Assembly (NCBI RefSeq): GCF_038595005.1
Contig: NZ_CP151997.1
Location: 310,001-374,000, forward strand
DNA: 64,000 bases
Source: Chryseomicrobium sp. FSL W7-1435
Lineage (GTDB): Bacteria; Bacillota; Bacilli; Bacillales_A; Planococcaceae
Reading direction: 5' to 3'
Position 1 is the first letter of the stretch. The number at the start of each line of letters is the position of its first letter. Below the pieces are notes generated by a model that searched no databases, had not been told where the DNA came from, and was given only the letters and a program-made list of their open reading frames with translations. Of this stretch, positions 1 through 64,000 are shown piece by piece. The translations under genes and the position numbers were made by a program.

Positions 1-31
1 ATATCCAGTAAATTTTAAGGAGGAATTTTAC

Positions 32-760
32 ATGTTATTTCGTCAATATTTGCATACCGAACCAGTAGCAGCATCCTATTTATTTGGGTGCGGAAGTCAA
101 TCACAGGGAGTAGTTGTAGATCCACTTGAAGACCAGGTAGATGTTTACGTGGATGAAGCCCAGAGATTGGGCTTGAATATTGTTTATGTCATTGATACAC
201 ACCTTCACGCTGATCATGTATCAGGTGCAAGAAAATTAGCTGAAAAAACAGGGGCAAAATATGTGCTTCATTCTTCCGCTGAGACAAATTACGATTATTT
301 ATCGGTAGAAGACGGAGACGAATTATTTGCCGGAAACACAAAACTCACATTCTTGCATACGCCAGGGCATACACCCGAACACATTTCTATCGTTGTTTCA
401 GATACACGCAGAGCAGATGAACCCTGGTTTATCTTAACCGGACACACCTTAATGGTTGGAGATGCAGGTAGAACTGAATTGGCGGTGTCTGTTGAAGAAG
501 GAGCAAAAGATTTGTATCAAAGCATCCAAAAAATCACTCGATTAGAAGACCATATTGAATTGTATCCAGGAGCATTTTCAGGATCAGTTTGCGGACGTGG
601 TTTAAGCGGCAAACCTTCTTCCACTATTGGATTTGAAAAACGTTACAATGAAGCGTTGAAATTCGATAATGAGAAGGAGTTTGTTGACTTTATGACAACG
701 AATGTACCGCCACAGCCAGAAGGTTTTAAAGAGATGAGAAAAAATAATCAAGGGAAATAA
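32..760 (+). CDS. ETHE1-like persulfide dioxygenase (MBL fold)
   Basis: A 242-residue metallo-beta-lactamase-fold protein without a rhodanese domain. The metal motif THLHADH is seen at about residues 56-62, with a further histidine in TPGHTPEH and an aspartate in MVGDAGRTEL. This set of ligands is typical of glyoxalase II-like iron enzymes, and the length and motif spacing suit ETHE1-type persulfide dioxygenases, which oxidise glutathione or low-molecular-weight persulfide to sulfite. The start is the ATG 8 nt after an AAGGAGGAA ribosome site. It lies at the left end of a sulfur gene region on the opposite strand from the main yrk-like cluster and is followed at once by a strong terminator. 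Cytoplasmic, since no signal peptide is seen. The exact thiol substrate is inferred. Confidence 0.85.
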   Translation: MLFRQYLHTEPVAASYLFGCGSQSQGVVVDPLEDQVDVYVDEAQRLGLNIVYVIDTHLHADHVSGARKLAEKTGAKYVLHSSAETNYDYLSVEDGDELFAGNTKLTFLHTPGHTPEHISIVVSDTRRADEPWFILTGHTLMVGDAGRTELAVSVEEGAKDLYQSIQKITRLEDHIELYPGAFSGSVCGRGLSGKPSSTIGFEKRYNEALKFDNEKEFVDFMTTNVPPQPEGFKEMRKNNQGK

Positions 761-766
761 TATTGA

Positions 767-797
767 GGAGAACCTCTTTTCTGGTTCTCCTTTTTTT
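767..797 (+). terminator. Terminator of the persulfide dioxygenase gene
   Basis: GGAGAACC (767-774) pairs with GGTTCTCC (783-790), followed by seven Ts. The T-run touches the ribosome site of the next gene. Confidence 0.85.
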
Positions 798-810
798 GGA
801 GGTAAATAGT

Positions 811-2043
811 TTGAGCAAAGTGCAAATTGGAATTAAAGAAAATTTACTGAATTTCATACTTTTGGTTGTAACCAACTTCTTTGTCGGATCCATGGTTGGC
901 TTAGAAAGAACCCTTCTTCCTATCATCGGTGAAGAAGATTTTGGTTTAGTATCTACAAGTGCAGCCTTATCCTTTATCATCAGTTTTGGGTTTTCAAAGG
1001 CGATTGTGAACTATTTTGCAGGAGCAATCGCTGATCGGTTTGGAAGAAGGAAAGTCTTGCTGATTGGTTGGGGTGTGGGCTTGCTAGTGCCGTTAATGGT
1101 TATCTTCGCAAGCTCATGGTGGATGATTGTAGTCGCGAACATTTTCTTGGGTATTAATCAGGGGCTTACATGGTCCATGACTGTGAACATGAAAATCGAT
1201 CTGGCGAAGCCCACTCAAAGAGGACTTGCGGTAGGTTTCAATGAGTTTGCAGGCTATACCGGGGTAGCGGTAATGGCGGCAGTTTCCGGTTTTGTAGCTA
1301 CGAGTTACTCGAACCGGCCAGAACCCTTTTATATAGGAATTGGAATCGTAGTAATCGGCTTTATTTTATCGCTGATTGTAAAAGATACTGAATCACACAT
1401 TAAACTACAAGCTAGCTCTTCTAATAAAAACCCTGCCGTTTCAGCAATAGAAGTCTTCAAAAATACGACATTCAAAGATAAAAATCTTTCTACCCTCACA
1501 TTTTCAGGATTGAGCACCAATCTTAAGGATGGGATGGCTTGGGGACTCTTCCCGATTTTCTTTGCAAGCGTTGGCTTGAATTTAGCACAAATCGGGCTGC
1601 TGGTTGCTATTTACCCCGCCTCATGGGGACTTTTTCAACTGTTCACGGGAGTACTAAGCGACAAAATAGGAAGAAAAGGATTGATTGTAGGTGGTATGTG
1701 GCTTCAAGCCATTTCATTATGGATGATTCTTGTTGTAAATGAATATAGTCTGTGGATAGTTGCAGCCGTCTTGTTAGGTCTCGGAACAGCAATGGTTTAT
1801 CCGACATTGCAAGCTTCAATAAGTGATGTAGCTGATCCGTCGTGGAGAGCTTCATCAATGGGAGTTTATCGTTTCTGGAGAGATAGCGGATATGCCTTTG
1901 GCGCATTATTTGCAGGCGTACTGACGGATTTACTGAATGTGAATTGGGCTATCGGATTAGTCGCTTTTTTGCCACTGAGTGCAGGTATACTAGCGGCAGT
2001 AAGGTTACGTGAAACCTTGCCCACCTTAGCCAAAGGCAATTAA
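811..2043 (+). CDS. Major facilitator superfamily transporter
   Basis: Roughly 410 residues with about 12 hydrophobic segments. The MFS loop 2-3 motif is seen in the first half (GAIADRFGRRKVLLIG) and a repeat of it in the second half (GVLSDKIGRKGLIVGG). I place the start at the TTG at 811, since GGAGGT at 798-803 is spaced 7 nt from it and the upstream in-frame codons run through the preceding terminator. The substrate cannot be told from sequence. Its place beside a persulfide dioxygenase gene makes export of a sulfur compound or drug-like molecule possible but unproven. It has no room for its own promoter, so expression may depend on read-through. Confidence 0.85.
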   Translation: MSKVQIGIKENLLNFILLVVTNFFVGSMVGLERTLLPIIGEEDFGLVSTSAALSFIISFGFSKAIVNYFAGAIADRFGRRKVLLIGWGVGLLVPLMVIFASSWWMIVVANIFLGINQGLTWSMTVNMKIDLAKPTQRGLAVGFNEFAGYTGVAVMAAVSGFVATSYSNRPEPFYIGIGIVVIGFILSLIVKDTESHIKLQASSSNKNPAVSAIEVFKNTTFKDKNLSTLTFSGLSTNLKDGMAWGLFPIFFASVGLNLAQIGLLVAIYPASWGLFQLFTGVLSDKIGRKGLIVGGMWLQAISLWMILVVNEYSLWIVAAVLLGLGTAMVYPTLQASISDVADPSWRASSMGVYRFWRDSGYAFGALFAGVLTDLLNVNWAIGLVAFLPLSAGILAAVRLRETLPTLAKGN

Positions 2044-2067
2044 AAATCTTCATCGTAATTAAATTAA

Positions 2068-2100
2068 AAATAAGCTCGATATTATTGAGCTTATTTTTTA
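2068..2100 (+). terminator. Terminator of the MFS gene
   Basis: AAATAAGCTC (2068-2077) pairs with GAGCTTATTT (2087-2096), ending in a T-run. Confidence 0.85.
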
Positions 2101-2260
2101 TGCCTTCATTTATCTCAGGTTAGTTTGAGTGATGTAAAATATAATTCGTTCCATTTAACTTCCTGTTATATATCTTAGCCTAAATCTCCTGGACTATTAA
2201 AACTTCATTTTAGTTATTCTTTCCAATACATCATCGTACATTTAAAATCGATTCATGCCA

Positions 2261-2390
2261 TTATGAATCGTTTGTAAAAGTACACTTTCACTCACAAAAA
2301 GCGAGAAAATAAGCTTGAACTAGCCAATTTTCTCCCTCTCTATTTATGCAGCTTCCGATAATCTTATGGTATGTAAACTAAGAGCAAGTT
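2261..2390 (+). repeat. Non-coding direct repeat, left copy
   Basis: This block contains CGTTTGTAAAAGTACACTTT (2269-2288), then a hairpin (GAGAAAAT ... ATTTTCTC), then CCGATAA and TATGTAAACT near 2355-2380. The same order of elements recurs in the same orientation at 3561-3700 on the other side of the S41 peptidase gene. The gap 2101-2460 holds no gene that I can support. Confidence 0.6.
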
Positions 2391-2460
2391 GCGACTTTCT
2401 ACATTTTCATCATGCCGCAAAACCTTTCCTCCTGATATTTCATTTGAATCAAAGGACTTA

Positions 2461-3471
2461 TCAGACAATTCCATTCCGTTCGTTCAATATTCTTTTCGCT
2501 TCTTTAATCGATTTTCCTTTGTCACCTTTGCTCTCTTCTTTTTCAATTATGACTTGAAGAGCATTAGTATAAGCAACTTCCCGTGCTTCTTCTTGTGGTG
2601 CTTGGATATATGGTACAACCCCTTTGCCTTCCCAGTTTTCGTTCGTAATCGGACTGATTGCTTTACCACTTGGAATGAATGCTGTGAAGTATTCATTTAA
2701 TGGAGTTGGAGGAGCTGGATTTGCACCTCCCATAGTTGTTTCACCAATGACGATTGCCCGTTTCATATTTTTCATCTCATAAGCAAATTGCTCGGCACCT
2801 GAAAAGGTGTTGGAACTAGTTAAGATATAAACAGGTTTGTCTATATATCTTCTTCCTGGCAGGTAAGGGTAACTCCAATATTGTTGAGTCATCCCTTCAT
2901 TTTTCCAATAAATATCACCGATATGAGTAGGATGAACAGAATCTGAATTTAAAAAATAACTGATTAACAAAGCAACCATTCCGGGATGTCCACCTATATT
3001 TTTTCGAAGATCAAAAATTAGAGCATCGGTGTTCGAGAGAAAGTTCAAAGCTAGCATAGCTGTCTCTCCACCATATTGAGGGAAAGCAAAAGATCGAAGA
3101 TCAATATAACCAACGTTACCAGGCATACGCTCTAACTTATAAAAACCGAAATTATCATTACTACTATTCTGCTGATGCTCTTTTAACCATTTAGGGTCAT
3201 TCATAGGATCTTTGATAATAGGTTGTTTTTCGGAAGAAAAAGAAATCCGCAGATGTTTATCCTTACTGATTTCGAAAAGCTGGCTGTTTAAGACTTCGCA
3301 TAGTTCTGTACCTGTTTGTATATTTTGATAGTTCTTTTCTTCTTTCTTTTGATTTATTTCCTGAATAATCGTTTCCGCAACATCTTCAAAAATGTACGAA
3401 GTTCTTACTTCCTGCAAGAAAGTTGCAATCACTTTCTCATATTCTTTCTGATTAATTGCTACATCATTCAT
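2461..3471 (-). CDS. S41-family (IRBP/tricorn-like) peptidase
   Basis: A 336-residue protein. Residues about 115-290 carry the S41 peptidase core: NVGYIDLRSF, the LIFDLRKNIGG turn, and TSSNTFSGAEQFAYEM with the likely nucleophile Ser224, followed by GETTMGGA. The N-terminal 110 residues resemble the helical cap of IRBP-like members. No signal peptide is seen, so it is probably cytoplasmic, unlike CtpA processing proteases, and it has no PDZ domain. The substrate is unknown. It stands alone between two copies of a non-coding direct repeat, which suggests that it arrived as a cassette. Confidence 0.8.
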   Translation of the reverse strand: MNDVAINQKEYEKVIATFLQEVRTSYIFEDVAETIIQEINQKKEEKNYQNIQTGTELCEVLNSQLFEISKDKHLRISFSSEKQPIIKDPMNDPKWLKEHQQNSSNDNFGFYKLERMPGNVGYIDLRSFAFPQYGGETAMLALNFLSNTDALIFDLRKNIGGHPGMVALLISYFLNSDSVHPTHIGDIYWKNEGMTQQYWSYPYLPGRRYIDKPVYILTSSNTFSGAEQFAYEMKNMKRAIVIGETTMGGANPAPPTPLNEYFTAFIPSGKAISPITNENWEGKGVVPYIQAPQEEAREVAYTNALQVIIEKEESKGDKGKSIKEAKRILNERNGIV

Positions 3472-3560
3472 TTAGAACTCCTTCTTCCTGAACCTAAGTA
3501 TTTTTATGTTAACTTTATATTTCCATTAAAATTCCTTTTTAGCAAGTAGAGTTTGGTTTA

Positions 3561-3700
3561 TGATAAACCGTTCGTAAAAGTACACTTTTACAGACAAAAG
3601 AGGAAGGCGGGCGCTAATCAGCATCCGTCTTCCTCTTGTGTTCTATTATTCCATTTAACGCTACTACCGATAAGGTATCATATGTAAACTTGAGATACAC
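3561..3700 (+). repeat. Non-coding direct repeat, right copy
   Basis: CCGTTCGTAAAAGTACACTT starts near 3568. It is followed by a hairpin (GAGGAAGGCGG ... CCGTCTTCCTC, about 3600-3635), then ACCGATAA near 3665 and TATGTAAACT near 3680. Element order and spacing match the block at 2261-2390, while the hairpin stems differ in sequence but not in position. The rest of 3472-3886 shows no gene. Confidence 0.6.
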
Positions 3701-3886
3701 TAGTTATGGAGATACTTACTGTTTTTCATCTAGATACAAGTTTTTTCTAAAATGGCAGCTCCCTTCAAATCCATGTGTTTTGCTCACAATATTCCATCTC
3801 ATTTTCTCTCTTAAATTTTAGTTAGCGGGTAAAGTATCGAATAAAAAGGGTATAAAGGAAAAAAGAGAAAGTTGGGAGTGATCAAA

Positions 3887-4222
3887 ATGAAAGAACTTGT
3901 TTCATTGGAAGAAGTGAAGGCTTATAGTAAAGAACCTGGACTGCAATTTCTCTATATCCTTACCACTAATTGAAGTGTATGCCACGCCTTACTTCCTCAG
4001 GTGGAGGAAGCAATGACTGGTTTTCCGCATATTCAAACAAGACAAGTAAACGCAGAAGAAATTCCCGAACTTTCCGGGTTTTTGTCCATTTTCACTGTTC
4101 CGGTTCTTATTTTATTCGCTGATGGAAAAGAGATGATGAGGGAAGCGAGATTTGTCCATGTAGAAGAATTTAAAGAGAAAATCAGGAAAATATACGAAGG
4201 ATTCTACTCTTCGGATCAATAA
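3887..4222 (+). CDS. Thioredoxin-like protein with in-frame TGA at the redox site (selenoprotein candidate or pseudogene)
   Basis: From ATG 3887, after a GGGAG ribosome site, the frame reads 28 residues to FLYILTTN, then TGA (3971-3973), then SVCHALLPQVEE and on to a TAA at 4220. Read through, this is a 111-residue thioredoxin-like protein with the cis-proline region FTVPVLILFADGKE intact. Relatives, from memory, carry Cys at the TGA position, giving a CxxC motif; here it would be UxxC. A perfect 7-bp hairpin with a 5-nt AGGTG loop lies at 3992-4010, 25 nt after the TGA, within the window used for bacterial SECIS elements. No sel genes are in the window. A plain nonsense mutation is the alternative; a short product could also start at GTG 4001. 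Confidence 0.6.
3992..4010 (+). promoter_or_regulatory. SECIS-like hairpin downstream of the in-frame TGA
   Basis: CTTCCTC pairs perfectly with GAGGAAG around the loop AGGTG. G is the second loop base, and the loop begins 25 nt after the TGA at 3971-3973. The helix can be extended past one A/C mismatch by TT/AA. The bases also encode LPQVEE, so coding constraint could explain the pairing by chance. Confidence 0.45.
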
Positions 4223-4224
4223 AA

Positions 4225-4259
4225 AAAGGTGGACGATTTGAGAAAAATCGTCCGCCTTT
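4225..4259. terminator. Bidirectional terminator between convergent genes
   Basis: AAAGGTGGACGATTT (4225-4239) pairs with AAATCGTCCGCCTTT (4245-4259), flanked by an A-run and a T-run. It serves the thioredoxin-like gene and the convergent methyltransferase gene. Confidence 0.9.
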
Positions 4260-4279
4260 TTAAAGAAGTTCTCTAGTCC

Positions 4280-4873
4280 TCACTGCGGCTTCTGTCCAAC
4301 AAACTGTATAACGTGGGACAATCCGTTGTGGAGTTCGCCCTCGTTCCGGATGACCTCCCCTAAGAAGAAATGGACGATTCGCCAATCACTAAATTCCTCC
4401 AGAAAGTCTTCAGGCCGGTAGAGAAAGTCCAACTCTTTCGGACCGCCGCTTTGATAAGGGATTTGATTATGGGAATAGACTTCCGCTATAAAATATCCTC
4501 CAGGCCTTACGGCTTCCTTGACTCCTGAAAGGGTTTTCTTACGGACTTCTCCTGGGAAGTGGCCAAAAACATTCACAATCCCGTCCCATTGATTCTGCTG
4601 CCACTCGGCTTCTGCCAGATCGACCAGTTCCGTGCTCACACGGACGCCTTGTTTTGCTGCCAACTTACTCACTTTTTCCAGTCCGGATTCGGCATAATCC
4701 CAGGCCGTGACGTTCAGCCCCTGTCTGGCTAAGAATACAGCATTTCTGCCTTCCCCTTCCGCAATGGTCAAGACTTCCCCAGATAGAGCGGTATACATAT
4801 CCTTTAGAAATACATTCGGTTCGGTTCCATAGACGTATTTCTTATCTTTAAAACGTTCATTCCAGTTAGCCAT
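4280..4873 (-). CDS. Class I SAM-dependent methyltransferase
   Basis: 197 residues of a Rossmann-fold methyltransferase of the TehB/thiopurine-methyltransferase-like kind. Motif I is LTIAEGEGRNAVFLA (about residues 36-50), an acidic residue follows in TAWDYAESGL, and a later motif reads VRPGGYFIAEVY. The N-terminal NERFKDKKYVYGTEPN is typical of this small-molecule methyltransferase group. The ribosome site AAGGAGG is upstream of the ATG. The stop codon of a small upstream ORF overlaps this start. The substrate is unknown; oxyanion or thiol detoxification is possible. Confidence 0.8.
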   Translation of the reverse strand: MANWNERFKDKKYVYGTEPNVFLKDMYTALSGEVLTIAEGEGRNAVFLARQGLNVTAWDYAESGLEKVSKLAAKQGVRVSTELVDLAEAEWQQNQWDGIVNVFGHFPGEVRKKTLSGVKEAVRPGGYFIAEVYSHNQIPYQSGGPKELDFLYRPEDFLEEFSDWRIVHFFLGEVIRNEGELHNGLSHVIQFVGQKPQ

Positions 4874-5031
4874 TATATAGCCTCCTTGCTTTTATCTTTA
4901 ATTTTTAAGCGATCTTCAAAAGGTTTTCTGCGAAGCATTGGATATTCCTGCTCTTCTATCGTTCTATTAAAAAGGTTAAAGAAACCATTTTTAAGTTCTA
5001 TATTGCTAATACCCTGTTTGAATAAGCCCAA
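4873..5031 (-). CDS. Possible small ORF coupled to the methyltransferase gene
   Basis: A frame of about 52 codons runs from a TTG at 5031 to a TAA that shares its last base with the methyltransferase ATG. The product would include NIELKNGFFNLFNRTIEEQ and end KDKSKEAI. An AGAGGT sequence lies about 11 nt before the TTG. The composition is protein-like and the overlap suggests translational coupling, but the same frame stays open upstream without a start codon, up to the tauE terminator. It may therefore be the tail of a truncated gene. I do not recognise it. Confidence 0.35.
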   Translation of the reverse strand: MGLFKQGISNIELKNGFFNLFNRTIEEQEYPMLRRKPFEDRLKIKDKSKEAI

Positions 5032-5072
5032 TCTTATTTCTGACCTCTTCTTTCTGAGTATTGCAAGACAAT

Positions 5073-5100
5073 AAAAAGGAAGCAGCGACTAGCTGCCTCC
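5073..5100 (-). terminator. Terminator of the yrkF-to-yrkJ sulfur operon
   Basis: GGAAGCAGC (5078-5086) pairs with GCTGCCTCC (5092-5100) with one mismatch. On the minus strand this is followed by five Us. Confidence 0.8.
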
Positions 5101-5126
5101 TTACTGTGTCCAATTTATGATTTTTT

Positions 5127-5903
5127 TTACAAGATCTCTGTCCAGATTTTGATGGCTGTCCCTAAAATCAACAGCGCTAAAATCCATTGGAGATATTTCG
5201 TATTCATCTTTTGACCCAGCTTGGCACCAAGCGGGGCTGCCAAAATACTAGCGACGATCATGACCGCTGCGGGACCGTAAAGAATCTGATCAGTAACAAT
5301 TTTTCCAACTGTCGAACCGATTGACGAAATGAACGTAATCGCCAGTGAAGTCGCAATGGTCATCCGCGTTGGAATCTTCAAGACGACCAGCATAATTGGC
5401 ACAAGGATAAAGGCACCTGCTGCACCGACAATACCTGCCGCAATCCCGACGATGAACGCCAGTCCTGCAGCCAGCCATTTATTGAATGTCACTTGGTCGG
5501 TCGGAATATCGTCGACTCCTTTTTTCGGAAGGAACATCATAACTACCGCGATTGTTGCCAAAATAGCATAGACGATGTTGATCGCCTGTTCTGACATCAG
5601 CGTCGAACCGTAGCCCCCGATAAAACTGCCGACCAGGATGGCACCGCCCATATAAGCGATCAGTGTTTTATTCAGATAGCCGCTGCCGCGGTAGGCCCAT
5701 ACACCTGCGATGGTGGCGAAGAACACCTGAATGGCACTGATGCCGGATACTTCATGAGCGCTGAATGCCGTATAGCCGAGTATGACCGGAATATAAAGCA
5801 GCATCGGATATTTGATGATCGAGCCACCGATTCCGACCATTCCGGAGATGAAGGAACCGATGAAGCCGATCAGGAATATGATGATAATAAAATCAAAACT
5901 CAT
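5127..5903 (-). CDS. yrkJ: TauE/SafE-family sulfite/thiosulfate exporter
   Basis: 258 residues with about eight membrane segments and the repeated glycine-rich motif of the TauE/SafE family ([20 protein letters not shown] near the N-terminus and [17 protein letters not shown] in the second half). Members export sulfite, sulfoacetate or related sulfur anions. It is the last gene of the minus-strand sulfur operon and matches the position of B. subtilis yrkJ after yrkI. The inferred job is removal of the sulfite or thiosulfate made by the persulfide dioxygenase upstream. The ribosome site AGAGGTGA precedes the ATG. Confidence 0.85.
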
Positions 5904-5927
5904 CTTTTGTCACCTCTTCCAAAAGCG

Positions 5928-5954
5928 AAAAGGGTATCATGGCGATACCCTTTT
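5928..5954 (-). promoter_or_regulatory. Intergenic hairpin between yrkI and yrkJ
   Basis: AAAAGGGTATC (5928-5938) pairs perfectly with GATACCCTTTT (5944-5954). It may act as a weak attenuator or an RNA-stability element between the two genes of one operon. Confidence 0.6.
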
Positions 5955-5961
5955 ACAACTC

Positions 5962-6192
5962 TTAGCCTTTCTTGATCCAGAATTTAAGGACGCCTTCTTC
6001 TTCTTGTGTATCCAACAATTCGTGGCCGCCTGATTTTGCCCAGGCAGTCATGTCCGCTTTTGCGCCTTTATCAGTAGCAAGGATTTCCAGGATCTGTCCG
6101 GATTCAAGCTCTTTCATTTCTTTTCTTGTTTTCACGATCGGCATTGGGCAAGCCAAGCCTTTTGCGTCTAATACTTTATCTGCGTTCAACAA
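5962..6192 (-). CDS. yrkI: TusA/SirA-family sulfur carrier protein
   Basis: 76 residues, the full length of the TusA fold. The persulfide-carrying cysteine is Cys15 in LDAKGLACPMPIVKT, the family signature. It sits between the rhodanese-dioxygenase gene and the exporter gene, as yrkI does in B. subtilis. The inferred role is to accept sulfane sulfur from rhodanese or DsrE partners and hand it to the dioxygenase. Cytoplasmic. Confidence 0.9.
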   Translation of the reverse strand: MLNADKVLDAKGLACPMPIVKTRKEMKELESGQILEILATDKGAKADMTAWAKSGGHELLDTQEEEGVLKFWIKKG

Positions 6193-6245
6193 AATCTCTC
6201 CTTTTGGGTTTGTATTGTTTTAATTTCAATAAAAATATCTTTTAC

Positions 6246-7373
6246 TTACCGAACCGCACAACGGTTTGGTCCGATTTCCATTTCACGCTGAACTTCTTCG
6301 TCAGGCGTGATTTTGCCCATATTGGTCTTACGGATGTCCTCATAAGCATTCGGCTGCGGCGGCAGGTTTTTCGTTACCATGTCGCGGAACTCCTGCTCAT
6401 CTTCGATATTCAATCCGTGATTTTCTTTGAAAAGGTCGCTTAGTTTTTTCGCGACGCTTCCGTCCGTGTTCAGCTCCTCCATGATCATGAAGTGAGCCGG
6501 TAAAACAATCAGCTCATCCGCCAATTCTGCATAACGGCTGTAAAGCGATTCACGCAGGTCGCCGACCCAATCTTCTGCAAGGCCTGCAAGGTCAGGACGT
6601 CCGATGGAATCGATGAACAGGATATCGCCTGTCATCAAGTACTGATCATCTACGATAAATGATGTCGAACCGATTGTATGCCCCGGCGAGTATAATGCTT
6701 CAATTTCAATTTTTGATTCGCCTAATGCCACTTCAAGGCCATTGACCAATTCCGCATAATCGAATACCACTTCTTCAGCGTCAGCCGGCGGCAAGTAATA
6801 CGTTGCGCCTGTTGCTTCAGCGATTTGGCGTCCTCCGGAAATGTGGTCTGCGTGCAAGTGTGTATCGAATACGTGCTTGATCTTAGCACCTTTTTCCTGC
6901 GCGAAATCCAAGAAGATATCAGTCATGCGTGTTGCATCGATAATAGCGGCTTCACCGTCTGAGATGGTCATGTAAGAAAGGCAGCCTTTTCCGATGCGGA
7001 CGAATTGGTACAATTCCCCGCCATTTTTCAAATCGCCGACTTTCACTGGTTCCAGGTGTTCACTCCAAGCTTTCATGCCGCCTTCAAGGTACGCCGCGTC
7101 GACGCCTTCTTCATCCAGCATTTCCGCTACCATCACAGAAGATCCTTCTTTCGCGCAAACGACAAGAATGTCTCTGTCTTTCGGAAGTTCTGAAACCACT
7201 TCTTCGACACCGTCCAATAAATCAAAATAAGGTGTATTCAGATACTGAATGTTACCGCCTTCGATTTTCCAGTCGGCGAAAGCGTCGCCGTTGCGTACAT
7301 CAAGGATAAATAAAGGCTGGTTATCGATTACTTTACGTGCTACTTCTTTTGCGGTCATTGCTTTTACAGTCAA
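6246..7373 (-). CDS. yrkH: Rhodanese-persulfide dioxygenase fusion (YrkH-like), copy 1
   Basis: 375 residues. An N-terminal rhodanese domain (about 1-110) has the active-site loop VVCAKEGSS with Cys73. The metallo-beta-lactamase domain follows, with THLHADH at about 171-177, then SPGHTIGST and [16 protein letters not shown]. The order rhodanese then MBL is that of YrkH, not that of S. aureus CstB, which has MBL first. I choose TTG 7373, since GGAGGT (7381-7386) is 7 nt away and the product then begins MTVK, as the paralogue at 10245 does; an ATG at 7388 lies inside the ribosome site. Likely reaction: transfer and oxidation of sulfane sulfur to sulfite or thiosulfate. Confidence 0.88.
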
Positions 7374-7417
7374 TTTAAATACCTCCATCCGTATATTCTC
7401 GTTGAGTTTTTACGAGA

Positions 7418-7813
7418 TTAAAATGTTAATGTAACGTCTGCGTCTTTTGCGAATTCAAGGAATGTGACCGCTCCGCCAACATCAATGCCATCGACGAAAG
7501 CTTCTTTCTCAAGGCCGAATAAATCCATTGTCATTTGGCAGCCGATGAATTTCACGTTAAGTTCCTGCGCCATTTCAACCAGTTCCGGGATTGCCGGTAC
7601 ATTTCCTTTTGCGAATCCTTCAGCAATCTGTTCCTTGCCTTCAGGAAGCGGCAATTGGCCATATGCTTCTTTATTGATCAAGTTCAATCCTTCGAATGTA
7701 AAGAAGATTGCCACTTCGTGATCACTTGCCGCTGCTGCTGTTGCGATATTATATACTTTATAAGCATCGAATAATGTTCCGTTTGATGCGATGATTGCTG
7801 TTTTTCCTGCCAT
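7418..7813 (-). CDS. DsrE/DsrF-like (DrsE2-type) sulfur relay protein
   Basis: 131 residues of the DsrE/DsrF/DrsH-like fold. The conserved cysteine is Cys92 in FIGCQMTMDLFG, matching Cys120 in ACTMTMDLLG of the larger DsrE protein encoded at 9181-9660. DsrE2-type proteins bind persulfide and work with TusA and rhodanese in sulfur transfer. It lies between yrkF (TusA-rhodanese) and yrkH in the same operon, which supports that role. Cytoplasmic. Confidence 0.85.
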   Translation of the reverse strand: MAGKTAIIASNGTLFDAYKVYNIATAAAASDHEVAIFFTFEGLNLINKEAYGQLPLPEGKEQIAEGFAKGNVPAIPELVEMAQELNVKFIGCQMTMDLFGLEKEAFVDGIDVGGAVTFLEFAKDADVTLTF

Positions 7814-7850
7814 TTAAAATTCCTCCAGTTAAATTGTATTTTAAAATTGC

Positions 7851-8420
7851 TTACGCGTTGTTTTGCTTAGTTTCGCCGTCCCATTGGCTCATGCCTTCTA
7901 CTGCGTTCTTCACGCGGCCAAAGCCTTTGTCTGCCAATTGTTTTGCAGCGAAATCACTGCGGTTGCCTGTACGGCAAATGACGATTACTTCTTTTTCAGC
8001 ATCTAATTCCTGTGTGCGTTCTTCCAACTCTCCAAGCGGAATGGAAACTGCACCTTCGATATGGCCAAACGCATATTCCGCCGGTTCACGGACATCAAGT
8101 ACTGTTACATCGTCACGGTTCATTTTTTCCTTCAGTTCAGCGTTTGTCACTGTATGCGGAAATTGAACTTCTTCTTTTTCTTCAGACTGATCCGCTTTGC
8201 GCAAATAATGCTTCAGCACATCGCCTTCTTCAAATGTTCCAAGGTACTGGTTGCCGCTGCTTTTCGCCCAGGCTTTAATATCAGCCAAAGACCCTTTGTC
8301 AGTTGCCTGTACTTCAATAACCTGGCCCGGCTCAAGTTCCGTCATTGCTTTCTTTGTGCGTACGATCGGCATTGGGCATGCAAGCCCTTTTGCATCAAGT
8401 AATTTATCTGTTTGAATCAT
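7851..8420 (-). CDS. yrkF: TusA-rhodanese fusion protein (YrkF-like)
   Basis: 189 residues. A TusA domain (1-75) carries Cys15 in KGLACPMPIVRT and is joined by a charged linker to a rhodanese domain (about 92-185) with Cys149 in VIVICRTGNRS. B. subtilis YrkF has the same layout. The fusion of a sulfur donor and a sulfur carrier suggests direct intramolecular persulfide relay. It is the first gene after a CstR operator and promoter at 8436-8451. The ribosome site AGGAGGAA precedes the ATG. Confidence 0.9.
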   Translation of the reverse strand: MIQTDKLLDAKGLACPMPIVRTKKAMTELEPGQVIEVQATDKGSLADIKAWAKSSGNQYLGTFEEGDVLKHYLRKADQSEEKEEVQFPHTVTNAELKEKMNRDDVTVLDVREPAEYAFGHIEGAVSIPLGELEERTQELDAEKEVIVICRTGNRSDFAAKQLADKGFGRVKNAVEGMSQWDGETKQNNA

Positions 8421-8430
8421 TCAAATTCCT

Positions 8431-8462
8431 CCTAATTACCCCACTGGGTATATTTATTGTTA
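8431..8462 (-). promoter_or_regulatory. CstR-type operator and promoter upstream of yrkF
   Basis: TTACCCCACTGGGTAT at 8436-8451 matches the operators at 9684, 9750, 10126 and 11395. On the minus strand, TTAACA and GGTAAT are 17 nt apart, with the operator in the spacer and running into the -10. This makes yrkF to yrkJ a second CstR-controlled transcription unit inside the cluster. Confidence 0.65.
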
Positions 8463-8478
8463 AAAAAATATAGCTTTG

Positions 8479-8775
8479 TTATTCAGTCGGTCCGTCCCAG
8501 TCCATCATACCGCCATCCATATTGATTACATTGTAGCCATGGTTTCCAAGAATGTTCGTCGCCATTCCGCTGCGGCTTCCTGAACGGCATACCATGATGT
8601 GTTCTTGTGATTTGTCGATGTCATGCATACGGAACTCGATCAGGCCTAAAGGAATATTAACAGCGCCAGGAATTTTCCCTGCCTTTACTTCCTCTGTTTC
8701 CCGTACATCAATGATTGAAACATCTTTATTGTTTTTTATATATTCTTGTACTTCTTGTGCAGTCATTCTTTTCAT
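8479..8775 (-). CDS. Single-domain rhodanese
   Basis: 98 residues, a stand-alone rhodanese domain with active-site Cys63 in MVCRSGSRSG and the preceding signature IIDVRETEEV. It moves sulfane sulfur between thiols. It lies between a membrane-anchored rhodanese gene and yrkF. No signal peptide is seen. Confidence 0.88.
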   Translation of the reverse strand: MKRMTAQEVQEYIKNNKDVSIIDVRETEEVKAGKIPGAVNIPLGLIEFRMHDIDKSQEHIMVCRSGSRSGMATNILGNHGYNVINMDGGMMDWDGPTE

Positions 8776-8793
8776 TTGTTATTCCTCCTTAGT

Positions 8794-9159
8794 TTACGAG
8801 CGGTAGCTTCCCATGCCGCCTCTTACATTAATCACATTAGTAAAACCATTTTTGTTTAGGATTGAAGCTGCCTTGCTGCTTCGAATGCCGCTTTGGCAAA
8901 TAACATACGTTTCTTTATTTTTGTCAAGTTCACTTACTCGACTTGGCAATTCATTCAATGGAATGTTCTTGAATTCCTTGATGCGGTTTGCCTTAAACTC
9001 TCCAGGCGTCCATACATCGATGAATTGTTTATCTTTTTTCTTCAATTGAGATTTCAGCTCGTCAGTGGAAATGGATTTTGCACCTTTTGCCGGTGACATG
9101 GCGCGGTAACCGATAAATACGATTACAGCTCCGATTAAAACGATTAACCAAGTATCCAT
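8794..9159 (-). CDS. Membrane-anchored rhodanese
   Basis: 121 residues. An N-terminal membrane helix (about 4-19, WLIVLIGAVIVFIG) is followed by a rhodanese domain with Cys88 in YVICQSGIRSS. The catalytic domain is probably cytoplasmic by the positive-inside rule (YRAMSPAKGAK follows the helix). It may collect sulfane sulfur at the membrane and pass it to the soluble relay proteins encoded beside it. The family resembles YtwF/YqhL-type rhodaneses of bacilli. Confidence 0.85.
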   Translation of the reverse strand: MDTWLIVLIGAVIVFIGYRAMSPAKGAKSISTDELKSQLKKKDKQFIDVWTPGEFKANRIKEFKNIPLNELPSRVSELDKNKETYVICQSGIRSSKAASILNKNGFTNVINVRGGMGSYRS

Positions 9160-9180
9160 GTTTTCCCTCTTTTCCTTCTA

Positions 9181-9660
9181 TTAGATGAACAAGTTTACAT
9201 TGCCGTCTTCAGCATCTGCCAAATAAGCGGCTACACCTGCATACGTAATGCCATCAAGCAATTCTTCCTGCTTCAATCCAAGAAGATCCATTGTCATCGT
9301 ACAAGCAACAAGATTGATTTCCTGTTCCTCTGCCATTTCAATCAATTGCGGCATCGTCATTGCATTGTGTTTTTGGATAACCTGCTTGATCATTTTCGGG
9401 CCCATACCACCCATGTGCATATTGGATAAGCCAAGTTTGTCCGCACCGCGCGGCATCATTTTGGCAAACATTTTTTCCAGACGTGTTTTTTTCACTGCCG
9501 GCGGATTGTCTTTCCGTAATGCATTCAATCCCCAGAATGTGTGGAAGATCGTCACTTCGTGATCATAAGCCGCTGCTCCGTTCGCAATAATATAAGCAGC
9601 CATTGCCTTATCGTAATCTCCGCTGAATAATATGATGTTAGTGGATTTTTTCTGTTCCAA
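9181..9660 (-). CDS. yrkE: DsrE/DsrF/DrsH-like protein (YrkE-like)
   Basis: 159 residues of the DrsE2 fold with Cys120 in LVACTMTMDLLG and a methionine-rich linker (NMHMGGMGPKM, about 80-90). YrkE of B. subtilis has the same type and position next to the csoR-like gene. It is the first gene of the operon that starts at the CstR-controlled promoter at 9681-9710. The start codon is TTG after GAGGGGG. Likely a persulfide carrier. Confidence 0.88.
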   Translation of the reverse strand: MEQKKSTNIILFSGDYDKAMAAYIIANGAAAYDHEVTIFHTFWGLNALRKDNPPAVKKTRLEKMFAKMMPRGADKLGLSNMHMGGMGPKMIKQVIQKHNAMTMPQLIEMAEEQEINLVACTMTMDLLGLKQEELLDGITYAGVAAYLADAEDGNVNLFI

Positions 9661-9680
9661 TTGCTTGTTTCCCCCTCGAT

Positions 9681-9710
9681 AATATACCCCGCAGGGTATT
9701 TAAAAGTCAA
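9681..9710 (-). promoter_or_regulatory. CstR-controlled promoter of the yrkE operon
   Basis: On the minus strand, TTGACT (9705-9710) and TATATT (9681-9686) are 18 nt apart. The palindrome ATACCCCGCAGGGTAT (9684-9699) fills the spacer and overlaps the -10, so a bound repressor would block polymerase. Confidence 0.75.
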
Positions 9711-9749
9711 AAATAAAAAATGCACCGGCTCCAGCAACAAAGAAATTAA

Positions 9750-9765
9750 ATACCTATAGGGGTAT
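9750..9765. promoter_or_regulatory. Second CstR-type operator upstream of yrkE
   Basis: ATACCTATAGGGGTAT has the same half-sites as the other operators. No clear minus-strand promoter overlaps it. It may be an auxiliary site 66 bp upstream of the main operator. Confidence 0.6.
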
Positions 9766-9779
9766 AATAACATCCAAAT

Positions 9780-9814
9780 GAAAGTTCGTCAACCCGAAAG
9801 TTTGACGAACTTTC
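9780..9814 (-). terminator. Hairpin at the 3' end of cstR
   Basis: GAAAGTTCGTCAA (9780-9792) pairs perfectly over 13 bp with TTGACGAACTTTC (9802-9814), right after the cstR stop. There is no clear U-run, so termination may be weak. Confidence 0.6.
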
Positions 9815-10075
9815 TTAGCGGCTTTTTACAAGAAGACTGACTGCATCTTTTACAAGCTGATCCGTGCTTTCACCTTTGCTGACGCTGTCGCGCACACATT
9901 GCTCCAGGTTTTCGCTGACAATTACGCCGATTGCGCGGTCAACCGCACTTCTGACAGCAGACAATTGAGTTACCACATCGCGGCAGTCATCGTTTTCTTC
10001 GACCATGCGAATTACACCTTTCAACTGGCCTTCAATTCGCTTTAAGCGATTCTGGACTTGTTTATCGTATTCCAT
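9815..10075 (-). CDS. cstR: CstR, persulfide-sensing CsoR-family repressor
   Basis: 86 residues of the all-helical CsoR/RcnR family (RLKRIEGQLKGVIRMVEE). Two cysteines lie at positions 31 and 60, exactly the pair used by S. aureus CstR to form di-, tri- or tetrasulfide links on reaction with persulfides. The copper-binding histidine of CsoR, four residues before the second cysteine, is replaced by Asn56, which argues against copper sensing. It controls its own promoter and the sulfur operons through the five operators listed here. Confidence 0.92.
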   Translation of the reverse strand: MEYDKQVQNRLKRIEGQLKGVIRMVEENDDCRDVVTQLSAVRSAVDRAIGVIVSENLEQCVRDSVSKGESTDQLVKDAVSLLVKSR

Positions 10076-10120
10076 CTTTGCTTGCCTCCTTGTTGATTTC
10101 TTTATTAATACTATAACCCT

Positions 10121-10149
10121 ACTATATACCCCTTAGGGTATAATTTCAA
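10121..10149 (-). promoter_or_regulatory. Autoregulated promoter of cstR
   Basis: On the minus strand, TTGAAA (10144-10149) and TATAGT (10121-10126) are 17 nt apart. ATACCCCTTAGGGTAT (10126-10141) covers nearly the whole spacer. Confidence 0.75.
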
Positions 10150-10167
10150 GTGATTGAACTGAGTATT

Positions 10168-10234
10168 AAAAACGGATAATCCGCTGACCTTTGCTCAGTT
10201 TAGAACTAAACATTTTCGCGGTCAAGGATTATCC
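10168..10234 (-). terminator. Terminator of the second yrkH-like gene
   Basis: GGATAATCC (10174-10182) pairs with GGATTATCC (10226-10234), supported by TGACC/GGTCA inside. A run of five Us follows on the minus strand. Confidence 0.7.
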
Positions 10235-10244
10235 ATTTCTTCTA

Positions 10245-11363
10245 TTATACTGCGCAGTTATTCGGGCCGGTTTCCATTTCTTTCTCTTCTTCAAGTGGCG
10301 GATGGATTTTGCCCATGTTCGTCTGGCGTATTTCTTCATAGGCATTCGGCTGATCTTTCAAGCCTTCTGTCACCCGTTTGATGAACTTTTCTTCATCATT
10401 AATCTGCAGGCCTTCATTGTTCTGATAAAGGTCAGACAGTTTTCCAGAAACACTGCCGTCTTCATTCAGTTCACTGACGTCCGCGTAATGGGCCGGAAGC
10501 ACGAGAAGATTGTCCGCTAATTTCTTATAGCGGCTGTAGAGAGTTTCGTACAGATCATCTGCCCAGTCCCCCGCTTTGCCGGCAAGGTCCGGGCGCCCGA
10601 TCGATTCAACGAACAGAATGTCCCCCGTCAACAGATATTTATTGTCGACAACGAATGTGGTACTGCCGATCGTATGCCCCGGAGAGTATACCGCTTCGAT
10701 TACCGCACTGCCGACTTCCAGTTTCATGCCGTCGGTAACCGGTTCAAAAGCAAATACGACTTCTTCCGCATCGTCCGGCGGCAAATAATAAGTGGCATCT
10801 GCCGAGTCCGCCAGTTTTTTACCACCCGAAATGTGATCGGCATGCAAATGCGTATCGATAACATGCTTAATTTTCAACCCTTTTTCACGCGCAAACTCTT
10901 CATAGTTTTCTGTCATTCTGCTGGCATCGACGATTGCAGCCTCTCCGTCGGATTCGATCAAATAAGAAAGGCAGCCTTTGCCCAGACGCACAAACTGATA
11001 AAGCGCCCCTCCGGCCACTTCGCCGATTTTGACAGCTTCAAGCTGTTCACTCCAGGCAGCCATTCCGCCTTCAATCGAAATCACGTTATCAAAACCATTT
11101 TCCTGCAAAAAGGCTGCAGCTTTTTGTGAAGTATTCCCTTTTCCGCAAACCGTATACAGCGTCTCGTTTTCCGGCAGCTCTTTCAAGTCGGACGAGTCGG
11201 AATTACTCAACTCTTTGAACGGTATATTGATTAATTGAACATGATCGCCTTCAATTTTCCAGTCTTCCGATTCCTCTTTGCTGCGGACATCCAATACATA
11301 AATCGGCTCATTCTTAAAAACCTGATCAGCCACTTTCTTTGGTGATACGGATTTCACTGTCAT
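10245..11363 (-). CDS. Rhodanese-persulfide dioxygenase fusion (YrkH-like), copy 2
   Basis: 372 residues, colinear with the gene at 6246-7373: rhodanese domain with Cys73 in TVCGKGNTS, then MBL domain with THLHADH at 171-177 and LLTGDILFVESIGRPD. The two copies clearly differ in sequence, so this is not a recent duplication. It is a single-gene unit with its own CstR operator and promoter upstream and its own terminator. It may act on a different thiol persulfide than copy 1; that is inference. Confidence 0.88.
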   Translation of the reverse strand: MTVKSVSPKKVADQVFKNEPIYVLDVRSKEESEDWKIEGDHVQLINIPFKELSNSDSSDLKELPENETLYTVCGKGNTSQKAAAFLQENGFDNVISIEGGMAAWSEQLEAVKIGEVAGGALYQFVRLGKGCLSYLIESDGEAAIVDASRMTENYEEFAREKGLKIKHVIDTHLHADHISGGKKLADSADATYYLPPDDAEEVVFAFEPVTDGMKLEVGSAVIEAVYSPGHTIGSTTFVVDNKYLLTGDILFVESIGRPDLAGKAGDWADDLYETLYSRYKKLADNLLVLPAHYADVSELNEDGSVSGKLSDLYQNNEGLQINDEEKFIKRVTEGLKDQPNAYEEIRQTNMGKIHPPLEEEKEMETGPNNCAV

Positions 11364-11389
11364 ATAGAATTCCTCCTTGCCAATAAACC

Positions 11390-11422
11390 CTTAATTACCG
11401 CACGGGGTATATTGAGTGCTAA
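11390..11422 (-). promoter_or_regulatory. CstR-type operator and promoter of the second yrkH-like gene
   Basis: TTACCGCACGGGGTAT (11395-11410) lies between TTAGCA and GGTAAT, 17 nt apart on the minus strand. This is the same layout as in front of yrkF. Confidence 0.65.
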
Positions 11423-11433
11423 AAAAATTTGGC

Positions 11434-11817
11434 TTAGACTGTCTTGTCGATACAGCCGATCAATCTTTCTTCAATATCCACTGCGATTTCTTTGATCGAT
11501 TCATTATTGACCATCTGAATTAGCGCACTTGGTTTCGGCATGCCGATTTTTGTAATGCCTTCCTCTTCGTAAACAACAATTTTACATGGAAGGAAATAGC
11601 CGACCATTAAATCTTCCGACAGGACGCGGTTTGCTTCCTGCGGGTTGCAAACTTCAAGTATGGTATACGGCGTATTGAAATCCGTTCCTTTTTCCTGAAG
11701 CTTTGCCGTCAAATCGAAATTCCAAAGCACCCCGAATTTCTCATCCTTCAAGTTCGCTTCCAAATCCCGGACTGCTTCGTCCTTGCTTTTGCTTGTTTCA
11801 ACTGTGTAATCAAACAT
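11434..11817 (-). CDS. DUF302-family protein
   Basis: 127 residues matching the DUF302 fold (DYTVETSKSKDEAVRDLEAN, later EVCNPQEANRVL and GYFLPCKIVVYEEEG). The function of DUF302 is not known. Members are often found beside rhodanese, thioredoxin or metal-stress genes, and this one ends 23 bp before a CstR operator. Two cysteines (in EVCNP and FLPCK) could carry persulfide. Its own upstream region has no CstR operator. Cytoplasmic. Confidence 0.8.
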   Translation of the reverse strand: MFDYTVETSKSKDEAVRDLEANLKDEKFGVLWNFDLTAKLQEKGTDFNTPYTILEVCNPQEANRVLSEDLMVGYFLPCKIVVYEEEGITKIGMPKPSALIQMVNNESIKEIAVDIEERLIGCIDKTV

Positions 11818-11927
11818 TTGTATGGCTCCTTTCTTTTAAATACTTATTCTTTTGATAAATTTCCCTCATTAAGCCGTGTAAAACATTTTTTATCGAATTA
11901 AGCCGTTAGTACTGAGTGAAAATAAGG

Positions 11928-11950
11928 AAAAAACAGAAAAGCTATTCCTG
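11928..11950 (-). terminator. Probable terminator of the two-component operon
   Basis: On the minus strand a short hairpin (CAGGAA ... TTTCTG) is followed by six Us, about 85 nt after the kinase stop. The rest of 11818-12035 holds no supported gene. Confidence 0.5.
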
Positions 11951-12035
11951 TCAGGAACGCAAATTTTTGAGATGGTCACAATGAATTCCAAGAGTTCTTC
12001 ATGGCCGCTCCTTTCTCTACACAGACGCAGCAGTG

Positions 12036-13121
12036 CTAAGCCCCTTGATCAAGAGGCACCGTAAACCAGAATGTGTAACAATTATTCGATGAATCAAATC
12101 CTATTTCGCCTTTATGGCGTTCAATGATTTCTTTTGAAATCGCCAGTCCAAGGCCGCTTCCTCCGGTCTCCCTATTTCGGGAAGGATCCGTCCGGTAGAA
12201 CCGTTCAAATACTTTTTCACTGTCCGTTTCCGGAATTTCCTGTCCTTCACTGATAATGGACATCCGATAATGCGCCCCTTCAACCCTCCCGATTATTTGA
12301 ATCGGCTTGTCACCTTCATAATAAAGAATGGCGTTCTCGATGATATTGCTGAGCACCTGCTGGATGCCGCCGTTATAAACCTGCACGTTTCCAGGCTCGG
12401 CGTCGATCCGGACAGGAATCCGCTGTTCCTGCAGCTGCCAGTGAAACATATCAGCCGTTTGCCGGATCAGCCGGCTCATTTCTTCCAGCTTTGTTTCGAC
12501 ATATGTCTGCACAGCGTCAAAATCCCATTCTTTCAACTTTTCCAGTTGCTCGACCATCACCGTCAGCCGCTTCGCTTCACCATGAAGCGATTTGAACAGT
12601 TCAACATCGCCAGCAATGACACCCTTACTTAAAGCATTCATATAACCGTTTAAATTTGATAACGGCGTTCTGAATTCATGGGACAGATCTGACACGATTT
12701 TCCGCCTTGATTCTTCATTGGTTTTCAGCTGCTGCACCAGTTCGTTGAAATGGACAATCAATTCTGCCACTTCGCCTCTGGACTGGCTCTGGATGGTTTC
12801 CGGATAATGCCCTTCTTTCATGACTTTCGTTGATTCGATTAAAGTTTTTAAAGGACGCATCAATTTTTTTGTCAGATAAAAGTGGATCAGGCTTCCCAGC
12901 ACGATGGTCGAGACACTGAAAATCCAGAGATATTGCCACAGGGTTGCACTGAACTGCTCCTGCCTGTACTCATCTGTTCCCATCCCGCCAACCAACCCAC
13001 AGGCTGCATGGTAAATGGTGAAACTGCTCAGGATGACAAGGACCGTCAAGGTGAGGATATTCAAAAAGGTCAGCCGCCAAAGAATCTGTTTCGGCCAAAA
13101 TGACTTGATGGAATCAAACAT
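12036..13121 (-). CDS. Membrane sensor histidine kinase
   Basis: 361 residues. Two membrane helices (about 14-38 and 62-82) flank a short outside loop (YHAACGLVGGMGTDEYRQEQ) with one cysteine at position 41. A HAMP segment follows, then the phosphoacceptor His148 in SHEFRTPLSN, the N box NIIENAI and the G box GGSGLGLAISKE. The start overlaps the stop of the response regulator gene by 8 bp, so the two are coupled. The loop is too small for a ligand domain, so the signal may be membrane- or thiol-borne. The ligand is unknown. Confidence 0.88.
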   Translation of the reverse strand: MFDSIKSFWPKQILWRLTFLNILTLTVLVILSSFTIYHAACGLVGGMGTDEYRQEQFSATLWQYLWIFSVSTIVLGSLIHFYLTKKLMRPLKTLIESTKVMKEGHYPETIQSQSRGEVAELIVHFNELVQQLKTNEESRRKIVSDLSHEFRTPLSNLNGYMNALSKGVIAGDVELFKSLHGEAKRLTVMVEQLEKLKEWDFDAVQTYVETKLEEMSRLIRQTADMFHWQLQEQRIPVRIDAEPGNVQVYNGGIQQVLSNIIENAILYYEGDKPIQIIGRVEGAHYRMSIISEGQEIPETDSEKVFERFYRTDPSRNRETGGSGLGLAISKEIIERHKGEIGFDSSNNCYTFWFTVPLDQGA

Positions 13122-13797
13122 GGATGAATTTATACCCCATTCCTCTGACTGTCAGGATGCGTTTCGGGGAAGAAGGCTCATCTTCGATTTTTTCCCGCAG
13201 ATTTTTGATATGGGCATCAATGGTCCGGTCCAGCACCATCTTATCGTTATATGGATACAATTGATGGATCAGATCTTCCCTGCTGAGCACCATATTCGGA
13301 TTGTCCATAAAGTGAAAAAGAAGATTGAATTCATGCTTTGTCAATGGCAGTGTTTTGCCGTATAACTCCACTTCCCCTTTTCTCGGCATGATGGAAAGAC
13401 CGGCACAGGTGATTTTTTGGCAGAATTGCCCGGAGCGACGCAGCACTGCTTCAACATGGGCAACCAGTTCATCGGGATCAAAGGGCTTGATCAGGTAATC
13501 ATCTGCCCCCATTTTTAATCCATCGATCCGTTCGCTGATCTTCGCTTTTGCCGAAAGCATAATAATGGAGACTTCGTTGCGTTTCTGGCTCCTGAACCAC
13601 CCGCATAATTCCTCGCCGCTTATTTTCGGCAACATGAGATCCAAAATGACTAAGCAGGGCTGAAACGCATGAAAAGCTTCTTTTGCCTCTTCGCCATCTG
13701 CCGCGGCTTTTACTTCATAACCTTCTTTCCTCATATAGATGGAAACAAGCTCACGGATCATCGGATCATCTTCGACGACTAATACAGTAGGTTTCAA
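13114..13797 (-). CDS. OmpR-family response regulator
   Basis: About 227 residues. The receiver domain has the acidic pair in VVEDD, phosphorylated Asp53 in LVILDLMLP and the lysine in YLIKPFDP. The winged-helix DNA-binding domain includes LTKHEFNLLFHFMDNP and DRTIDAHIKNLREK. I favour TTG 13797, spaced 7 nt from AGAGGT; TTG 13800 and GTG 13806 are in-frame alternatives. It lies downstream of the tlpA-like and ccdA genes on the same strand, which suggests one operon for membrane thiol redox and its control. Confidence 0.88.
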   Translation of the reverse strand: MKPTVLVVEDDPMIRELVSIYMRKEGYEVKAAADGEEAKEAFHAFQPCLVILDLMLPKISGEELCGWFRSQKRNEVSIIMLSAKAKISERIDGLKMGADDYLIKPFDPDELVAHVEAVLRRSGQFCQKITCAGLSIMPRKGEVELYGKTLPLTKHEFNLLFHFMDNPNMVLSREDLIHQLYPYNDKMVLDRTIDAHIKNLREKIEDEPSSPKRILTVRGMGYKFIHV

Positions 13798-13828
13798 CAA
13801 CTTCACCTCTTGATAAATTAATAAAAAC

Positions 13829-14374
13829 TCATTCCATGTTCTTCACTTCCCGGATCATGATGTCATGGTTCATGGCACCCGGTGCGACAAATGAGATGCG
13901 CCCTTTCGAATCGATCATGTAAGAAGTCGGATAGGCCTGCACTTTATATTTATCAGAGACTTCCGAATCCCTGTCCATTAAAATCGGGAAAGTCAGGCCG
14001 TAATCCGCTATGAAATCCACTACATTTTCTTCGTTGCCTTCAGTTTCCGTCAGATTGACAGCCAATATTTCCACCGGCACTTCCTGTTCTGCGTACAGCT
14101 TCTGCATATCCGGCATTTCCGCTCTGCAAGGCGGACACCAGGTAGCCCAGAAATTCACGAAGACGCGTTCGCCGCGGTAATCGGATAAGCGCACCGTCTC
14201 CCCGTCCATTGTCACCAACTCGAAATCCGGTGCAAGATCCCCGATCATCAACCCTGTTTCTGCTGACTCTTCAGAATCCTGCACTTCAGCTGACTCTTTG
14301 CCCGAAAAGGCCATATCATAAAAAGCCCAGCCCACCATTGCAGCTATGATAACACCCAATACTATTTTTTTCAT
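13829..14374 (-). CDS. TlpA/ResA-like thiol-disulfide oxidoreductase
   Basis: 181 residues. An N-terminal membrane anchor (KIVLGVIIAAMVGWAFYDMA) is followed by an acidic linker and a thioredoxin fold with the redox site WCPPC (Cys80 and Cys83) and the cis-proline in QAYPTSYMID. It faces the outside of the membrane, where ResA-type proteins reduce disulfides. I choose ATG 14374, 9 nt after AGGAGG, over the TTG at 14383. It sits directly after ccdA, its usual electron donor. In Sox operons the equivalent pair is SoxW with SoxV. Confidence 0.9.
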   Translation of the reverse strand: MKKIVLGVIIAAMVGWAFYDMAFSGKESAEVQDSEESAETGLMIGDLAPDFELVTMDGETVRLSDYRGERVFVNFWATWCPPCRAEMPDMQKLYAEQEVPVEILAVNLTETEGNEENVVDFIADYGLTFPILMDRDSEVSDKYKVQAYPTSYMIDSKGRISFVAPGAMNHDIMIREVKNME

Positions 14375-14392
14375 GGTTTTCAACCTCCTGTT

Positions 14393-15151
14393 TTATCCTA
14401 AGTTCGCAAACCACGTATCCTGAATCAGATCCAGCAGGGCTCCGGTTATGGCCGGCATCTGCCCGAAGAACAGGACAAGGCCCATGGCGACCATGACGAT
14501 ACCGCCAGCTTTCATAATGATTTGGCTTTTGCGGACAATCCATTTTGTCGAACCGATGAAGAACGTCAAAATAATGAACGGCAAAGCAAAACCGATGACG
14601 TACATCACTGTATAAAAAATCCCCTGTCCCGGATTGCTGACGGCCAGTATCAGAATGGAACCGAATACAGGTCCGATGCAGGGCGTCCATCCAGCCGCGA
14701 ACCCCAGACCGATGATGAATGTTCCAATATAACCGCTTGGCCGCCTGCTGAATTGAAAACGCTGTTCTTTCATCAATCCGGTGAGATTGAGCCAGCCGCC
14801 GATGAACAGTCCCATGACCACGATAAATATCCCGGCAATGCGCTGGATGAAAAGACCGGAATCTCCCATCAGCAAATTCTGCACCCATTGACCGAAAAAG
14901 GATGCTCCGGCTCCCAGGCTGATAAACACAAGAGACACGCCTGCCAGAAATACCAGCGAATGGCTAAACAGCCTGCCCTGTATTTTCTTGTCCCGATCCC
15001 CCTGCAGTTCTTTCACACTGATGCCGGTAATATAGGACAGGTATGCCGGAAATAATGGCAGGACGCAAGGTGACAAAAAGGATATCGCCCCTGCTCCGAG
15101 AGCCAGGAACATTCCCACCAGTAATAGCGTATCCGGTTCAATTATGCTCAT
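14393..15151 (-). CDS. ccdA: CcdA-type thiol-reducing membrane protein
   Basis: 252 residues with six predicted membrane helices. The two redox cysteines lie in FLSPCVLPLFPAY (about Cys29) and GWTPCIGPVFG (about Cys158), the signature of the CcdA/DsbD beta domain. It carries electrons from cytoplasmic thioredoxin to an extracytoplasmic acceptor, here most likely the TlpA-like protein encoded next. The ATG at 15151 is 9 nt after AAGGAG and is preferred to a GTG three codons upstream. The start lies inside the end of the preceding membrane protein gene. Confidence 0.92.
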   Translation of the reverse strand: MSIIEPDTLLLVGMFLALGAGAISFLSPCVLPLFPAYLSYITGISVKELQGDRDKKIQGRLFSHSLVFLAGVSLVFISLGAGASFFGQWVQNLLMGDSGLFIQRIAGIFIVVMGLFIGGWLNLTGLMKEQRFQFSRRPSGYIGTFIIGLGFAAGWTPCIGPVFGSILILAVSNPGQGIFYTVMYVIGFALPFIILTFFIGSTKWIVRKSQIIMKAGGIVMVAMGLVLFFGQMPAITGALLDLIQDTWFANLG

Positions 15152-15794
15152 CAATAACACTCCTTCTGCAATGTAAAAACATCAAAAACTGCCCGGCTGT
15201 AAAAAGAATGACGATAAACCACGGTTCCAACAGATAGCCGAACATGGAGACATGCGGCTGAATCATCAGGAGAAGGAGAATTCCTCCTGTCCAGCCCGAC
15301 AGGATGGCATTCCCGGTGACAACAGGGGATACCCTGTCATTCAAAACAAGGAACAGCATCAAAAGAACAGCATACAGAACAATGCTCCCAAATGCCGATG
15401 ACTCATTGTTCCAGGTCCAGCCGGCAAACTCGTAAAAGAATGACGCCGGCAACAGTATGTACAATAAGGTTTGGATAAACGCCCACCCCTCAATCCGCTC
15501 CTTTTTCATGCCGTAACCGATAAGGCCCGCACTGAAGAGGATGGCCAGGTAAAAAGCATTTGACCCGCTTGGATAGGCAAGCGCCGCGAGCGGTTCGCTT
15601 AAAAACAAAGGCAAGTCCAATAAAACTTTCGCTAGCCAGATGAACAGGACAAAATTGATGATCTGGGAAACGGCCTCTTCCGCCAGTTTTTTCCTGCGCT
15701 CTTTTTCAAAGCCGCTTATGAGATAGAAAATAACGATTCCTGACACCACACTGATTATCTTTATGGAAATAGAAATTACGGCGGTTGTTTGCAT
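15138..15794 (-). CDS. Unknown multi-pass membrane protein
   Basis: About 218 residues with five to six hydrophobic segments. I do not recognise a family. It overlaps the start of ccdA by 14 bp and is the first gene of the ccdA-tlpA-regulator-kinase set, so it may help CcdA-linked redox transfer. The ATG at 15794 follows GAGGGGA; a GTG four codons upstream is less likely. No conserved cysteine pair is seen. Confidence 0.7.
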   Translation of the reverse strand: MQTTAVISISIKIISVVSGIVIFYLISGFEKERRKKLAEEAVSQIINFVLFIWLAKVLLDLPLFLSEPLAALAYPSGSNAFYLAILFSAGLIGYGMKKERIEGWAFIQTLLYILLPASFFYEFAGWTWNNESSAFGSIVLYAVLLMLFLVLNDRVSPVVTGNAILSGWTGGILLLLMIQPHVSMFGYLLEPWFIVILFTAGQFLMFLHCRRSVIDEHN

Positions 15795-15964
15795 GGTTCC
15801 CCTCACTTCTGCTGTATTGCGTTCCTGTCCTACTCTACATGTCGAATATGAAGATTTGATGAAAATCCAGATAATTTCGATCGTAAGTTCAAAGATTAGC
15901 CGGTCGATTCATTTTCATTTAAAGTGATTATAGTTTCAAACTATTTAGAAAGTGGTGGAAAAGC

Positions 15965-17392
15965 ATGAAATTCACTCTGATCCAGCAAAACGATACACAT
16001 GGGTGCCTGGAATTGCACAATGAACTCTATTGGAGCACCGAAGGGCCGGTGCTAAAAAAAGCGGGAGGATTGGCAAGAATCAGCCGGTACGTCAAAACCC
16101 TGAAAAAAGAACAGGAAAATGTCCTGTTCTTTGATGGCGGAGACCTGTTCCACGGGACATTGCCCCTTGTGGCCAGTAAAGGGGAAGCGATTTTGCCGCT
16201 CCTGGAGAAGATGGACATCGACGGCTTCGTACCGGGAAACTGGGATTACGCGTACGGCAAAAAACAGCTTCGGAATTTGACAGACAGACTCCCTTTCCCT
16301 GCTCTTTCCTGCAATGTGAAAGATGAGGATACAAAGGCAAATTTTTTCAGCCCTTATGTCATCAAAGAGTTGAACGGAGTAAAAGTCGGCGTGGTTGGCT
16401 TGACTTATCCGTATGTCGATATCACCATGCCTCCTGATTTTTCAAAAGGATTAAGTTTTTCAACCGGGGTTGAAGAAATGCGGCAATGCGTCGCGGAACT
16501 GAAGGAAAAGGCTGATGTCATTGTCCTGCTGAGCCATATGGGCCTTCCACTGGATGCCAAACTGGTGTCGCTGGTGAGCGGCATAGACATTGTCCTTTCC
16601 GGACACAGCCATGACCGGGTGACAAAACCAATCGTCCGGAATGGCACTTGTATCGTGCAGGCCGGTTCCAGCTCCTCTTTTATCGGGCATCTGGATGTCG
16701 AAGTCCAGAACGGCAAAATAACAGACATTCAATACAGGCTCGTCGACATCGATGAACAGTTCGGGGAAGATGAAGAAGTTAAAGAGCTTGTCGAAGAAAT
16801 TCTCTCCGCTTATACAACAGAAAGAGAGACGGTGGCCGGGGGGACGAAAACGGTCCTTCACCGCATGACTTTGGAAGAAGCGCCCATGGACAAACTGATA
16901 ACGGATGCGTACCTGGCCGCTTTCGAAAGCGACCTTGCTTTTTCCCACGGCTGGCGGTACGGCCCTCCCATGGATGCGGGTCCGCTTACCCTTTATGATT
17001 TGCATACCATCATTCCAACAAATCCCGAACTGTTCACTCTGGAGCTTACCGGGGAAGAGTTGTGGGATGCGCTGGAAAATAACCTGGAAACAGTCCATTC
17101 CGCTGATCCCTTTGAACAAAAAGGCGGCTATGTCCTCCGATCGAGCGGCTTGAAAATGACATATAAACCTTATAATCCAAAAGGACACCGCATTCAAAGC
17201 CTGACAATCGTGGGTGAAGACTGGCAGCCTGCTAAACGGTACCGGGTTGTCGGCGGCGGAAGCCAGACGTTCAAAAAGCACGAAGACAGGAAACAGTACC
17301 GCAACATCCACGCGATTGATGTCATCGGGTCATTCCTTCAGGAAAAAGGCCCTTACGAAATGAAAAAAGGCGCGGATGTCGTTACGGTATAA
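15965..17392 (+). CDS. SoxB-like metallophosphoesterase/5'-nucleotidase-fold protein
   Basis: 475 residues. The N-terminal dimetal domain shows QQNDTHG, FFDGGDLFHGT, GNWDYAYG and LSGHSHD; the C-terminal domain shows LTGEELWDALENNLE. From memory, several motifs resemble SoxB thiosulfohydrolase more than UshA: GLTYPYVDI (SoxB GQAFPYTPI), LSHMGLPLDAKLVS (SoxB LSHNGMDVDLKLAS) and SHGWRYGPPMDAG (SoxB SPGFRWGTTLLPG). The usual GNHE/D of 5'-nucleotidases is GNWD here, like GHWEF of SoxB. No signal peptide is seen, unlike periplasmic SoxB. The ribosome site is AAGTGGTGG. Neighbours are ccdA, the tlpA-like gene and the persulfide cluster. Plain nucleotidase activity remains possible. Confidence 0.82.
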   Translation: MKFTLIQQNDTHGCLELHNELYWSTEGPVLKKAGGLARISRYVKTLKKEQENVLFFDGGDLFHGTLPLVASKGEAILPLLEKMDIDGFVPGNWDYAYGKKQLRNLTDRLPFPALSCNVKDEDTKANFFSPYVIKELNGVKVGVVGLTYPYVDITMPPDFSKGLSFSTGVEEMRQCVAELKEKADVIVLLSHMGLPLDAKLVSLVSGIDIVLSGHSHDRVTKPIVRNGTCIVQAGSSSSFIGHLDVEVQNGKITDIQYRLVDIDEQFGEDEEVKELVEEILSAYTTERETVAGGTKTVLHRMTLEEAPMDKLITDAYLAAFESDLAFSHGWRYGPPMDAGPLTLYDLHTIIPTNPELFTLELTGEELWDALENNLETVHSADPFEQKGGYVLRSSGLKMTYKPYNPKGHRIQSLTIVGEDWQPAKRYRVVGGGSQTFKKHEDRKQYRNIHAIDVIGSFLQEKGPYEMKKGADVVTV

Positions 17393-17491
17393 AGTTTTTT
17401 CGAACACGAAAAGGAATTCTACGAAGAAATCGGTTCAAAAGGCGGAGAAAACAGCAATAGCGGTGGGAATAACAACGGTGGCAATTCATAA
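17393..17491 (+). pseudogene. In-frame coding remnant after the SoxB-like gene
   Basis: Directly after the TAA of the upstream gene the same frame continues for 32 sense codons to another TAA. It encodes FFEHEKEFYEEIGSKGGE and then a Ser/Asn/Gly-rich tail. Codon use looks protein-like. It may be the tail of a longer ancestral protein or the remnant of another gene. From here to 17709 I see no other gene. Confidence 0.35.
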
Positions 17492-17709
17492 TAGAAGACA
17501 TTTAAAAGGGAGAAGGTTTCTTTACCCACTTTCCTTGCAGCACATAAATAAAGCTCTACTTTTTTCTATAAATGTGGAAGCGTACATGCACGTAATCAAT
17601 AAGATAGTATAGAACTAAGTCATTTCATAAGGAATTTGTCATTGGTTTCTGTATGGCATGCGAATCAACTGTCAAACAGAAGATACTTAACATGAAGGGA
17701 AAGAATGCA

Positions 17710-18558
17710 ATGTTACGCAATAAAGAGCTGCATGATTTTTTATGCGAGCGAAACGCAGGGCTGACCGAGCAATGGTATGAATCACTGGATAAAAACCAAG
17801 GGGGCATCTATGGCTCCATAAACCCAAACATCATTGAAAAGCTGAAGCAGCAAAACATTGAATTTCATAACCGGTTTTGTTCGATGTTCATCAAGGAATA
17901 CAAAGAGTTCCTGGAAGATTTCCTGGACTGGATTGTCCGCACCGCAAGAGATGAAGATCGCTTATCGACACCCACGACAGCCGTGCTGCAAGACTTTTTC
18001 CAGACCCAGAAACAATACCTTCAGTTGGTTGAAGAATTTGCTTCCATTCAAGGAGATCGCGTCTCAAAGGAACAGCTGATTGCCTGGAATCAAGGAATTA
18101 CGGCGACCATCAACGACCTTCTGCTGGAATTCACAACCCAGACGGCCATCGCGGCTGAAAAGAAACTGAACGCCTAGCAAGAATTAATCGTTGAAATGAG
18201 TGCGCCGGTTATCCTGCTGACCAAAGACACCGGGTTGCTGCCATTGGTCGGCGAAATCAGTACATACCGGGCGCAGATCATGTTTGAAAAAGCGTTGCAG
18301 CAAAGTGCCGAATATCACCTCGAACGGTTATTCATTGATTTATCGGGAGTTCCCATCATCGACACGATGGTGGCTCATCAGATTTTCCAACTCATCGATG
18401 GATTACGAATCATCGGGGTCAAAACAGCACTTGCGGGCATCAGTCCGGACATTGCACAGACCGCTATCCAGCTAGGCATCAACTTTAGGGAGATTGAGGT
18501 CTATAACACATTGGCACAGGCCATGAAGCTGAAAAACCTGGAGATTCAGGGAAGATGA
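17710..18558 (+). pseudogene. RsbR-type stressosome protein split by an in-frame TAG
   Basis: Codons 1-155 encode the N-terminal RsbR-like sensor domain (NKELHDFLCERNAGLTEQWY), then TAG (18175-18177). The same frame continues QELIVEMSAPVILLTKDTG into a STAS domain with LPLVGEIST and the phosphorylation-type segment DLSGVPIIDTMV, ending at 18558. In intact RsbR paralogues a Gln-Gln-type linker joins the domains at this point, so TAG probably replaces CAG. The start is the ATG 9 nt after AAGGGA. The two halves could be made as separate proteins (ATG at 18196), but no good ribosome site is seen before it. Confidence 0.75.
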
Positions 18559-18796
18559 AGTGACACGAGCAAGTGATTGAAAAAACAGTTGTCGAATCAA
18601 GTCGATTTTCAGCCTAATTATCTCGTAAAACGCGCTTGAGGAACAATCGACCGTTTGCTGGGCTTATTTCATTCTTGAGTCATTTTCCTCTTTTGATTGG
18701 TAAAGGAAAAGGGCATGATATACCGGAATTAAATGGCTAGCCTTAGATTCTCTAGGCTTTTCTTAGTCACTTTCCAAAGCGAAAAGAGAATGCCAA

Positions 18797-18996
18797 ATGA
18801 ATAAAGAACATATACAAGCGCTACTGGAAACCATCTGTCAATACAACAATGTCCGGATTACCCAAACTTTTGCCAAAGACGACATTGACTGGATTCTGGT
18901 CAAATGCGTTCCGCACACAGAGACACTCGAATTAACTTATCTGCAGACGGAAAGTGTCGAATGCTATAAATCGATACAGCAAGCTGTAGAAATCAT
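18797..18996 (+). pseudogene. 5' part of an unknown gene cut by the ISL3 element
   Basis: Sixty-six host codons from ATG 18797 run into the left inverted repeat of the insertion element at 18997; the frame then reads 19 element-derived residues to a stop at 19054. I do not recognise the protein (it includes DIDWILVKCVPHTETLELTY). The matching 3' part is not found to the right of the element. The gap 18559-18796 shows no gene. Confidence 0.6.
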
Positions 18997-19061
18997 GGTT
19001 CATCACCATAAGTCGTGGTTGACACTTGAACAGCTTAATTATGTAAATAAATAGAAAAAAA

Positions 19062-19117
19062 GCGAAAACACCTGTATCGTAATTGTTGTCTAGACAAACC
19101 ACGATAGGAGTTTTCGC
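19062..19117 (+). promoter_or_regulatory. Palindrome hiding the transposase ribosome site
   Basis: The arms GCGAAAACACCTGTATCGT (19062-19080) and ACGATAGGAGTTTTCGC (19101-19117) pair with few mismatches. The GGAG ribosome site of the transposase lies in the right arm. Transcripts entering from outside would fold and limit translation. Confidence 0.5.
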
Positions 19118-19118
19118 C

Positions 19119-20282
19119 TTGTCCCAACAGTTTATCAAATTAGTCCTTCCACTTCCATCATTTTTTACAATTCATCCGTCATCCGACAACGAACCAAACG
19201 TGTTTCGAATTTCTACGCTGAACCGTCCAGTCTCATGTCTTGTCTGTTCAAGTCAGACAGTCCGCCACTCAAAGGAACGTCGCCGTTTTAGACATTCCTA
19301 CGCCTGGGGCGTAGGGACGATCTGGATCGAGATAGATGTCCCACGCCAGGTCTGTAAAGAATGTGGTATCACGTTTGTTCATGACTTTGGCTTAGGCCTA
19401 GTTCGTTCTTCCACCAGACATTATAGAGTGGAGATTGCAAAACGTTGTCATGGTAGGACAATCTCTGATGTCTCGCGTGAGTATGGTGTTCCGTACACGA
19501 CCGTTGAAAGGTGGTTCTATCAATACGCTTCGCGCCAGTTGGAGACTAAAACCGCAAGGCATGTCTTGGTCGATGAGTTCGCTACGCGCAAAGGTCATCA
19601 TTACGCGACAGTGGTCCTTGATGCGAAATCCGGGTGCGTCCTTTCGATAGTTGAAGGTAGAGATGAAGCTGCAATCTCTTTGGCTCTCTCTCAAGTGAAG
19701 AGCTCTATTCAAACAGTAGTCAGTGACTTTGCGCCAGCCATGTCGAAGGCCACAAATTCTGTGATACCAGATGCGACCCATGTGCTCGATCGTTTCCACC
19801 TGATCCAGTTTTTTACGGATGCGCTGCGACGCCGTCGGCGTTTTCTGGATGAAACTAAACGTCACTATCACGTACGTACAATAGATCGTTCCCTAGCATG
19901 TCGTCCAGAACAATTAGACGATGCAGACTTAGAGGTCGCACGGGCATGCCTTCGCGAAGACGAGTTCATCAAGGACATCTATTACGGATTACAACATATG
20001 CGATTTGTATTGAAGTCGACTACATCTGGACAAGCTTCTCGTCGTCTAAAAGAGTGGATCGACCGTTTCATGTTTCATCCATGTGGGCCGCTGGCCAAGA
20101 TTGCAAAAGCTGTGATAGTGCGTCAACGTGAGATGGAAAACACAATACTCTCGCCTCTCTCTAACGGGAAAATAGAAGGTACAAACAATAAGATCAAACT
20201 GATCAAACGAAGAGCTTTCGGGTATCGTAATCTGAATAACTTCTTCACAAGGTTAAAACTTGAACTAGGAAGCTCAAAATAG
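19119..20282 (+). CDS. ISL3-family transposase
   Basis: About 387 residues from TTG 19119, spaced 8 nt from GGAG; an in-frame TTG at 19083 is possible. It shows a zinc-finger-like N-terminus (CLVCSSQTVRHS ... QVCKECGITF), a helix-turn-helix (TISDVSREYGVPYTTVERWF), and the DDE domain with VLVDEFATRKGHHYATVVLD, SDFAPAM, HVLDRFHLIQFF and the C-terminal glutamate in NGKIEGTNNKIKLIKR. The frame is intact, so the element may be active. Confidence 0.92.
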   Translation: MSQQFIKLVLPLPSFFTIHPSSDNEPNVFRISTLNRPVSCLVCSSQTVRHSKERRRFRHSYAWGVGTIWIEIDVPRQVCKECGITFVHDFGLGLVRSSTRHYRVEIAKRCHGRTISDVSREYGVPYTTVERWFYQYASRQLETKTARHVLVDEFATRKGHHYATVVLDAKSGCVLSIVEGRDEAAISLALSQVKSSIQTVVSDFAPAMSKATNSVIPDATHVLDRFHLIQFFTDALRRRRRFLDETKRHYHVRTIDRSLACRPEQLDDADLEVARACLREDEFIKDIYYGLQHMRFVLKSTTSGQASRRLKEWIDRFMFHPCGPLAKIAKAVIVRQREMENTILSPLSNGKIEGTNNKIKLIKRRAFGYRNLNNFFTRLKLELGSSK

Positions 20283-20307
20283 CAACCACGAGTTATGGTG
20301 ATGAACC

Positions 20308-20690
20308 TTATTTTTTGAAGAAATCCCTTTCTTTACCTTTACCATAGGAGATTCTCCTACAAATCCACCAATAGCTTCATAGTGTCTATAAAACGAACTT
20401 AATGTAGCCAAGTAGCGATTGAGTGTCGCAGGAGATACTCTTCCTGAATTATGTCTACCATCAATAAATTCAACAAAGTTGGTTAGAAATGCTGGCCTAA
20501 CCTCATAAAATTTTAAGTTCTCTCTCTCAAGCCAAATATAAAAAACTCTTAAATCCTCAAGATAACTTTTGATTGTATTTGGTGAAAAACCTTTTATTTC
20601 CATAGCAGCAGTAAAATCTAATACTTCTGGAAAAATTCTCATATTAGAATCTACAAGTACATATGATGATATAGTCTTTTCCACTTTCAT
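20308..20690 (-). pseudogene. Tyrosine recombinase N-terminal fragment cut by the ISL3 element
   Basis: About 127 host residues of a phage-integrase N-terminal (SAM-like) domain: KGFSPNTIKSYLEDLRVFYI and VSPATLNRYLATLSSFYRHY. The reading frame enters the right inverted repeat at 20307 and stops at 20274, so the catalytic domain with its Arg-His-Arg-Tyr residues is missing. It resembles recombinases of Tn554-like elements and site-specific integrases. It is the likely relic of the enzyme that brought the left-hand region to the 3' side of rpsR. Confidence 0.8.
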
Positions 20691-20805
20691 ACATTAACCC
20701 CCTTTGAAACGAACTAAGCAAGAACGTATATTCCTCATATTTAAAATATACCTTAAATTCACAGTCTATTCTAATTTTTTATAAGTATTCTATTTAACAA
20801 GTTAA

Positions 20806-20848
20806 AATAAAAAAAGCACAGCAAAGGACGAATCCTCTGCTGTGTTTT
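20806..20848 (-). terminator. Terminator of the rpsF-ssb-rpsR operon
   Basis: GCACAGCAAAGGA (20816-20828) pairs with TCCTCTGCTGTG (20833-20844), followed by a U-run on the minus strand. This marks the end of the conserved chromosome backbone. Confidence 0.85.
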
Positions 20849-20865
20849 ATTTAAGAAGTTTGAGA

Positions 20866-21102
20866 CTATCTCTCTTCTGTAGTGAATGGTAATAAAGCCA
20901 TGATACGTGATACTTTGATCGCACGTGTAAGTTTACGTTGGTACTTCGCGCTAGTTCCTGTCACACGACGTGGAAGAATTTTTCCACGTTCAGACACGAA
21001 TTTTTTCAACAAATCTACATCTTTGTAATCGATGTGAGTGATGTTGTTGCTAGTGAAGTAACAAACTTTACGGCGTCGTTTGCCTCCGCGACGTGGTGCC
21101 AT
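20866..21102 (-). CDS. rpsR: 30S ribosomal protein S18
   Basis: 78 residues from the start [16 protein letters not shown], which follows AAGGAGG. The S18 core [21 protein letters not shown] is complete. It binds next to S6 in the 30S platform. Last gene of the rpsF-ssb-rpsR operon. Confidence 0.97.
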
Positions 21103-21153
21103 ATTGGTTGCCTCCTTTTTCGTTATCAAGTAAACCGCATTAGATGCGCACTT

Positions 21154-21687
21154 TTAGAACGGTAGATCGTCGTCAGAAACTTCAATCGGCCCGCTGCTAG
21201 CAAATGGGTCATCGTCCATACGGGTATAATTTTGCTGATTCGATGGTTGGTTTGAACCATACTGATTAGTGTTATTGTTGTAGTTATTGTTCGACTGCGG
21301 TGCGTTTCCGTAAGAAGAAGGAGCAGCTTGTTGCCCGCGGTCGCCGCCTGAAGCATTGCCTGAGGCGTTACGTGGTTCTAGGAACTGCACGCTATCTGCA
21401 ACAACCTCTGTTGTATAGACGCGCTTGCCGTCTTGTCCTTCATAGCTTCCTGTTTGAATGCGGCCTTCTACTCCAGCAAGACTTCCTTTTTTGAGGAAGT
21501 TTGCCGTGTTTTCAGCTTGCTTACGCCAAACAACACAGTTAATGAAATCTGCTTCACGTTCTCCTGATTGGCTTGAGAATGTACGGTTTACAGCTAGTGT
21601 AAAACGTGCCACTGCCACGCCATTCGGTGTGTAACGCAGCTCCGGATCTTTCGTCAATCTGCCTACTAATACAACTCGGTTAATCAT
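21154..21687 (-). CDS. ssb: Single-stranded DNA-binding protein
   Basis: 177 residues. The N-terminal OB fold (1-105, [20 protein letters not shown]) is followed by a Gly/Gln/Asn-rich linker and the acidic tip DDDLPF, which docks replication and repair partners. Positioned between rpsF and rpsR as in other Bacillales. Confidence 0.97.
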
Positions 21688-21722
21688 GTTTACAAACCTC
21701 CCTCGTCAGCGATCGGTGAATC

Positions 21723-22013
21723 TTATTTGTCGTCGATACGAACTGCAATGTGACGGATAATGTCTTCGTTGATGTTCGCTAAACGCGTGTACTCATCGAT
21801 TGCTTTAGAATCTGCATTTACTTTAACGATTTGGTAGAAACCTTCACGCAAGTCGTTGATTTCATAAGCTAAGCGGCGTTTGCCCCACTCTTTTGATTCG
21901 ATGATCTCAGCGCCGTTTGAAGTAAGGATGTCGTTGAAACGCTCAACTAGAGCTTTCTTCGCCTCATCTTCGATTGCTGGCTGGATAATATACATTAATT
22001 CGTATTGTCTCAT
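21723..22013 (-). CDS. rpsF: 30S ribosomal protein S6
   Basis: 96 residues, full length for S6 ([20 protein letters not shown] ... [19 protein letters not shown]). First gene of the rpsF-ssb-rpsR operon; GGAGGT precedes the ATG. Confidence 0.97.
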
Positions 22014-22209
22014 CTATTCTGCACCTCCCTATGGTCTTTGGCCGATTGTGACACCGGCAAGGAGCAAGTAACTTGTATTACTCACATCAATGAATTGTAT
22101 CATGTTGGGAAGTAGAATGCAATGTATATTCTTTGCTACAGAATCTTTACTTTGCTGGCATTTTTCGTATACTTGAGTTAACAGATTTTTCTAAAAAAGG
22201 AGTGTTTTT

Positions 22210-22425
22210 TTGAAATTACGTTATTTCTTTGTGTATGTTGCATCATTCGTATTGATCTACTGGGTTCTTTCAACAATTCTAGAGTATCTGCCGATTGCCA
22301 TTTCGTCTAACGGTGTAAACTTACTTATATCCTTATTGTTGTTAGTCGTGATTCTAGTGGTGAGTAAAATCGTCACGGATTGGGCGCTCGAACGACCGCT
22401 TCCGAAACGTCAAGGAACTGTTTAA
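22210..22425 (+). CDS. Small two-helix membrane protein of unknown function
   Basis: 71 residues with two membrane segments (FFVYVASFVLIYWVLSTIL and LLISLLLLVVILVVSKIV) and a basic tail. The TTG start lies after AAAAAGGAGTG. It is encoded alone, divergent from rpsF and convergent with ychF. I do not recognise a family. Confidence 0.7.
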   Translation: MKLRYFFVYVASFVLIYWVLSTILEYLPIAISSNGVNLLISLLLLVVILVVSKIVTDWALERPLPKRQGTV

Positions 22426-22427
22426 TC

Positions 22428-22466
22428 AAAAAGAGGGACTCAGCACTAAGCTGAATCCCTCTTTTT
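22428..22466. terminator. Bidirectional terminator, small membrane gene and ychF
   Basis: AAAAAGAGGGA ... TCCCTCTTTTT with an inner CTCAGC/GCTGA extension. Confidence 0.9.
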
Positions 22467-22469
22467 AAT

Positions 22470-23570
22470 TTACACGTTAAAACGGAACAACATAACGTCG
22501 CCGTCTTGCACGATATACTCTTTTCCTTCAGAACGAACCTTGCCCGCTTCTTTCGCTGCTGGCATAGAACCCGCATCAACTAAATCGTCATAAGCCACTG
22601 TCTCGGCACGGATAAAGCCGCGCTCAAAGTCTGAGTGGATGACGCCTGCACATTGCGGCGCTTTCATGCCTTTGCGGAATGTCCAAGCACGTACTTCTTG
22701 CACTCCAGCAGTGAAGTAAGTAGCAAGACCAAGTAAGTTGTAAGAAGCTTTGATCATTTGATCAAGACCTGACTCTTGGATGCCTAACTCTTCTAAGAAC
22801 ATCTCTTTCTCGTCATCTTCTAAAGCTGCCATCTCTTCTTCAATCTTTGCACAAATCACAATAACTTCTGCACCTTCTGCTGTAGCAAACTCACGTACTT
22901 TTTCAACGTATTCATTTGAGCCGCCATCCATGATGTCGTCTTCCGATACATTGGCTACATACAGCATAGGCTTAATAGTCAATAAGTGAAGACCTTTAAC
23001 AATCTTCAGCTCATCATCTGTAAGCTCAACAGAACGCGCTGAGTGACCTGCTTCAAATGCTTCTTTTAGTTTTTCAAGGACTGGTTGTTCTGCAAGTGCC
23101 TCTTTGTCTTTTTGCTTAGCCATTTTGCCAACGCGTGAAAGACGTTTGTCGACACTTTCAAGATCCGCTAAAATCAATTCCAAGTTAATGACTTCGATGT
23201 CTGAAATCGGATCCACTTTACCAGAAACGTGCGTAACATTCTCATCTACGAAACAACGAACAACCTGACAGATCGCATCTACTTCACGAATATGAGAAAG
23301 GAATTTATTCCCAAGACCTTCTCCTTTTGAAGCGCCTTCTACGATTCCAGCGATGTCAGTAAATTCAAATGCGGTTGGAACAGTTTTCTTTGGTTCAACC
23401 ATTTCAGTCAATTTATCTAAACGTGCATCAGGTACTTCAACAATTCCTACGTTCGGATCAATCGTCGCGAACGGATAGTTTGCTGCCAGTGCCCCTGCTT
23501 TTGTAATTGCATTAAATAACGTCGATTTCCCTACGTTCGGTAAACCAACAATACCAGCTGTTAAAGCCAT
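22470..23570 (-). CDS. ychF: Redox-regulated ATPase YchF
   Basis: 366 residues, the normal length of the YchF/EngD Obg-like ATPase. The P-loop [14 protein letters not shown] is at residues 8-21, followed by a coiled-coil insertion and a C-terminal TGS domain (VMLFRFNV end). It binds ribosomes and hydrolyses ATP. The same place as yyaF in B. subtilis. Confidence 0.96.
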
Positions 23571-23629
23571 GGGTTCTCCTACCTTCCTTGTATCAACTTA
23601 TTAATTATAAAGGGCTTCGTGCTCGCTGT

Positions 23630-23833
23630 CTATTGTTCCTCGTGATGGACTAGGACCTTCTTCATCTTCTTTGCAAACTCTCGACGTGGAATCATGACGC
23701 TATGGCCACATCCTTCACACTTGATACGAATGTCTGCGCCAAGGCGAATCACTTTCCAAGCATTTGTACCGCAAGGGTGTTGCTTCTTCATTTCCACCAC
23801 GTCGTTGAGGTGAAACTCTTTATTTGGCTGCAT
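23630..23833 (-). CDS. yyzM: DUF951-family small protein
   Basis: 67 residues from MQPNKEFHLNDVVEMKK; a longer upstream extension is unlikely. The pattern KKQHPCGTNAWKVIR ... IRIKCEGCGHSVMIPR is the DUF951 signature, with a Cys-x2-Cys that could bind zinc. The start overlaps the 3' end of the mscS-type gene. The function is unknown; the position is conserved next to ychF in Bacillales. Confidence 0.88.
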   Translation of the reverse strand: MQPNKEFHLNDVVEMKKQHPCGTNAWKVIRLGADIRIKCEGCGHSVMIPRREFAKKMKKVLVHHEEQ

Positions 23834-24701
23834 TCGCTTGGCCCCCTCCTTTATGTTCAAACACGACCATTTTCTGATATGGGATCTCAATGTCATGCTC
23901 ATCTAGGAATGTTTTAATATCACGGCGTAGCAATCGACCGACTTTGAAATGATTCATCGGCAACGTCTCCGCAGCAATTCGCATCACGACATCAGAAGGT
24001 CCCAGTGCATTCACACCAAGTAAGTCAGGGCGCTTCACAAGCTCAGGATACTTTTCTTCAGCCCCGTCTAAGAACTCATTAATCAGACGTTCTACTTCAT
24101 CGACATTTGTCTCATAAGCAACAGACACATCTACCATAATTAAAGAGTTAAAGACAGAGTAATTGATTACCTCAGAAATGTTTCCGTTTGGAATGATATG
24201 AAGTTCGCCTGTATACGTTTTGATTTTAGTCGTACGCAGGCCAATCTCTTGTACGGTTCCGTTTGATTGATTGATCATCACTGTATCTCCTACAGCAAAC
24301 TGATCCTCAAAGATAATAAAGAAACCTGTGATGATATCTTTTACTAAACTCTGTGCTCCAAAACCAATTGCTAAGCCGGCAATCCCCGCCCCTGCTAATA
24401 GTCCAGCAACATTAATATTGATAGTCGATAACAGGGCCAGTACACCTGCAAAATAGACTATGTAGGTCAATCCGTTTTGTAATAGTTTGATTAACGTCGT
24501 CTGTCTACGCTCTGTATAGCCAAGTGGTGTTTTGGAACGCAATATCATCACACGTTCGATAGCGGACTTTCCTACTTTTACAACAACAGCCATCAGTACT
24601 AATATTAATATCATTTTCAACAAAGCCGTTCCGATGCTAATCCATAAGGCTTCATTCACAATAAATTCTACTGTTCGTTCCCATATTCTTTCGACATTCA
24701 T
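23820..24701 (-). CDS. MscS-family mechanosensitive channel
   Basis: 293 residues from the ATG after AAAGGAGG. Three membrane segments are followed by the pore-lining helix and the MscS domain (GLAIGFGAQSLVKDIITGFF, then FAVGDTVMINQSNGTVQEIG) and a C-terminal cytoplasmic domain. It releases solutes on osmotic downshock. The size is that of YkuT/MscS-type single-domain channels. Confidence 0.9.
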   Translation of the reverse strand: MNVERIWERTVEFIVNEALWISIGTALLKMILILVLMAVVVKVGKSAIERVMILRSKTPLGYTERRQTTLIKLLQNGLTYIVYFAGVLALLSTININVAGLLAGAGIAGLAIGFGAQSLVKDIITGFFIIFEDQFAVGDTVMINQSNGTVQEIGLRTTKIKTYTGELHIIPNGNISEVINYSVFNSLIMVDVSVAYETNVDEVERLINEFLDGAEEKYPELVKRPDLLGVNALGPSDVVMRIAAETLPMNHFKVGRLLRRDIKTFLDEHDIEIPYQKMVVFEHKGGGQANAAK

Positions 24702-24780
24702 AGAGAACCTCCTTTTTTCATGAATAAAATAGTGAGTTCTACATAAACTGATAGAACTACAGCTGAAAGGCGGACATTGA

Positions 24781-25380
24781 ATGATCCCTACTACGTATTC
24801 CATCCACTTTGAACAACCAGGTGCTATTTGGCAGCTCAGCACTGCGTTTTTAAACACGCTTCCTTTTGAAGATCCTAAACTTACCTTCATCTGTATAGGA
24901 ACCGATCGATCGACTGGTGATGCGCTTGGCCCCCTGACAGGCTCGTTCCTAGCTCTCTATAAGAGCTTTCCATTTCGTGTTGTGGGCTGCCTCGACCAAC
25001 CGGTTCATGCACTCAACTTGACCCAAACACTGGATGATTTGTATCACTACGATGCAGATGCACCCACTGTGGCTATTGATGCGTGTCTTGGCAATCGACG
25101 TGCCATCGGTGATATTCTACTTGAACTCGGCCCCCTTTGGCCAGGTAAAGCCGTTCAAAAAGCACTTCCGCCTGTTGGGAGCTATTCTATTAAAGGAATT
25201 GTTAATCATCTTCACGATGAAGGAATTGAGACTCTACAAACTACCCGCCTGCACATCACTCATGATATGGCTCGTGTAGTGGCCAATGCACTATTCCTTG
25301 CTTGGCATCGTCATTTAGCTAAAAAGCAAATGTCCATGTCACATACAATGCCACTACCAATAGACTTGGCAGCAAATTAG
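24781..25380 (+). CDS. yyaC: Spore protease YyaC (DUF1256)
   Basis: 199 residues. The DUF1256 motifs FICIGTDRSTGDALGPLTG and TVAIDACLGNR are clear. YyaC resembles the germination protease Gpr and is made in the mother cell or forespore. It is the only plus-strand gene in this arm besides the small membrane protein. Its last 62 bp overlap the 3' end of the DUF554 gene on the other strand. Confidence 0.92.
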   Translation: MIPTTYSIHFEQPGAIWQLSTAFLNTLPFEDPKLTFICIGTDRSTGDALGPLTGSFLALYKSFPFRVVGCLDQPVHALNLTQTLDDLYHYDADAPTVAIDACLGNRRAIGDILLELGPLWPGKAVQKALPPVGSYSIKGIVNHLHDEGIETLQTTRLHITHDMARVVANALFLAWHRHLAKKQMSMSHTMPLPIDLAAN

Positions 25381-26023
25381 CCACACGTACTTTGGTGATC
25401 CCAATTAGATTTAACCCGATTGCAAGAATCATGATACCTCCAGTAGCAGTCATCTCACTCAAGAATAGCGTTAATGCTTCATCAGGTACTAAGCGTGTAA
25501 TTTGAGTGGCAAACAACGCAATGCTTCCTTGGTAAAGTGCGACCGGAATGGCTGAGAGAATAACGCCTATGCCCAGTGTGGCAGAAAGCAAAATGGATGT
25601 AAAACCATCTATGATTCCTTTACTGATCAATAATTCATGGTCATTGCGAAGACCACTGTTGAGCGCACCTAATACACCCATAGCACCAATCACAAAAATT
25701 AACGTCGCTGTTACAAAACCTTGAGCAATGGTTCCCTCTTGGCCACCTTTGCTCATTTTCTTTTCTAGCCATTGTCCCAGTCGATTTAATTGCCTGTCTA
25801 GGTCCCACCACTCACCAAGTACTGCTCCAACCACTAAACTAATAATAACAATAATAAAATTAGTACTTTCAAAAGACATCTGAATGCCCATTACAGCTAC
25901 TGCCAATCCAATGGCATACATAATTGTTTCTTTCATGCGCTCAGGAATGCCTTTAAGGAGTCGTCCAGCAATAGCCCCTACGACAATTAACAAGGCATTA
26001 ATCAGCGTTCCCCACAACACCAT
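25319..26023 (-). CDS. DUF554-family membrane protein
   Basis: 234 residues with about seven membrane segments, matching DUF554 (YdfK/YqgA type): GTLINALLIVVGAIAGRLLK and GAVLGEWWDLDRQLNRLG. It is probably a transporter-like protein of unknown substrate. Convergent with yyaC and overlapping it at the 3' ends. Confidence 0.88.
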   Translation of the reverse strand: MVLWGTLINALLIVVGAIAGRLLKGIPERMKETIMYAIGLAVAVMGIQMSFESTNFIIVIISLVVGAVLGEWWDLDRQLNRLGQWLEKKMSKGGQEGTIAQGFVTATLIFVIGAMGVLGALNSGLRNDHELLISKGIIDGFTSILLSATLGIGVILSAIPVALYQGSIALFATQITRLVPDEALTLFLSEMTATGGIMILAIGLNLIGITKVRVANLLPSLLVVALYVTWTFAF

Positions 26024-26099
26024 TTTTCATCCCCACCTTACTTCTTCTAAATAGAATAAAAAACGAACCTATTCCCATGTTGTGGAAATAGGTCATTTT

Positions 26100-26945
26100 T
26101 TACTTCTCTAGTAATTCTAAAATACGTTCCAAATCATCTTTAGAGTAAAAGTCGATTTCAATCTTCCCTTTTTCTTGATCTTTAGAACGATTGATTTTAA
26201 CGCCGGTTCCGAAACGATCACGCAATTCAGATTCTTTCTCTACTGTGAAAATATCTTTTTTATCTTTTGCAATTGTTTCACGTGGAACATTTTCATTCAA
26301 GCGTTGTACTAGCGCCTCTAACTGGCGAACATTTAATTGCTCTTTCTTTGTTTTCTCTAATATAAGTGGGATGTTTTTCTTTTTCTTCAGTCCAAGCAAA
26401 GCTTTCCCATGCCCCATTGAAATGACGCCACTTGAAATCGCTTGTTTGGCTTCATCTGGTAATACAAGTAATCGAAGATGGTTGGCGATATGAGGTCGAC
26501 TTTTTCCAAGTCGGAATGCTAATTGTTCTTGCGTCAGGTCAAGAGTGTCCATCAGTTTCTGGTAAGCTTCCGCCTCTTCAATAGCTGTAAGATCTTCACG
26601 CTGCAAATTCTCCAGAATAGCAAGCTCCATCATTTCACGGTCGTCTAGATTACGTACAACTGCTGGAATTTCTGTAAGACCAGCTAGCTGTGAGGCACGG
26701 AAACGACGTTCCCCTACTACGATTTCAAACTTACTACCTTTTTTGCGAAGCATGATTGGCTGCAACACACCATGTTCTTTTATCGATGCACTCAATTCTT
26801 CCAGTGCTTGCTGATCAAAGATTTTTCGAGGTTGATACGGATTTGGTTTGATTACCTTTAATTCAACCTGCTCTACACGTTCTTGAGTGTTTTGATCTTC
26901 CCCTGGAAATAAGGCATTAATTCCTTTTCCTAACCCTTTAGCCAT
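26100..26945 (-). CDS. parB: Chromosome partitioning protein ParB (Spo0J)
   Basis: 281 residues. The N-terminal CTPase domain shows PNPYQPRKIFD and GERRFRASQLAG, the helix-turn-helix LTQEQLAFRLGKSRPHIANHL contacts parS, and a C-terminal dimer domain follows. It spreads from parS as a CTP clamp and loads SMC near oriC. The gene contains a parS site at 26274-26289. It overlaps parA by 8 bp. Confidence 0.97.
   Translation of the reverse strand: MAKGLGKGINALFPGEDQNTQERVEQVELKVIKPNPYQPRKIFDQQALEELSASIKEHGVLQPIMLRKKGSKFEIVVGERRFRASQLAGLTEIPAVVRNLDDREMMELAILENLQREDLTAIEEAEAYQKLMDTLDLTQEQLAFRLGKSRPHIANHLRLLVLPDEAKQAISSGVISMGHGKALLGLKKKKNIPLILEKTKKEQLNVRQLEALVQRLNENVPRETIAKDKKDIFTVEKESELRDRFGTGVKINRSKDQEKGKIEIDFYSKDDLERILELLEK
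26274..26289. promoter_or_regulatory. parS site inside parB
   Basis: TGTTTCACGTGGAACA, a perfect match to the bacterial parS palindrome consensus. Confidence 0.93.
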
Positions 26946-27699
26946 GTCTAATCACTTCCTTCGCAAGTTCCAGGTACACTTCGGCACCACGTGATTTTGG
27001 ATCATAAATAATAATTGGTTCCCCATGACTTGGTGCTTCTGAAAGGCGTACATTACGTGGAATGATCGTTTTGTACACTTTTTCTTGGAAATACTTTTTC
27101 ACTTCATCGATGACCTGCATACCAAGGTTTGTCCGAGCATCGAACATGGTCAGTAATACACCATCAATAGAAAGGTTCTTATTTAAATGTTTTTGCACAA
27201 GGCGAATTGTACTCAGTAGCTGGCTTAATCCTTCAAGTGCATAGAACTCACATTGAACAGGAATGATGATGGCATCTGAAGCCGTAAGGGAGTTGATAGT
27301 TAATAGGCCCAATGAAGGTGGACAGTCAATGATCACATAATCGTAAAAAGGACTGACTTCTTCTAATGAACGCTTCAATCGAACCTCTCGGGAAATGGTC
27401 GAGACGAGTTCAATTTCAGCACCTGCCAATGAAATTGTAGCGGGGACTATATGTAAATTCTCAACTTTTGTTTCTATAATAATGTCTTTTACAGGAACGT
27501 CATCTATCAGTACATCATAGATGCATTGATCAACTTCTCCTTTGTTTACGCCGACCCCACTTGAAGCATTCCCCTGAGGGTCAATGTCAACAAGCAGTAC
27601 CTTTTTCCCTAAATATGCAAGGCAGGCACTGAGGTTTACGGAGGTGGTTGTTTTACCCACTCCCCCTTTTTGATTGGCGATGGCGATGATTCTTCCCAC
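26938..27699 (-). CDS. parA: Chromosome partitioning ATPase ParA (Soj)
   Basis: 253 residues. The deviant Walker motif KGGVGKTTTSVNLSACLA is at 11-28, DIDPQGNASSG follows at 39-49 and DCPPSLGLLT is in the Walker B region. It acts with ParB in origin segregation and DnaA control. Part of a parA-parB operon, with noc upstream beyond a repeat-filled gap. Confidence 0.97.
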   Translation of the reverse strand: MGRIIAIANQKGGVGKTTTSVNLSACLAYLGKKVLLVDIDPQGNASSGVGVNKGEVDQCIYDVLIDDVPVKDIIIETKVENLHIVPATISLAGAEIELVSTISREVRLKRSLEEVSPFYDYVIIDCPPSLGLLTINSLTASDAIIIPVQCEFYALEGLSQLLSTIRLVQKHLNKNLSIDGVLLTMFDARTNLGMQVIDEVKKYFQEKVYKTIIPRNVRLSEAPSHGEPIIIYDPKSRGAEVYLELAKEVIRHG

Positions 27700-27779
27700 T
27701 CTTGCACCTTCTTTCTAAGCTCATATCTCTTATTCTATCAAATTTTTTGAATTTTAGTATTACATGTGCGTAACATTTC

Positions 27780-27945
27780 TAGAAAAGTGCAATAGGCTTG
27801 CTCAAAAATGTCGAGGAAATCGGGCGTGCCCATAGAGGCTCCCTTCGCCTCTATGGGTGCGACTGATTTTTGAGCGTATTTTTAGCCTGTGGAACTGGAC
27901 ACGTAGAAAAGTGCAATAGGCTTGCCCAAAAATGCCGAGGAAATC
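27780..27945. repeat. Hairpin repeat in the parA-noc gap
   Basis: CCCATAGAGGC (27829-27839) pairs perfectly with GCCTCTATGGG (27847-27857), flanked by GGGCGTG and TGCGACTGATTTT. A 42-nt direct repeat containing AGAAAAGTGCAATAGGCTTG lies on both sides (27780-27821 and 27904-27945). The hairpin core recurs at 35281, 35410 and 39010 in the opposite orientation. Nothing else is seen in 27700-27999. Confidence 0.8.
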
Positions 27946-27999
27946 AAAATCTATTCAAAAAAATGCACCTGTACCAAAATGTACAAATGCATGGAATGG

Positions 28000-28884
28000 T
28001 TATTTACGTTTAGGGATTTTAATGACTACCTGATAGTAGTCCTCCTGATCCTCTTCTTGTGTTTCAAATTCAATACCACTTTTGGAAATCATCGATAACG
28101 ATTGCTTCAACGTATTGAGCGCAATTCGAACATCACGGTTTACCATTTTTCGTCGTGGCTTTGGAGGCGTTTTTTTATCGCCCTCTTCAGCTTTCGCTTG
28201 AATCGCTGCAATACGCTCTTCTAGCTGCTTCACACTGAACTGTTCTCGAATAGCTTCTTGAAGCAATTCAAGTTGAAGTGCCTCATCTTTTACTTTCATT
28301 AATGCACGCGCGTGACGTTCGGATAGTTCCTTTGTCAAAATCGCATCCTGTACTTGCTTCGGCAATTTAAGAAGCCTAATTTTATTGGCAACTGTTGATT
28401 GGCCTTTCCCTAGTCTCTGGGCTAAGGCTTCTTGTGTCAATTCATGCAATTCAATTAACTGCTGATACGCGAGCGCTTCTTCAATAGCTGTCAATTCTTC
28501 ACGTTGTAGGTTCTCAATAAGCGCAACAGAAGCAGTCTCTTTATCTGATAAATTTCGAACGATTGCAGGAACTTCTGTCCACTCCAGCTTGCTCATCGCT
28601 CTATAGCGACGCTCGCCTGCAATGATCTCATACTGACCGGATTCGATTTCCCGAATTACGATTGGCTGGATAATACCATGCGTCCGAATCGTGCGGGCAA
28701 GCTCTTCAATCTTTGAATCATCAAAAACTGTACGAGGCTGATACTTGTTCGGAACAATGCTTCCGATAGGAATTTGAACGACTTCTTCGACAGCGGTTGC
28801 CGTTGTTGCTGCTGTTTCAGTTATGTTGTCTTTCTCTTTTCCTTTATCTGTACCGCCAAAGAGCCTGGAAAAAGGACTTTTCAT
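28000..28884 (-). CDS. noc: Nucleoid occlusion protein Noc
   Basis: 294 residues, a ParB paralogue with an N-terminal extension before [20 protein letters not shown] and [13 protein letters not shown], then the helix-turn-helix [20 protein letters not shown]. Noc binds its own sites and the membrane to stop FtsZ assembly over DNA. The place between parA and rsmG and the extension separate it from ParB. Confidence 0.93.
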
Positions 28885-28939
28885 CTAAACGTGCACCACC
28901 TTCTATTACTAATCTATCACAAATCACTTGAAGATTAAA

Positions 28940-28955
28940 TGTTTCACGTGGAACA
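28940..28955. promoter_or_regulatory. parS site between noc and rsmG
   Basis: TGTTTCACGTGGAACA, identical to the site in parB, in the 74-bp noc-rsmG gap. Confidence 0.93.
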
Positions 28956-28958
28956 TTT

Positions 28959-29675
28959 TTACTGAATAGGGCTTTTATTTGGTGTACCTGGCTTTCGAGG
29001 ATACTTCTTAGGTGTCGATTTTTTCTTAGAGAAAATATAAAGCTTGCGTTCACTATTTTCGACTGGTAATTGGAAAGAAAAATCTTCTACTAATTCTGCA
29101 CCTAAAACAGTCAATGCTTTCTTAGCATCTTTTAGTTCGTCTTCCGCAGATGCCGCTTTCATTGCCACAAAACGCCCTCCTACTTTCGCAAGTGGGATGC
29201 ATAGCTCTGAAAGGACAGAAAGACGAGCAACTGCACGTGCGGTTACTACATCAAAGGATTCTCGGTAAACAGGATTTTGTCCGAATTCTTCTGCTCGTGC
29301 ATGAACGAACTCGACATGTTCAAGCCCTAGTTGATCACTTAGATGTGTTAGGAATTGGATGCGTTTATTTAAAGAGTCGACGATGGTAACTCGCATTTCA
29401 GGGAAACAAATCTTCATTGGAAGGCTTGGGAAACCAGCCCCTGCTCCTACATCACAAATGCTTAGTGGCTTTGAAAAATCCACATAGAAGGCAGCTGTGA
29501 TCGAATCGTAAAAGTGTTTTAAATAGACTTCTTGTTGCTCGGTAATTGCCGTCAAATTCATCTTCTCATTCCATTCAACAAGCAGTTCAAAGTATGTCTT
29601 GAACTGCTTGATTTGATGGTCTGATAGCTGAATTCCTTTCTCGGCCAATGCTTCAATAAACTGTTGTTCGTTCAT
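28959..29675 (-). CDS. rsmG: 16S rRNA (guanine-N7) methyltransferase RsmG
   Basis: 238 residues from [17 protein letters not shown]. The SAM-binding site is [17 protein letters not shown] and the GidB signature [14 protein letters not shown] is present. It modifies G527 of 16S rRNA. It follows mnmG in the same direction. Confidence 0.96.
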
Positions 29676-29685
29676 GGAATTCTCC

Positions 29686-31575
29686 TTAGCTTGAGACTTT
29701 GGCGATACGTCCCTGTTCAATGTAAACAAGTAAAATTGAGATATCTGCTGGGTTAACACCAGATATGCGTGTTGCTTGCGCCAATGAAAGCGGCAAGACT
29801 TCTTTTAGCTTTTGACGTGCCTCAGTGGCAAGACCTGAAATGGCGTCATAATCAATGTTCTCAGGGATTTTTTTATTTTCCATTTTCTTAAGCTTGTCTA
29901 CTTGTAGTAATGACTTTTCAATATAGCCTTCGTACTTCACTTGAATTTCAATCTGCTCTTTTATGTCTTCTGACAACTCGAGGTCTGAAGGAACAAGCTG
30001 TGCCACTAAATCGTAGTTCATTTCTGTTCGCTTGAGTAAGTCTGAAGCTCGGATACCATCCTTCAGCTCACTTCCACTGACAGAACGAATCAGACTTTGT
30101 GTTTCTTCGTTTGGTTTAATAATGATGCCACGTAGACGCGCAAGCTCCGTCTCAATCGCATCTCTCTTCGCCATAAATCGCACATGACGCTCATCACTGA
30201 TTAATCCAATTTGATGCGCAAGATCTGTTAGACGCAAGTCTGCATTGTCATGACGAAGAAGCAAACGATACTCTGCACGAGATGTTAACAAGCGATAAGG
30301 TTCATTGGTTCCTTTAGTCACGAGATCATCGATTAGAACGCCGATATACGCGTCAGAGCGGCTAAGAACAACCTCTTCTTCGCCTTTTGCACGACGAGCT
30401 GCGTTAATACCCGCCATTAGCCCCTGACCAGCTGCTTCCTCATAACCAGAGGTCCCATTGATCTGACCAGCTGTATAAAGGTTTTTAATCTTCTTCGTTT
30501 CAAGAGTAGGCCATAATTGTGTCGGTACCATTGCATCGTATTCAATTGCATAACCAGCACGCATCATTTCAGCTTTTTCTAATCCTGGGATGCTTTCTAG
30601 TAAGCGACGTTGAACATGTTCCGGAAGGCTAGTTGATAAACCTTGCACGTATACTTCTTTCGTATTACGTCCTTCTGGCTCTAGGAAAATCTGGTGACGT
30701 GGTTTGTCGTTGAAGCGTACTATCTTATCTTCGATAGACGGGCAATAACGTGGGCCAGTGCCTTTGATCATGCCTGAATACATAGGCGAAAGATGCAAGT
30801 TCTCTTCAATGATTTGATGCGTTTTTTCACCTGTATAGGTCAACCAGCATGGAAGCTGATCCATAATAAATTCTGTCGTTTCGAAACTGAACGCACGTGG
30901 TACGTCGTCTCCTGGTTGAATCTCTGTTTTTGAGTAATCGATAGTGTTGGAGTTGACACGTGGTGGCGTACCCGTTTTAAATCGCACGAGGTCGAAGCCC
31001 AGCTCTCGCAAATTATCAGCAAGTTTAATGGATGGCTGTTGATTATTTGGACCAGAAGAATACTTAAGGTCTCCAATAATGATTTCACCGCGTAAGAAAG
31101 TACCTGTTGTAACGACTACAGTTTTGGCCTTGTAGATGGCTCCTACCTGCGTCAGCACACCTGTTACTTCTTCATTTTCTACGATTAAGCTTTCAACTAC
31201 TGCCTGATGGACAGACAAATTTGGTTGTTCCTCCATCAAACGTTTCATTTCTTGTTGATAAAGAACTTTATCAGCCTGTGCACGTAAAGCACGAACGGCT
31301 GGGCCTTTACCTGTATTGAGCATACGCATTTGGATATGGGTGCGGTCAATGACTTTGCCCATTGCACCGCCTAATGCGTCGATTTCCCGGACAACAATAC
31401 CTTTTGCTGGTCCTCCTACTGATGGATTACAAGGCATAAAGGCAATCATGTCTAGATTAATAGTTAGTGCGAGTGTTTTGGCACCCATATTGGCTGAAGC
31501 AAGTGCTGCTTCTACTCCGGCGTGCCCGGCACCGATGACAATTACATCATATGTGCCTGCTTCAAATGTTCGCAT
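29686..31575 (-). CDS. mnmG: tRNA uridine 5-carboxymethylaminomethyl enzyme MnmG (GidA)
   Basis: 629 residues from [20 protein letters not shown], the FAD-binding start. Other marks are [15 protein letters not shown] and a C-terminal helical domain. With MnmE it makes the wobble uridine modification in tRNA. The ATG follows GAGAGGAAGAG. Confidence 0.97.
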
Positions 31576-31594
31576 AGTCTCTTCCTCTCTTTCA

Positions 31595-32980
31595 TTATTT
31601 CCCGAGGCAGAACTGAGCAAAGAGTTGATCGATGAGACTTTCTTCTACAGTATCCCCTACGATTTCTCCTAGTATTTCCCAAGTTCTTGTTACATCTATT
31701 TGGATCATATCCACTGGTACGCCCTCTTCTGCTGCGTCCAATGCATCTTGAATAGTATCTTTGGCTTGATGAAGAAGTGCTATATGACGCGCATTGGATA
31801 CATAGGTCATATCGCCACCCTGCATCCCACCTTCAAAGAACAATTTTGCAATCTCTTGCTCGAGTTCTTCAATGCCTTCGTCTTGTAGAATGGATGTCGT
31901 GACAATGCGACGATGACCGACTAGCTGCTCAAGTTTTTGATAATCAAGCGCTTGAGGTAGATCGGTTTTGTTGACGATTACAATCGTCTCCATGCCATGT
32001 GTCGCTTCCATTAAGCGCTCGTCCTCTTCAGACAGTGCTTCTGAGTGGTTCATGACTAATAAGATTAAATCAGCCTCTTTTAGCACTTGTCGAGAACGTT
32101 CTACTCCAATGCGCTCTACGATGTCTTCTGTCTCTCGAATACCCGCTGTATCCACAAGCTTTAGTGGCACTCCACGCACATTCACGTATTCCTCTATAAT
32201 ATCACGGGTGGTTCCCGCTATATCTGTGACAATTGCTTTATTTTCTTGAATCAGGCTGTTCAAAAGAGAGGATTTCCCTACGTTGGGACGCCCAACAATT
32301 ACGGTAGACAGTCCTTCACGCAGAATCTTCCCCTGCATGCTAGTCTCGAGTAACTTTTCAATCTCCTGCTTAACCCACGTTCCTTTTTCACGCATCAGTG
32401 GTATTGTCATCTCTTCTACATCGTCGTACTCTGGGTAGTCGATATTGACCTCCACTTGTGCAAGTGTTTCAAGGAGTGCTTGGCGCAGAGATTGGATCAA
32501 ACGTGACAGGCGGCCATCCATCTGACCTAGCGCTACGTTCATCGCTTTATCGGTTTTGGCACGAATTAAGTCCATAACAGCTTCCGCCTGGGAAAGGTCA
32601 ATACGTCCGTTCAAGAAGGCACGTTTTGTAAACTCTCCTGGCTCTGCCATACGCGCTCCTGAACGCAATACAAGCTGTAGCACTTGATTGACGGTGACAA
32701 GCCCTCCGTGGCAGTTGATTTCAATGACATCTTCACGTGTAAAGGTCTTAGGCCCTCTCATAAGAGATACCATGACCTCCTCGACAACGTCTTCTGTCTC
32801 TGGACGAACAAGATGGCCATAGTGAATCGTGTGACTGGCTTCTTGATGGAGCTTTTTATGGGAAGGAGAGCGGAACACATGATCAGCAATTGAAACAGCC
32901 TCTGGACCACTCAGGCGAACAATTGCGATCGCCCCTTCTCCAAGTGGTGTGGAAATCGCTGCAATTGTATCAAATTCCAT
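31595..32980 (-). CDS. mnmE: tRNA modification GTPase MnmE (TrmE/ThdF)
   Basis: 461 residues. N-terminal tetrahydrofolate-binding domain, G domain with [14 protein letters not shown] and [12 protein letters not shown], and the C-terminal FCLGK whose cysteine is the family hallmark. Partner of MnmG encoded 19 bp downstream. Confidence 0.97.
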
Positions 32981-33004
32981 TTTTTTCTCTCCTCTATTGA
33001 ACAG

Positions 33005-33022
33005 TTATCCACGTGTGGATAA
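33005..33022. promoter_or_regulatory. Paired inverted DnaA boxes upstream of mnmE
   Basis: TTATCCACG and TGTGGATAA lie head to head as one 18-nt near-palindrome. They are 3 kb left of oriC and just before the mnmE start. Confidence 0.6.
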
Positions 33023-33104
33023 CCGATTTTTATTGAATTCACTAACACCTTACAATAGCATATTTTTGTGGAAAACTCTAGTTGCGGAACTGTGACAATC
33101 AGCC

Positions 33105-33133
33105 AAAAAAAAAGAACCCCGGTTAAGGGGCTC
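33105..33133 (-). terminator. Terminator of the rpmH-to-jag operon
   Basis: AACCCC and AGGGGCT pair across GGTTA; the minus strand then has nine Us. Confidence 0.8.
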
Positions 33134-33141
33134 GCTCTACA

Positions 33142-33924
33142 TTATTGAATAGGTTCAATGACTAAGTGACGGTAAGGATCTGCTCCTACTGAATACGTGT
33201 CGATGTCTACGTGAGTAGAGAGGGCATTGTGAATGATTTTGCGCTCGTAAGCGTTCATCGGTTCAAATTCTACCTTTTCACCTGAACGACGGGCTTTATC
33301 TGCCATCCGTTCTGCCAATTGCTCTAGAGAAACTTTTCGTTTTTCACGGTAGTTCTCGACATCGATTTTGACAATCATGAAGTTGCCAGAGTACTTGTTG
33401 GCGACTAATTGCACCAAGTTTTCAAGTGCATTCAACGTCTGCCCTCGTTTACCGATGAGCTGCGCGGCTTTTGCACTGTTCAATTGGAAGTGTACGTACT
33501 TTCCTTCGACTTCATGCGTCACATCCAGGTCTTCAATACCCATACCTTGTGCCACTTGCTTCATGTATTGAATGGACTCTTCAATCGCCTGGTCGTTGGA
33601 AGCGGGTTCAGCCTCAACTTTGAAAGCTTGTGACTGTTCAACCGCTGCCTCAACTGGCTGTTCACTGACGTCTTCCGCTACCGGAGACACGGTTTCTTCT
33701 ATAGAAGAGACCACTGGTTGTTCTGAAATTAGAGAGGATGGTGCTTCTACACCATCATTGACATTCACTATCACAACTGCAGGCTTCGCTCCTAGACCGA
33801 GAAAGCCTTTTTTACCTTCATCTAAAATCTTGATCGATGCTTGGTCACGACTAATTCCAAGCTCTTTTAACGCTTGTTGAATTGCCTGCTCACTGTTTGC
33901 TGCAGTTTGTGTAGTGGATCTCAT
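33142..33924 (-). CDS. jag: RNA-binding protein Jag (KhpB)
   Basis: 260 residues. The Jag_N domain contains KGFLGLGAKPA, an acidic Glu/Val/Ser-rich linker follows (about 65-110), then a KH domain with LIGKRGQTLNALENL and an R3H domain with NAYERKIIHNAL. It binds RNA with KhpA and affects cell wall growth and sporulation. Its start overlaps the yidC stop by 4 bp. Confidence 0.94.
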   Translation of the reverse strand: MRSTTQTAANSEQAIQQALKELGISRDQASIKILDEGKKGFLGLGAKPAVVIVNVNDGVEAPSSLISEQPVVSSIEETVSPVAEDVSEQPVEAAVEQSQAFKVEAEPASNDQAIEESIQYMKQVAQGMGIEDLDVTHEVEGKYVHFQLNSAKAAQLIGKRGQTLNALENLVQLVANKYSGNFMIVKIDVENYREKRKVSLEQLAERMADKARRSGEKVEFEPMNAYERKIIHNALSTHVDIDTYSVGADPYRHLVIEPIQ

Positions 33925-34688
33925 CTCTTATTCCCTCCCGTTTGAACTGGAACCGCCTGTGGTTTATTCCACGGCTTGTAGATTACTAAGTTTTGAATCA
34001 ATGAGATTATGTTTCCGATAACCCAGTAAAGTGTTAATGCGGATGGTAAGACTAAACCGAACCCGACAATCATAAATGGCATGATGTACATCATGATTTT
34101 CATTTGTGGGTTGTCCATTGCTGGACCTGTCATCAAGGTTACTAACTGGAAAATCCCTGCAAGAATCGCCAGGATGACACTTGGCTCTGCTAGTGGGAAT
34201 ATCAAGAAATCACCTAAGTTGATTTCCGGTGTTGCGTTCATTCGGCTGATTGCATGGTAGAAACCAATTAAAATTGGCATTTGGACTAGAACCGGCAAAC
34301 ACCCTGCTGCTGGATTCACGCCTTTTTCTTTAAACAACGCCATCATTTCAGCTTGATATTTCTGTTGAGTTTGCGCATCCTTTGAACTGTACTTTTCACG
34401 AAGCTTTTTCAGTTCTGGTTGCACTTCTTGCATTTTTTTCGAGCTCTTTGTTTGTTTAATCAGTAGTGGAAGGATCGCTAAACGGATAATCACCGTAACA
34501 GCAATAATTCCAAGACCATAAGTTCCAAATAGGTTTTTGAAGTATGTGATGGCTGAAACTAGTGGCCATACAATGTATTCGTTCCAAAAACCGGTAGTTT
34601 CATCGTAAATTGGGTCATTAAATTCTGTACACCCTGCTAGAAATAGAGCCGTCATTACTAGCAGCGTAAGGAGTAACTTCTTTTTCAC
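33921..34688 (-). CDS. yidC: Membrane insertase YidC/OxaA (SpoIIIJ-type lipoprotein)
   Basis: 255 residues. A lipoprotein signal ends at LFLAGC, and five membrane helices follow, with the conserved hydrophilic-groove arginine likely in [15 protein letters not shown]. It inserts and folds membrane proteins. It overlaps rnpA by 4 bp and jag by 4 bp. Confidence 0.96.
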
Positions 34689-35068
34689 CTTGTACGTCCC
34701 CCTGCATTGTCTTCTCTTTTTTTCATCTTACCACTCGAACGATAAACTTTCGCGATTTTCAATACGTGTTCGAGACTCTTTTTTGTCTCATGAAAATCTA
34801 GTGTGGCCGCCGGTATCCTGGCGATAATAATATAATTGGCGGGCTGAACATCGTCTTTCAGTTCTAGAAAGGTTTGACGTATGTATCGTTTCACACGGTT
34901 TCGTGCGACTGCATTCCCTACTTTTTTGCTAACGGAAAGCCCAATCCGGAAATGTGTCTCTTCACTTGGCATGACATAAACGACGAACTGTCTGTTGGCA
35001 TACGATTTACCTTTTTTAAAGATTTGCTGAAATTCTTTGTTGTCTTTGATCCGCTGGTGTTTATTCAT
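34685..35068 (-). CDS. rnpA: Ribonuclease P protein component
   Basis: 127 residues from [17 protein letters not shown], with the RNR motif [16 protein letters not shown]. It supports the RNase P RNA in tRNA 5' maturation. An in-frame upstream extension lacks similarity and is left out. Confidence 0.96.
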
Positions 35069-35147
35069 GGACCTCCGACCTTCCTTAGGTATTTCTTGTA
35101 TCAAATGCTACTACTTAATAGGTAGAGCGAAGTTTTTTTGTGGTGGA

Positions 35148-35500
35148 ATCGAGTTCCGAACGCCAGAGCTATAATAGATAGCGTTCAAATGGTTGCGAAC
35201 CTGAATCGAATCGAGTTCCAGGCGTTAGATCGCCTTCCACATCTAGAGTAATCGAGTTCCAGGCGTTAGAAATACATTCAAAAATCGATCGCACCCATAG
35301 AGACAGAAAGAGCCTCTATGGGCACGCTCGATTTTCGAAGCATTCCTGGACAAACGCCTTCCACATCTAGAGTAATCGAGTTCCGAACGCCAGAAACACA
35401 CTGCGGAATCCGTCGCACCCGTAAAGGCTAAAGAGAGCCTTCACGGGCACGCCGGATTTCCTCGGAGTTTCTAGAGTGGCGTTCTCCACATCTAAATCTA
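35148..35500. repeat. Array of hairpin repeats between rnpA and rpmH
   Basis: Four units each begin ATCGAGTTCC (near 35148, 35210, 35252 and 35374), and several end in a variant of CGCCTTCCACATCTAGAGTA. Two units hold the hairpin core: CCCATAGAGAC/CCTCTATGGG near 35295-35322, and CCCGTAAAGGCT/AGCCTTCACGGG near 35418-35446. The unit at 35210-35250 lacks the core, as if it had been deleted precisely. The array separates two genes normally cotranscribed. Confidence 0.8.
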
Positions 35501-35502
35501 GT

Positions 35503-35531
35503 AAAAAAAAATCCACTGAGGGTTCAGTGGA
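35503..35531 (-). terminator. Terminator after rpmH
   Basis: TCCACTGA (35512-35519) pairs with TCAGTGGA (35524-35531); nine Us follow on the minus strand. It would separate rpmH from rnpA. Confidence 0.9.
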
Positions 35532-35532
35532 C

Positions 35533-35667
35533 TTATGCTGATAATACTTTTCTTCCTTTAGCACGGCGTGAAGCTAGTACGCGGCGGCCATTCTTTGTGC
35601 TCATACGTGCGCGGAACCCGTGAACTTTGCTGCGTTTACGTTTATTTGGTTGGAATGTACGTTTCAT
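35533..35667 (-). CDS. rpmH: 50S ribosomal protein L34
   Basis: 44 residues, [19 protein letters not shown] to KGRKVLSA, the full L34. Start at 35667 after AGGAGGTG, stop at 35533. Confidence 0.97.
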
Positions 35668-35791
35668 TGTGTAAGACACCTCCTGCTTTGACTATTCTTA
35701 AATATCTCCAGACAGTCTTGACTATTATACTTAAATCTGCCCTCGAATGTCAATGCTCGAATTCAATTTTTTCTAGACTTCGCCAGTGAAG

Positions 35792-36132
35792 TTATCCACA
35801 GTCTCGACAAATACTTGCAAAATTCGATGGGAGTATGTAAAATCACCTTTCTAAGTTATCAACATCCCTTATGAACAGTTTTTGCACATATACCGTCCTG
35901 TGGACAAGTGTTTGTGTGGGTAAGTGTAGGTTTGTGGATAACTTCAATCAACTCTTGTCAGTACTAGGTAAAAATGATATGCTAAATGTGTTTTACTCTG
36001 TACATAAAAAAATCACCGTATTTAGTTATCCACATCTGTTAGTAAAGTGTGGATAATATTTTTCACAGTGTGTGTAAAGTTTTATCCACATGTATTTAAT
36101 AGTGTGTATAACTATTCTATATTTTTTTTGCC
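35792..36132. other. oriC part 1, DnaA-box cluster upstream of dnaA
   Basis: Five perfect DnaA boxes: TTATCCACA at 35792, 36026 and 36082, and TGTGGATAA at 35933 and 36048. Near matches include TGTGGACAA near 35900 and TGTGTATAA near 36103. An AT-rich stretch with a T-run (about 36105-36131), suited to unwinding, lies just before the dnaA ribosome site. Gene direction flips here, which supports origin function. Confidence 0.88.
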
Positions 36133-36201
36133 ATGTCGAATTTTGCTTGGCATTTTTTATAGTGCCTGTGATGACAGAAATAGAAAGGAGTGTGTACCTC
36201 G

Positions 36202-37554
36202 TTGGATCAACTCGAAGAATTATGGGGCCGGGTTCTCGCCGAGATGGAAAAGCAAGTTTCAAAGCCAAGCTTTGAGACCTGGCTCAAATCGACGAAGCTT
36301 TTATCCTATAAACATGACACGTTGACGATTGCAGCACCAAATTCGTTTGCACGTGATTGGCTCGAAAACCACTACGTCCACCAAATTGCTGCCATTCTAC
36401 ATGATCTCACTGGGAAAGAAGCTATGATTTCCTTTATCGTTCCAAAAGATCAAAATCTAGAAGACTATGATATTCCTGCTCCAAAACCAATGATTTCTCA
36501 AGACGATCAACCGGACTTTTCACCAGGTATGTTGAACTCGAAATACACCTTTGATACGTTCGTTATTGGATCTGGTAACCGCTTTGCTCATGCTGCTTCA
36601 CTTGCCGTAGCAGAAGCACCCGCTAAAGCTTACAACCCACTGTTTATCTATGGGGGCGTAGGACTTGGAAAGACTCACTTAATGCATGCTATCGGCCATT
36701 ATGTTCAAGAACATAACCCTAATGCCAAAGTGGTGTATTTGTCTTCCGAAAAATTCACGAATGAGTTCATTAACTCCATTCGAGACAACAAGACTGTTCA
36801 TTTCCGTAACAAGTATCGCAATGTAGATGTGCTGCTAATAGATGATATTCAATTCTTGGCTGGAAAAGAATCGACACAAGAAGAATTTTTCCATACCTTC
36901 AATGCTTTGCATGAAGAATCCAAACAAATCATCATTTCTAGTGACCGTCCACCAAAAGAAATACCTACACTAGAAGACCGTTTACGCTCTCGCTTTGAAT
37001 GGGGACTTATCACCGATATTTCTCCTCCAGACTTAGAAACACGTATTGCGATTCTTCGTAAAAAAGCTCGTGCAGACGGACTGGATATCAGCAATGAAGT
37101 CATGCAGTACATTGCGAACCAAATTGATTCCAATATTCGTGAGTTAGAAGGCGCATTGATTCGTGTCGTAGCGTATTCGTCCTTGATTAATCGTGATATT
37201 AACGTAGATCTTGCTGCTGAAGCGTTAAAAGACATCATGCCTGCTAATCGCTCACGTGTGATTACAATACTGGACATTCAAAAAGTCGTGGGTGAACACT
37301 ATCACGTCCGTTTAGAAGACTTTTCAGCGAAAAAACGCACGAGGTCCATTGCCTATCCTCGTCAGATTGCCATGTACCTATCACGAGAATTAACCGACTT
37401 TTCTTTGCCGAAAATTGGAGAAGAGTTTGGAGGGCGCGACCATACGACCGTCATCCATGCCACTGAAAAGATCTCGTTATTGCTCAAAACAGATGAGACT
37501 CTTAAAAGTGAAATCAAACAGATTAAGAGCTTGCTCGGTCGTTCATCTGGATAA
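36202..37554 (+). CDS. dnaA: Chromosomal replication initiator DnaA
   Basis: 450 residues. The N-terminal oligomerisation domain shows [16 protein letters not shown], the AAA+ domain [15 protein letters not shown] and [13 protein letters not shown], and the C-terminal box-binding domain [16 protein letters not shown] take TTG 36202, 11 nt after AAAGGAG, as the start, because the product then begins with [15 protein letters not shown] like its relatives; GTG 36190 overlaps the ribosome site. Confidence 0.97.
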
Positions 37555-37647
37555 TGTGGATAACTCTATTTTTTAACTCTAGCTTATAAACATCTTATGC
37601 ACATGTGGATAACCTTATCCCTCTAAGTGAAAATGCACTTATACACA
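37555..37647. other. oriC part 2, DnaA boxes between dnaA and dnaN
   Basis: TGTGGATAA at 37555 and 37604, plus near matches TTATGCACA (37595) and TTATACACA (37639). Together with the upstream cluster this forms the bipartite origin layout known from B. subtilis. Confidence 0.8.
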
Positions 37648-37721
37648 TATTCACAGTGCCTATTACTATTACTGTTATTCTTTTAATAAACTAAATATGT
37701 ATATAAGGAGCTGATTTCAGC

Positions 37722-38858
37722 GTGAAATTTGAAGTTATGCGAGATCGCTTACTCGAGGCATTGAATGATGTCATGAAAGCAGTAAGTTCAAAAACAACAG
37801 TCGCGATTTTAACAGGAATCAAAATTGAAGCGAAAAAAGAAGGCATCTACTTAACTGGTAGTGACGCTGATATTACAATCCAAACATTTATTCCAGTAGA
37901 AGAAGATGGGGAGCAGGTCGTTCAATTAGCACAAACCGGTTCCATTGTTCTTCAAGCACGTTTTTTCAACGAAATTGTTCGTAAGCTGCCAACTAACGAC
38001 GTCATGATTGAAGTAAACAGCAACTATCAAACCGATGTGCGCTCTGGTAAATCAGAGTTTCATTTAATCGGACAAGATGCTAACAACTATCCATTGCTTC
38101 CTCAAATGGAAGAAGATCAATCGTTTACGATGCCAGCAGAGCTTGTAAAATCGATTATCCGTGAAACGGTGTTTGCAGTTTCCACTTCAGAAAGCCGCCC
38201 AGTTTTAACAGGGGTTAACTGGCAGATTCGTGATGGAGAGTTAATGTGTGTGGCAACCGACAGTCACCGGTTAGCACGTCGCTCTACTAAACTTGTCAGT
38301 GCTCCATCTGAAGAATACAACGCAATCATTCCAGGAAAGAGCCTCAACGAGCTCAATAAAATTCTTGAAGATAATTCAGAGCCAGTCGAGATTGTATTAA
38401 CAGCTCAACAAATCTTGTTTAAAGCTGGTAATGTATTGTTCTATTCTCGCTTACTGGAAGGGAACTACCCAGATACAAGCCGTTTGATTCCATCTGAGCA
38501 CAAGACTTTGGTCGTTGTTAATGGCCGTGCTTTGCATCAGGCGATTGACCGTGCTTCACTTTTAGCTCGTGAAGATCGCAACAATGTCGTGCGTTTTACA
38601 ACGCAAGGACAGACGGCGGTTGAAATTTCATCGAATTCTCCGGAAATCGGAAAGGTAGAGGAGCAAGTGCTTGCCGAGCAGATCGAAGGGGAAGAACTTG
38701 TGATTTCATTCAGTGCCAAGTACATGATGGATGCCTTGAAGGCAATAGAAGGACATGACGTACAGATCCAGTTCACTGGTGTGATGCGTCCGTTCATCTT
38801 GAAATCTGTGCACGATGATTCTATTTTGCAATTGATCTTGCCAGTACGAACATATTAA
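37722..38858 (+). CDS. dnaN: DNA polymerase III sliding clamp (beta)
   Basis: 378 residues, the normal clamp length with three repeated domains, ending in LILPVRTY. GTG start after AAGGAG. It tethers polymerase to DNA. Confidence 0.97.
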   Translation: MKFEVMRDRLLEALNDVMKAVSSKTTVAILTGIKIEAKKEGIYLTGSDADITIQTFIPVEEDGEQVVQLAQTGSIVLQARFFNEIVRKLPTNDVMIEVNSNYQTDVRSGKSEFHLIGQDANNYPLLPQMEEDQSFTMPAELVKSIIRETVFAVSTSESRPVLTGVNWQIRDGELMCVATDSHRLARRSTKLVSAPSEEYNAIIPGKSLNELNKILEDNSEPVEIVLTAQQILFKAGNVLFYSRLLEGNYPDTSRLIPSEHKTLVVVNGRALHQAIDRASLLAREDRNNVVRFTTQGQTAVEISSNSPEIGKVEEQVLAEQIEGEELVISFSAKYMMDALKAIEGHDVQIQFTGVMRPFILKSVHDDSILQLILPVRTY

Positions 38859-38883
38859 TCGTTGACTAGTTAAGACAAAAAAG

Positions 38884-38933
38884 AAAATCAGCATCTTCTC
38901 TTGAGTAGGTTTAAGAGAGGGTGCTGATTTTTT
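38884..38933 (+). terminator. Terminator after dnaN
   Basis: AAAATCAGCATC pairs with GGGTGCTGATTTTTT, with an inner TCTCTT/AAGAGA extension. Confidence 0.85.
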
Positions 38934-38975
38934 GCATTGATGATCCATTCTTACATTGTTTCAGTGATAAACTCT

Positions 38976-39095
38976 ATCGAGTTCCAGGCGTTAGAAATAC
39001 ATTCGAAAATCAATCGCACACATAGAGACATAGAGCGCCTCTATGCGCACGCTTGATTCCCGAAGCATTTCTGGGTGAACGCCTTCCACATCTAA
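38976..39095. repeat. Hairpin repeat between dnaN and yaaA
   Basis: A single complete unit: ATCGAGTTCCAGGCGTTAGA, the core hairpin (CATAGAG ... CTCTATG), CGAAGCATTTCTGG, and CGCCTTCCACATCTA at the end. It matches the unit at 35251-35374 nearly base for base. Confidence 0.8.
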
Positions 39096-39108
39096 CGCCT
39101 CCTTTTAC

Positions 39109-39117
39109 TTATCCACA
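39109..39117. promoter_or_regulatory. DnaA box upstream of yaaA
   Basis: TTATCCACA, perfect consensus, about 55 nt before the yaaA start. DnaA might control the yaaA-recF-gyr transcription unit. Confidence 0.55.
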
Positions 39118-39171
39118 AAAATAGGGTAAAATGGGGGGATAATGACTTTTAGAAAGAGTAGGTATCAAACG

Positions 39172-39393
39172 ATGAATGAGATTCGATTTGATTCAGAATA
39201 TATTACACTTGGCCAATTGTTGAAAATGACGGGTGTTATCGACTCTGGTGGGATGGCTCGTCCGTTTCTACAGATGAACACGGTATTTGTGAACGGAGAG
39301 GCAGAAGACCGCAGAGGAAAGAAGCTTCGGACGGGAGATGTCGTTCTGATTCCTGAACAGGGCAAGTTTAAATTGATCGGGCCTGAGGCATAG
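39172..39393 (+). CDS. yaaA: S4-domain protein YaaA (RlbA)
   Basis: 73 residues from [19 protein letters not shown], matching B. subtilis YaaA. The S4 RNA-binding fold continues with [18 protein letters not shown] and ends in a loop-rich tail. Linked to ribosome assembly. It stops one base before recF. Confidence 0.88.
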
Positions 39394-39394
39394 A

Positions 39395-40522
39395 ATGCAT
39401 ATTGAGACATTAGCGCTTTCCAATTACCGAAATTATGAAACCGCGTCTGCTGAATTTTCCAAGCATGTGAATGTCTTTCTTGGCGAAAATGCACAAGGGA
39501 AGACAAACATCATGGAGGCGATTTATGTCCTTGCGATGGCAAAGTCACATCGCACTTCTAACGACAAAGAATTGATACGTTGGAACGCAGAATATGGTAA
39601 AATAAAAGGTGATGTTCATAAAAAATACGGGACTGTCCCTTTTGAGCTGACCATCTCCCAAAAAGGGAAGAAAGCAAAGGTCAACTACTTGGAACAATCC
39701 CGTCTTAGCGACTATATCGGTCAAATGAACGTCGTCATGTTTGCACCAGAAGATTTGAATCTTGTAAAAGGTAGCCCACAGGTGAGAAGACGGTTTTTAG
39801 ATATGGAAATCGGCCAGATATCACCTGTCTATTTGCATGACCTTTTGCAATTTCAGAAAATTTTAAAACAACGTAACCACATACTGAAGCAGAACCAAGG
39901 GAATCCTTCGTTCGATGATGTGATGTTTGCGATTTATACAGAACAATATGTAGAAGCAGCGGTTAAAGTCATTGCGAAACGCATGCAATTTATCGCGCTA
40001 CTGCAGTCTTGGGCAGAACCCATTCATCATGGTATTTCCCGTGGACTTGAAAAATTAAACATCCAGTACCAATGCACCGCAGGAATTGATTTCGAGTCAG
40101 CCCGTGAAGAGTGGAAAACACAATTAACGGACAAACTAGAAAAATCAAAACGGCAAGAAATCCAGCGTGGAACGACTCTCTATGGACCACACCGTGATGA
40201 CTTGCAGTTTTTCGTCAATGATTATGATGTACAGACTTATGGATCGCAAGGCCAGCAGCGTACAACTGCACTGTCTTTAAAACTGGCCGAGATTGAACTG
40301 ATCCACCAAGAAGTCGGGGAACCACCCATTTTGTTACTTGATGACGTCTTATCCGAATTGGATGACTTTAGACAGACGCATCTTCTCAATACCATTCAAG
40401 ACAGAGTGCAGACATTCGTCACGACTACGAGCGTAGACGGTCTGACACACGATGTCGTCACACAAGCCAAATTGTTTCATGTGGAACATGGAACGATTCA
40501 AGAAAAATCCCATGTGGAATAG
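39395..40522 (+). CDS. recF: DNA replication and repair protein RecF
   Basis: 375 residues with the Walker A motif [14 protein letters not shown], the ABC signature [15 protein letters not shown] and Walker [12 protein letters not shown]. It loads RecA at gaps. The 3' end carries a parS-like site. Confidence 0.96.
40473..40488. promoter_or_regulatory. parS-like site in the 3' end of recF
   Basis: TGTTTCATGTGGAACA differs from the two perfect parS sites by one base (C to T at the centre). Confidence 0.65.
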
Positions 40523-40544
40523 ATGTGCCAAACAGAAAGAGTAG

Positions 40545-42479
<1,935 letters not shown>

Positions 42480-42561
42480 TGACAAGTACCACATCTCGTC
42501 TGCTCGTTGGGCGGGATGTGTGATTTCGTTTAGGTGAAGAAAGAATGGGAGGTCAACCAGC

Positions 42562-45084
42562 ATGTCGGAAGTACCGAATAAAGGCGTAAAAGGAATTAAC
42601 ATCAGTAATGAGATGCGAACATCATTCCTCGATTATGCCATGAGTGTTATTGTTTCACGTGCGTTACCAGATGTACGGGACGGATTAAAACCGGTTCATC
42701 GCCGAATTCTTTATGGAATGCAAGAGCTCGGAAACACACCGGATAAATCATATAAAAAGTCAGCGCGTATCGTCGGTGACGTAATGGGGAAATACCATCC
42801 TCACGGCGATTCCTCAATTTACGATGCGATGGTACGTATGGCACAAGATTTCAGTTACCGCTACCTACTTGTAGATGGTCACGGAAACTTTGGTTCAATT
42901 GACGGTGATGGAGCAGCGGCGATGCGTTATACAGAATCCCGTATGTCCAAAATCGCAATGGAAATGCTGCGAGACATCAATAAAGACACAATCGATTACA
43001 AAGACAATTATGATGGCCAAGAAAGAGAACCTGCTGTGTTACCAAGTCGCTACCCAAACCTTCTTGTAAACGGAGCTTCTGGTATTGCTGTAGGGATGGC
43101 AACGAATATTCCCTCTCACAACCTTGGTGAAGTCATTGACGGCGTTCTAGCACTTGCTGAAAACCCGGCAATTACTATTGATGAATTGATGGAGTATATC
43201 CCAGGTCCCGATTTCCCAACAGGTGGGATCATCTTAGGCCGAAGTGGGATTCGTCGTGCTTATGAAACAGGACGCGGCTCGATTATCACACGTGCTAAAG
43301 TAGAATTCGAAGAAAAAGCGAGTGGCAAACAAGTCATCATCGTAAAAGAAATTCCTTACCAGGTGAACAAGGCACGTCTGATTGAAAAAATCGCCGAACT
43401 TGTGCGTGATAAGAAAATCGAAGGCATTACCCATCTGGCGGATGAATCTGACCGTGACGGGATGCGTATTGTCATCGAGCTTCGTAAAGACGTAAACACA
43501 CATGTGCTATTAAACAACCTATACAAACAAACGCAACTGCAAACGAGCTTTGGGGTCAATATGCTGGCTCTTGTCGACAATCAACCAAAAGTGTTGAACA
43601 TCAAAGAAGCGCTCTATCATTATTTAGAGCATCAAAAAGTCGTCATTCGTCGTCGTACGCAATTCGATTTAAACAAAGCTAAAGATCGTTCCCACATCTT
43701 AGAAGGGCTTCGTATTGCACTAGACCATATCGACGAAATCATCAAGTTGATTCGTTCATCTCAAACAGGAGACGAAGCGAAGCGTGGACTGATGGAGAAT
43801 TTTGAGCTTTCAGAACGTCAAGCGCAGGCTATCCTAGATATGCGTTTACAACGCTTAACAGGTCTTGAACGCGATAAAATTGAAGATGAATATAACGGAC
43901 TTCTTGCATTAATCGAAGAACTTACGTTTATTCTAGAAAATGACTACCGCGTCATTGAAATCATTCGAGAAGAACTGATTGAAATTCGCGATAAGTTCTC
44001 AGATGCACGCCGCACGGAAATCATGGCGGGTGGAGCAGAAATCATGGAAGACGAAGATCTGATTCCAGAAGAGAACTCAGTGCTTACGTTAACAAACAAA
44101 GGCTACATTAAACGACTACCGGTTAATACTTACCGCAGTCAACGTCGTGGTGGCCGAGGCGTTCAAGGAATGGGAACCAACGAAGATGATTTCGTGGAAC
44201 ACCTATTAAATACCTCTACACACGACACCATCTTATTCTTTACGAATAAAGGGAAAGTATACCGGGCACGTGGATTTGAAATTCCGGAATATGGCCGAAC
44301 GGCAAAAGGCTTACCACTAGTCAATCTTCTAAACGTAGAACGAGATGAGCATGTCACGGCTATGATTCCAATGTCTTCCTTTGAAGAAACGGAATACTTT
44401 ATCTTTACTACGCGTGAAGGTGTGACCAAACGAACGCCTGTTACCGCATTTGCTAACATTCGAACAAACGGTTTAATTGCCGTCTCCTTGCGTGAAGAAG
44501 ATGAATTAATGGCGGTTCGCCGAACAAATGGCGAAAAAGACATCATCATCGGAACTCATCAAGGCCGCTCTGTTCGCTTTAAAGAATCAGATATCCGTTC
44601 TATGGGACGAACTGCAGCTGGTGTACGAGGCATCAAACTACGTGAGAATGACTATGTAGTGGGTATGGAAATCCTAGAGGACGATCAAGAAGTTCTGGTT
44701 GTAACCGAAAATGGTTACGGAAAACGGACGGCTGCCTCTGAATACCGTCTACAATCTCGTGGTGGTTATGGAATCAAGACTTGTCAGATTACCGACAAGA
44801 ACGGAAACTTAAGTGCACTAAAAACTGTCGATGGAGACGAAGACCTCATGCTGATCACTTTGCAAGGTATGTTAATCCGTATGGCGGTCGAAGACATCTC
44901 GACAACAGGACGCGCAACACAGGGCGTTCGTTTAATGCGTTTAAGTGAAATAGAAAAAATTGCTACCGTTGCTAAAGTACAAAAGGGTGAAGACGAAGAG
45001 TTAGATGAAGCATTGCTAGACGAAGATCTACCAGGCGATGTCCCATCTAATCTTGAAGCAGCTCCTTCTATAGAAGAAGAATAA
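42562..45084 (+). CDS. gyrA: DNA gyrase subunit A
   Basis: 840 residues. The catalytic tyrosine is Tyr123 in [12 protein letters not shown]. The quinolone region [12 protein letters not shown] has Ser84 and Asp88, the usual sensitive type. The C-terminal domain carries GyrA-box-like [11 protein letters not shown] and ends in an acidic tail. Pairs with GyrB to introduce negative supercoils. Confidence 0.97.
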
Positions 45085-45098
45085 ACCAATCAATCCAT

Positions 45099-45138
45099 AA
45101 AACAGACTTATGCTTTCATAAGTCTGTTTTATTTTTTT
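45099..45138 (+). terminator. Terminator after gyrA
   Basis: AAAACAGACTTA pairs with TAAGTCTGTTTT, then a T-run. Confidence 0.88.
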
Positions 45139-45150
45139 AGAAAAACATTG

Positions 45151-45249
45151 TTGACCTTTGCCAAGATTCTTGGTATGATAAGTAGGTCGCTAAGGCAGCA
45201 CAGCAATATGAAATAAAGTGTTGACAACAACTTGTAGAGTTGGTATACT
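45151..45249 (+). promoter_or_regulatory. Tandem promoters of the first rRNA operon
   Basis: P1: TTGACC (45151) and TATGAT (45174), 17 nt apart. P2: TTGACA (45221) and TATACT (45244), 17 nt apart. P2 is identical to the P2 at 63915. Confidence 0.88.
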
Positions 45250-45262
45250 TTAAAAGTTGTCT

Positions 45263-45571
45263 CAAGACGACATATGAACATTGAAAACTGAACATGCAAG
45301 ACGTCAAGATAGAGCGTCACCGCCCCGACCCCCGTTGGGTGTGCGTGACGCAAACACGAACCAAGTCACTTCCTATAAACGGATATGATGGAAGTTCAAA
45401 AATGGACATCATTATCCAAGATGTAGAAGACACTGCCCAGGAATTTTGTGATAAGTCGGGCCGCTCATAAATACTTTTGCATTTCTGAGTGGTTTGACTT
45501 ATCGCGGGGATTCCTAGTGTCTGACACTCGAAAATGATGCCAGCAACAAAATGAGCTTATATTAAGTTCTC
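45263..45571 (+). other. rRNA leader with processing stem and long hairpin
   Basis: GAACATTGAAAACTGAAC (near 45276) contains a boxA-like core. The segment 45263-45310 is complementary to the spacer at about 47161-47200, giving the RNase III stem around 16S rRNA. A long imperfect hairpin occupies 45429-45521. Confidence 0.7.
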
Positions 45572-50239
<4,668 letters not shown>

Positions 50240-50286
50240 AAAAAATCAATGGAGTTCTATCCAGTTTTGAGCGAACAGGCTCAAGG

Positions 50287-50402
50287 TCTAGTGATGATGG
50301 CGAAGAGGTCACACCCGTTCCCATACCGAACACGGAAGTTAAGCTCTTCAGCGCCGATGGTAGTTGGGGGTCTCCCCCTGTGAGAGTAGGACGTCGCTGG
50401 GC
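50287..50402 (+). rRNA. 5S ribosomal RNA
   Basis: About 116 nt with CGAAGAGGTCACACCCGTTC and CCGAACACGGAAGTTAAGC. The ends pair (TCTAGTGATG with CGTCGCTGGG, allowing G-U). Confidence 0.96.
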
Positions 50403-50408
50403 ACACAA

Positions 50409-50438
50409 GAAGGTCATCCCGTCAGGGGTGGCTTTTTT
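50409..50438 (+). terminator. Terminator of the first rRNA operon
   Basis: GGTCATCCC pairs with GGGGTGGC across GTCA, then seven Ts. Confidence 0.85.
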
Positions 50439-50479
50439 TGTTGTCTTGAACTTTCTAGTGAAGTCCCGTGAGGGGCAAT

Positions 50480-50745
50480 TAAGTTTCCATAATAGCAGCA
50501 TCGTGTGAAACGCGGAAGATAGAGGTCGAAACTCCCGACACAATCGCCGAAACTCTTCAATTAGTCATCGAAACGCTACCGCAGCACTCTCTGTGAGTAC
50601 TGACAATCACAAAGCCCTTCCTAGTAAGACCTTGAGTATCAAAGGGCTCTTTCTAGAAAGGGCTTGGGCGTCTGAGGGGTTGATTAGTTTCCCATAATCG
50701 ACTAGTGGACAATGGAAGTCGGTTAGTGGCCACTAAAATGAAGTT
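50480..50745. repeat. Degenerate 21-nt periodic sequence after the rRNA operon
   Basis: TCGAAACTC, CCGAAACTC and TCGAAACGC recur 21 nt apart near 50525-50570; TCGACTAGTGGACA and TCGGTTAGTGGCCA recur 21 nt apart near 50697-50735. A terminator-like GAAAGGGCTT palindrome lies between. No gene is seen in 50440-50836. Confidence 0.5.
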
Positions 50746-50836
50746 GGAGAATTTGATGATAGACAAGACAACATAGTTGAATTCTCTCGCCATTCTCCGA
50801 TAAAGTTAAACTAGATTGAAAGGAGCGAACACTCTC

Positions 50837-51313
50837 ATGACAACTGTATTTGATTTCAAAGTAAAAGCAACCACTGGCGATGAAGTAACACTCGATGCCT
50901 ATAAAGGCAAAGTGCTTGTCGTCGTCAATACGGCAAGCAAGTGTGGCTTCACTCCCCAGTTTGAAGAACTTCAAAAACTATATGAAAAATACCAAGAGCA
51001 AGGATTCGAAGTGCTCGGCTTTCCAAGTGATCAATTCAACAATCAAGAATTTGAGAACATTGATGAGACGATGAATTTCTGTCAGCGTAACTACGGCGTG
51101 TCATTCCCGATGTTTGCAAAAGTCGATGTAAAGGGTGACCAAGCGGATCCATTGTTCCAGCATCTTGTTTCTGAGAAGAAGGGCCTTCTGTCAGAAGGAA
51201 TCAAATGGAACTTTACAAAGTTCTTAGTAGACCGTGAAGGCAATGTAGTGAAACGATATGCGCCACAAACAAGTCCTGCGAAAATTGAAGAAGACTTACT
51301 TGGTTATTTATAA
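50837..51313 (+). CDS. Glutathione peroxidase-family thiol peroxidase
   Basis: 158 residues from ATG 50837 after AAAGGAGCG. The peroxidatic cysteine is in NTASKCGFTPQFEEL, followed by FPSDQFNNQE and IKWNFTKFLVDREG (the Trp and Asn of the active site). Bacterial members such as BsaA use thioredoxin or bacillithiol-type donors. It uses Cys, not Sec, at the active site (TGT codon). Encoded alone. Confidence 0.93.
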   Translation: MTTVFDFKVKATTGDEVTLDAYKGKVLVVVNTASKCGFTPQFEELQKLYEKYQEQGFEVLGFPSDQFNNQEFENIDETMNFCQRNYGVSFPMFAKVDVKGDQADPLFQHLVSEKKGLLSEGIKWNFTKFLVDREGNVVKRYAPQTSPAKIEEDLLGYL

Positions 51314-51339
51314 GAACGGAGAAATCCGTTCTTTTTTTG
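51314..51339 (+). terminator. Terminator of the peroxidase gene
   Basis: AGAACGGA pairs with TCCGTTCT, then a T-run. Confidence 0.88.
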
Positions 51340-51413
51340 TGAAAAATCGGAATACATGTTTAATTTGTTGCTACCTTGACACCTTTTAGCCACGCTGATA
51401 ACCTTAACACTAA

Positions 51414-52910
<1,497 letters not shown>

Positions 52911-52937
52911 TAACTAGTTGCTATCAGGAACATTCAC

Positions 52938-52978
52938 ACACCTTATGCCGTCCTATGTAGGCATTAGGTGTTTTTTTT
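52938..52978 (+). terminator. Terminator after guaB
   Basis: CACCTTATGCC pairs with GGCATTAGGTG with one mismatch, then eight Ts. Confidence 0.85.
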
Positions 52979-53052
52979 AATGAAAATGCATTTTTTTGTA
53001 GAGCCTTGTGATAAAATGAGCAAGGAAAAATAGGCTTTGGAGGGTAAAAACG

Positions 53053-54378
53053 TTGAAAAAATGGATGGCACAATGGGTCCTTATTCCGATGCTTTTGATT
53101 TCAGGAATTGTAGGTATCCCACAAGCAGCACAAGCGGAGACAGATCCGCTCAATTTAACAGTAGATGCTGCAATAATGATTGACGCAGAGACCGGGAAAA
53201 TTTTATATAGCAAAAATGCAGAGCAGCCGTTAGCGATTGCCAGCATGACAAAAATGATGACAGAATATCTGTTATTTGAAGCTATTGAAGAAGGGCGTAT
53301 TACGTGGGACCAACAGTATTCTGTAACGGACTATACATACCAACTTTCTCAAAATCGCGCACTTAGTAATGTGCCACTTCGTCAAGATGGCACGTATTCC
53401 ATTCGTGAATTGTATGAAGCTATGGCGATTTATTCAGCAAATGCTGCTACTGTAGCAATTGCCGAAACTATTGCCGGAACAGAAGATAATTTTGTGAATT
53501 TGATGAATGAAAAAGCAGCAGAGCTTGGCTTGGAAGGCTATACTTTCGTCAACTCTTCGGGTCTTAACAATGAAGACTTAATGGGCATGCACCCAGCTTC
53601 AACAGGAGCAAATGACGAGAACGTGATGCCGGCAGAGTCGGTAGCCACACTTGCTTTTGCCCTACTTCGAGACTATCCAGAAGTTTTGGAAGTGGCAAGC
53701 ATTCCACGTAAAACATTCCGTGAAGGCACAGATGATGCAACCGATATGCCGAACTGGAACTTCATGTTGCCAGGCTTGGTCTATGAGTATGAAGGAATCG
53801 ATGGCCTGAAGACAGGAACGACGGAGCTTGCGGGACATTCATTTGCAGGAACAGCTAAACGTGGAGATATGCGCTTAATTACTGTTGTAATGAAAGCTGT
53901 TGATTCACAAGGAGTAGGCTCTTACAAAGCTCGTTTTGATGCAACTCGTGCCTTATTGGATTATGGGTTTGCTCAATTCACGAAACAAGAAATCGTGACA
54001 GCGGGTCAAACAATTGAAGGTGCTGAAACTGTAGCAGTTGATAAAGGAAAAGAAGACACTGTAGGTATTGCACTTAATGAGAGCATCTCTATGGTGATTA
54101 AAGCCAATGAAAAAGATTTGTATAAACCCGTCTTTACACCGACAGAAGAAGTTCTTGAAGCCGATGTAGAGAATGGTCAAGTCGTTGGGAAAGTAAAGCT
54201 TGAGAAAACAGAAGGGGAGGATCTTGGCTATATTCTCGATCAAACAGCGGGTGTCGATATGGTAACGACTTCAGCAGTTGAACGAGCAAGCCGAGTTTCT
54301 CTTGTATTCCAAGGAATAGGTGCTTTCTTTGCTGGACTTTGGGGCAACGTAACTGATTTTGTGGGTGGCCTCTTTTAA
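53053..54378 (+). CDS. dacA: D-alanyl-D-alanine carboxypeptidase (PBP5/DacA)
   Basis: 441 residues. A signal peptide ends near AAQA, then the SxxK motif ASMTKM, SxN in YSANAAT and KTG in GLKTGTTE. A C-terminal beta domain and an amphipathic membrane anchor (VFQGIGAFFAGLWGNVTDF) follow. It trims peptidoglycan stem peptides. TTG start after GGAGGG. Confidence 0.95.
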   Translation: MKKWMAQWVLIPMLLISGIVGIPQAAQAETDPLNLTVDAAIMIDAETGKILYSKNAEQPLAIASMTKMMTEYLLFEAIEEGRITWDQQYSVTDYTYQLSQNRALSNVPLRQDGTYSIRELYEAMAIYSANAATVAIAETIAGTEDNFVNLMNEKAAELGLEGYTFVNSSGLNNEDLMGMHPASTGANDENVMPAESVATLAFALLRDYPEVLEVASIPRKTFREGTDDATDMPNWNFMLPGLVYEYEGIDGLKTGTTELAGHSFAGTAKRGDMRLITVVMKAVDSQGVGSYKARFDATRALLDYGFAQFTKQEIVTAGQTIEGAETVAVDKGKEDTVGIALNESISMVIKANEKDLYKPVFTPTEEVLEADVENGQVVGKVKLEKTEGEDLGYILDQTAGVDMVTTSAVERASRVSLVFQGIGAFFAGLWGNVTDFVGGLF

Positions 54379-54381
54379 ATG

Positions 54382-54418
54382 AAAAATACAGACTCCATTT
54401 GGGGTCTGTATTTTTTTA
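54382..54418. terminator. Bidirectional terminator, dacA and pdxR
   Basis: AAAAATACAGAC ... GTCTGTATTTTTTT, with a small loop. It overlaps the pdxR stop codon. Confidence 0.88.
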
Positions 54419-55813
54419 TGCATGATACTGGGAAAGCTGCTGAAATAACTCTTGAAGAGCAGCCTCCATTTGCTCATCTGGGATTCCTCCGAACCCAAGC
54501 AAAAGTTTAGAAGAATATGCTTTTCGATCAATTCGGTAATGGTCGAGTGCTGAGATACGGATCCCTTTTTCTGCAAGAATCGTCCGAAGCTGTTCACCCG
54601 TATAAGATGTCTTGCAATCAATAATGACATGCATCCCCGCCTGGTCTCCTGAAATATGCAACCACTCTCGATGTTGTTCTCCAACTTTGTGCAATAAATC
54701 TAGTTTTCGTTTATATAATTTTCGCATACGATTCACATGTTTTTCAAAATAGCCAAGTGCCATGAACTGGGTTAATGTTGCTTGGTCAAATCGCGGTACA
54801 GTCGCTGCATAATGACCAAATCTGGCGCGGTACATTTCCAACAGATGAAGTGGAACGACCGTGTAAGCGATGCGCAGGGATGGCATCAGTGATTTGGAGA
54901 AGGTACTCAAATAGATGACACGGTCCTGCGTATCAAAACCTTGAAGAGCAGGGATAGGCATCCCAACGTACCTGAATTCACTATCATAATCATCCTCAAT
55001 AATATAGCCACCCGTTTCACTTGCCCATTTTAGTAATTGGTTACGTCGGGAAGCAGAAAGTATGGCGCCGGTTGGAAATTGGTGAGCAGGTGTAATATAG
55101 GCAGCTGTCGCAGCTGTTTCCCATAAAAGAGAGACTTGCATCCCTTCCTCATCTACGGCTACTGGAACAGCTCGGTAGGCACTGTTTTGTGAAAAATGAT
55201 GTGTCAGTGAATAGCCAGGATCTTCAATCGCCAGGACCCCTTCATCTCCTAATAAGCGCAACAGGAACGGCAGTAGTTGCTCAGTACCTGAACCAATGAT
55301 CACTTGCTCTGGCGTACAGCGCACACCGCGTGATTGATATAAATAACTGGCGATTTGTTGCCGTAACGTGAGATCTCCTTGTGGGTGGCCTAGGTGAAGC
55401 AGCTCGCGGTTGCGATCGGTCAGCACATCACGCGCGCACTTTCGCCATTGATCGAGTGGGAAATGGGACAAATCAATCTTTCCTGGATGAAAGTCATAAC
55501 GGTAGCTAGGCGCAGTGATTTCCTGCTGCGTATTTTGTGCTATAGGTTCGCTGCGAATCAGCTCCGTACTGTTTTGAACAAAATAGCCTTTTCGCGGCAA
55601 AGCGAGTACATAGCCTTCGTCGACCAGTTGGTGGTAAGTCGTTTCAATGGTGGTTTGGCTGATCGAGAGGTAGTCGGCTAGCTGTCGTTTCGAAGGTAAT
55701 TTTTCACCTTCTGCTAATTGTCCTGTTAAAATAGCTTCTCGAAATGCACGATAAAGTCTTTCATATAAAGGCATAGAGGAGTCTGTAGAAAGATGAGGTA
55801 AAAAGAATTCCAT
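54416..55813 (-). CDS. pdxR: MocR/GntR-family transcription factor with aminotransferase domain (PdxR-like)
   Basis: 465 residues. An N-terminal GntR winged helix (PLYERLYRAFREAILTGQLA, LPSKRQLADYLSISQTTIE) is fused to a fold-type I aminotransferase domain with the PLP lysine in YLSTFSKSLMPS. PdxR proteins activate pdxST for vitamin B6 synthesis and sit divergent to it. Here its upstream gene is serS, and pdxST are not in the window. The product may regulate distant pdxST or another PLP-linked gene. Confidence 0.85.
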   Translation of the reverse strand: MEFFLPHLSTDSSMPLYERLYRAFREAILTGQLAEGEKLPSKRQLADYLSISQTTIETTYHQLVDEGYVLALPRKGYFVQNSTELIRSEPIAQNTQQEITAPSYRYDFHPGKIDLSHFPLDQWRKCARDVLTDRNRELLHLGHPQGDLTLRQQIASYLYQSRGVRCTPEQVIIGSGTEQLLPFLLRLLGDEGVLAIEDPGYSLTHHFSQNSAYRAVPVAVDEEGMQVSLLWETAATAAYITPAHQFPTGAILSASRRNQLLKWASETGGYIIEDDYDSEFRYVGMPIPALQGFDTQDRVIYLSTFSKSLMPSLRIAYTVVPLHLLEMYRARFGHYAATVPRFDQATLTQFMALGYFEKHVNRMRKLYKRKLDLLHKVGEQHREWLHISGDQAGMHVIIDCKTSYTGEQLRTILAEKGIRISALDHYRIDRKAYSSKLLLGFGGIPDEQMEAALQELFQQLSQYHA

Positions 55814-56099
55814 AGGCAGCCCCTTTCTTATTTGTAGGCAGTGCTTTCATTATACGAGAAATTGCAGAAAGATTTCGACTATCTATCTTGAAAGTGAAAA
55901 ACTTCTAAAAAAGGGGGGAGGGGGTGTGAAGTGATTTCAAACAACAAGTCTCATGGTGCTATGTAAGCCTGTTGAAAAGTCGAAGTGCCTTCTTTAGGAG
56001 ATTTTTGTAGCGACTTTCCATTCTATTACCTCATTTTCGTAAATTTGTACCATTTCTCCTAGAGCCGGACCACACGAACCGTACGCAAGGAGATGCCCG

Positions 56100-56128
56100 T
56101 TGCATAATTCTTTTAAATCGGGTAAACT
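56100..56128 (+). promoter_or_regulatory. Promoter of serS
   Basis: TTGCAT and TAAACT, 17 nt apart, just upstream of the T-box leader. Between pdxR and this point (55814-56099) no gene is seen. Confidence 0.55.
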
Positions 56129-56134
56129 AAATCT

Positions 56135-56365
56135 AATTTCATGTGCGAAAAACGATGATCGGAAGCAGTAACAAGCCCGTTTTTTCAAGAGAGTCAGCGG
56201 TTGGTGAGAGCTGATAAAAACACTTGTGAATCCATCCTGAGAGTTGTCTCCGGTATAACGGAGACCGGTCAAGAGGCCGTTATGAGACAAGTGGTGTTCG
56301 TATGGACACAACCAGGGTGGTAACGCGGGTAGCTCTCGTCCCTTTTTTAGGGATGGGGGCTTTTT
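56135..56365 (+). promoter_or_regulatory. T-box riboswitch (tRNA-Ser) of serS
   Basis: The T-box AGGGTGGTAACGCGG is at 56314-56328, followed by the terminator hairpin GCTCTCGTCCC ... GGGATGGGGGC and Ts to 56365. In the upstream stem I, GAATCC places a probable specifier codon TCC (Ser) at 56231-56233. Uncharged tRNA-Ser would stabilise the antiterminator and raise serS expression. Confidence 0.88.
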
Positions 56366-56409
56366 GTGTGCAAAAAATCGTTGGCAGCCAATCAAGAGGA
56401 GGAAATTCT

Positions 56410-57684
56410 ATGTTAGATGTACGCTATGTACGTGATAATTTTGAAGCAGTAAAAGCTAAACTTGCCAAGCGCGGGGAAGATATTTCAGAGTTTGACCAGT
56501 TTGAAATACTGGATCAAAAACGTCGAGAACTAATTGCCAAAACAGAAGAATTAAAATCTGAGCGCAACAAAGTCTCTGAGCAAATTTCTACGATGAAACG
56601 CAACAAAGAAAATGCAGATGAGCCAATTGCTCGTATGCGCCAAGTGGGCGATGAAATCAAGGCGTTAGACGAAGAACTTCGCACTGTCGAAGAAAAGTTT
56701 AATTACATGATGTTGCGTATTCCAAACATTCCACACGACAGCGTGCCAATCGGGGACACGGAAGAGGACAACGTGACTCACCGCACATGGGGAGACACAC
56801 CTACATTTGATTATGAGCCAAAAGCACATTGGGACATCGTGACGGATTTGAAAATTGTAGATTTTGAACGCGCAGCAAAAGTAACAGGAAGCCGTTTTGC
56901 TTTTTACCGTGGTCTTGGAGCACGTCTTGAGCGCGCCTTGTTGAACTTCATGATGGACCTTCATTCGGAAGAACATGGCTACGAAGAAATGATTCCACCG
57001 TATATGGCCAACCGTGAAAGTTTGACGGGAACAGGCCAATTGCCAAAGTTCGAAGAAGATGCTTTCTTGATTCAAGAAGAAGACTACTTCTTAATTCCGA
57101 CAGCAGAAGTACCTGTCACAAACTTCTACCGTGATGAAATTTTAGAGGCCGAGATGTTGCCTCAAGCCTTCACAGCTTACAGCGCTTGTTTCCGCTCTGA
57201 AGCAGGTTCTGCGGGTCGTGACACACGCGGCTTAATCCGCCAGCACCAGTTCAATAAAGTAGAGCTTGTGCGTTTTGTAAAACCAGAAGAATCTTACGAG
57301 CAGTTGGAATTACTGACGGGTCACGCTGAGAAAGTGCTTCAGCTCTTAGGGCTTCCTTATCGTGTGCTCTTGATGTGTACAGCAGATCTTGGATTCACAG
57401 CAGCGAAGAAGTATGACATTGAAGTGTGGTTACCTAGCTACAATGACTACAAGGAAATCTCTTCTTGCAGTAATTTTGAAGATTTCCAAGCACGCCGCGC
57501 AGGTATTCGCTTCCGTCGTGAAGCAGGTGCAAAGCCTGAATACGTTCACACATTGAACGGAAGTGGGCTAGCAATCGGCCGCACGGTTGCAGCGATTCTA
57601 GAAAATTATCAGCAAGCCGATGGATCTGTCGTGATTCCTGAAGTATTGCGTCCATACATGGGTGGCAAAGACGTTATCCGTTAA
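56410..57684 (+). CDS. serS: Seryl-tRNA synthetase
   Basis: 424 residues from [18 protein letters not shown]. The N-terminal coiled-coil arm binds the long tRNA-Ser variable arm; the class II motif 2 is [20 protein letters not shown] and motif 3 is [16 protein letters not shown]. Start 8 nt after AGAGGAGG. Confidence 0.96.
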
Positions 57685-57688
57685 TTGA

Positions 57689-57730
57689 AAAAGCAGCTGA
57701 ATCCTTTAATTACTGGATTCTAGCTGCTTT
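57689..57730. terminator. Bidirectional terminator, serS and tadA
   Basis: AAAGCAGCTGAATCC pairs with GGATTCTAGCTGCTTT. The tadA stop codon lies inside it. Confidence 0.85.
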
Positions 57731-58194
57731 CTTTTGTTCTTTTTCTTCTGTTCGCGTAAGTTTCGGAAGAACGAGGTGAGGATTTCGCCACACGCTTCGG
57801 CTTGTACGCCTTCTACGACTTCACACGTATGGTTGAAGCGATCGTCGTTTAACAGCGTGTAGAGGGAATGCACGCATCCCGCTTTTGCATCTCGTGCTCC
57901 GTAAACGACACGAGGTATGCGTGATTGCAAGATGGCCCCTGCACACATTGGGCAGGGTTCCAGTGTGACGTATAAAGTGGTGTCTTCTAAGCGCCAACTG
58001 CCAAGTTGCCTGCACCCTTCTTCAATAACCAAGAGTTCGGCATGTGTAAGGGCGTTTTGAGTAGTTTCACGCAGGTTAGAGGCACGAGCAATAATGGCTC
58101 CATTATGAACAAGTACGGCCCCAATCGGGACTTCGCCTGCTGCACCAGCCTTCTGAGCTTCTAGAAGTGCTTCTCTCATAAACAAGTCGTGCAT
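57706..58194 (-). CDS. tadA: tRNA adenosine-34 deaminase TadA
   Basis: 162 residues with the zinc and proton-shuttle motif THAELLVIEEG and PCPMCAGAILQSRI. It converts A34 to inosine in tRNA-Arg. A lysine-rich tail (QKKKNKRKQLESSN) extends past the usual end. Antisense to its neighbours serS and dgk. Confidence 0.95.
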   Translation of the reverse strand: MHDLFMREALLEAQKAGAAGEVPIGAVLVHNGAIIARASNLRETTQNALTHAELLVIEEGCRQLGSWRLEDTTLYVTLEPCPMCAGAILQSRIPRVVYGARDAKAGCVHSLYTLLNDDRFNHTCEVVEGVQAEACGEILTSFFRNLREQKKKNKRKQLESSN

Positions 58195-58324
58195 AAGACC
58201 TTCCTCCTTTCAAATTTTGCAGTCCACCCTTAGAAAAGATGGACGGATTTTCATCTATGTTTCACTGGGGAGCTATGGTAAAATGGGAAGCACGACTTGA
58301 GACAGAAGAGTGAGGTCAGAAGCT

Positions 58325-58963
58325 ATGTCCATTCCATTTATTACGGTAGAGGGTCCAATTGGTGTAGGGAAAACATCCCTGGCTAAAGCGATTGCCGACA
58401 CCTATCAATTTGAATTGTTAAAAGAAATCGTTGACGAAAACCCGTTCCTAGATAAATTCTATGACAATATTGCGGAGTGGAGCTTCCAAACCGAAATGTT
58501 TTTCCTATGTAACCGTTACAAGCAGCTTGCCGATATCCAACAGCATTATATCGCAAAGGAACGTCCGGTTGCGGCTGATTATCATATTTTCAAAAACTTA
58601 ATTTTCGCCAAGCGTACATTATCGCCTGTTGAGTATACAAAGTATGAATCGATTTACTCCATTTTAACACGAGACATGCCAGTACCAAATATGGTCGTCT
58701 ACCTAGATGCCAGTCTCGATGTCCTGCTTGAGCGTATCGAGCTGCGTGGTCGCGATTTTGAAAAGAAGATTGATCCTGCCTATCTAGCACAGCTCTCAGC
58801 TGACTACCGTGTCTTTATTGAAGATTTCGAGAAAGCTCACCCAGAAGTCCCCGTTCTTCGTTTTAGCGGAGATGACTTCGATTTTATTCAGAACCCTCAA
58901 GACTTGGCCCATATTTTAGATAAAGTAGATGCAACACTACATAAAAGGAGCTTGCAACGATGA
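58325..58963 (+). CDS. dgk: Deoxyguanosine kinase
   Basis: 212 residues from MSIPFITVEGPIGVGKTSLA (P-loop). DENPFLDKFYDN and LVVYLDASLDVLLERIELRG-type lid motifs match B. subtilis Dgk rather than Dck. It salvages purine deoxynucleosides. Its stop overlaps the dck ATG (ATGA). Confidence 0.9.
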   Translation: MSIPFITVEGPIGVGKTSLAKAIADTYQFELLKEIVDENPFLDKFYDNIAEWSFQTEMFFLCNRYKQLADIQQHYIAKERPVAADYHIFKNLIFAKRTLSPVEYTKYESIYSILTRDMPVPNMVVYLDASLDVLLERIELRGRDFEKKIDPAYLAQLSADYRVFIEDFEKAHPEVPVLRFSGDDFDFIQNPQDLAHILDKVDATLHKRSLQR

Positions 58964-59628
58964 ATTTACGAGACAAATACGGCATTCCCCATGATGCGGT
59001 TATCACGATTGCTGGGACAGTTGGTGTCGGCAAATCAACGATGACAAAAACACTAGCGGAGGCGCTAGATTTCAAGACTTCATTTGAAAAAGTCGACACG
59101 AATCCTTACTTGGACCGTTTCTATGATGACTTCTCTAAATGGAGCTTCCATTTGCAAATCTACTTCCTAGCAGAGCGTTTCAAGGAGCAGAAGCGCATGT
59201 TTGAATACGGTGGAGGCTTTATCCAAGACCGTTCTATCTATGAAGACACAGGTATCTTTGCACGTATGCATAAAGAGAAGGGTACGATGGATCCAGTAGA
59301 TTATGAGACATACACGAGCCTTTTTGATGCAATGGTCATGACTCCATACTTCCCACACCCTGATTTACTGATTTATTTGGAAGGGTCTCTTGAAAGCATC
59401 ATCGGACGTATCCAAGAACGCGGTCGTCCAATGGAGCAACAAACCCCAATCACTTACTGGGAAGAGATGCACGGACGCTATGAAAATTGGATTGATAATT
59501 TTAACGGCTGTCCTGTACTTCGTTTGAACATCAACGACTACGACATCGTCAAACGTCCAGAAGATGTTGAGAAAATATTAGACCGTATCGGAAGCCACTT
59601 AACAAAGACGGCTGTCTACCGCGGTTAA
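58960..59628 (+). CDS. dck: Deoxyadenosine/deoxycytidine kinase
   Basis: 222 residues. P-loop AGTVGVGKSTMTKTLAEAL, then FIQDRSIYEDTGIFARMH and YFPHPDLLIYLEGSL, which fit B. subtilis Dck. Translationally coupled to dgk by a 4-bp overlap, with AAAGGAGC upstream. Confidence 0.92.
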   Translation: MNLRDKYGIPHDAVITIAGTVGVGKSTMTKTLAEALDFKTSFEKVDTNPYLDRFYDDFSKWSFHLQIYFLAERFKEQKRMFEYGGGFIQDRSIYEDTGIFARMHKEKGTMDPVDYETYTSLFDAMVMTPYFPHPDLLIYLEGSLESIIGRIQERGRPMEQQTPITYWEEMHGRYENWIDNFNGCPVLRLNINDYDIVKRPEDVEKILDRIGSHLTKTAVYRG

Positions 59629-59636
59629 CTTGTTTG

Positions 59637-59671
59637 GCCCCTTCGACCTTTTGAGGTTGGAGGGGTTTTTT
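59637..59671 (+). terminator. Terminator after dck
   Basis: CCCCTTCGACC pairs with GGTTGGAGGGG, then six Ts. Confidence 0.88.
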
Positions 59672-59738
59672 GATGTGGCTTTCGTGATTACTGGTGCACT
59701 TTTCCGATTTGGGGTTTATATTTGCTCTCGGGTGATTG

Positions 59739-59915
59739 CTTCGACGCTGGAATTATAGTTTTCATCGCTATATTTGCAATTTTCGTCGCTCAAGCCGAGG
59801 TTTGCGTCACTCAGATGGGTGACGGGAATTGCTTCGACGCTCGAATAAGAGTTTTCGACGCTGGATTCACAATTTGCGTCGCTCTAAACAAAGTTTTCGA
59901 CGCTCAAGCCAAAGA
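59739..59915. repeat. Imperfect 21-nt tandem repeat after dck
   Basis: TCGACGCT-like cores begin at 59741, 59762, 59783, 59804, 59834, 59855, 59876 and 59897. Spacing is exactly 21 nt except one of 30. The open plus-strand frame across it is a by-product of the period. No ribosome site or protein family supports a gene in 59672-60076. Confidence 0.75.
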
Positions 59916-59947
59916 GAGCAAAGTGTAGACGTTAAAATCCCCACAAA

Positions 59948-59988
59948 CAAAAAACTGCCCGCCCCACTTAAAGTGAGACAGGCAGTTC
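59948..59988 (-). terminator. Terminator of tRNA-Ser
   Basis: AACTGCCCGCCCCACTT pairs with AAGTGAGACAGGCAGTT with mismatches; a U-run follows on the minus strand. Confidence 0.75.
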
Positions 59989-60076
59989 GAAATATTCAGA
60001 CACGATAGTTCTAAGAAAAATTCGATCTGGAGTGATCGAATTCAATCTCATGTTTATGCGTGTGTGTGTTTTAAAA

Positions 60077-60169
60077 TGGAGGAGGTAGAGGGATTCGAAC
60101 CCCCGCGCGGTCTGACCCGCCTGTCGGTTTTCAAGACCGATCCCTTCAGCCGGACTTGGGTATACCTCC
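60077..60169 (-). tRNA. tRNA-Ser (anticodon UGA)
   Basis: 93 nt including the encoded CCA. Acceptor GGAGGTA pairs with TACCTCC; the anticodon loop is CTTGAAA in a TCGGT/ACCGA stem; a long variable arm and GGTTCGAATCC are present. It reads UCA codons. Confidence 0.95.
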
Positions 60170-60183
60170 GAAGTACAGGAATA

Positions 60184-60212
60184 AATTTATCACGTCTAAA
60201 ATTCAAAGTCAA
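60184..60212 (-). promoter_or_regulatory. Promoter of tRNA-Ser
   Basis: On the minus strand, TTGACT (60207-60212) and TAAATT (60184-60189) are 17 nt apart, placing the start about 15 nt or less before the tRNA. Confidence 0.7.
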
Positions 60213-60254
60213 TAAAGAAATTGATTTTTTTCATAACAATTTTTATCGCAGCAT

Positions 60255-60283
60255 TTGATTTTTCGATCTGAGGTGCGTATACT
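60255..60283 (+). promoter_or_regulatory. Promoter of the SRP RNA gene
   Basis: TTGATT and TATACT, 17 nt apart, with the expected start at about 60291. Confidence 0.75.
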
Positions 60284-60290
60284 AGTAAAT

Positions 60291-60565
60291 GCCGTGCTAG
60301 GTGGGAAGGTAGCGGTGTCCTGTAACTCGCAATCCGCTCTAGCGAGACTGAACTCCTTCTCTGAGGCTGTTTGCATGTGAGGTCCGGTGTTTGCACGTAG
60401 TGTTGACGTCCGGGTCCTGCGCAATGAATACCCATGAACCATGTCAGGTCCGGAAGGAAGCAGCATTAAGTGGAGTTATTTATGTGCCGCGGGGTAGCCT
60501 GGGCTGAGCTAACGACAAGCGTGCCGCTTATGTGTAGCAGTCGAAGGAAGGTGCACGGTATACAT
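60291..60565 (+). ncRNA. scr: Signal recognition particle RNA (large Bacillus type)
   Basis: About 275 nt. The domain IV core CAGGTCCGGAAGGAAGCAGC, then GTGCCGCGGGGTAGCCTGGGC, are highly conserved. The extended 5' and 3' ends (AGGTAGCGGTGTCCTGTAAC and GGTGCACGGTA) give the Alu domain of bacilli. It lies just before dnaX, as in B. subtilis. Confidence 0.95.
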
Positions 60566-60575
60566 AGAAGATTCA

Positions 60576-60607
60576 CCCGTTTTCCGTTAGGGAAGGCGGG
60601 TTTTTTT
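60576..60607 (+). terminator. Terminator of the SRP RNA gene
   Basis: CCCGTTTTCC pairs with GGAAGGCGGG, then seven Ts. The dnaX -10 TATAAT (60612) follows at once. Confidence 0.85.
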
Positions 60608-60655
60608 ATGGTATAATAGAGAGAGTGACTGACGATTAGAAATGGAGTGGAATGT

Positions 60656-62353
60656 GTGACTTATCAAGCGTTTTATCGTGCGTATCGCCCACAATCATTT
60701 GGTGAAATGTCTGGGCAAAAACACATTAAGCAAACCCTCCAGAACGCACTCGACTCTGGAAAAACAACGCACGCTTATTTGTTTTCCGGACCACGTGGTA
60801 CAGGGAAGACGAGTACAGCTAAAATATTTGCTAAAGCTTTAAACTGTGAAAACGGACCTGCAAAAGAACCTTGTAATACGTGTGCAATTTGTACAAGCAT
60901 CACAGACGGTTCAAATCCAGATGTCCTTGAATTTGATGCTGCCTCTCACTCTCGCGTTGAAGAAATGCGTGATGTGATTGAAAAGGTACGCTTTGCTCCA
61001 TCAAATGCCCGTTACAAAGTGTATATCATCGATGAGGTGCATATGCTTTCTACGAGCGCATTTAATGCTCTTCTTAAAACATTAGAAGAACCACCGCCAC
61101 ATGCAGTTTTCGTACTAGCGACAACAGAGCCACATAAAATTCCTCTGACCATCATCTCCCGTTGTCAGCGATTCGATTTTAAGAGAATTTCACACAGTGA
61201 CATCGTGGAGCGCATGATTGAGGTCCTGGATGATGCAGGTATTCCCTACGATGAAAAAGTGCTACGCCTGATCGCCCAAGCTTCTGCAGGTGGGATGCGA
61301 GATGCGCTCAGTCTATTAGACCAGGTTGTTTCGTACAGCGCAGAGACGATGACAGTTGAAGATGCCTTATTTATCACAGGGTCAATCGGTTCCGATGCCT
61401 TCGTGCAAATTGCTGAGGCATTAGTCGATGGCAATGTGAACGAGGCGCTTTCCTCATTAGACCGCTTGATTATGGACGGAAAAGATCCAGTCCGGTTGTT
61501 AGAAGACTTTGTCACCTTCTTCCGAGACTTATTGATCATGCAACACGTGGAGTCGCCAGAAGAAATGGTCGAGCTGGCAGAGCTTACAGAAGAGGTCAAG
61601 ACACTCTCGAAGCGGTATTCACAACAACGTCTCTATTCAAGCATTCAGATCGCAACGGAAATGCAGCAGGAGATGCGTTTCTCCAACCATCCTAAAATTT
61701 ACGTGGAAACGGCACTTATCCGTTTGTCACAATTAACAGATCAACCAGTAGCGACAGGGACGTCCTCTGTTTCAGATGAACAAGTCCAACGTCTAGAAAA
61801 CAAAATTGCGAAACTCGAGGCCCAATTGCGTGCTGGAAGTGGGGGAGCTACTCCTGCCGAATCGCCAAAGCAAAAACGCCAACGCGGCCCAAGTGGCATT
61901 AAAGTGCCAACAGGTCGTATTCAAGAGGTCTTGAAATCTGCTACGAAGCCGGCCATCCAACAAGTGAAGACCCAGTGGGCGCAAATTCTTCAGCAGCTGC
62001 AGCGGTCACACGCAGCTCTCTTGAATGATGCAGAACCTGTTGCGGCATCCGATACTGCTTTTGTGTTAAAATTTAAATATGAAATTCACTGCCAGATGGC
62101 AATGGATAATCAAACGTTCTCAACGCTCTTCCCACAAGTAGTGGAAGATGTCACGGGAACATTATATGAAGTACTTTACACCCCAGAAGAACAATGGCTA
62201 GAGATTCGCTCGTCATTCATTGCGGGCAATCAGTTAGCCGGTATCGTCGAAGAGTCAGAAGAGGAAGACGGGCAAGAAACGCTCGAAGATCCACTAATTT
62301 CTGAGGCGACCAAATTGTTTGGGGAAGATTTCGTGGAAATTAAAGAAGACTAG
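60656..62353 (+). CDS. dnaX: DNA polymerase III subunit gamma/tau
   Basis: 565 residues from GTG 60656 ([18 protein letters not shown]); an earlier GTG lies in the ribosome site. AAA+ P-loop [17 protein letters not shown], four zinc-ligand cysteines ([19 protein letters not shown]) and Walker [11 protein letters not shown]. The C-terminal region is short for tau. Clamp-loader ATPase. Confidence 0.95.
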
Positions 62354-62367
62354 AGGAGGAAATCACT

Positions 62368-62691
62368 ATGCGTGGTGGAATGGGAAATATGCAAGGTATG
62401 ATGAAACAAATGCAAAAAATGCAAAAGAAAATGGCAGAGGCTCAAGAAGAACTAGGTACACAACATTTTGAAGGTGTTGCTGGTGGCGGTATGGTCAAAG
62501 TAACAGTTACGGGTCACCGTGAAGTTGTGGGTGTCGCTCTTGATGAGGCTGTTGTCGATCCAGAAGACGTAGAAATGTTACAAGATTTAATTGTCATTGC
62601 TACAAACGAAGCATTGAAGAAAGCAGAAGAGACATCGAATGCCACTATGGGCCAATTCACGAAAGGATTGAACCTCCCTGGCATGTTCTAG
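62368..62691 (+). CDS. yaaK: YbaB/EbfC nucleoid-associated protein
   Basis: 107 residues; Met/Gly/Gln-rich start ([20 protein letters not shown]) and the conserved [16 protein letters not shown] core. A DNA-binding dimer between dnaX and recR, as usual. AGAGGAGG before the ATG. Confidence 0.95.
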
Positions 62692-62703
62692 GAGGACACC
62701 AGT

Positions 62704-63300
62704 ATGCATTATCCAGCTCCGATCTCAAAATTAATCGATAGCTTTATGAAACTGCCAGGCATCGGGCCAAAGACAGCGGCTCGTCTGGCGTTTTTTGTGT
62801 TAAGTATGAAGGAAGACACGGTTACAGACTTTGCAAAAGCACTGATTGATGCAAAACGTAACCTCAGCTATTGTACGGTCTGTGGTCATATTACCGACAT
62901 CGATCCGTGTGCCATTTGCCAAGATACGTCTCGTAATCAAACTATGATTTGTGTTGTTCAAGACACGAAAGATGTGATTGCGATGGAAAAGATGCGTGAT
63001 TACCAAGGTCTTTACCATGTTTTACATGGGGCTATCTCTCCTATGGAAGGCATAGGCCCGGAGGATATCAATATCCCACCACTTCTTCAACGACTTCAAA
63101 ATGAGCAAGTGCAAGAACTCATCTTAGCAACGAACCCTACTATAGAAGGAGAAGCAACAGCGATGTATATTTCTCGTCTCGTGAAGCCTTCTGGAATACG
63201 CACTACACGTATTGCCCATGGCCTACCTGTAGGAGGCGACCTCGAATATGCAGATGAAGTGACATTATCGAAGGCGCTAGAAGGGAGACGGGAGCTGTAA
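62704..63300 (+). CDS. recR: Recombination protein RecR
   Basis: 198 residues. Helix-hairpin-helix [14 protein letters not shown], zinc finger [23 protein letters not shown] domain [14 protein letters not shown]. Acts with RecF/RecO at gaps. Its stop overlaps the next start. Confidence 0.97.
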
Positions 63301-63524
63301 TGGCTTTATTTTCCCGCCGAGCTAAGATTAAAAAAGAGTTTGACGCTCGCTTTATCCGTTTATTAGAAGAAACACGTGAAGACTGGCATACTGCCCAGGC
63401 TGTCGAAGCCCATCTTGATGATTATGATCTTGACGCTATTGCTAAACGAAAAACGTTAGAGAGCATTCATTTCTATCTTTATGGTGAAGCGAAGCGGCGA
63501 CAAGTAGTCTATAAACGAAAGTAA
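63300..63524 (+). CDS. yaaL: DUF2508-family protein YaaL
   Basis: 74 residues (SRRAKIKKEFDARFIRLLEE ... FYLYGEAKRRQVVYKRK), matching YaaL. Function unknown; it always follows recR in bacilli. The ATG shares a base with the recR stop. Confidence 0.88.
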   Translation: MALFSRRAKIKKEFDARFIRLLEETREDWHTAQAVEAHLDDYDLDAIAKRKTLESIHFYLYGEAKRRQVVYKRK

Positions 63525-63555
63525 TCTCATATAGTGAAGGGAAAGGAGCTGTGAG

Positions 63556-63816
63556 ATGGTGTATCTCGGTCTTTCCCTTTTTCTTTTGATTGTTTTGTAT
63601 GTATTACGAAAACCCTTGGCTCATCTCTTTGATTGGTCAGGTCGTTTTTTATGGAGAGCTGCAGTTGGCATTCTTTGTTTGTATGTAGTTCACTTAACAG
63701 CGAGCTACACCGGAAGTGATTGGTATATACCTATCAATTATTTTACCGCGGGTTTTACAGTGATTTGTGGGGTGCCAGGAGTTCTCGGGATAGTGATTTT
63801 ATCTTTTTTGCTATAA
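63556..63816 (+). CDS. bofA: Pro-sigma-K processing inhibitor BofA
   Basis: 86 residues with two or three membrane segments and the C-terminal GFTVICGVPGVLGIVIL typical of BofA. In sporulating bacilli it holds SpoIVFB inactive in the mother cell. Its presence points to a spore former. AAAGGAG before the ATG. Confidence 0.9.
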   Translation: MVYLGLSLFLLIVLYVLRKPLAHLFDWSGRFLWRAAVGILCLYVVHLTASYTGSDWYIPINYFTAGFTVICGVPGVLGIVILSFLL

Positions 63817-63829
63817 GGTGAAAAAGATG

Positions 63830-63943
63830 TTGACCAATAAGTAAATACCATGTATTATAAATTAGGTCGCCAAGACAACACTGAATCACAGAAACACTAT
63901 TGTGAAATAAAGTGTTGACAACAACTTGTAGAGTTGGTATACT
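63830..63943 (+). promoter_or_regulatory. Tandem promoters of a second rRNA operon
   Basis: P1: TTGACC (63830) and TATTAT (63853), 17 nt apart. P2: TTGACA (63915) and TATACT (63938), 17 nt apart. From 63899 to the window end the sequence follows the leader of the first operon almost base for base, so 16S rRNA should begin outside. Confidence 0.88.
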
Positions 63944-64000
63944 TTAAAAGTTGTCTCAAGACGACATATGAACATTGAAAACTGAACATGCAAGACGTCA

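Follow-up and report, generated by a model that had tools for sequence, protein, structure and literature searches.

A thioredoxin-like selenoprotein gene, probably stranded without its decoding machinery, in Chryseomicrobium sp. FSL W7-1435

In the 64,000-nucleotide stretch of DNA analysed here (the window, to which all positions refer unless another contig is named), the forward-strand gene at 3887-4222 was identified as that of a UxxC thioredoxin-like selenoprotein, from its match to Pfam family PF00085 and its UGA-bearing homologs. It is probably a stranded selenoprotein gene, acquired horizontally without the decoding machinery, not yet decayed, and silent in its host today. As judged by sequence comparison, the family is one of genuine bSECIS selenoproteins and the window gene is a selenoprotein gene by descent, because the TGA and the hairpin are kept in 16 other genomes that possess selA, and the Cys homologs are mostly devoid of the hairpin.

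Reading frame, protein and hairpin

The frame runs from ATG 3887 to TAA 4222, and direct reading and translation confirmed the initial annotation in that its single interruption is the TGA at 3971-3973 (+), in the place of the first CxxC cysteine (residue 29). The surrounding residues are TTN-U-SVCH, forming a UxxCH motif, and the base following the UGA is A. The product would consist of 111 residues if the UGA is read, and of 28 residues if it is not. A Shine-Dalgarno-like sequence, GGGAGTGA, was read directly upstream of the ATG at 3874-3881 (+). Reinitiation within the gene at GTG 4001 was rejected as a possibility: a ribosome-binding site was not seen there, the codon is GTT or GTC elsewhere, and the product would be without the CxxC site.

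A profile search with the translated protein gave 27.1 bits for the thioredoxin family PF00085 (cut-off 23.5), and 30.1 bits for the TrxA equivalog TIGR01068, which is below the 96.8 bits needed. In the alignment with homologs, all invariant residues are retained in the window copy, including the cis-proline P72, and the CxxC site is at the position required. The closest solved chain is 4euy_A (E = 8e-17). The window protein is about 50-81% identical to the 16 UGA-bearing homologs.

The hairpin CTTCCTC-AGGTG-GAGGAAG occupies positions 3992-4010 (+). It consists of a perfect 7-bp stem (3992-3998 paired with 4004-4010) and a five-nucleotide loop, AGGTG, at 3999-4003, with a G at the second loop position and a fold energy of -8.9 kcal/mol. 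It is separated from the UGA by 18 nt, and the loop by 25 nt. These coordinates bear out the hairpin as it was originally described; the distance of 19 nt given then is the count to the first base of the stem, so that the two figures agree. The published bSECIS model comprises a loop of 3-9 nt, a stem of 4-16 bp, a G in the first two loop positions, a distance of 16-37 nt from the UGA, and a minimum free energy of at most -7.5 kcal/mol (PMC13188914). The window hairpin satisfies this bacterial model for loop, stem, G, spacing and energy, without any difference in structure.

Folding energy alone is unremarkable, with a z-score of -0.24 against shuffles for the 50 nt from the UGA. Within the 64-kb window, a bSECIS-like hairpin accompanies 3 of the 83 frames opened by reading through a TGA, and the frame at 3887-4222 is the only one of the three with the TGA at the active-site Cys of the protein. 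Of the other two, that at 56227 has one codon before its TGA, and that at 33878 faces a longer ORF on the other strand. The exact hairpin sequence occurs once in the window. The combination of TGA and hairpin is beyond chance because it is common to 17 genomes, and not because of its folding energy.

Distribution of the UGA codon, the hairpin and the selenocysteine machinery

Homologs were searched for in 261 genomes of the organism's family and in contigs of GTDB species. TGA was found at the same codon in the window and in 16 other genomes: 12 of Planococcus/Planomicrobium, two of a second group (one being Indiicoccus explosivorum), Bacillus sp. ISL-45, and Salirhabdus sp. Marseille-P4669. 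In this column of the alignment, the codon is TGA in 17 genomes and TGC or TGT in about 80 others. The hairpin is present at the identical offset in 17/17 TGA genomes, with fold energies from -6.7 to -10.7 and a stem of seven pairs in 15 copies and six in the remaining two, and most of the 82 Cys homologs are without it. The outcome that would have spoken against the initial proposal, namely a TGA confined to this strain among relatives with Cys and no hairpin, is clearly not what was observed. A locus flagged as a further TGA bearer (G110) was discarded, as it carries Cys and an ordinary terminal stop. One Cys homolog from outside the Sec clade (L055:1501-1809, genome G254) has a 6-bp hairpin, CTTCCTC-GGGTA-GAGGAAA, at the place of the SECIS, which is either a relic or due to chance.

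The codons of the hairpin show the strongest synonymous conservation in the gene, with a relative synonymous entropy of 0.21 versus 0.79 elsewhere. Synonymous shuffling yielded seven pairs in 1.8% of draws, in a test that is not independent as the sequences are related. Covariation is slight, consisting of one compensatory change from T-A to G-C in Indiicoccus together with G-U changes, and was equalled in 38 of 500 shuffles. Synonymous constraint is stronger evidence for the hairpin than covariation.

All 16 other TGA genomes possess selA, and tRNA-Sec is present in the 14 of them that belong to the window's family. Across this family, selA was found in 27 of 261 genomes, among which are all 14 TGA bearers (the window excluded); the association of selA with TGA (14/14 versus 13/246) has p = 4e-16, uncorrected for relatedness. 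In close relatives, a distance of about 16-30 kb separates the sel genes from the thioredoxin gene, and in Bacillus sp. ISL-45 selB is within 1.5 kb of it. In Planococcus halotolerans, selA, selB, tRNA-Sec and selD are clustered close together, and selD itself (L078:11049-12047) contains an in-frame UGA (GGUGCK) followed by a strong hairpin. This lineage can be taken to decode Sec, since selA, selB, tRNA-Sec and a UGA-bearing selD are all present.

The genome of the window organism is assembled as one contig of 2,710,361 bases, with a completeness of 100. When this whole contig was searched, selA, selB, selD and tRNA-Sec all remained below the family cut-offs. Sub-cut-off matches to selB and selD were rejected; their frame lengths and neighbours suggest EF-Tu, IF-2, EF-G, LepA/TypA, PrfC and PurM/PurL. 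None of the genome's tRNAs, located with RF00005 and typed by ARAGORN, has the anticodon UCA. A suppressor tRNA was also sought, and the tRNA hits that were examined carry ordinary anticodons. Profile searches found both selA and tRNA-Sec to be absent from the window genome, its three congeners and P. koreensis. The proposal that Sec is inserted in place of Cys is upheld in part: the 16 other genomes support a selenoprotein gene by descent, and the lack of selA, selB, selD and tRNA-Sec, an outcome named at the outset as refuting, counts against Sec insertion in this organism.

Genomic neighbourhood and origin of the gene

A TehB-like SAM methyltransferase gene (4280-4873, -) converges on the thioredoxin gene and is 83-84% identical to the gene adjoining the UGA-thioredoxin in P. 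halotolerans, Planomicrobium sp. Y74 and Planococcus sp. CAU13. It is followed by a sulfur/persulfide detoxification island (5127-11817, -) with genes for TauE, TusA, two MBL-rhodaneses, two DsrE proteins, a TusA-rhodanese, rhodaneses, CsoR and DUF302, where CsoR, DUF302 and the single rhodaneses were named by reading. The island is 77-100% identical to Planococcus proteins that adjoin the UGA-thioredoxin there, the DUF302 gene having 99% DNA identity, and the genomes in which these counterparts neighbour the UGA-thioredoxin gene are those of P. halotolerans, Planomicrobium sp. Y74, P. okeanokoites and Planococcus sp. MER TA 32b. The order is permuted, being island, thioredoxin and (methyltransferase) in Planococcus, and thioredoxin, methyltransferase and island in the window. 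On the far side of the region, an ISL3-like transposase (19083-20282, +) and a truncated integrase-like ORF (20274-20690, -) were named from sequence alone. The initial annotation held that other genes of the island carry premature stops; this was not the case, as the sulfur-island genes are full-length relative to their Planococcus homologs, and the only truncated-looking gene is the integrase-like fragment, outside the sulfur-island block. The 10 kb to the left of the window (L217) has the look of a resistance island, with arsA, arsC, arsB and a second arsenite transporter recognized by reading.

Other surroundings were encountered elsewhere. A thioredoxin reductase gene is divergent from the UGA-thioredoxin gene in three Planococcus genomes (P. 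chinensis, G090 and G101), with TIGR01292 above its cut-off in P. chinensis; such a gene was noted at L089:8692-9639 and at the matching positions of L090 and L091. In Bacillus sp. ISL-45 (L113:3322-9307), the UGA-thioredoxin gene is flanked by TehB/MduS-like methyltransferase genes, a DnaN-like gene and selB.

In the tree, all TGA copies are gathered in one clade (support 99/97), with the Cys form of P. koreensis inside. The window copy groups beside Planococcus sequences (84/84), with moderate support for its exact position. The P. koreensis version (L040 / L106) has a degraded hairpin in a genome without selA, and from its nested position is best read as a Sec-to-Cys change accompanying the absence of the Sec trait. 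The three congeners are without the gene, and have only paralogs at 28-39% identity. The region is apparently horizontally acquired DNA: the thioredoxin gene is absent in congeners, the closest relatives are in another genus, and mobile elements are nearby.

Synonymous distances to Planococcus are uneven. The dS is 0.04 for DUF302 and 1.5-1.95 for the thioredoxin; taken together, the thioredoxin and methyltransferase genes range over 0.9-1.95, versus values from 0.04 for several island genes. These strong differences between genes mark the region as a mosaic, in which the thioredoxin probably stems from an unsampled donor. The thioredoxin and methyltransferase genes may differ from the island genes in their donor or in the time of their arrival.

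State of the gene and competing explanations

The window gene has a dN/dS of 0.06-0.08 with its relatives, comparable values within Planococcus being 0.03-0.09, and three-taxon counts of lineage-specific substitutions are like those of its sisters. Neither decay nor a relaxation of selection was seen. This would point either to a recent transfer or to a product that is still used; the former is the simpler reading, because nothing able to decode the UGA was found. An intact Cys paralog, 43% identical, is encoded elsewhere in the same genome (L005, contig positions 1690436-1690729), and may provide this host with the thioredoxin-like function.

For the stranded gene, the following sequence of events is proposed. 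In the relatives, SelB and tRNA-Sec would decode the UGA as Sec through the hairpin starting 18 nt downstream. The gene would have been transferred horizontally into the window genome, together with or near the sulfur-detoxification island, the likeliest source being a Planococcus-type donor that is unsampled, and the sel genes would have been left behind or later lost. As neither Sec machinery nor a UCA tRNA was found, translation in the present host should end at residue 28, save for low-level near-cognate readthrough. The gene would be a recent relict that has not yet decayed.

Other histories and other fates were weighed. Inheritance from an ancestor of the genus that had the Sec trait, this species having kept the gene after the sel genes were lost, is unlikely: the Sec-bearing genera do belong to the same family, but both the gene and selA are missing from the three congeners, the tree places the gene among Planococcus sequences, and the neighbouring island has its high identity to Planococcus. 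An ordinary nonsense mutation or a sequencing error beside a chance hairpin might be thought compatible with the unexceptional folding energy, but is refuted by the recurrence of both the TGA and the hairpin in 16 further genomes, every one of which has selA, and hardly deserves consideration.

The intact gene and hairpin and the purifying selection would also be expected of a functional selenoprotein, if the Sec machinery were on a replicon missing from the assembly, such as a plasmid, or too divergent to be detected. This is quite improbable for a single-contig genome of completeness 100, when the same searches strongly find selA and tRNA-Sec in 14 relatives of the family and nothing here, and when the three congeners are also without selA. 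Equally doubtful is near-cognate readthrough at a useful level, with the UGA read as Cys, Trp or another residue and the ribosome possibly slowed by the hairpin. The A following the UGA and the undecayed frame are in its favour, but no suppressor tRNA was found, Trp at the position of the nucleophile would not be redox active, and the intact Cys paralog is available. There is likewise little probability that a functional thioredoxin results from SelB-independent decoding, by a near-cognate tRNA aided by the hairpin or by a novel factor.

In the relatives, the product is likely a small thioredoxin with a Sec nucleophile. The divergent thioredoxin reductase gene in Planococcus would fit a selenothioredoxin reduced by TrxR, and the TehB-like methyltransferase and persulfide-related neighbours suggest a role in chalcogen or thiol detoxification.

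A thioredoxin selenoprotein family (PF00085, UxxC) is listed in PMC13188914 and named for several bacteria in PMC1794560. The window gene resembles these known proteins in its thioredoxin match, in its Sec codon at the first position of UxxC, and in its in-frame bSECIS just downstream. Unlike them, it encodes a protein below the TrxA equivalog cut-off, belongs to a clade in Planococcaceae/Bacillaceae, and stands without decoding machinery. As with orphan selD and partial selenium traits (PMC5029168), one piece of a selenium system is alone in a genome, but the orphan here is a selenoprotein gene and not a machinery gene. Sec-to-Cys conversions with remnant SECIS elements (PMC1794560) reflect the same dynamics of gain and loss, of which P. 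koreensis is an example, whereas the window copy retains the UGA and a perfect hairpin despite the absent sel genes. No description of Planococcus selenoproteins was found in the literature searched, whose reach stopped short of subscription papers and supplements.

With these results, the Planococcaceae gain a clade of UxxC thioredoxin-like selenoproteins whose SECIS is almost invariant. The window copy would be a rarely seen case of a selenoprotein gene that was transferred into, or has stayed behind in, a genome unable to decode it and, with the Cys form of P. koreensis, which also lacks selA, would illustrate two outcomes of lacking the Sec trait. It calls for caution, in that a UGA and a SECIS alone are no proof of Sec use, and it may offer a natural test of the effect of a SECIS hairpin on the ribosome without SelB.
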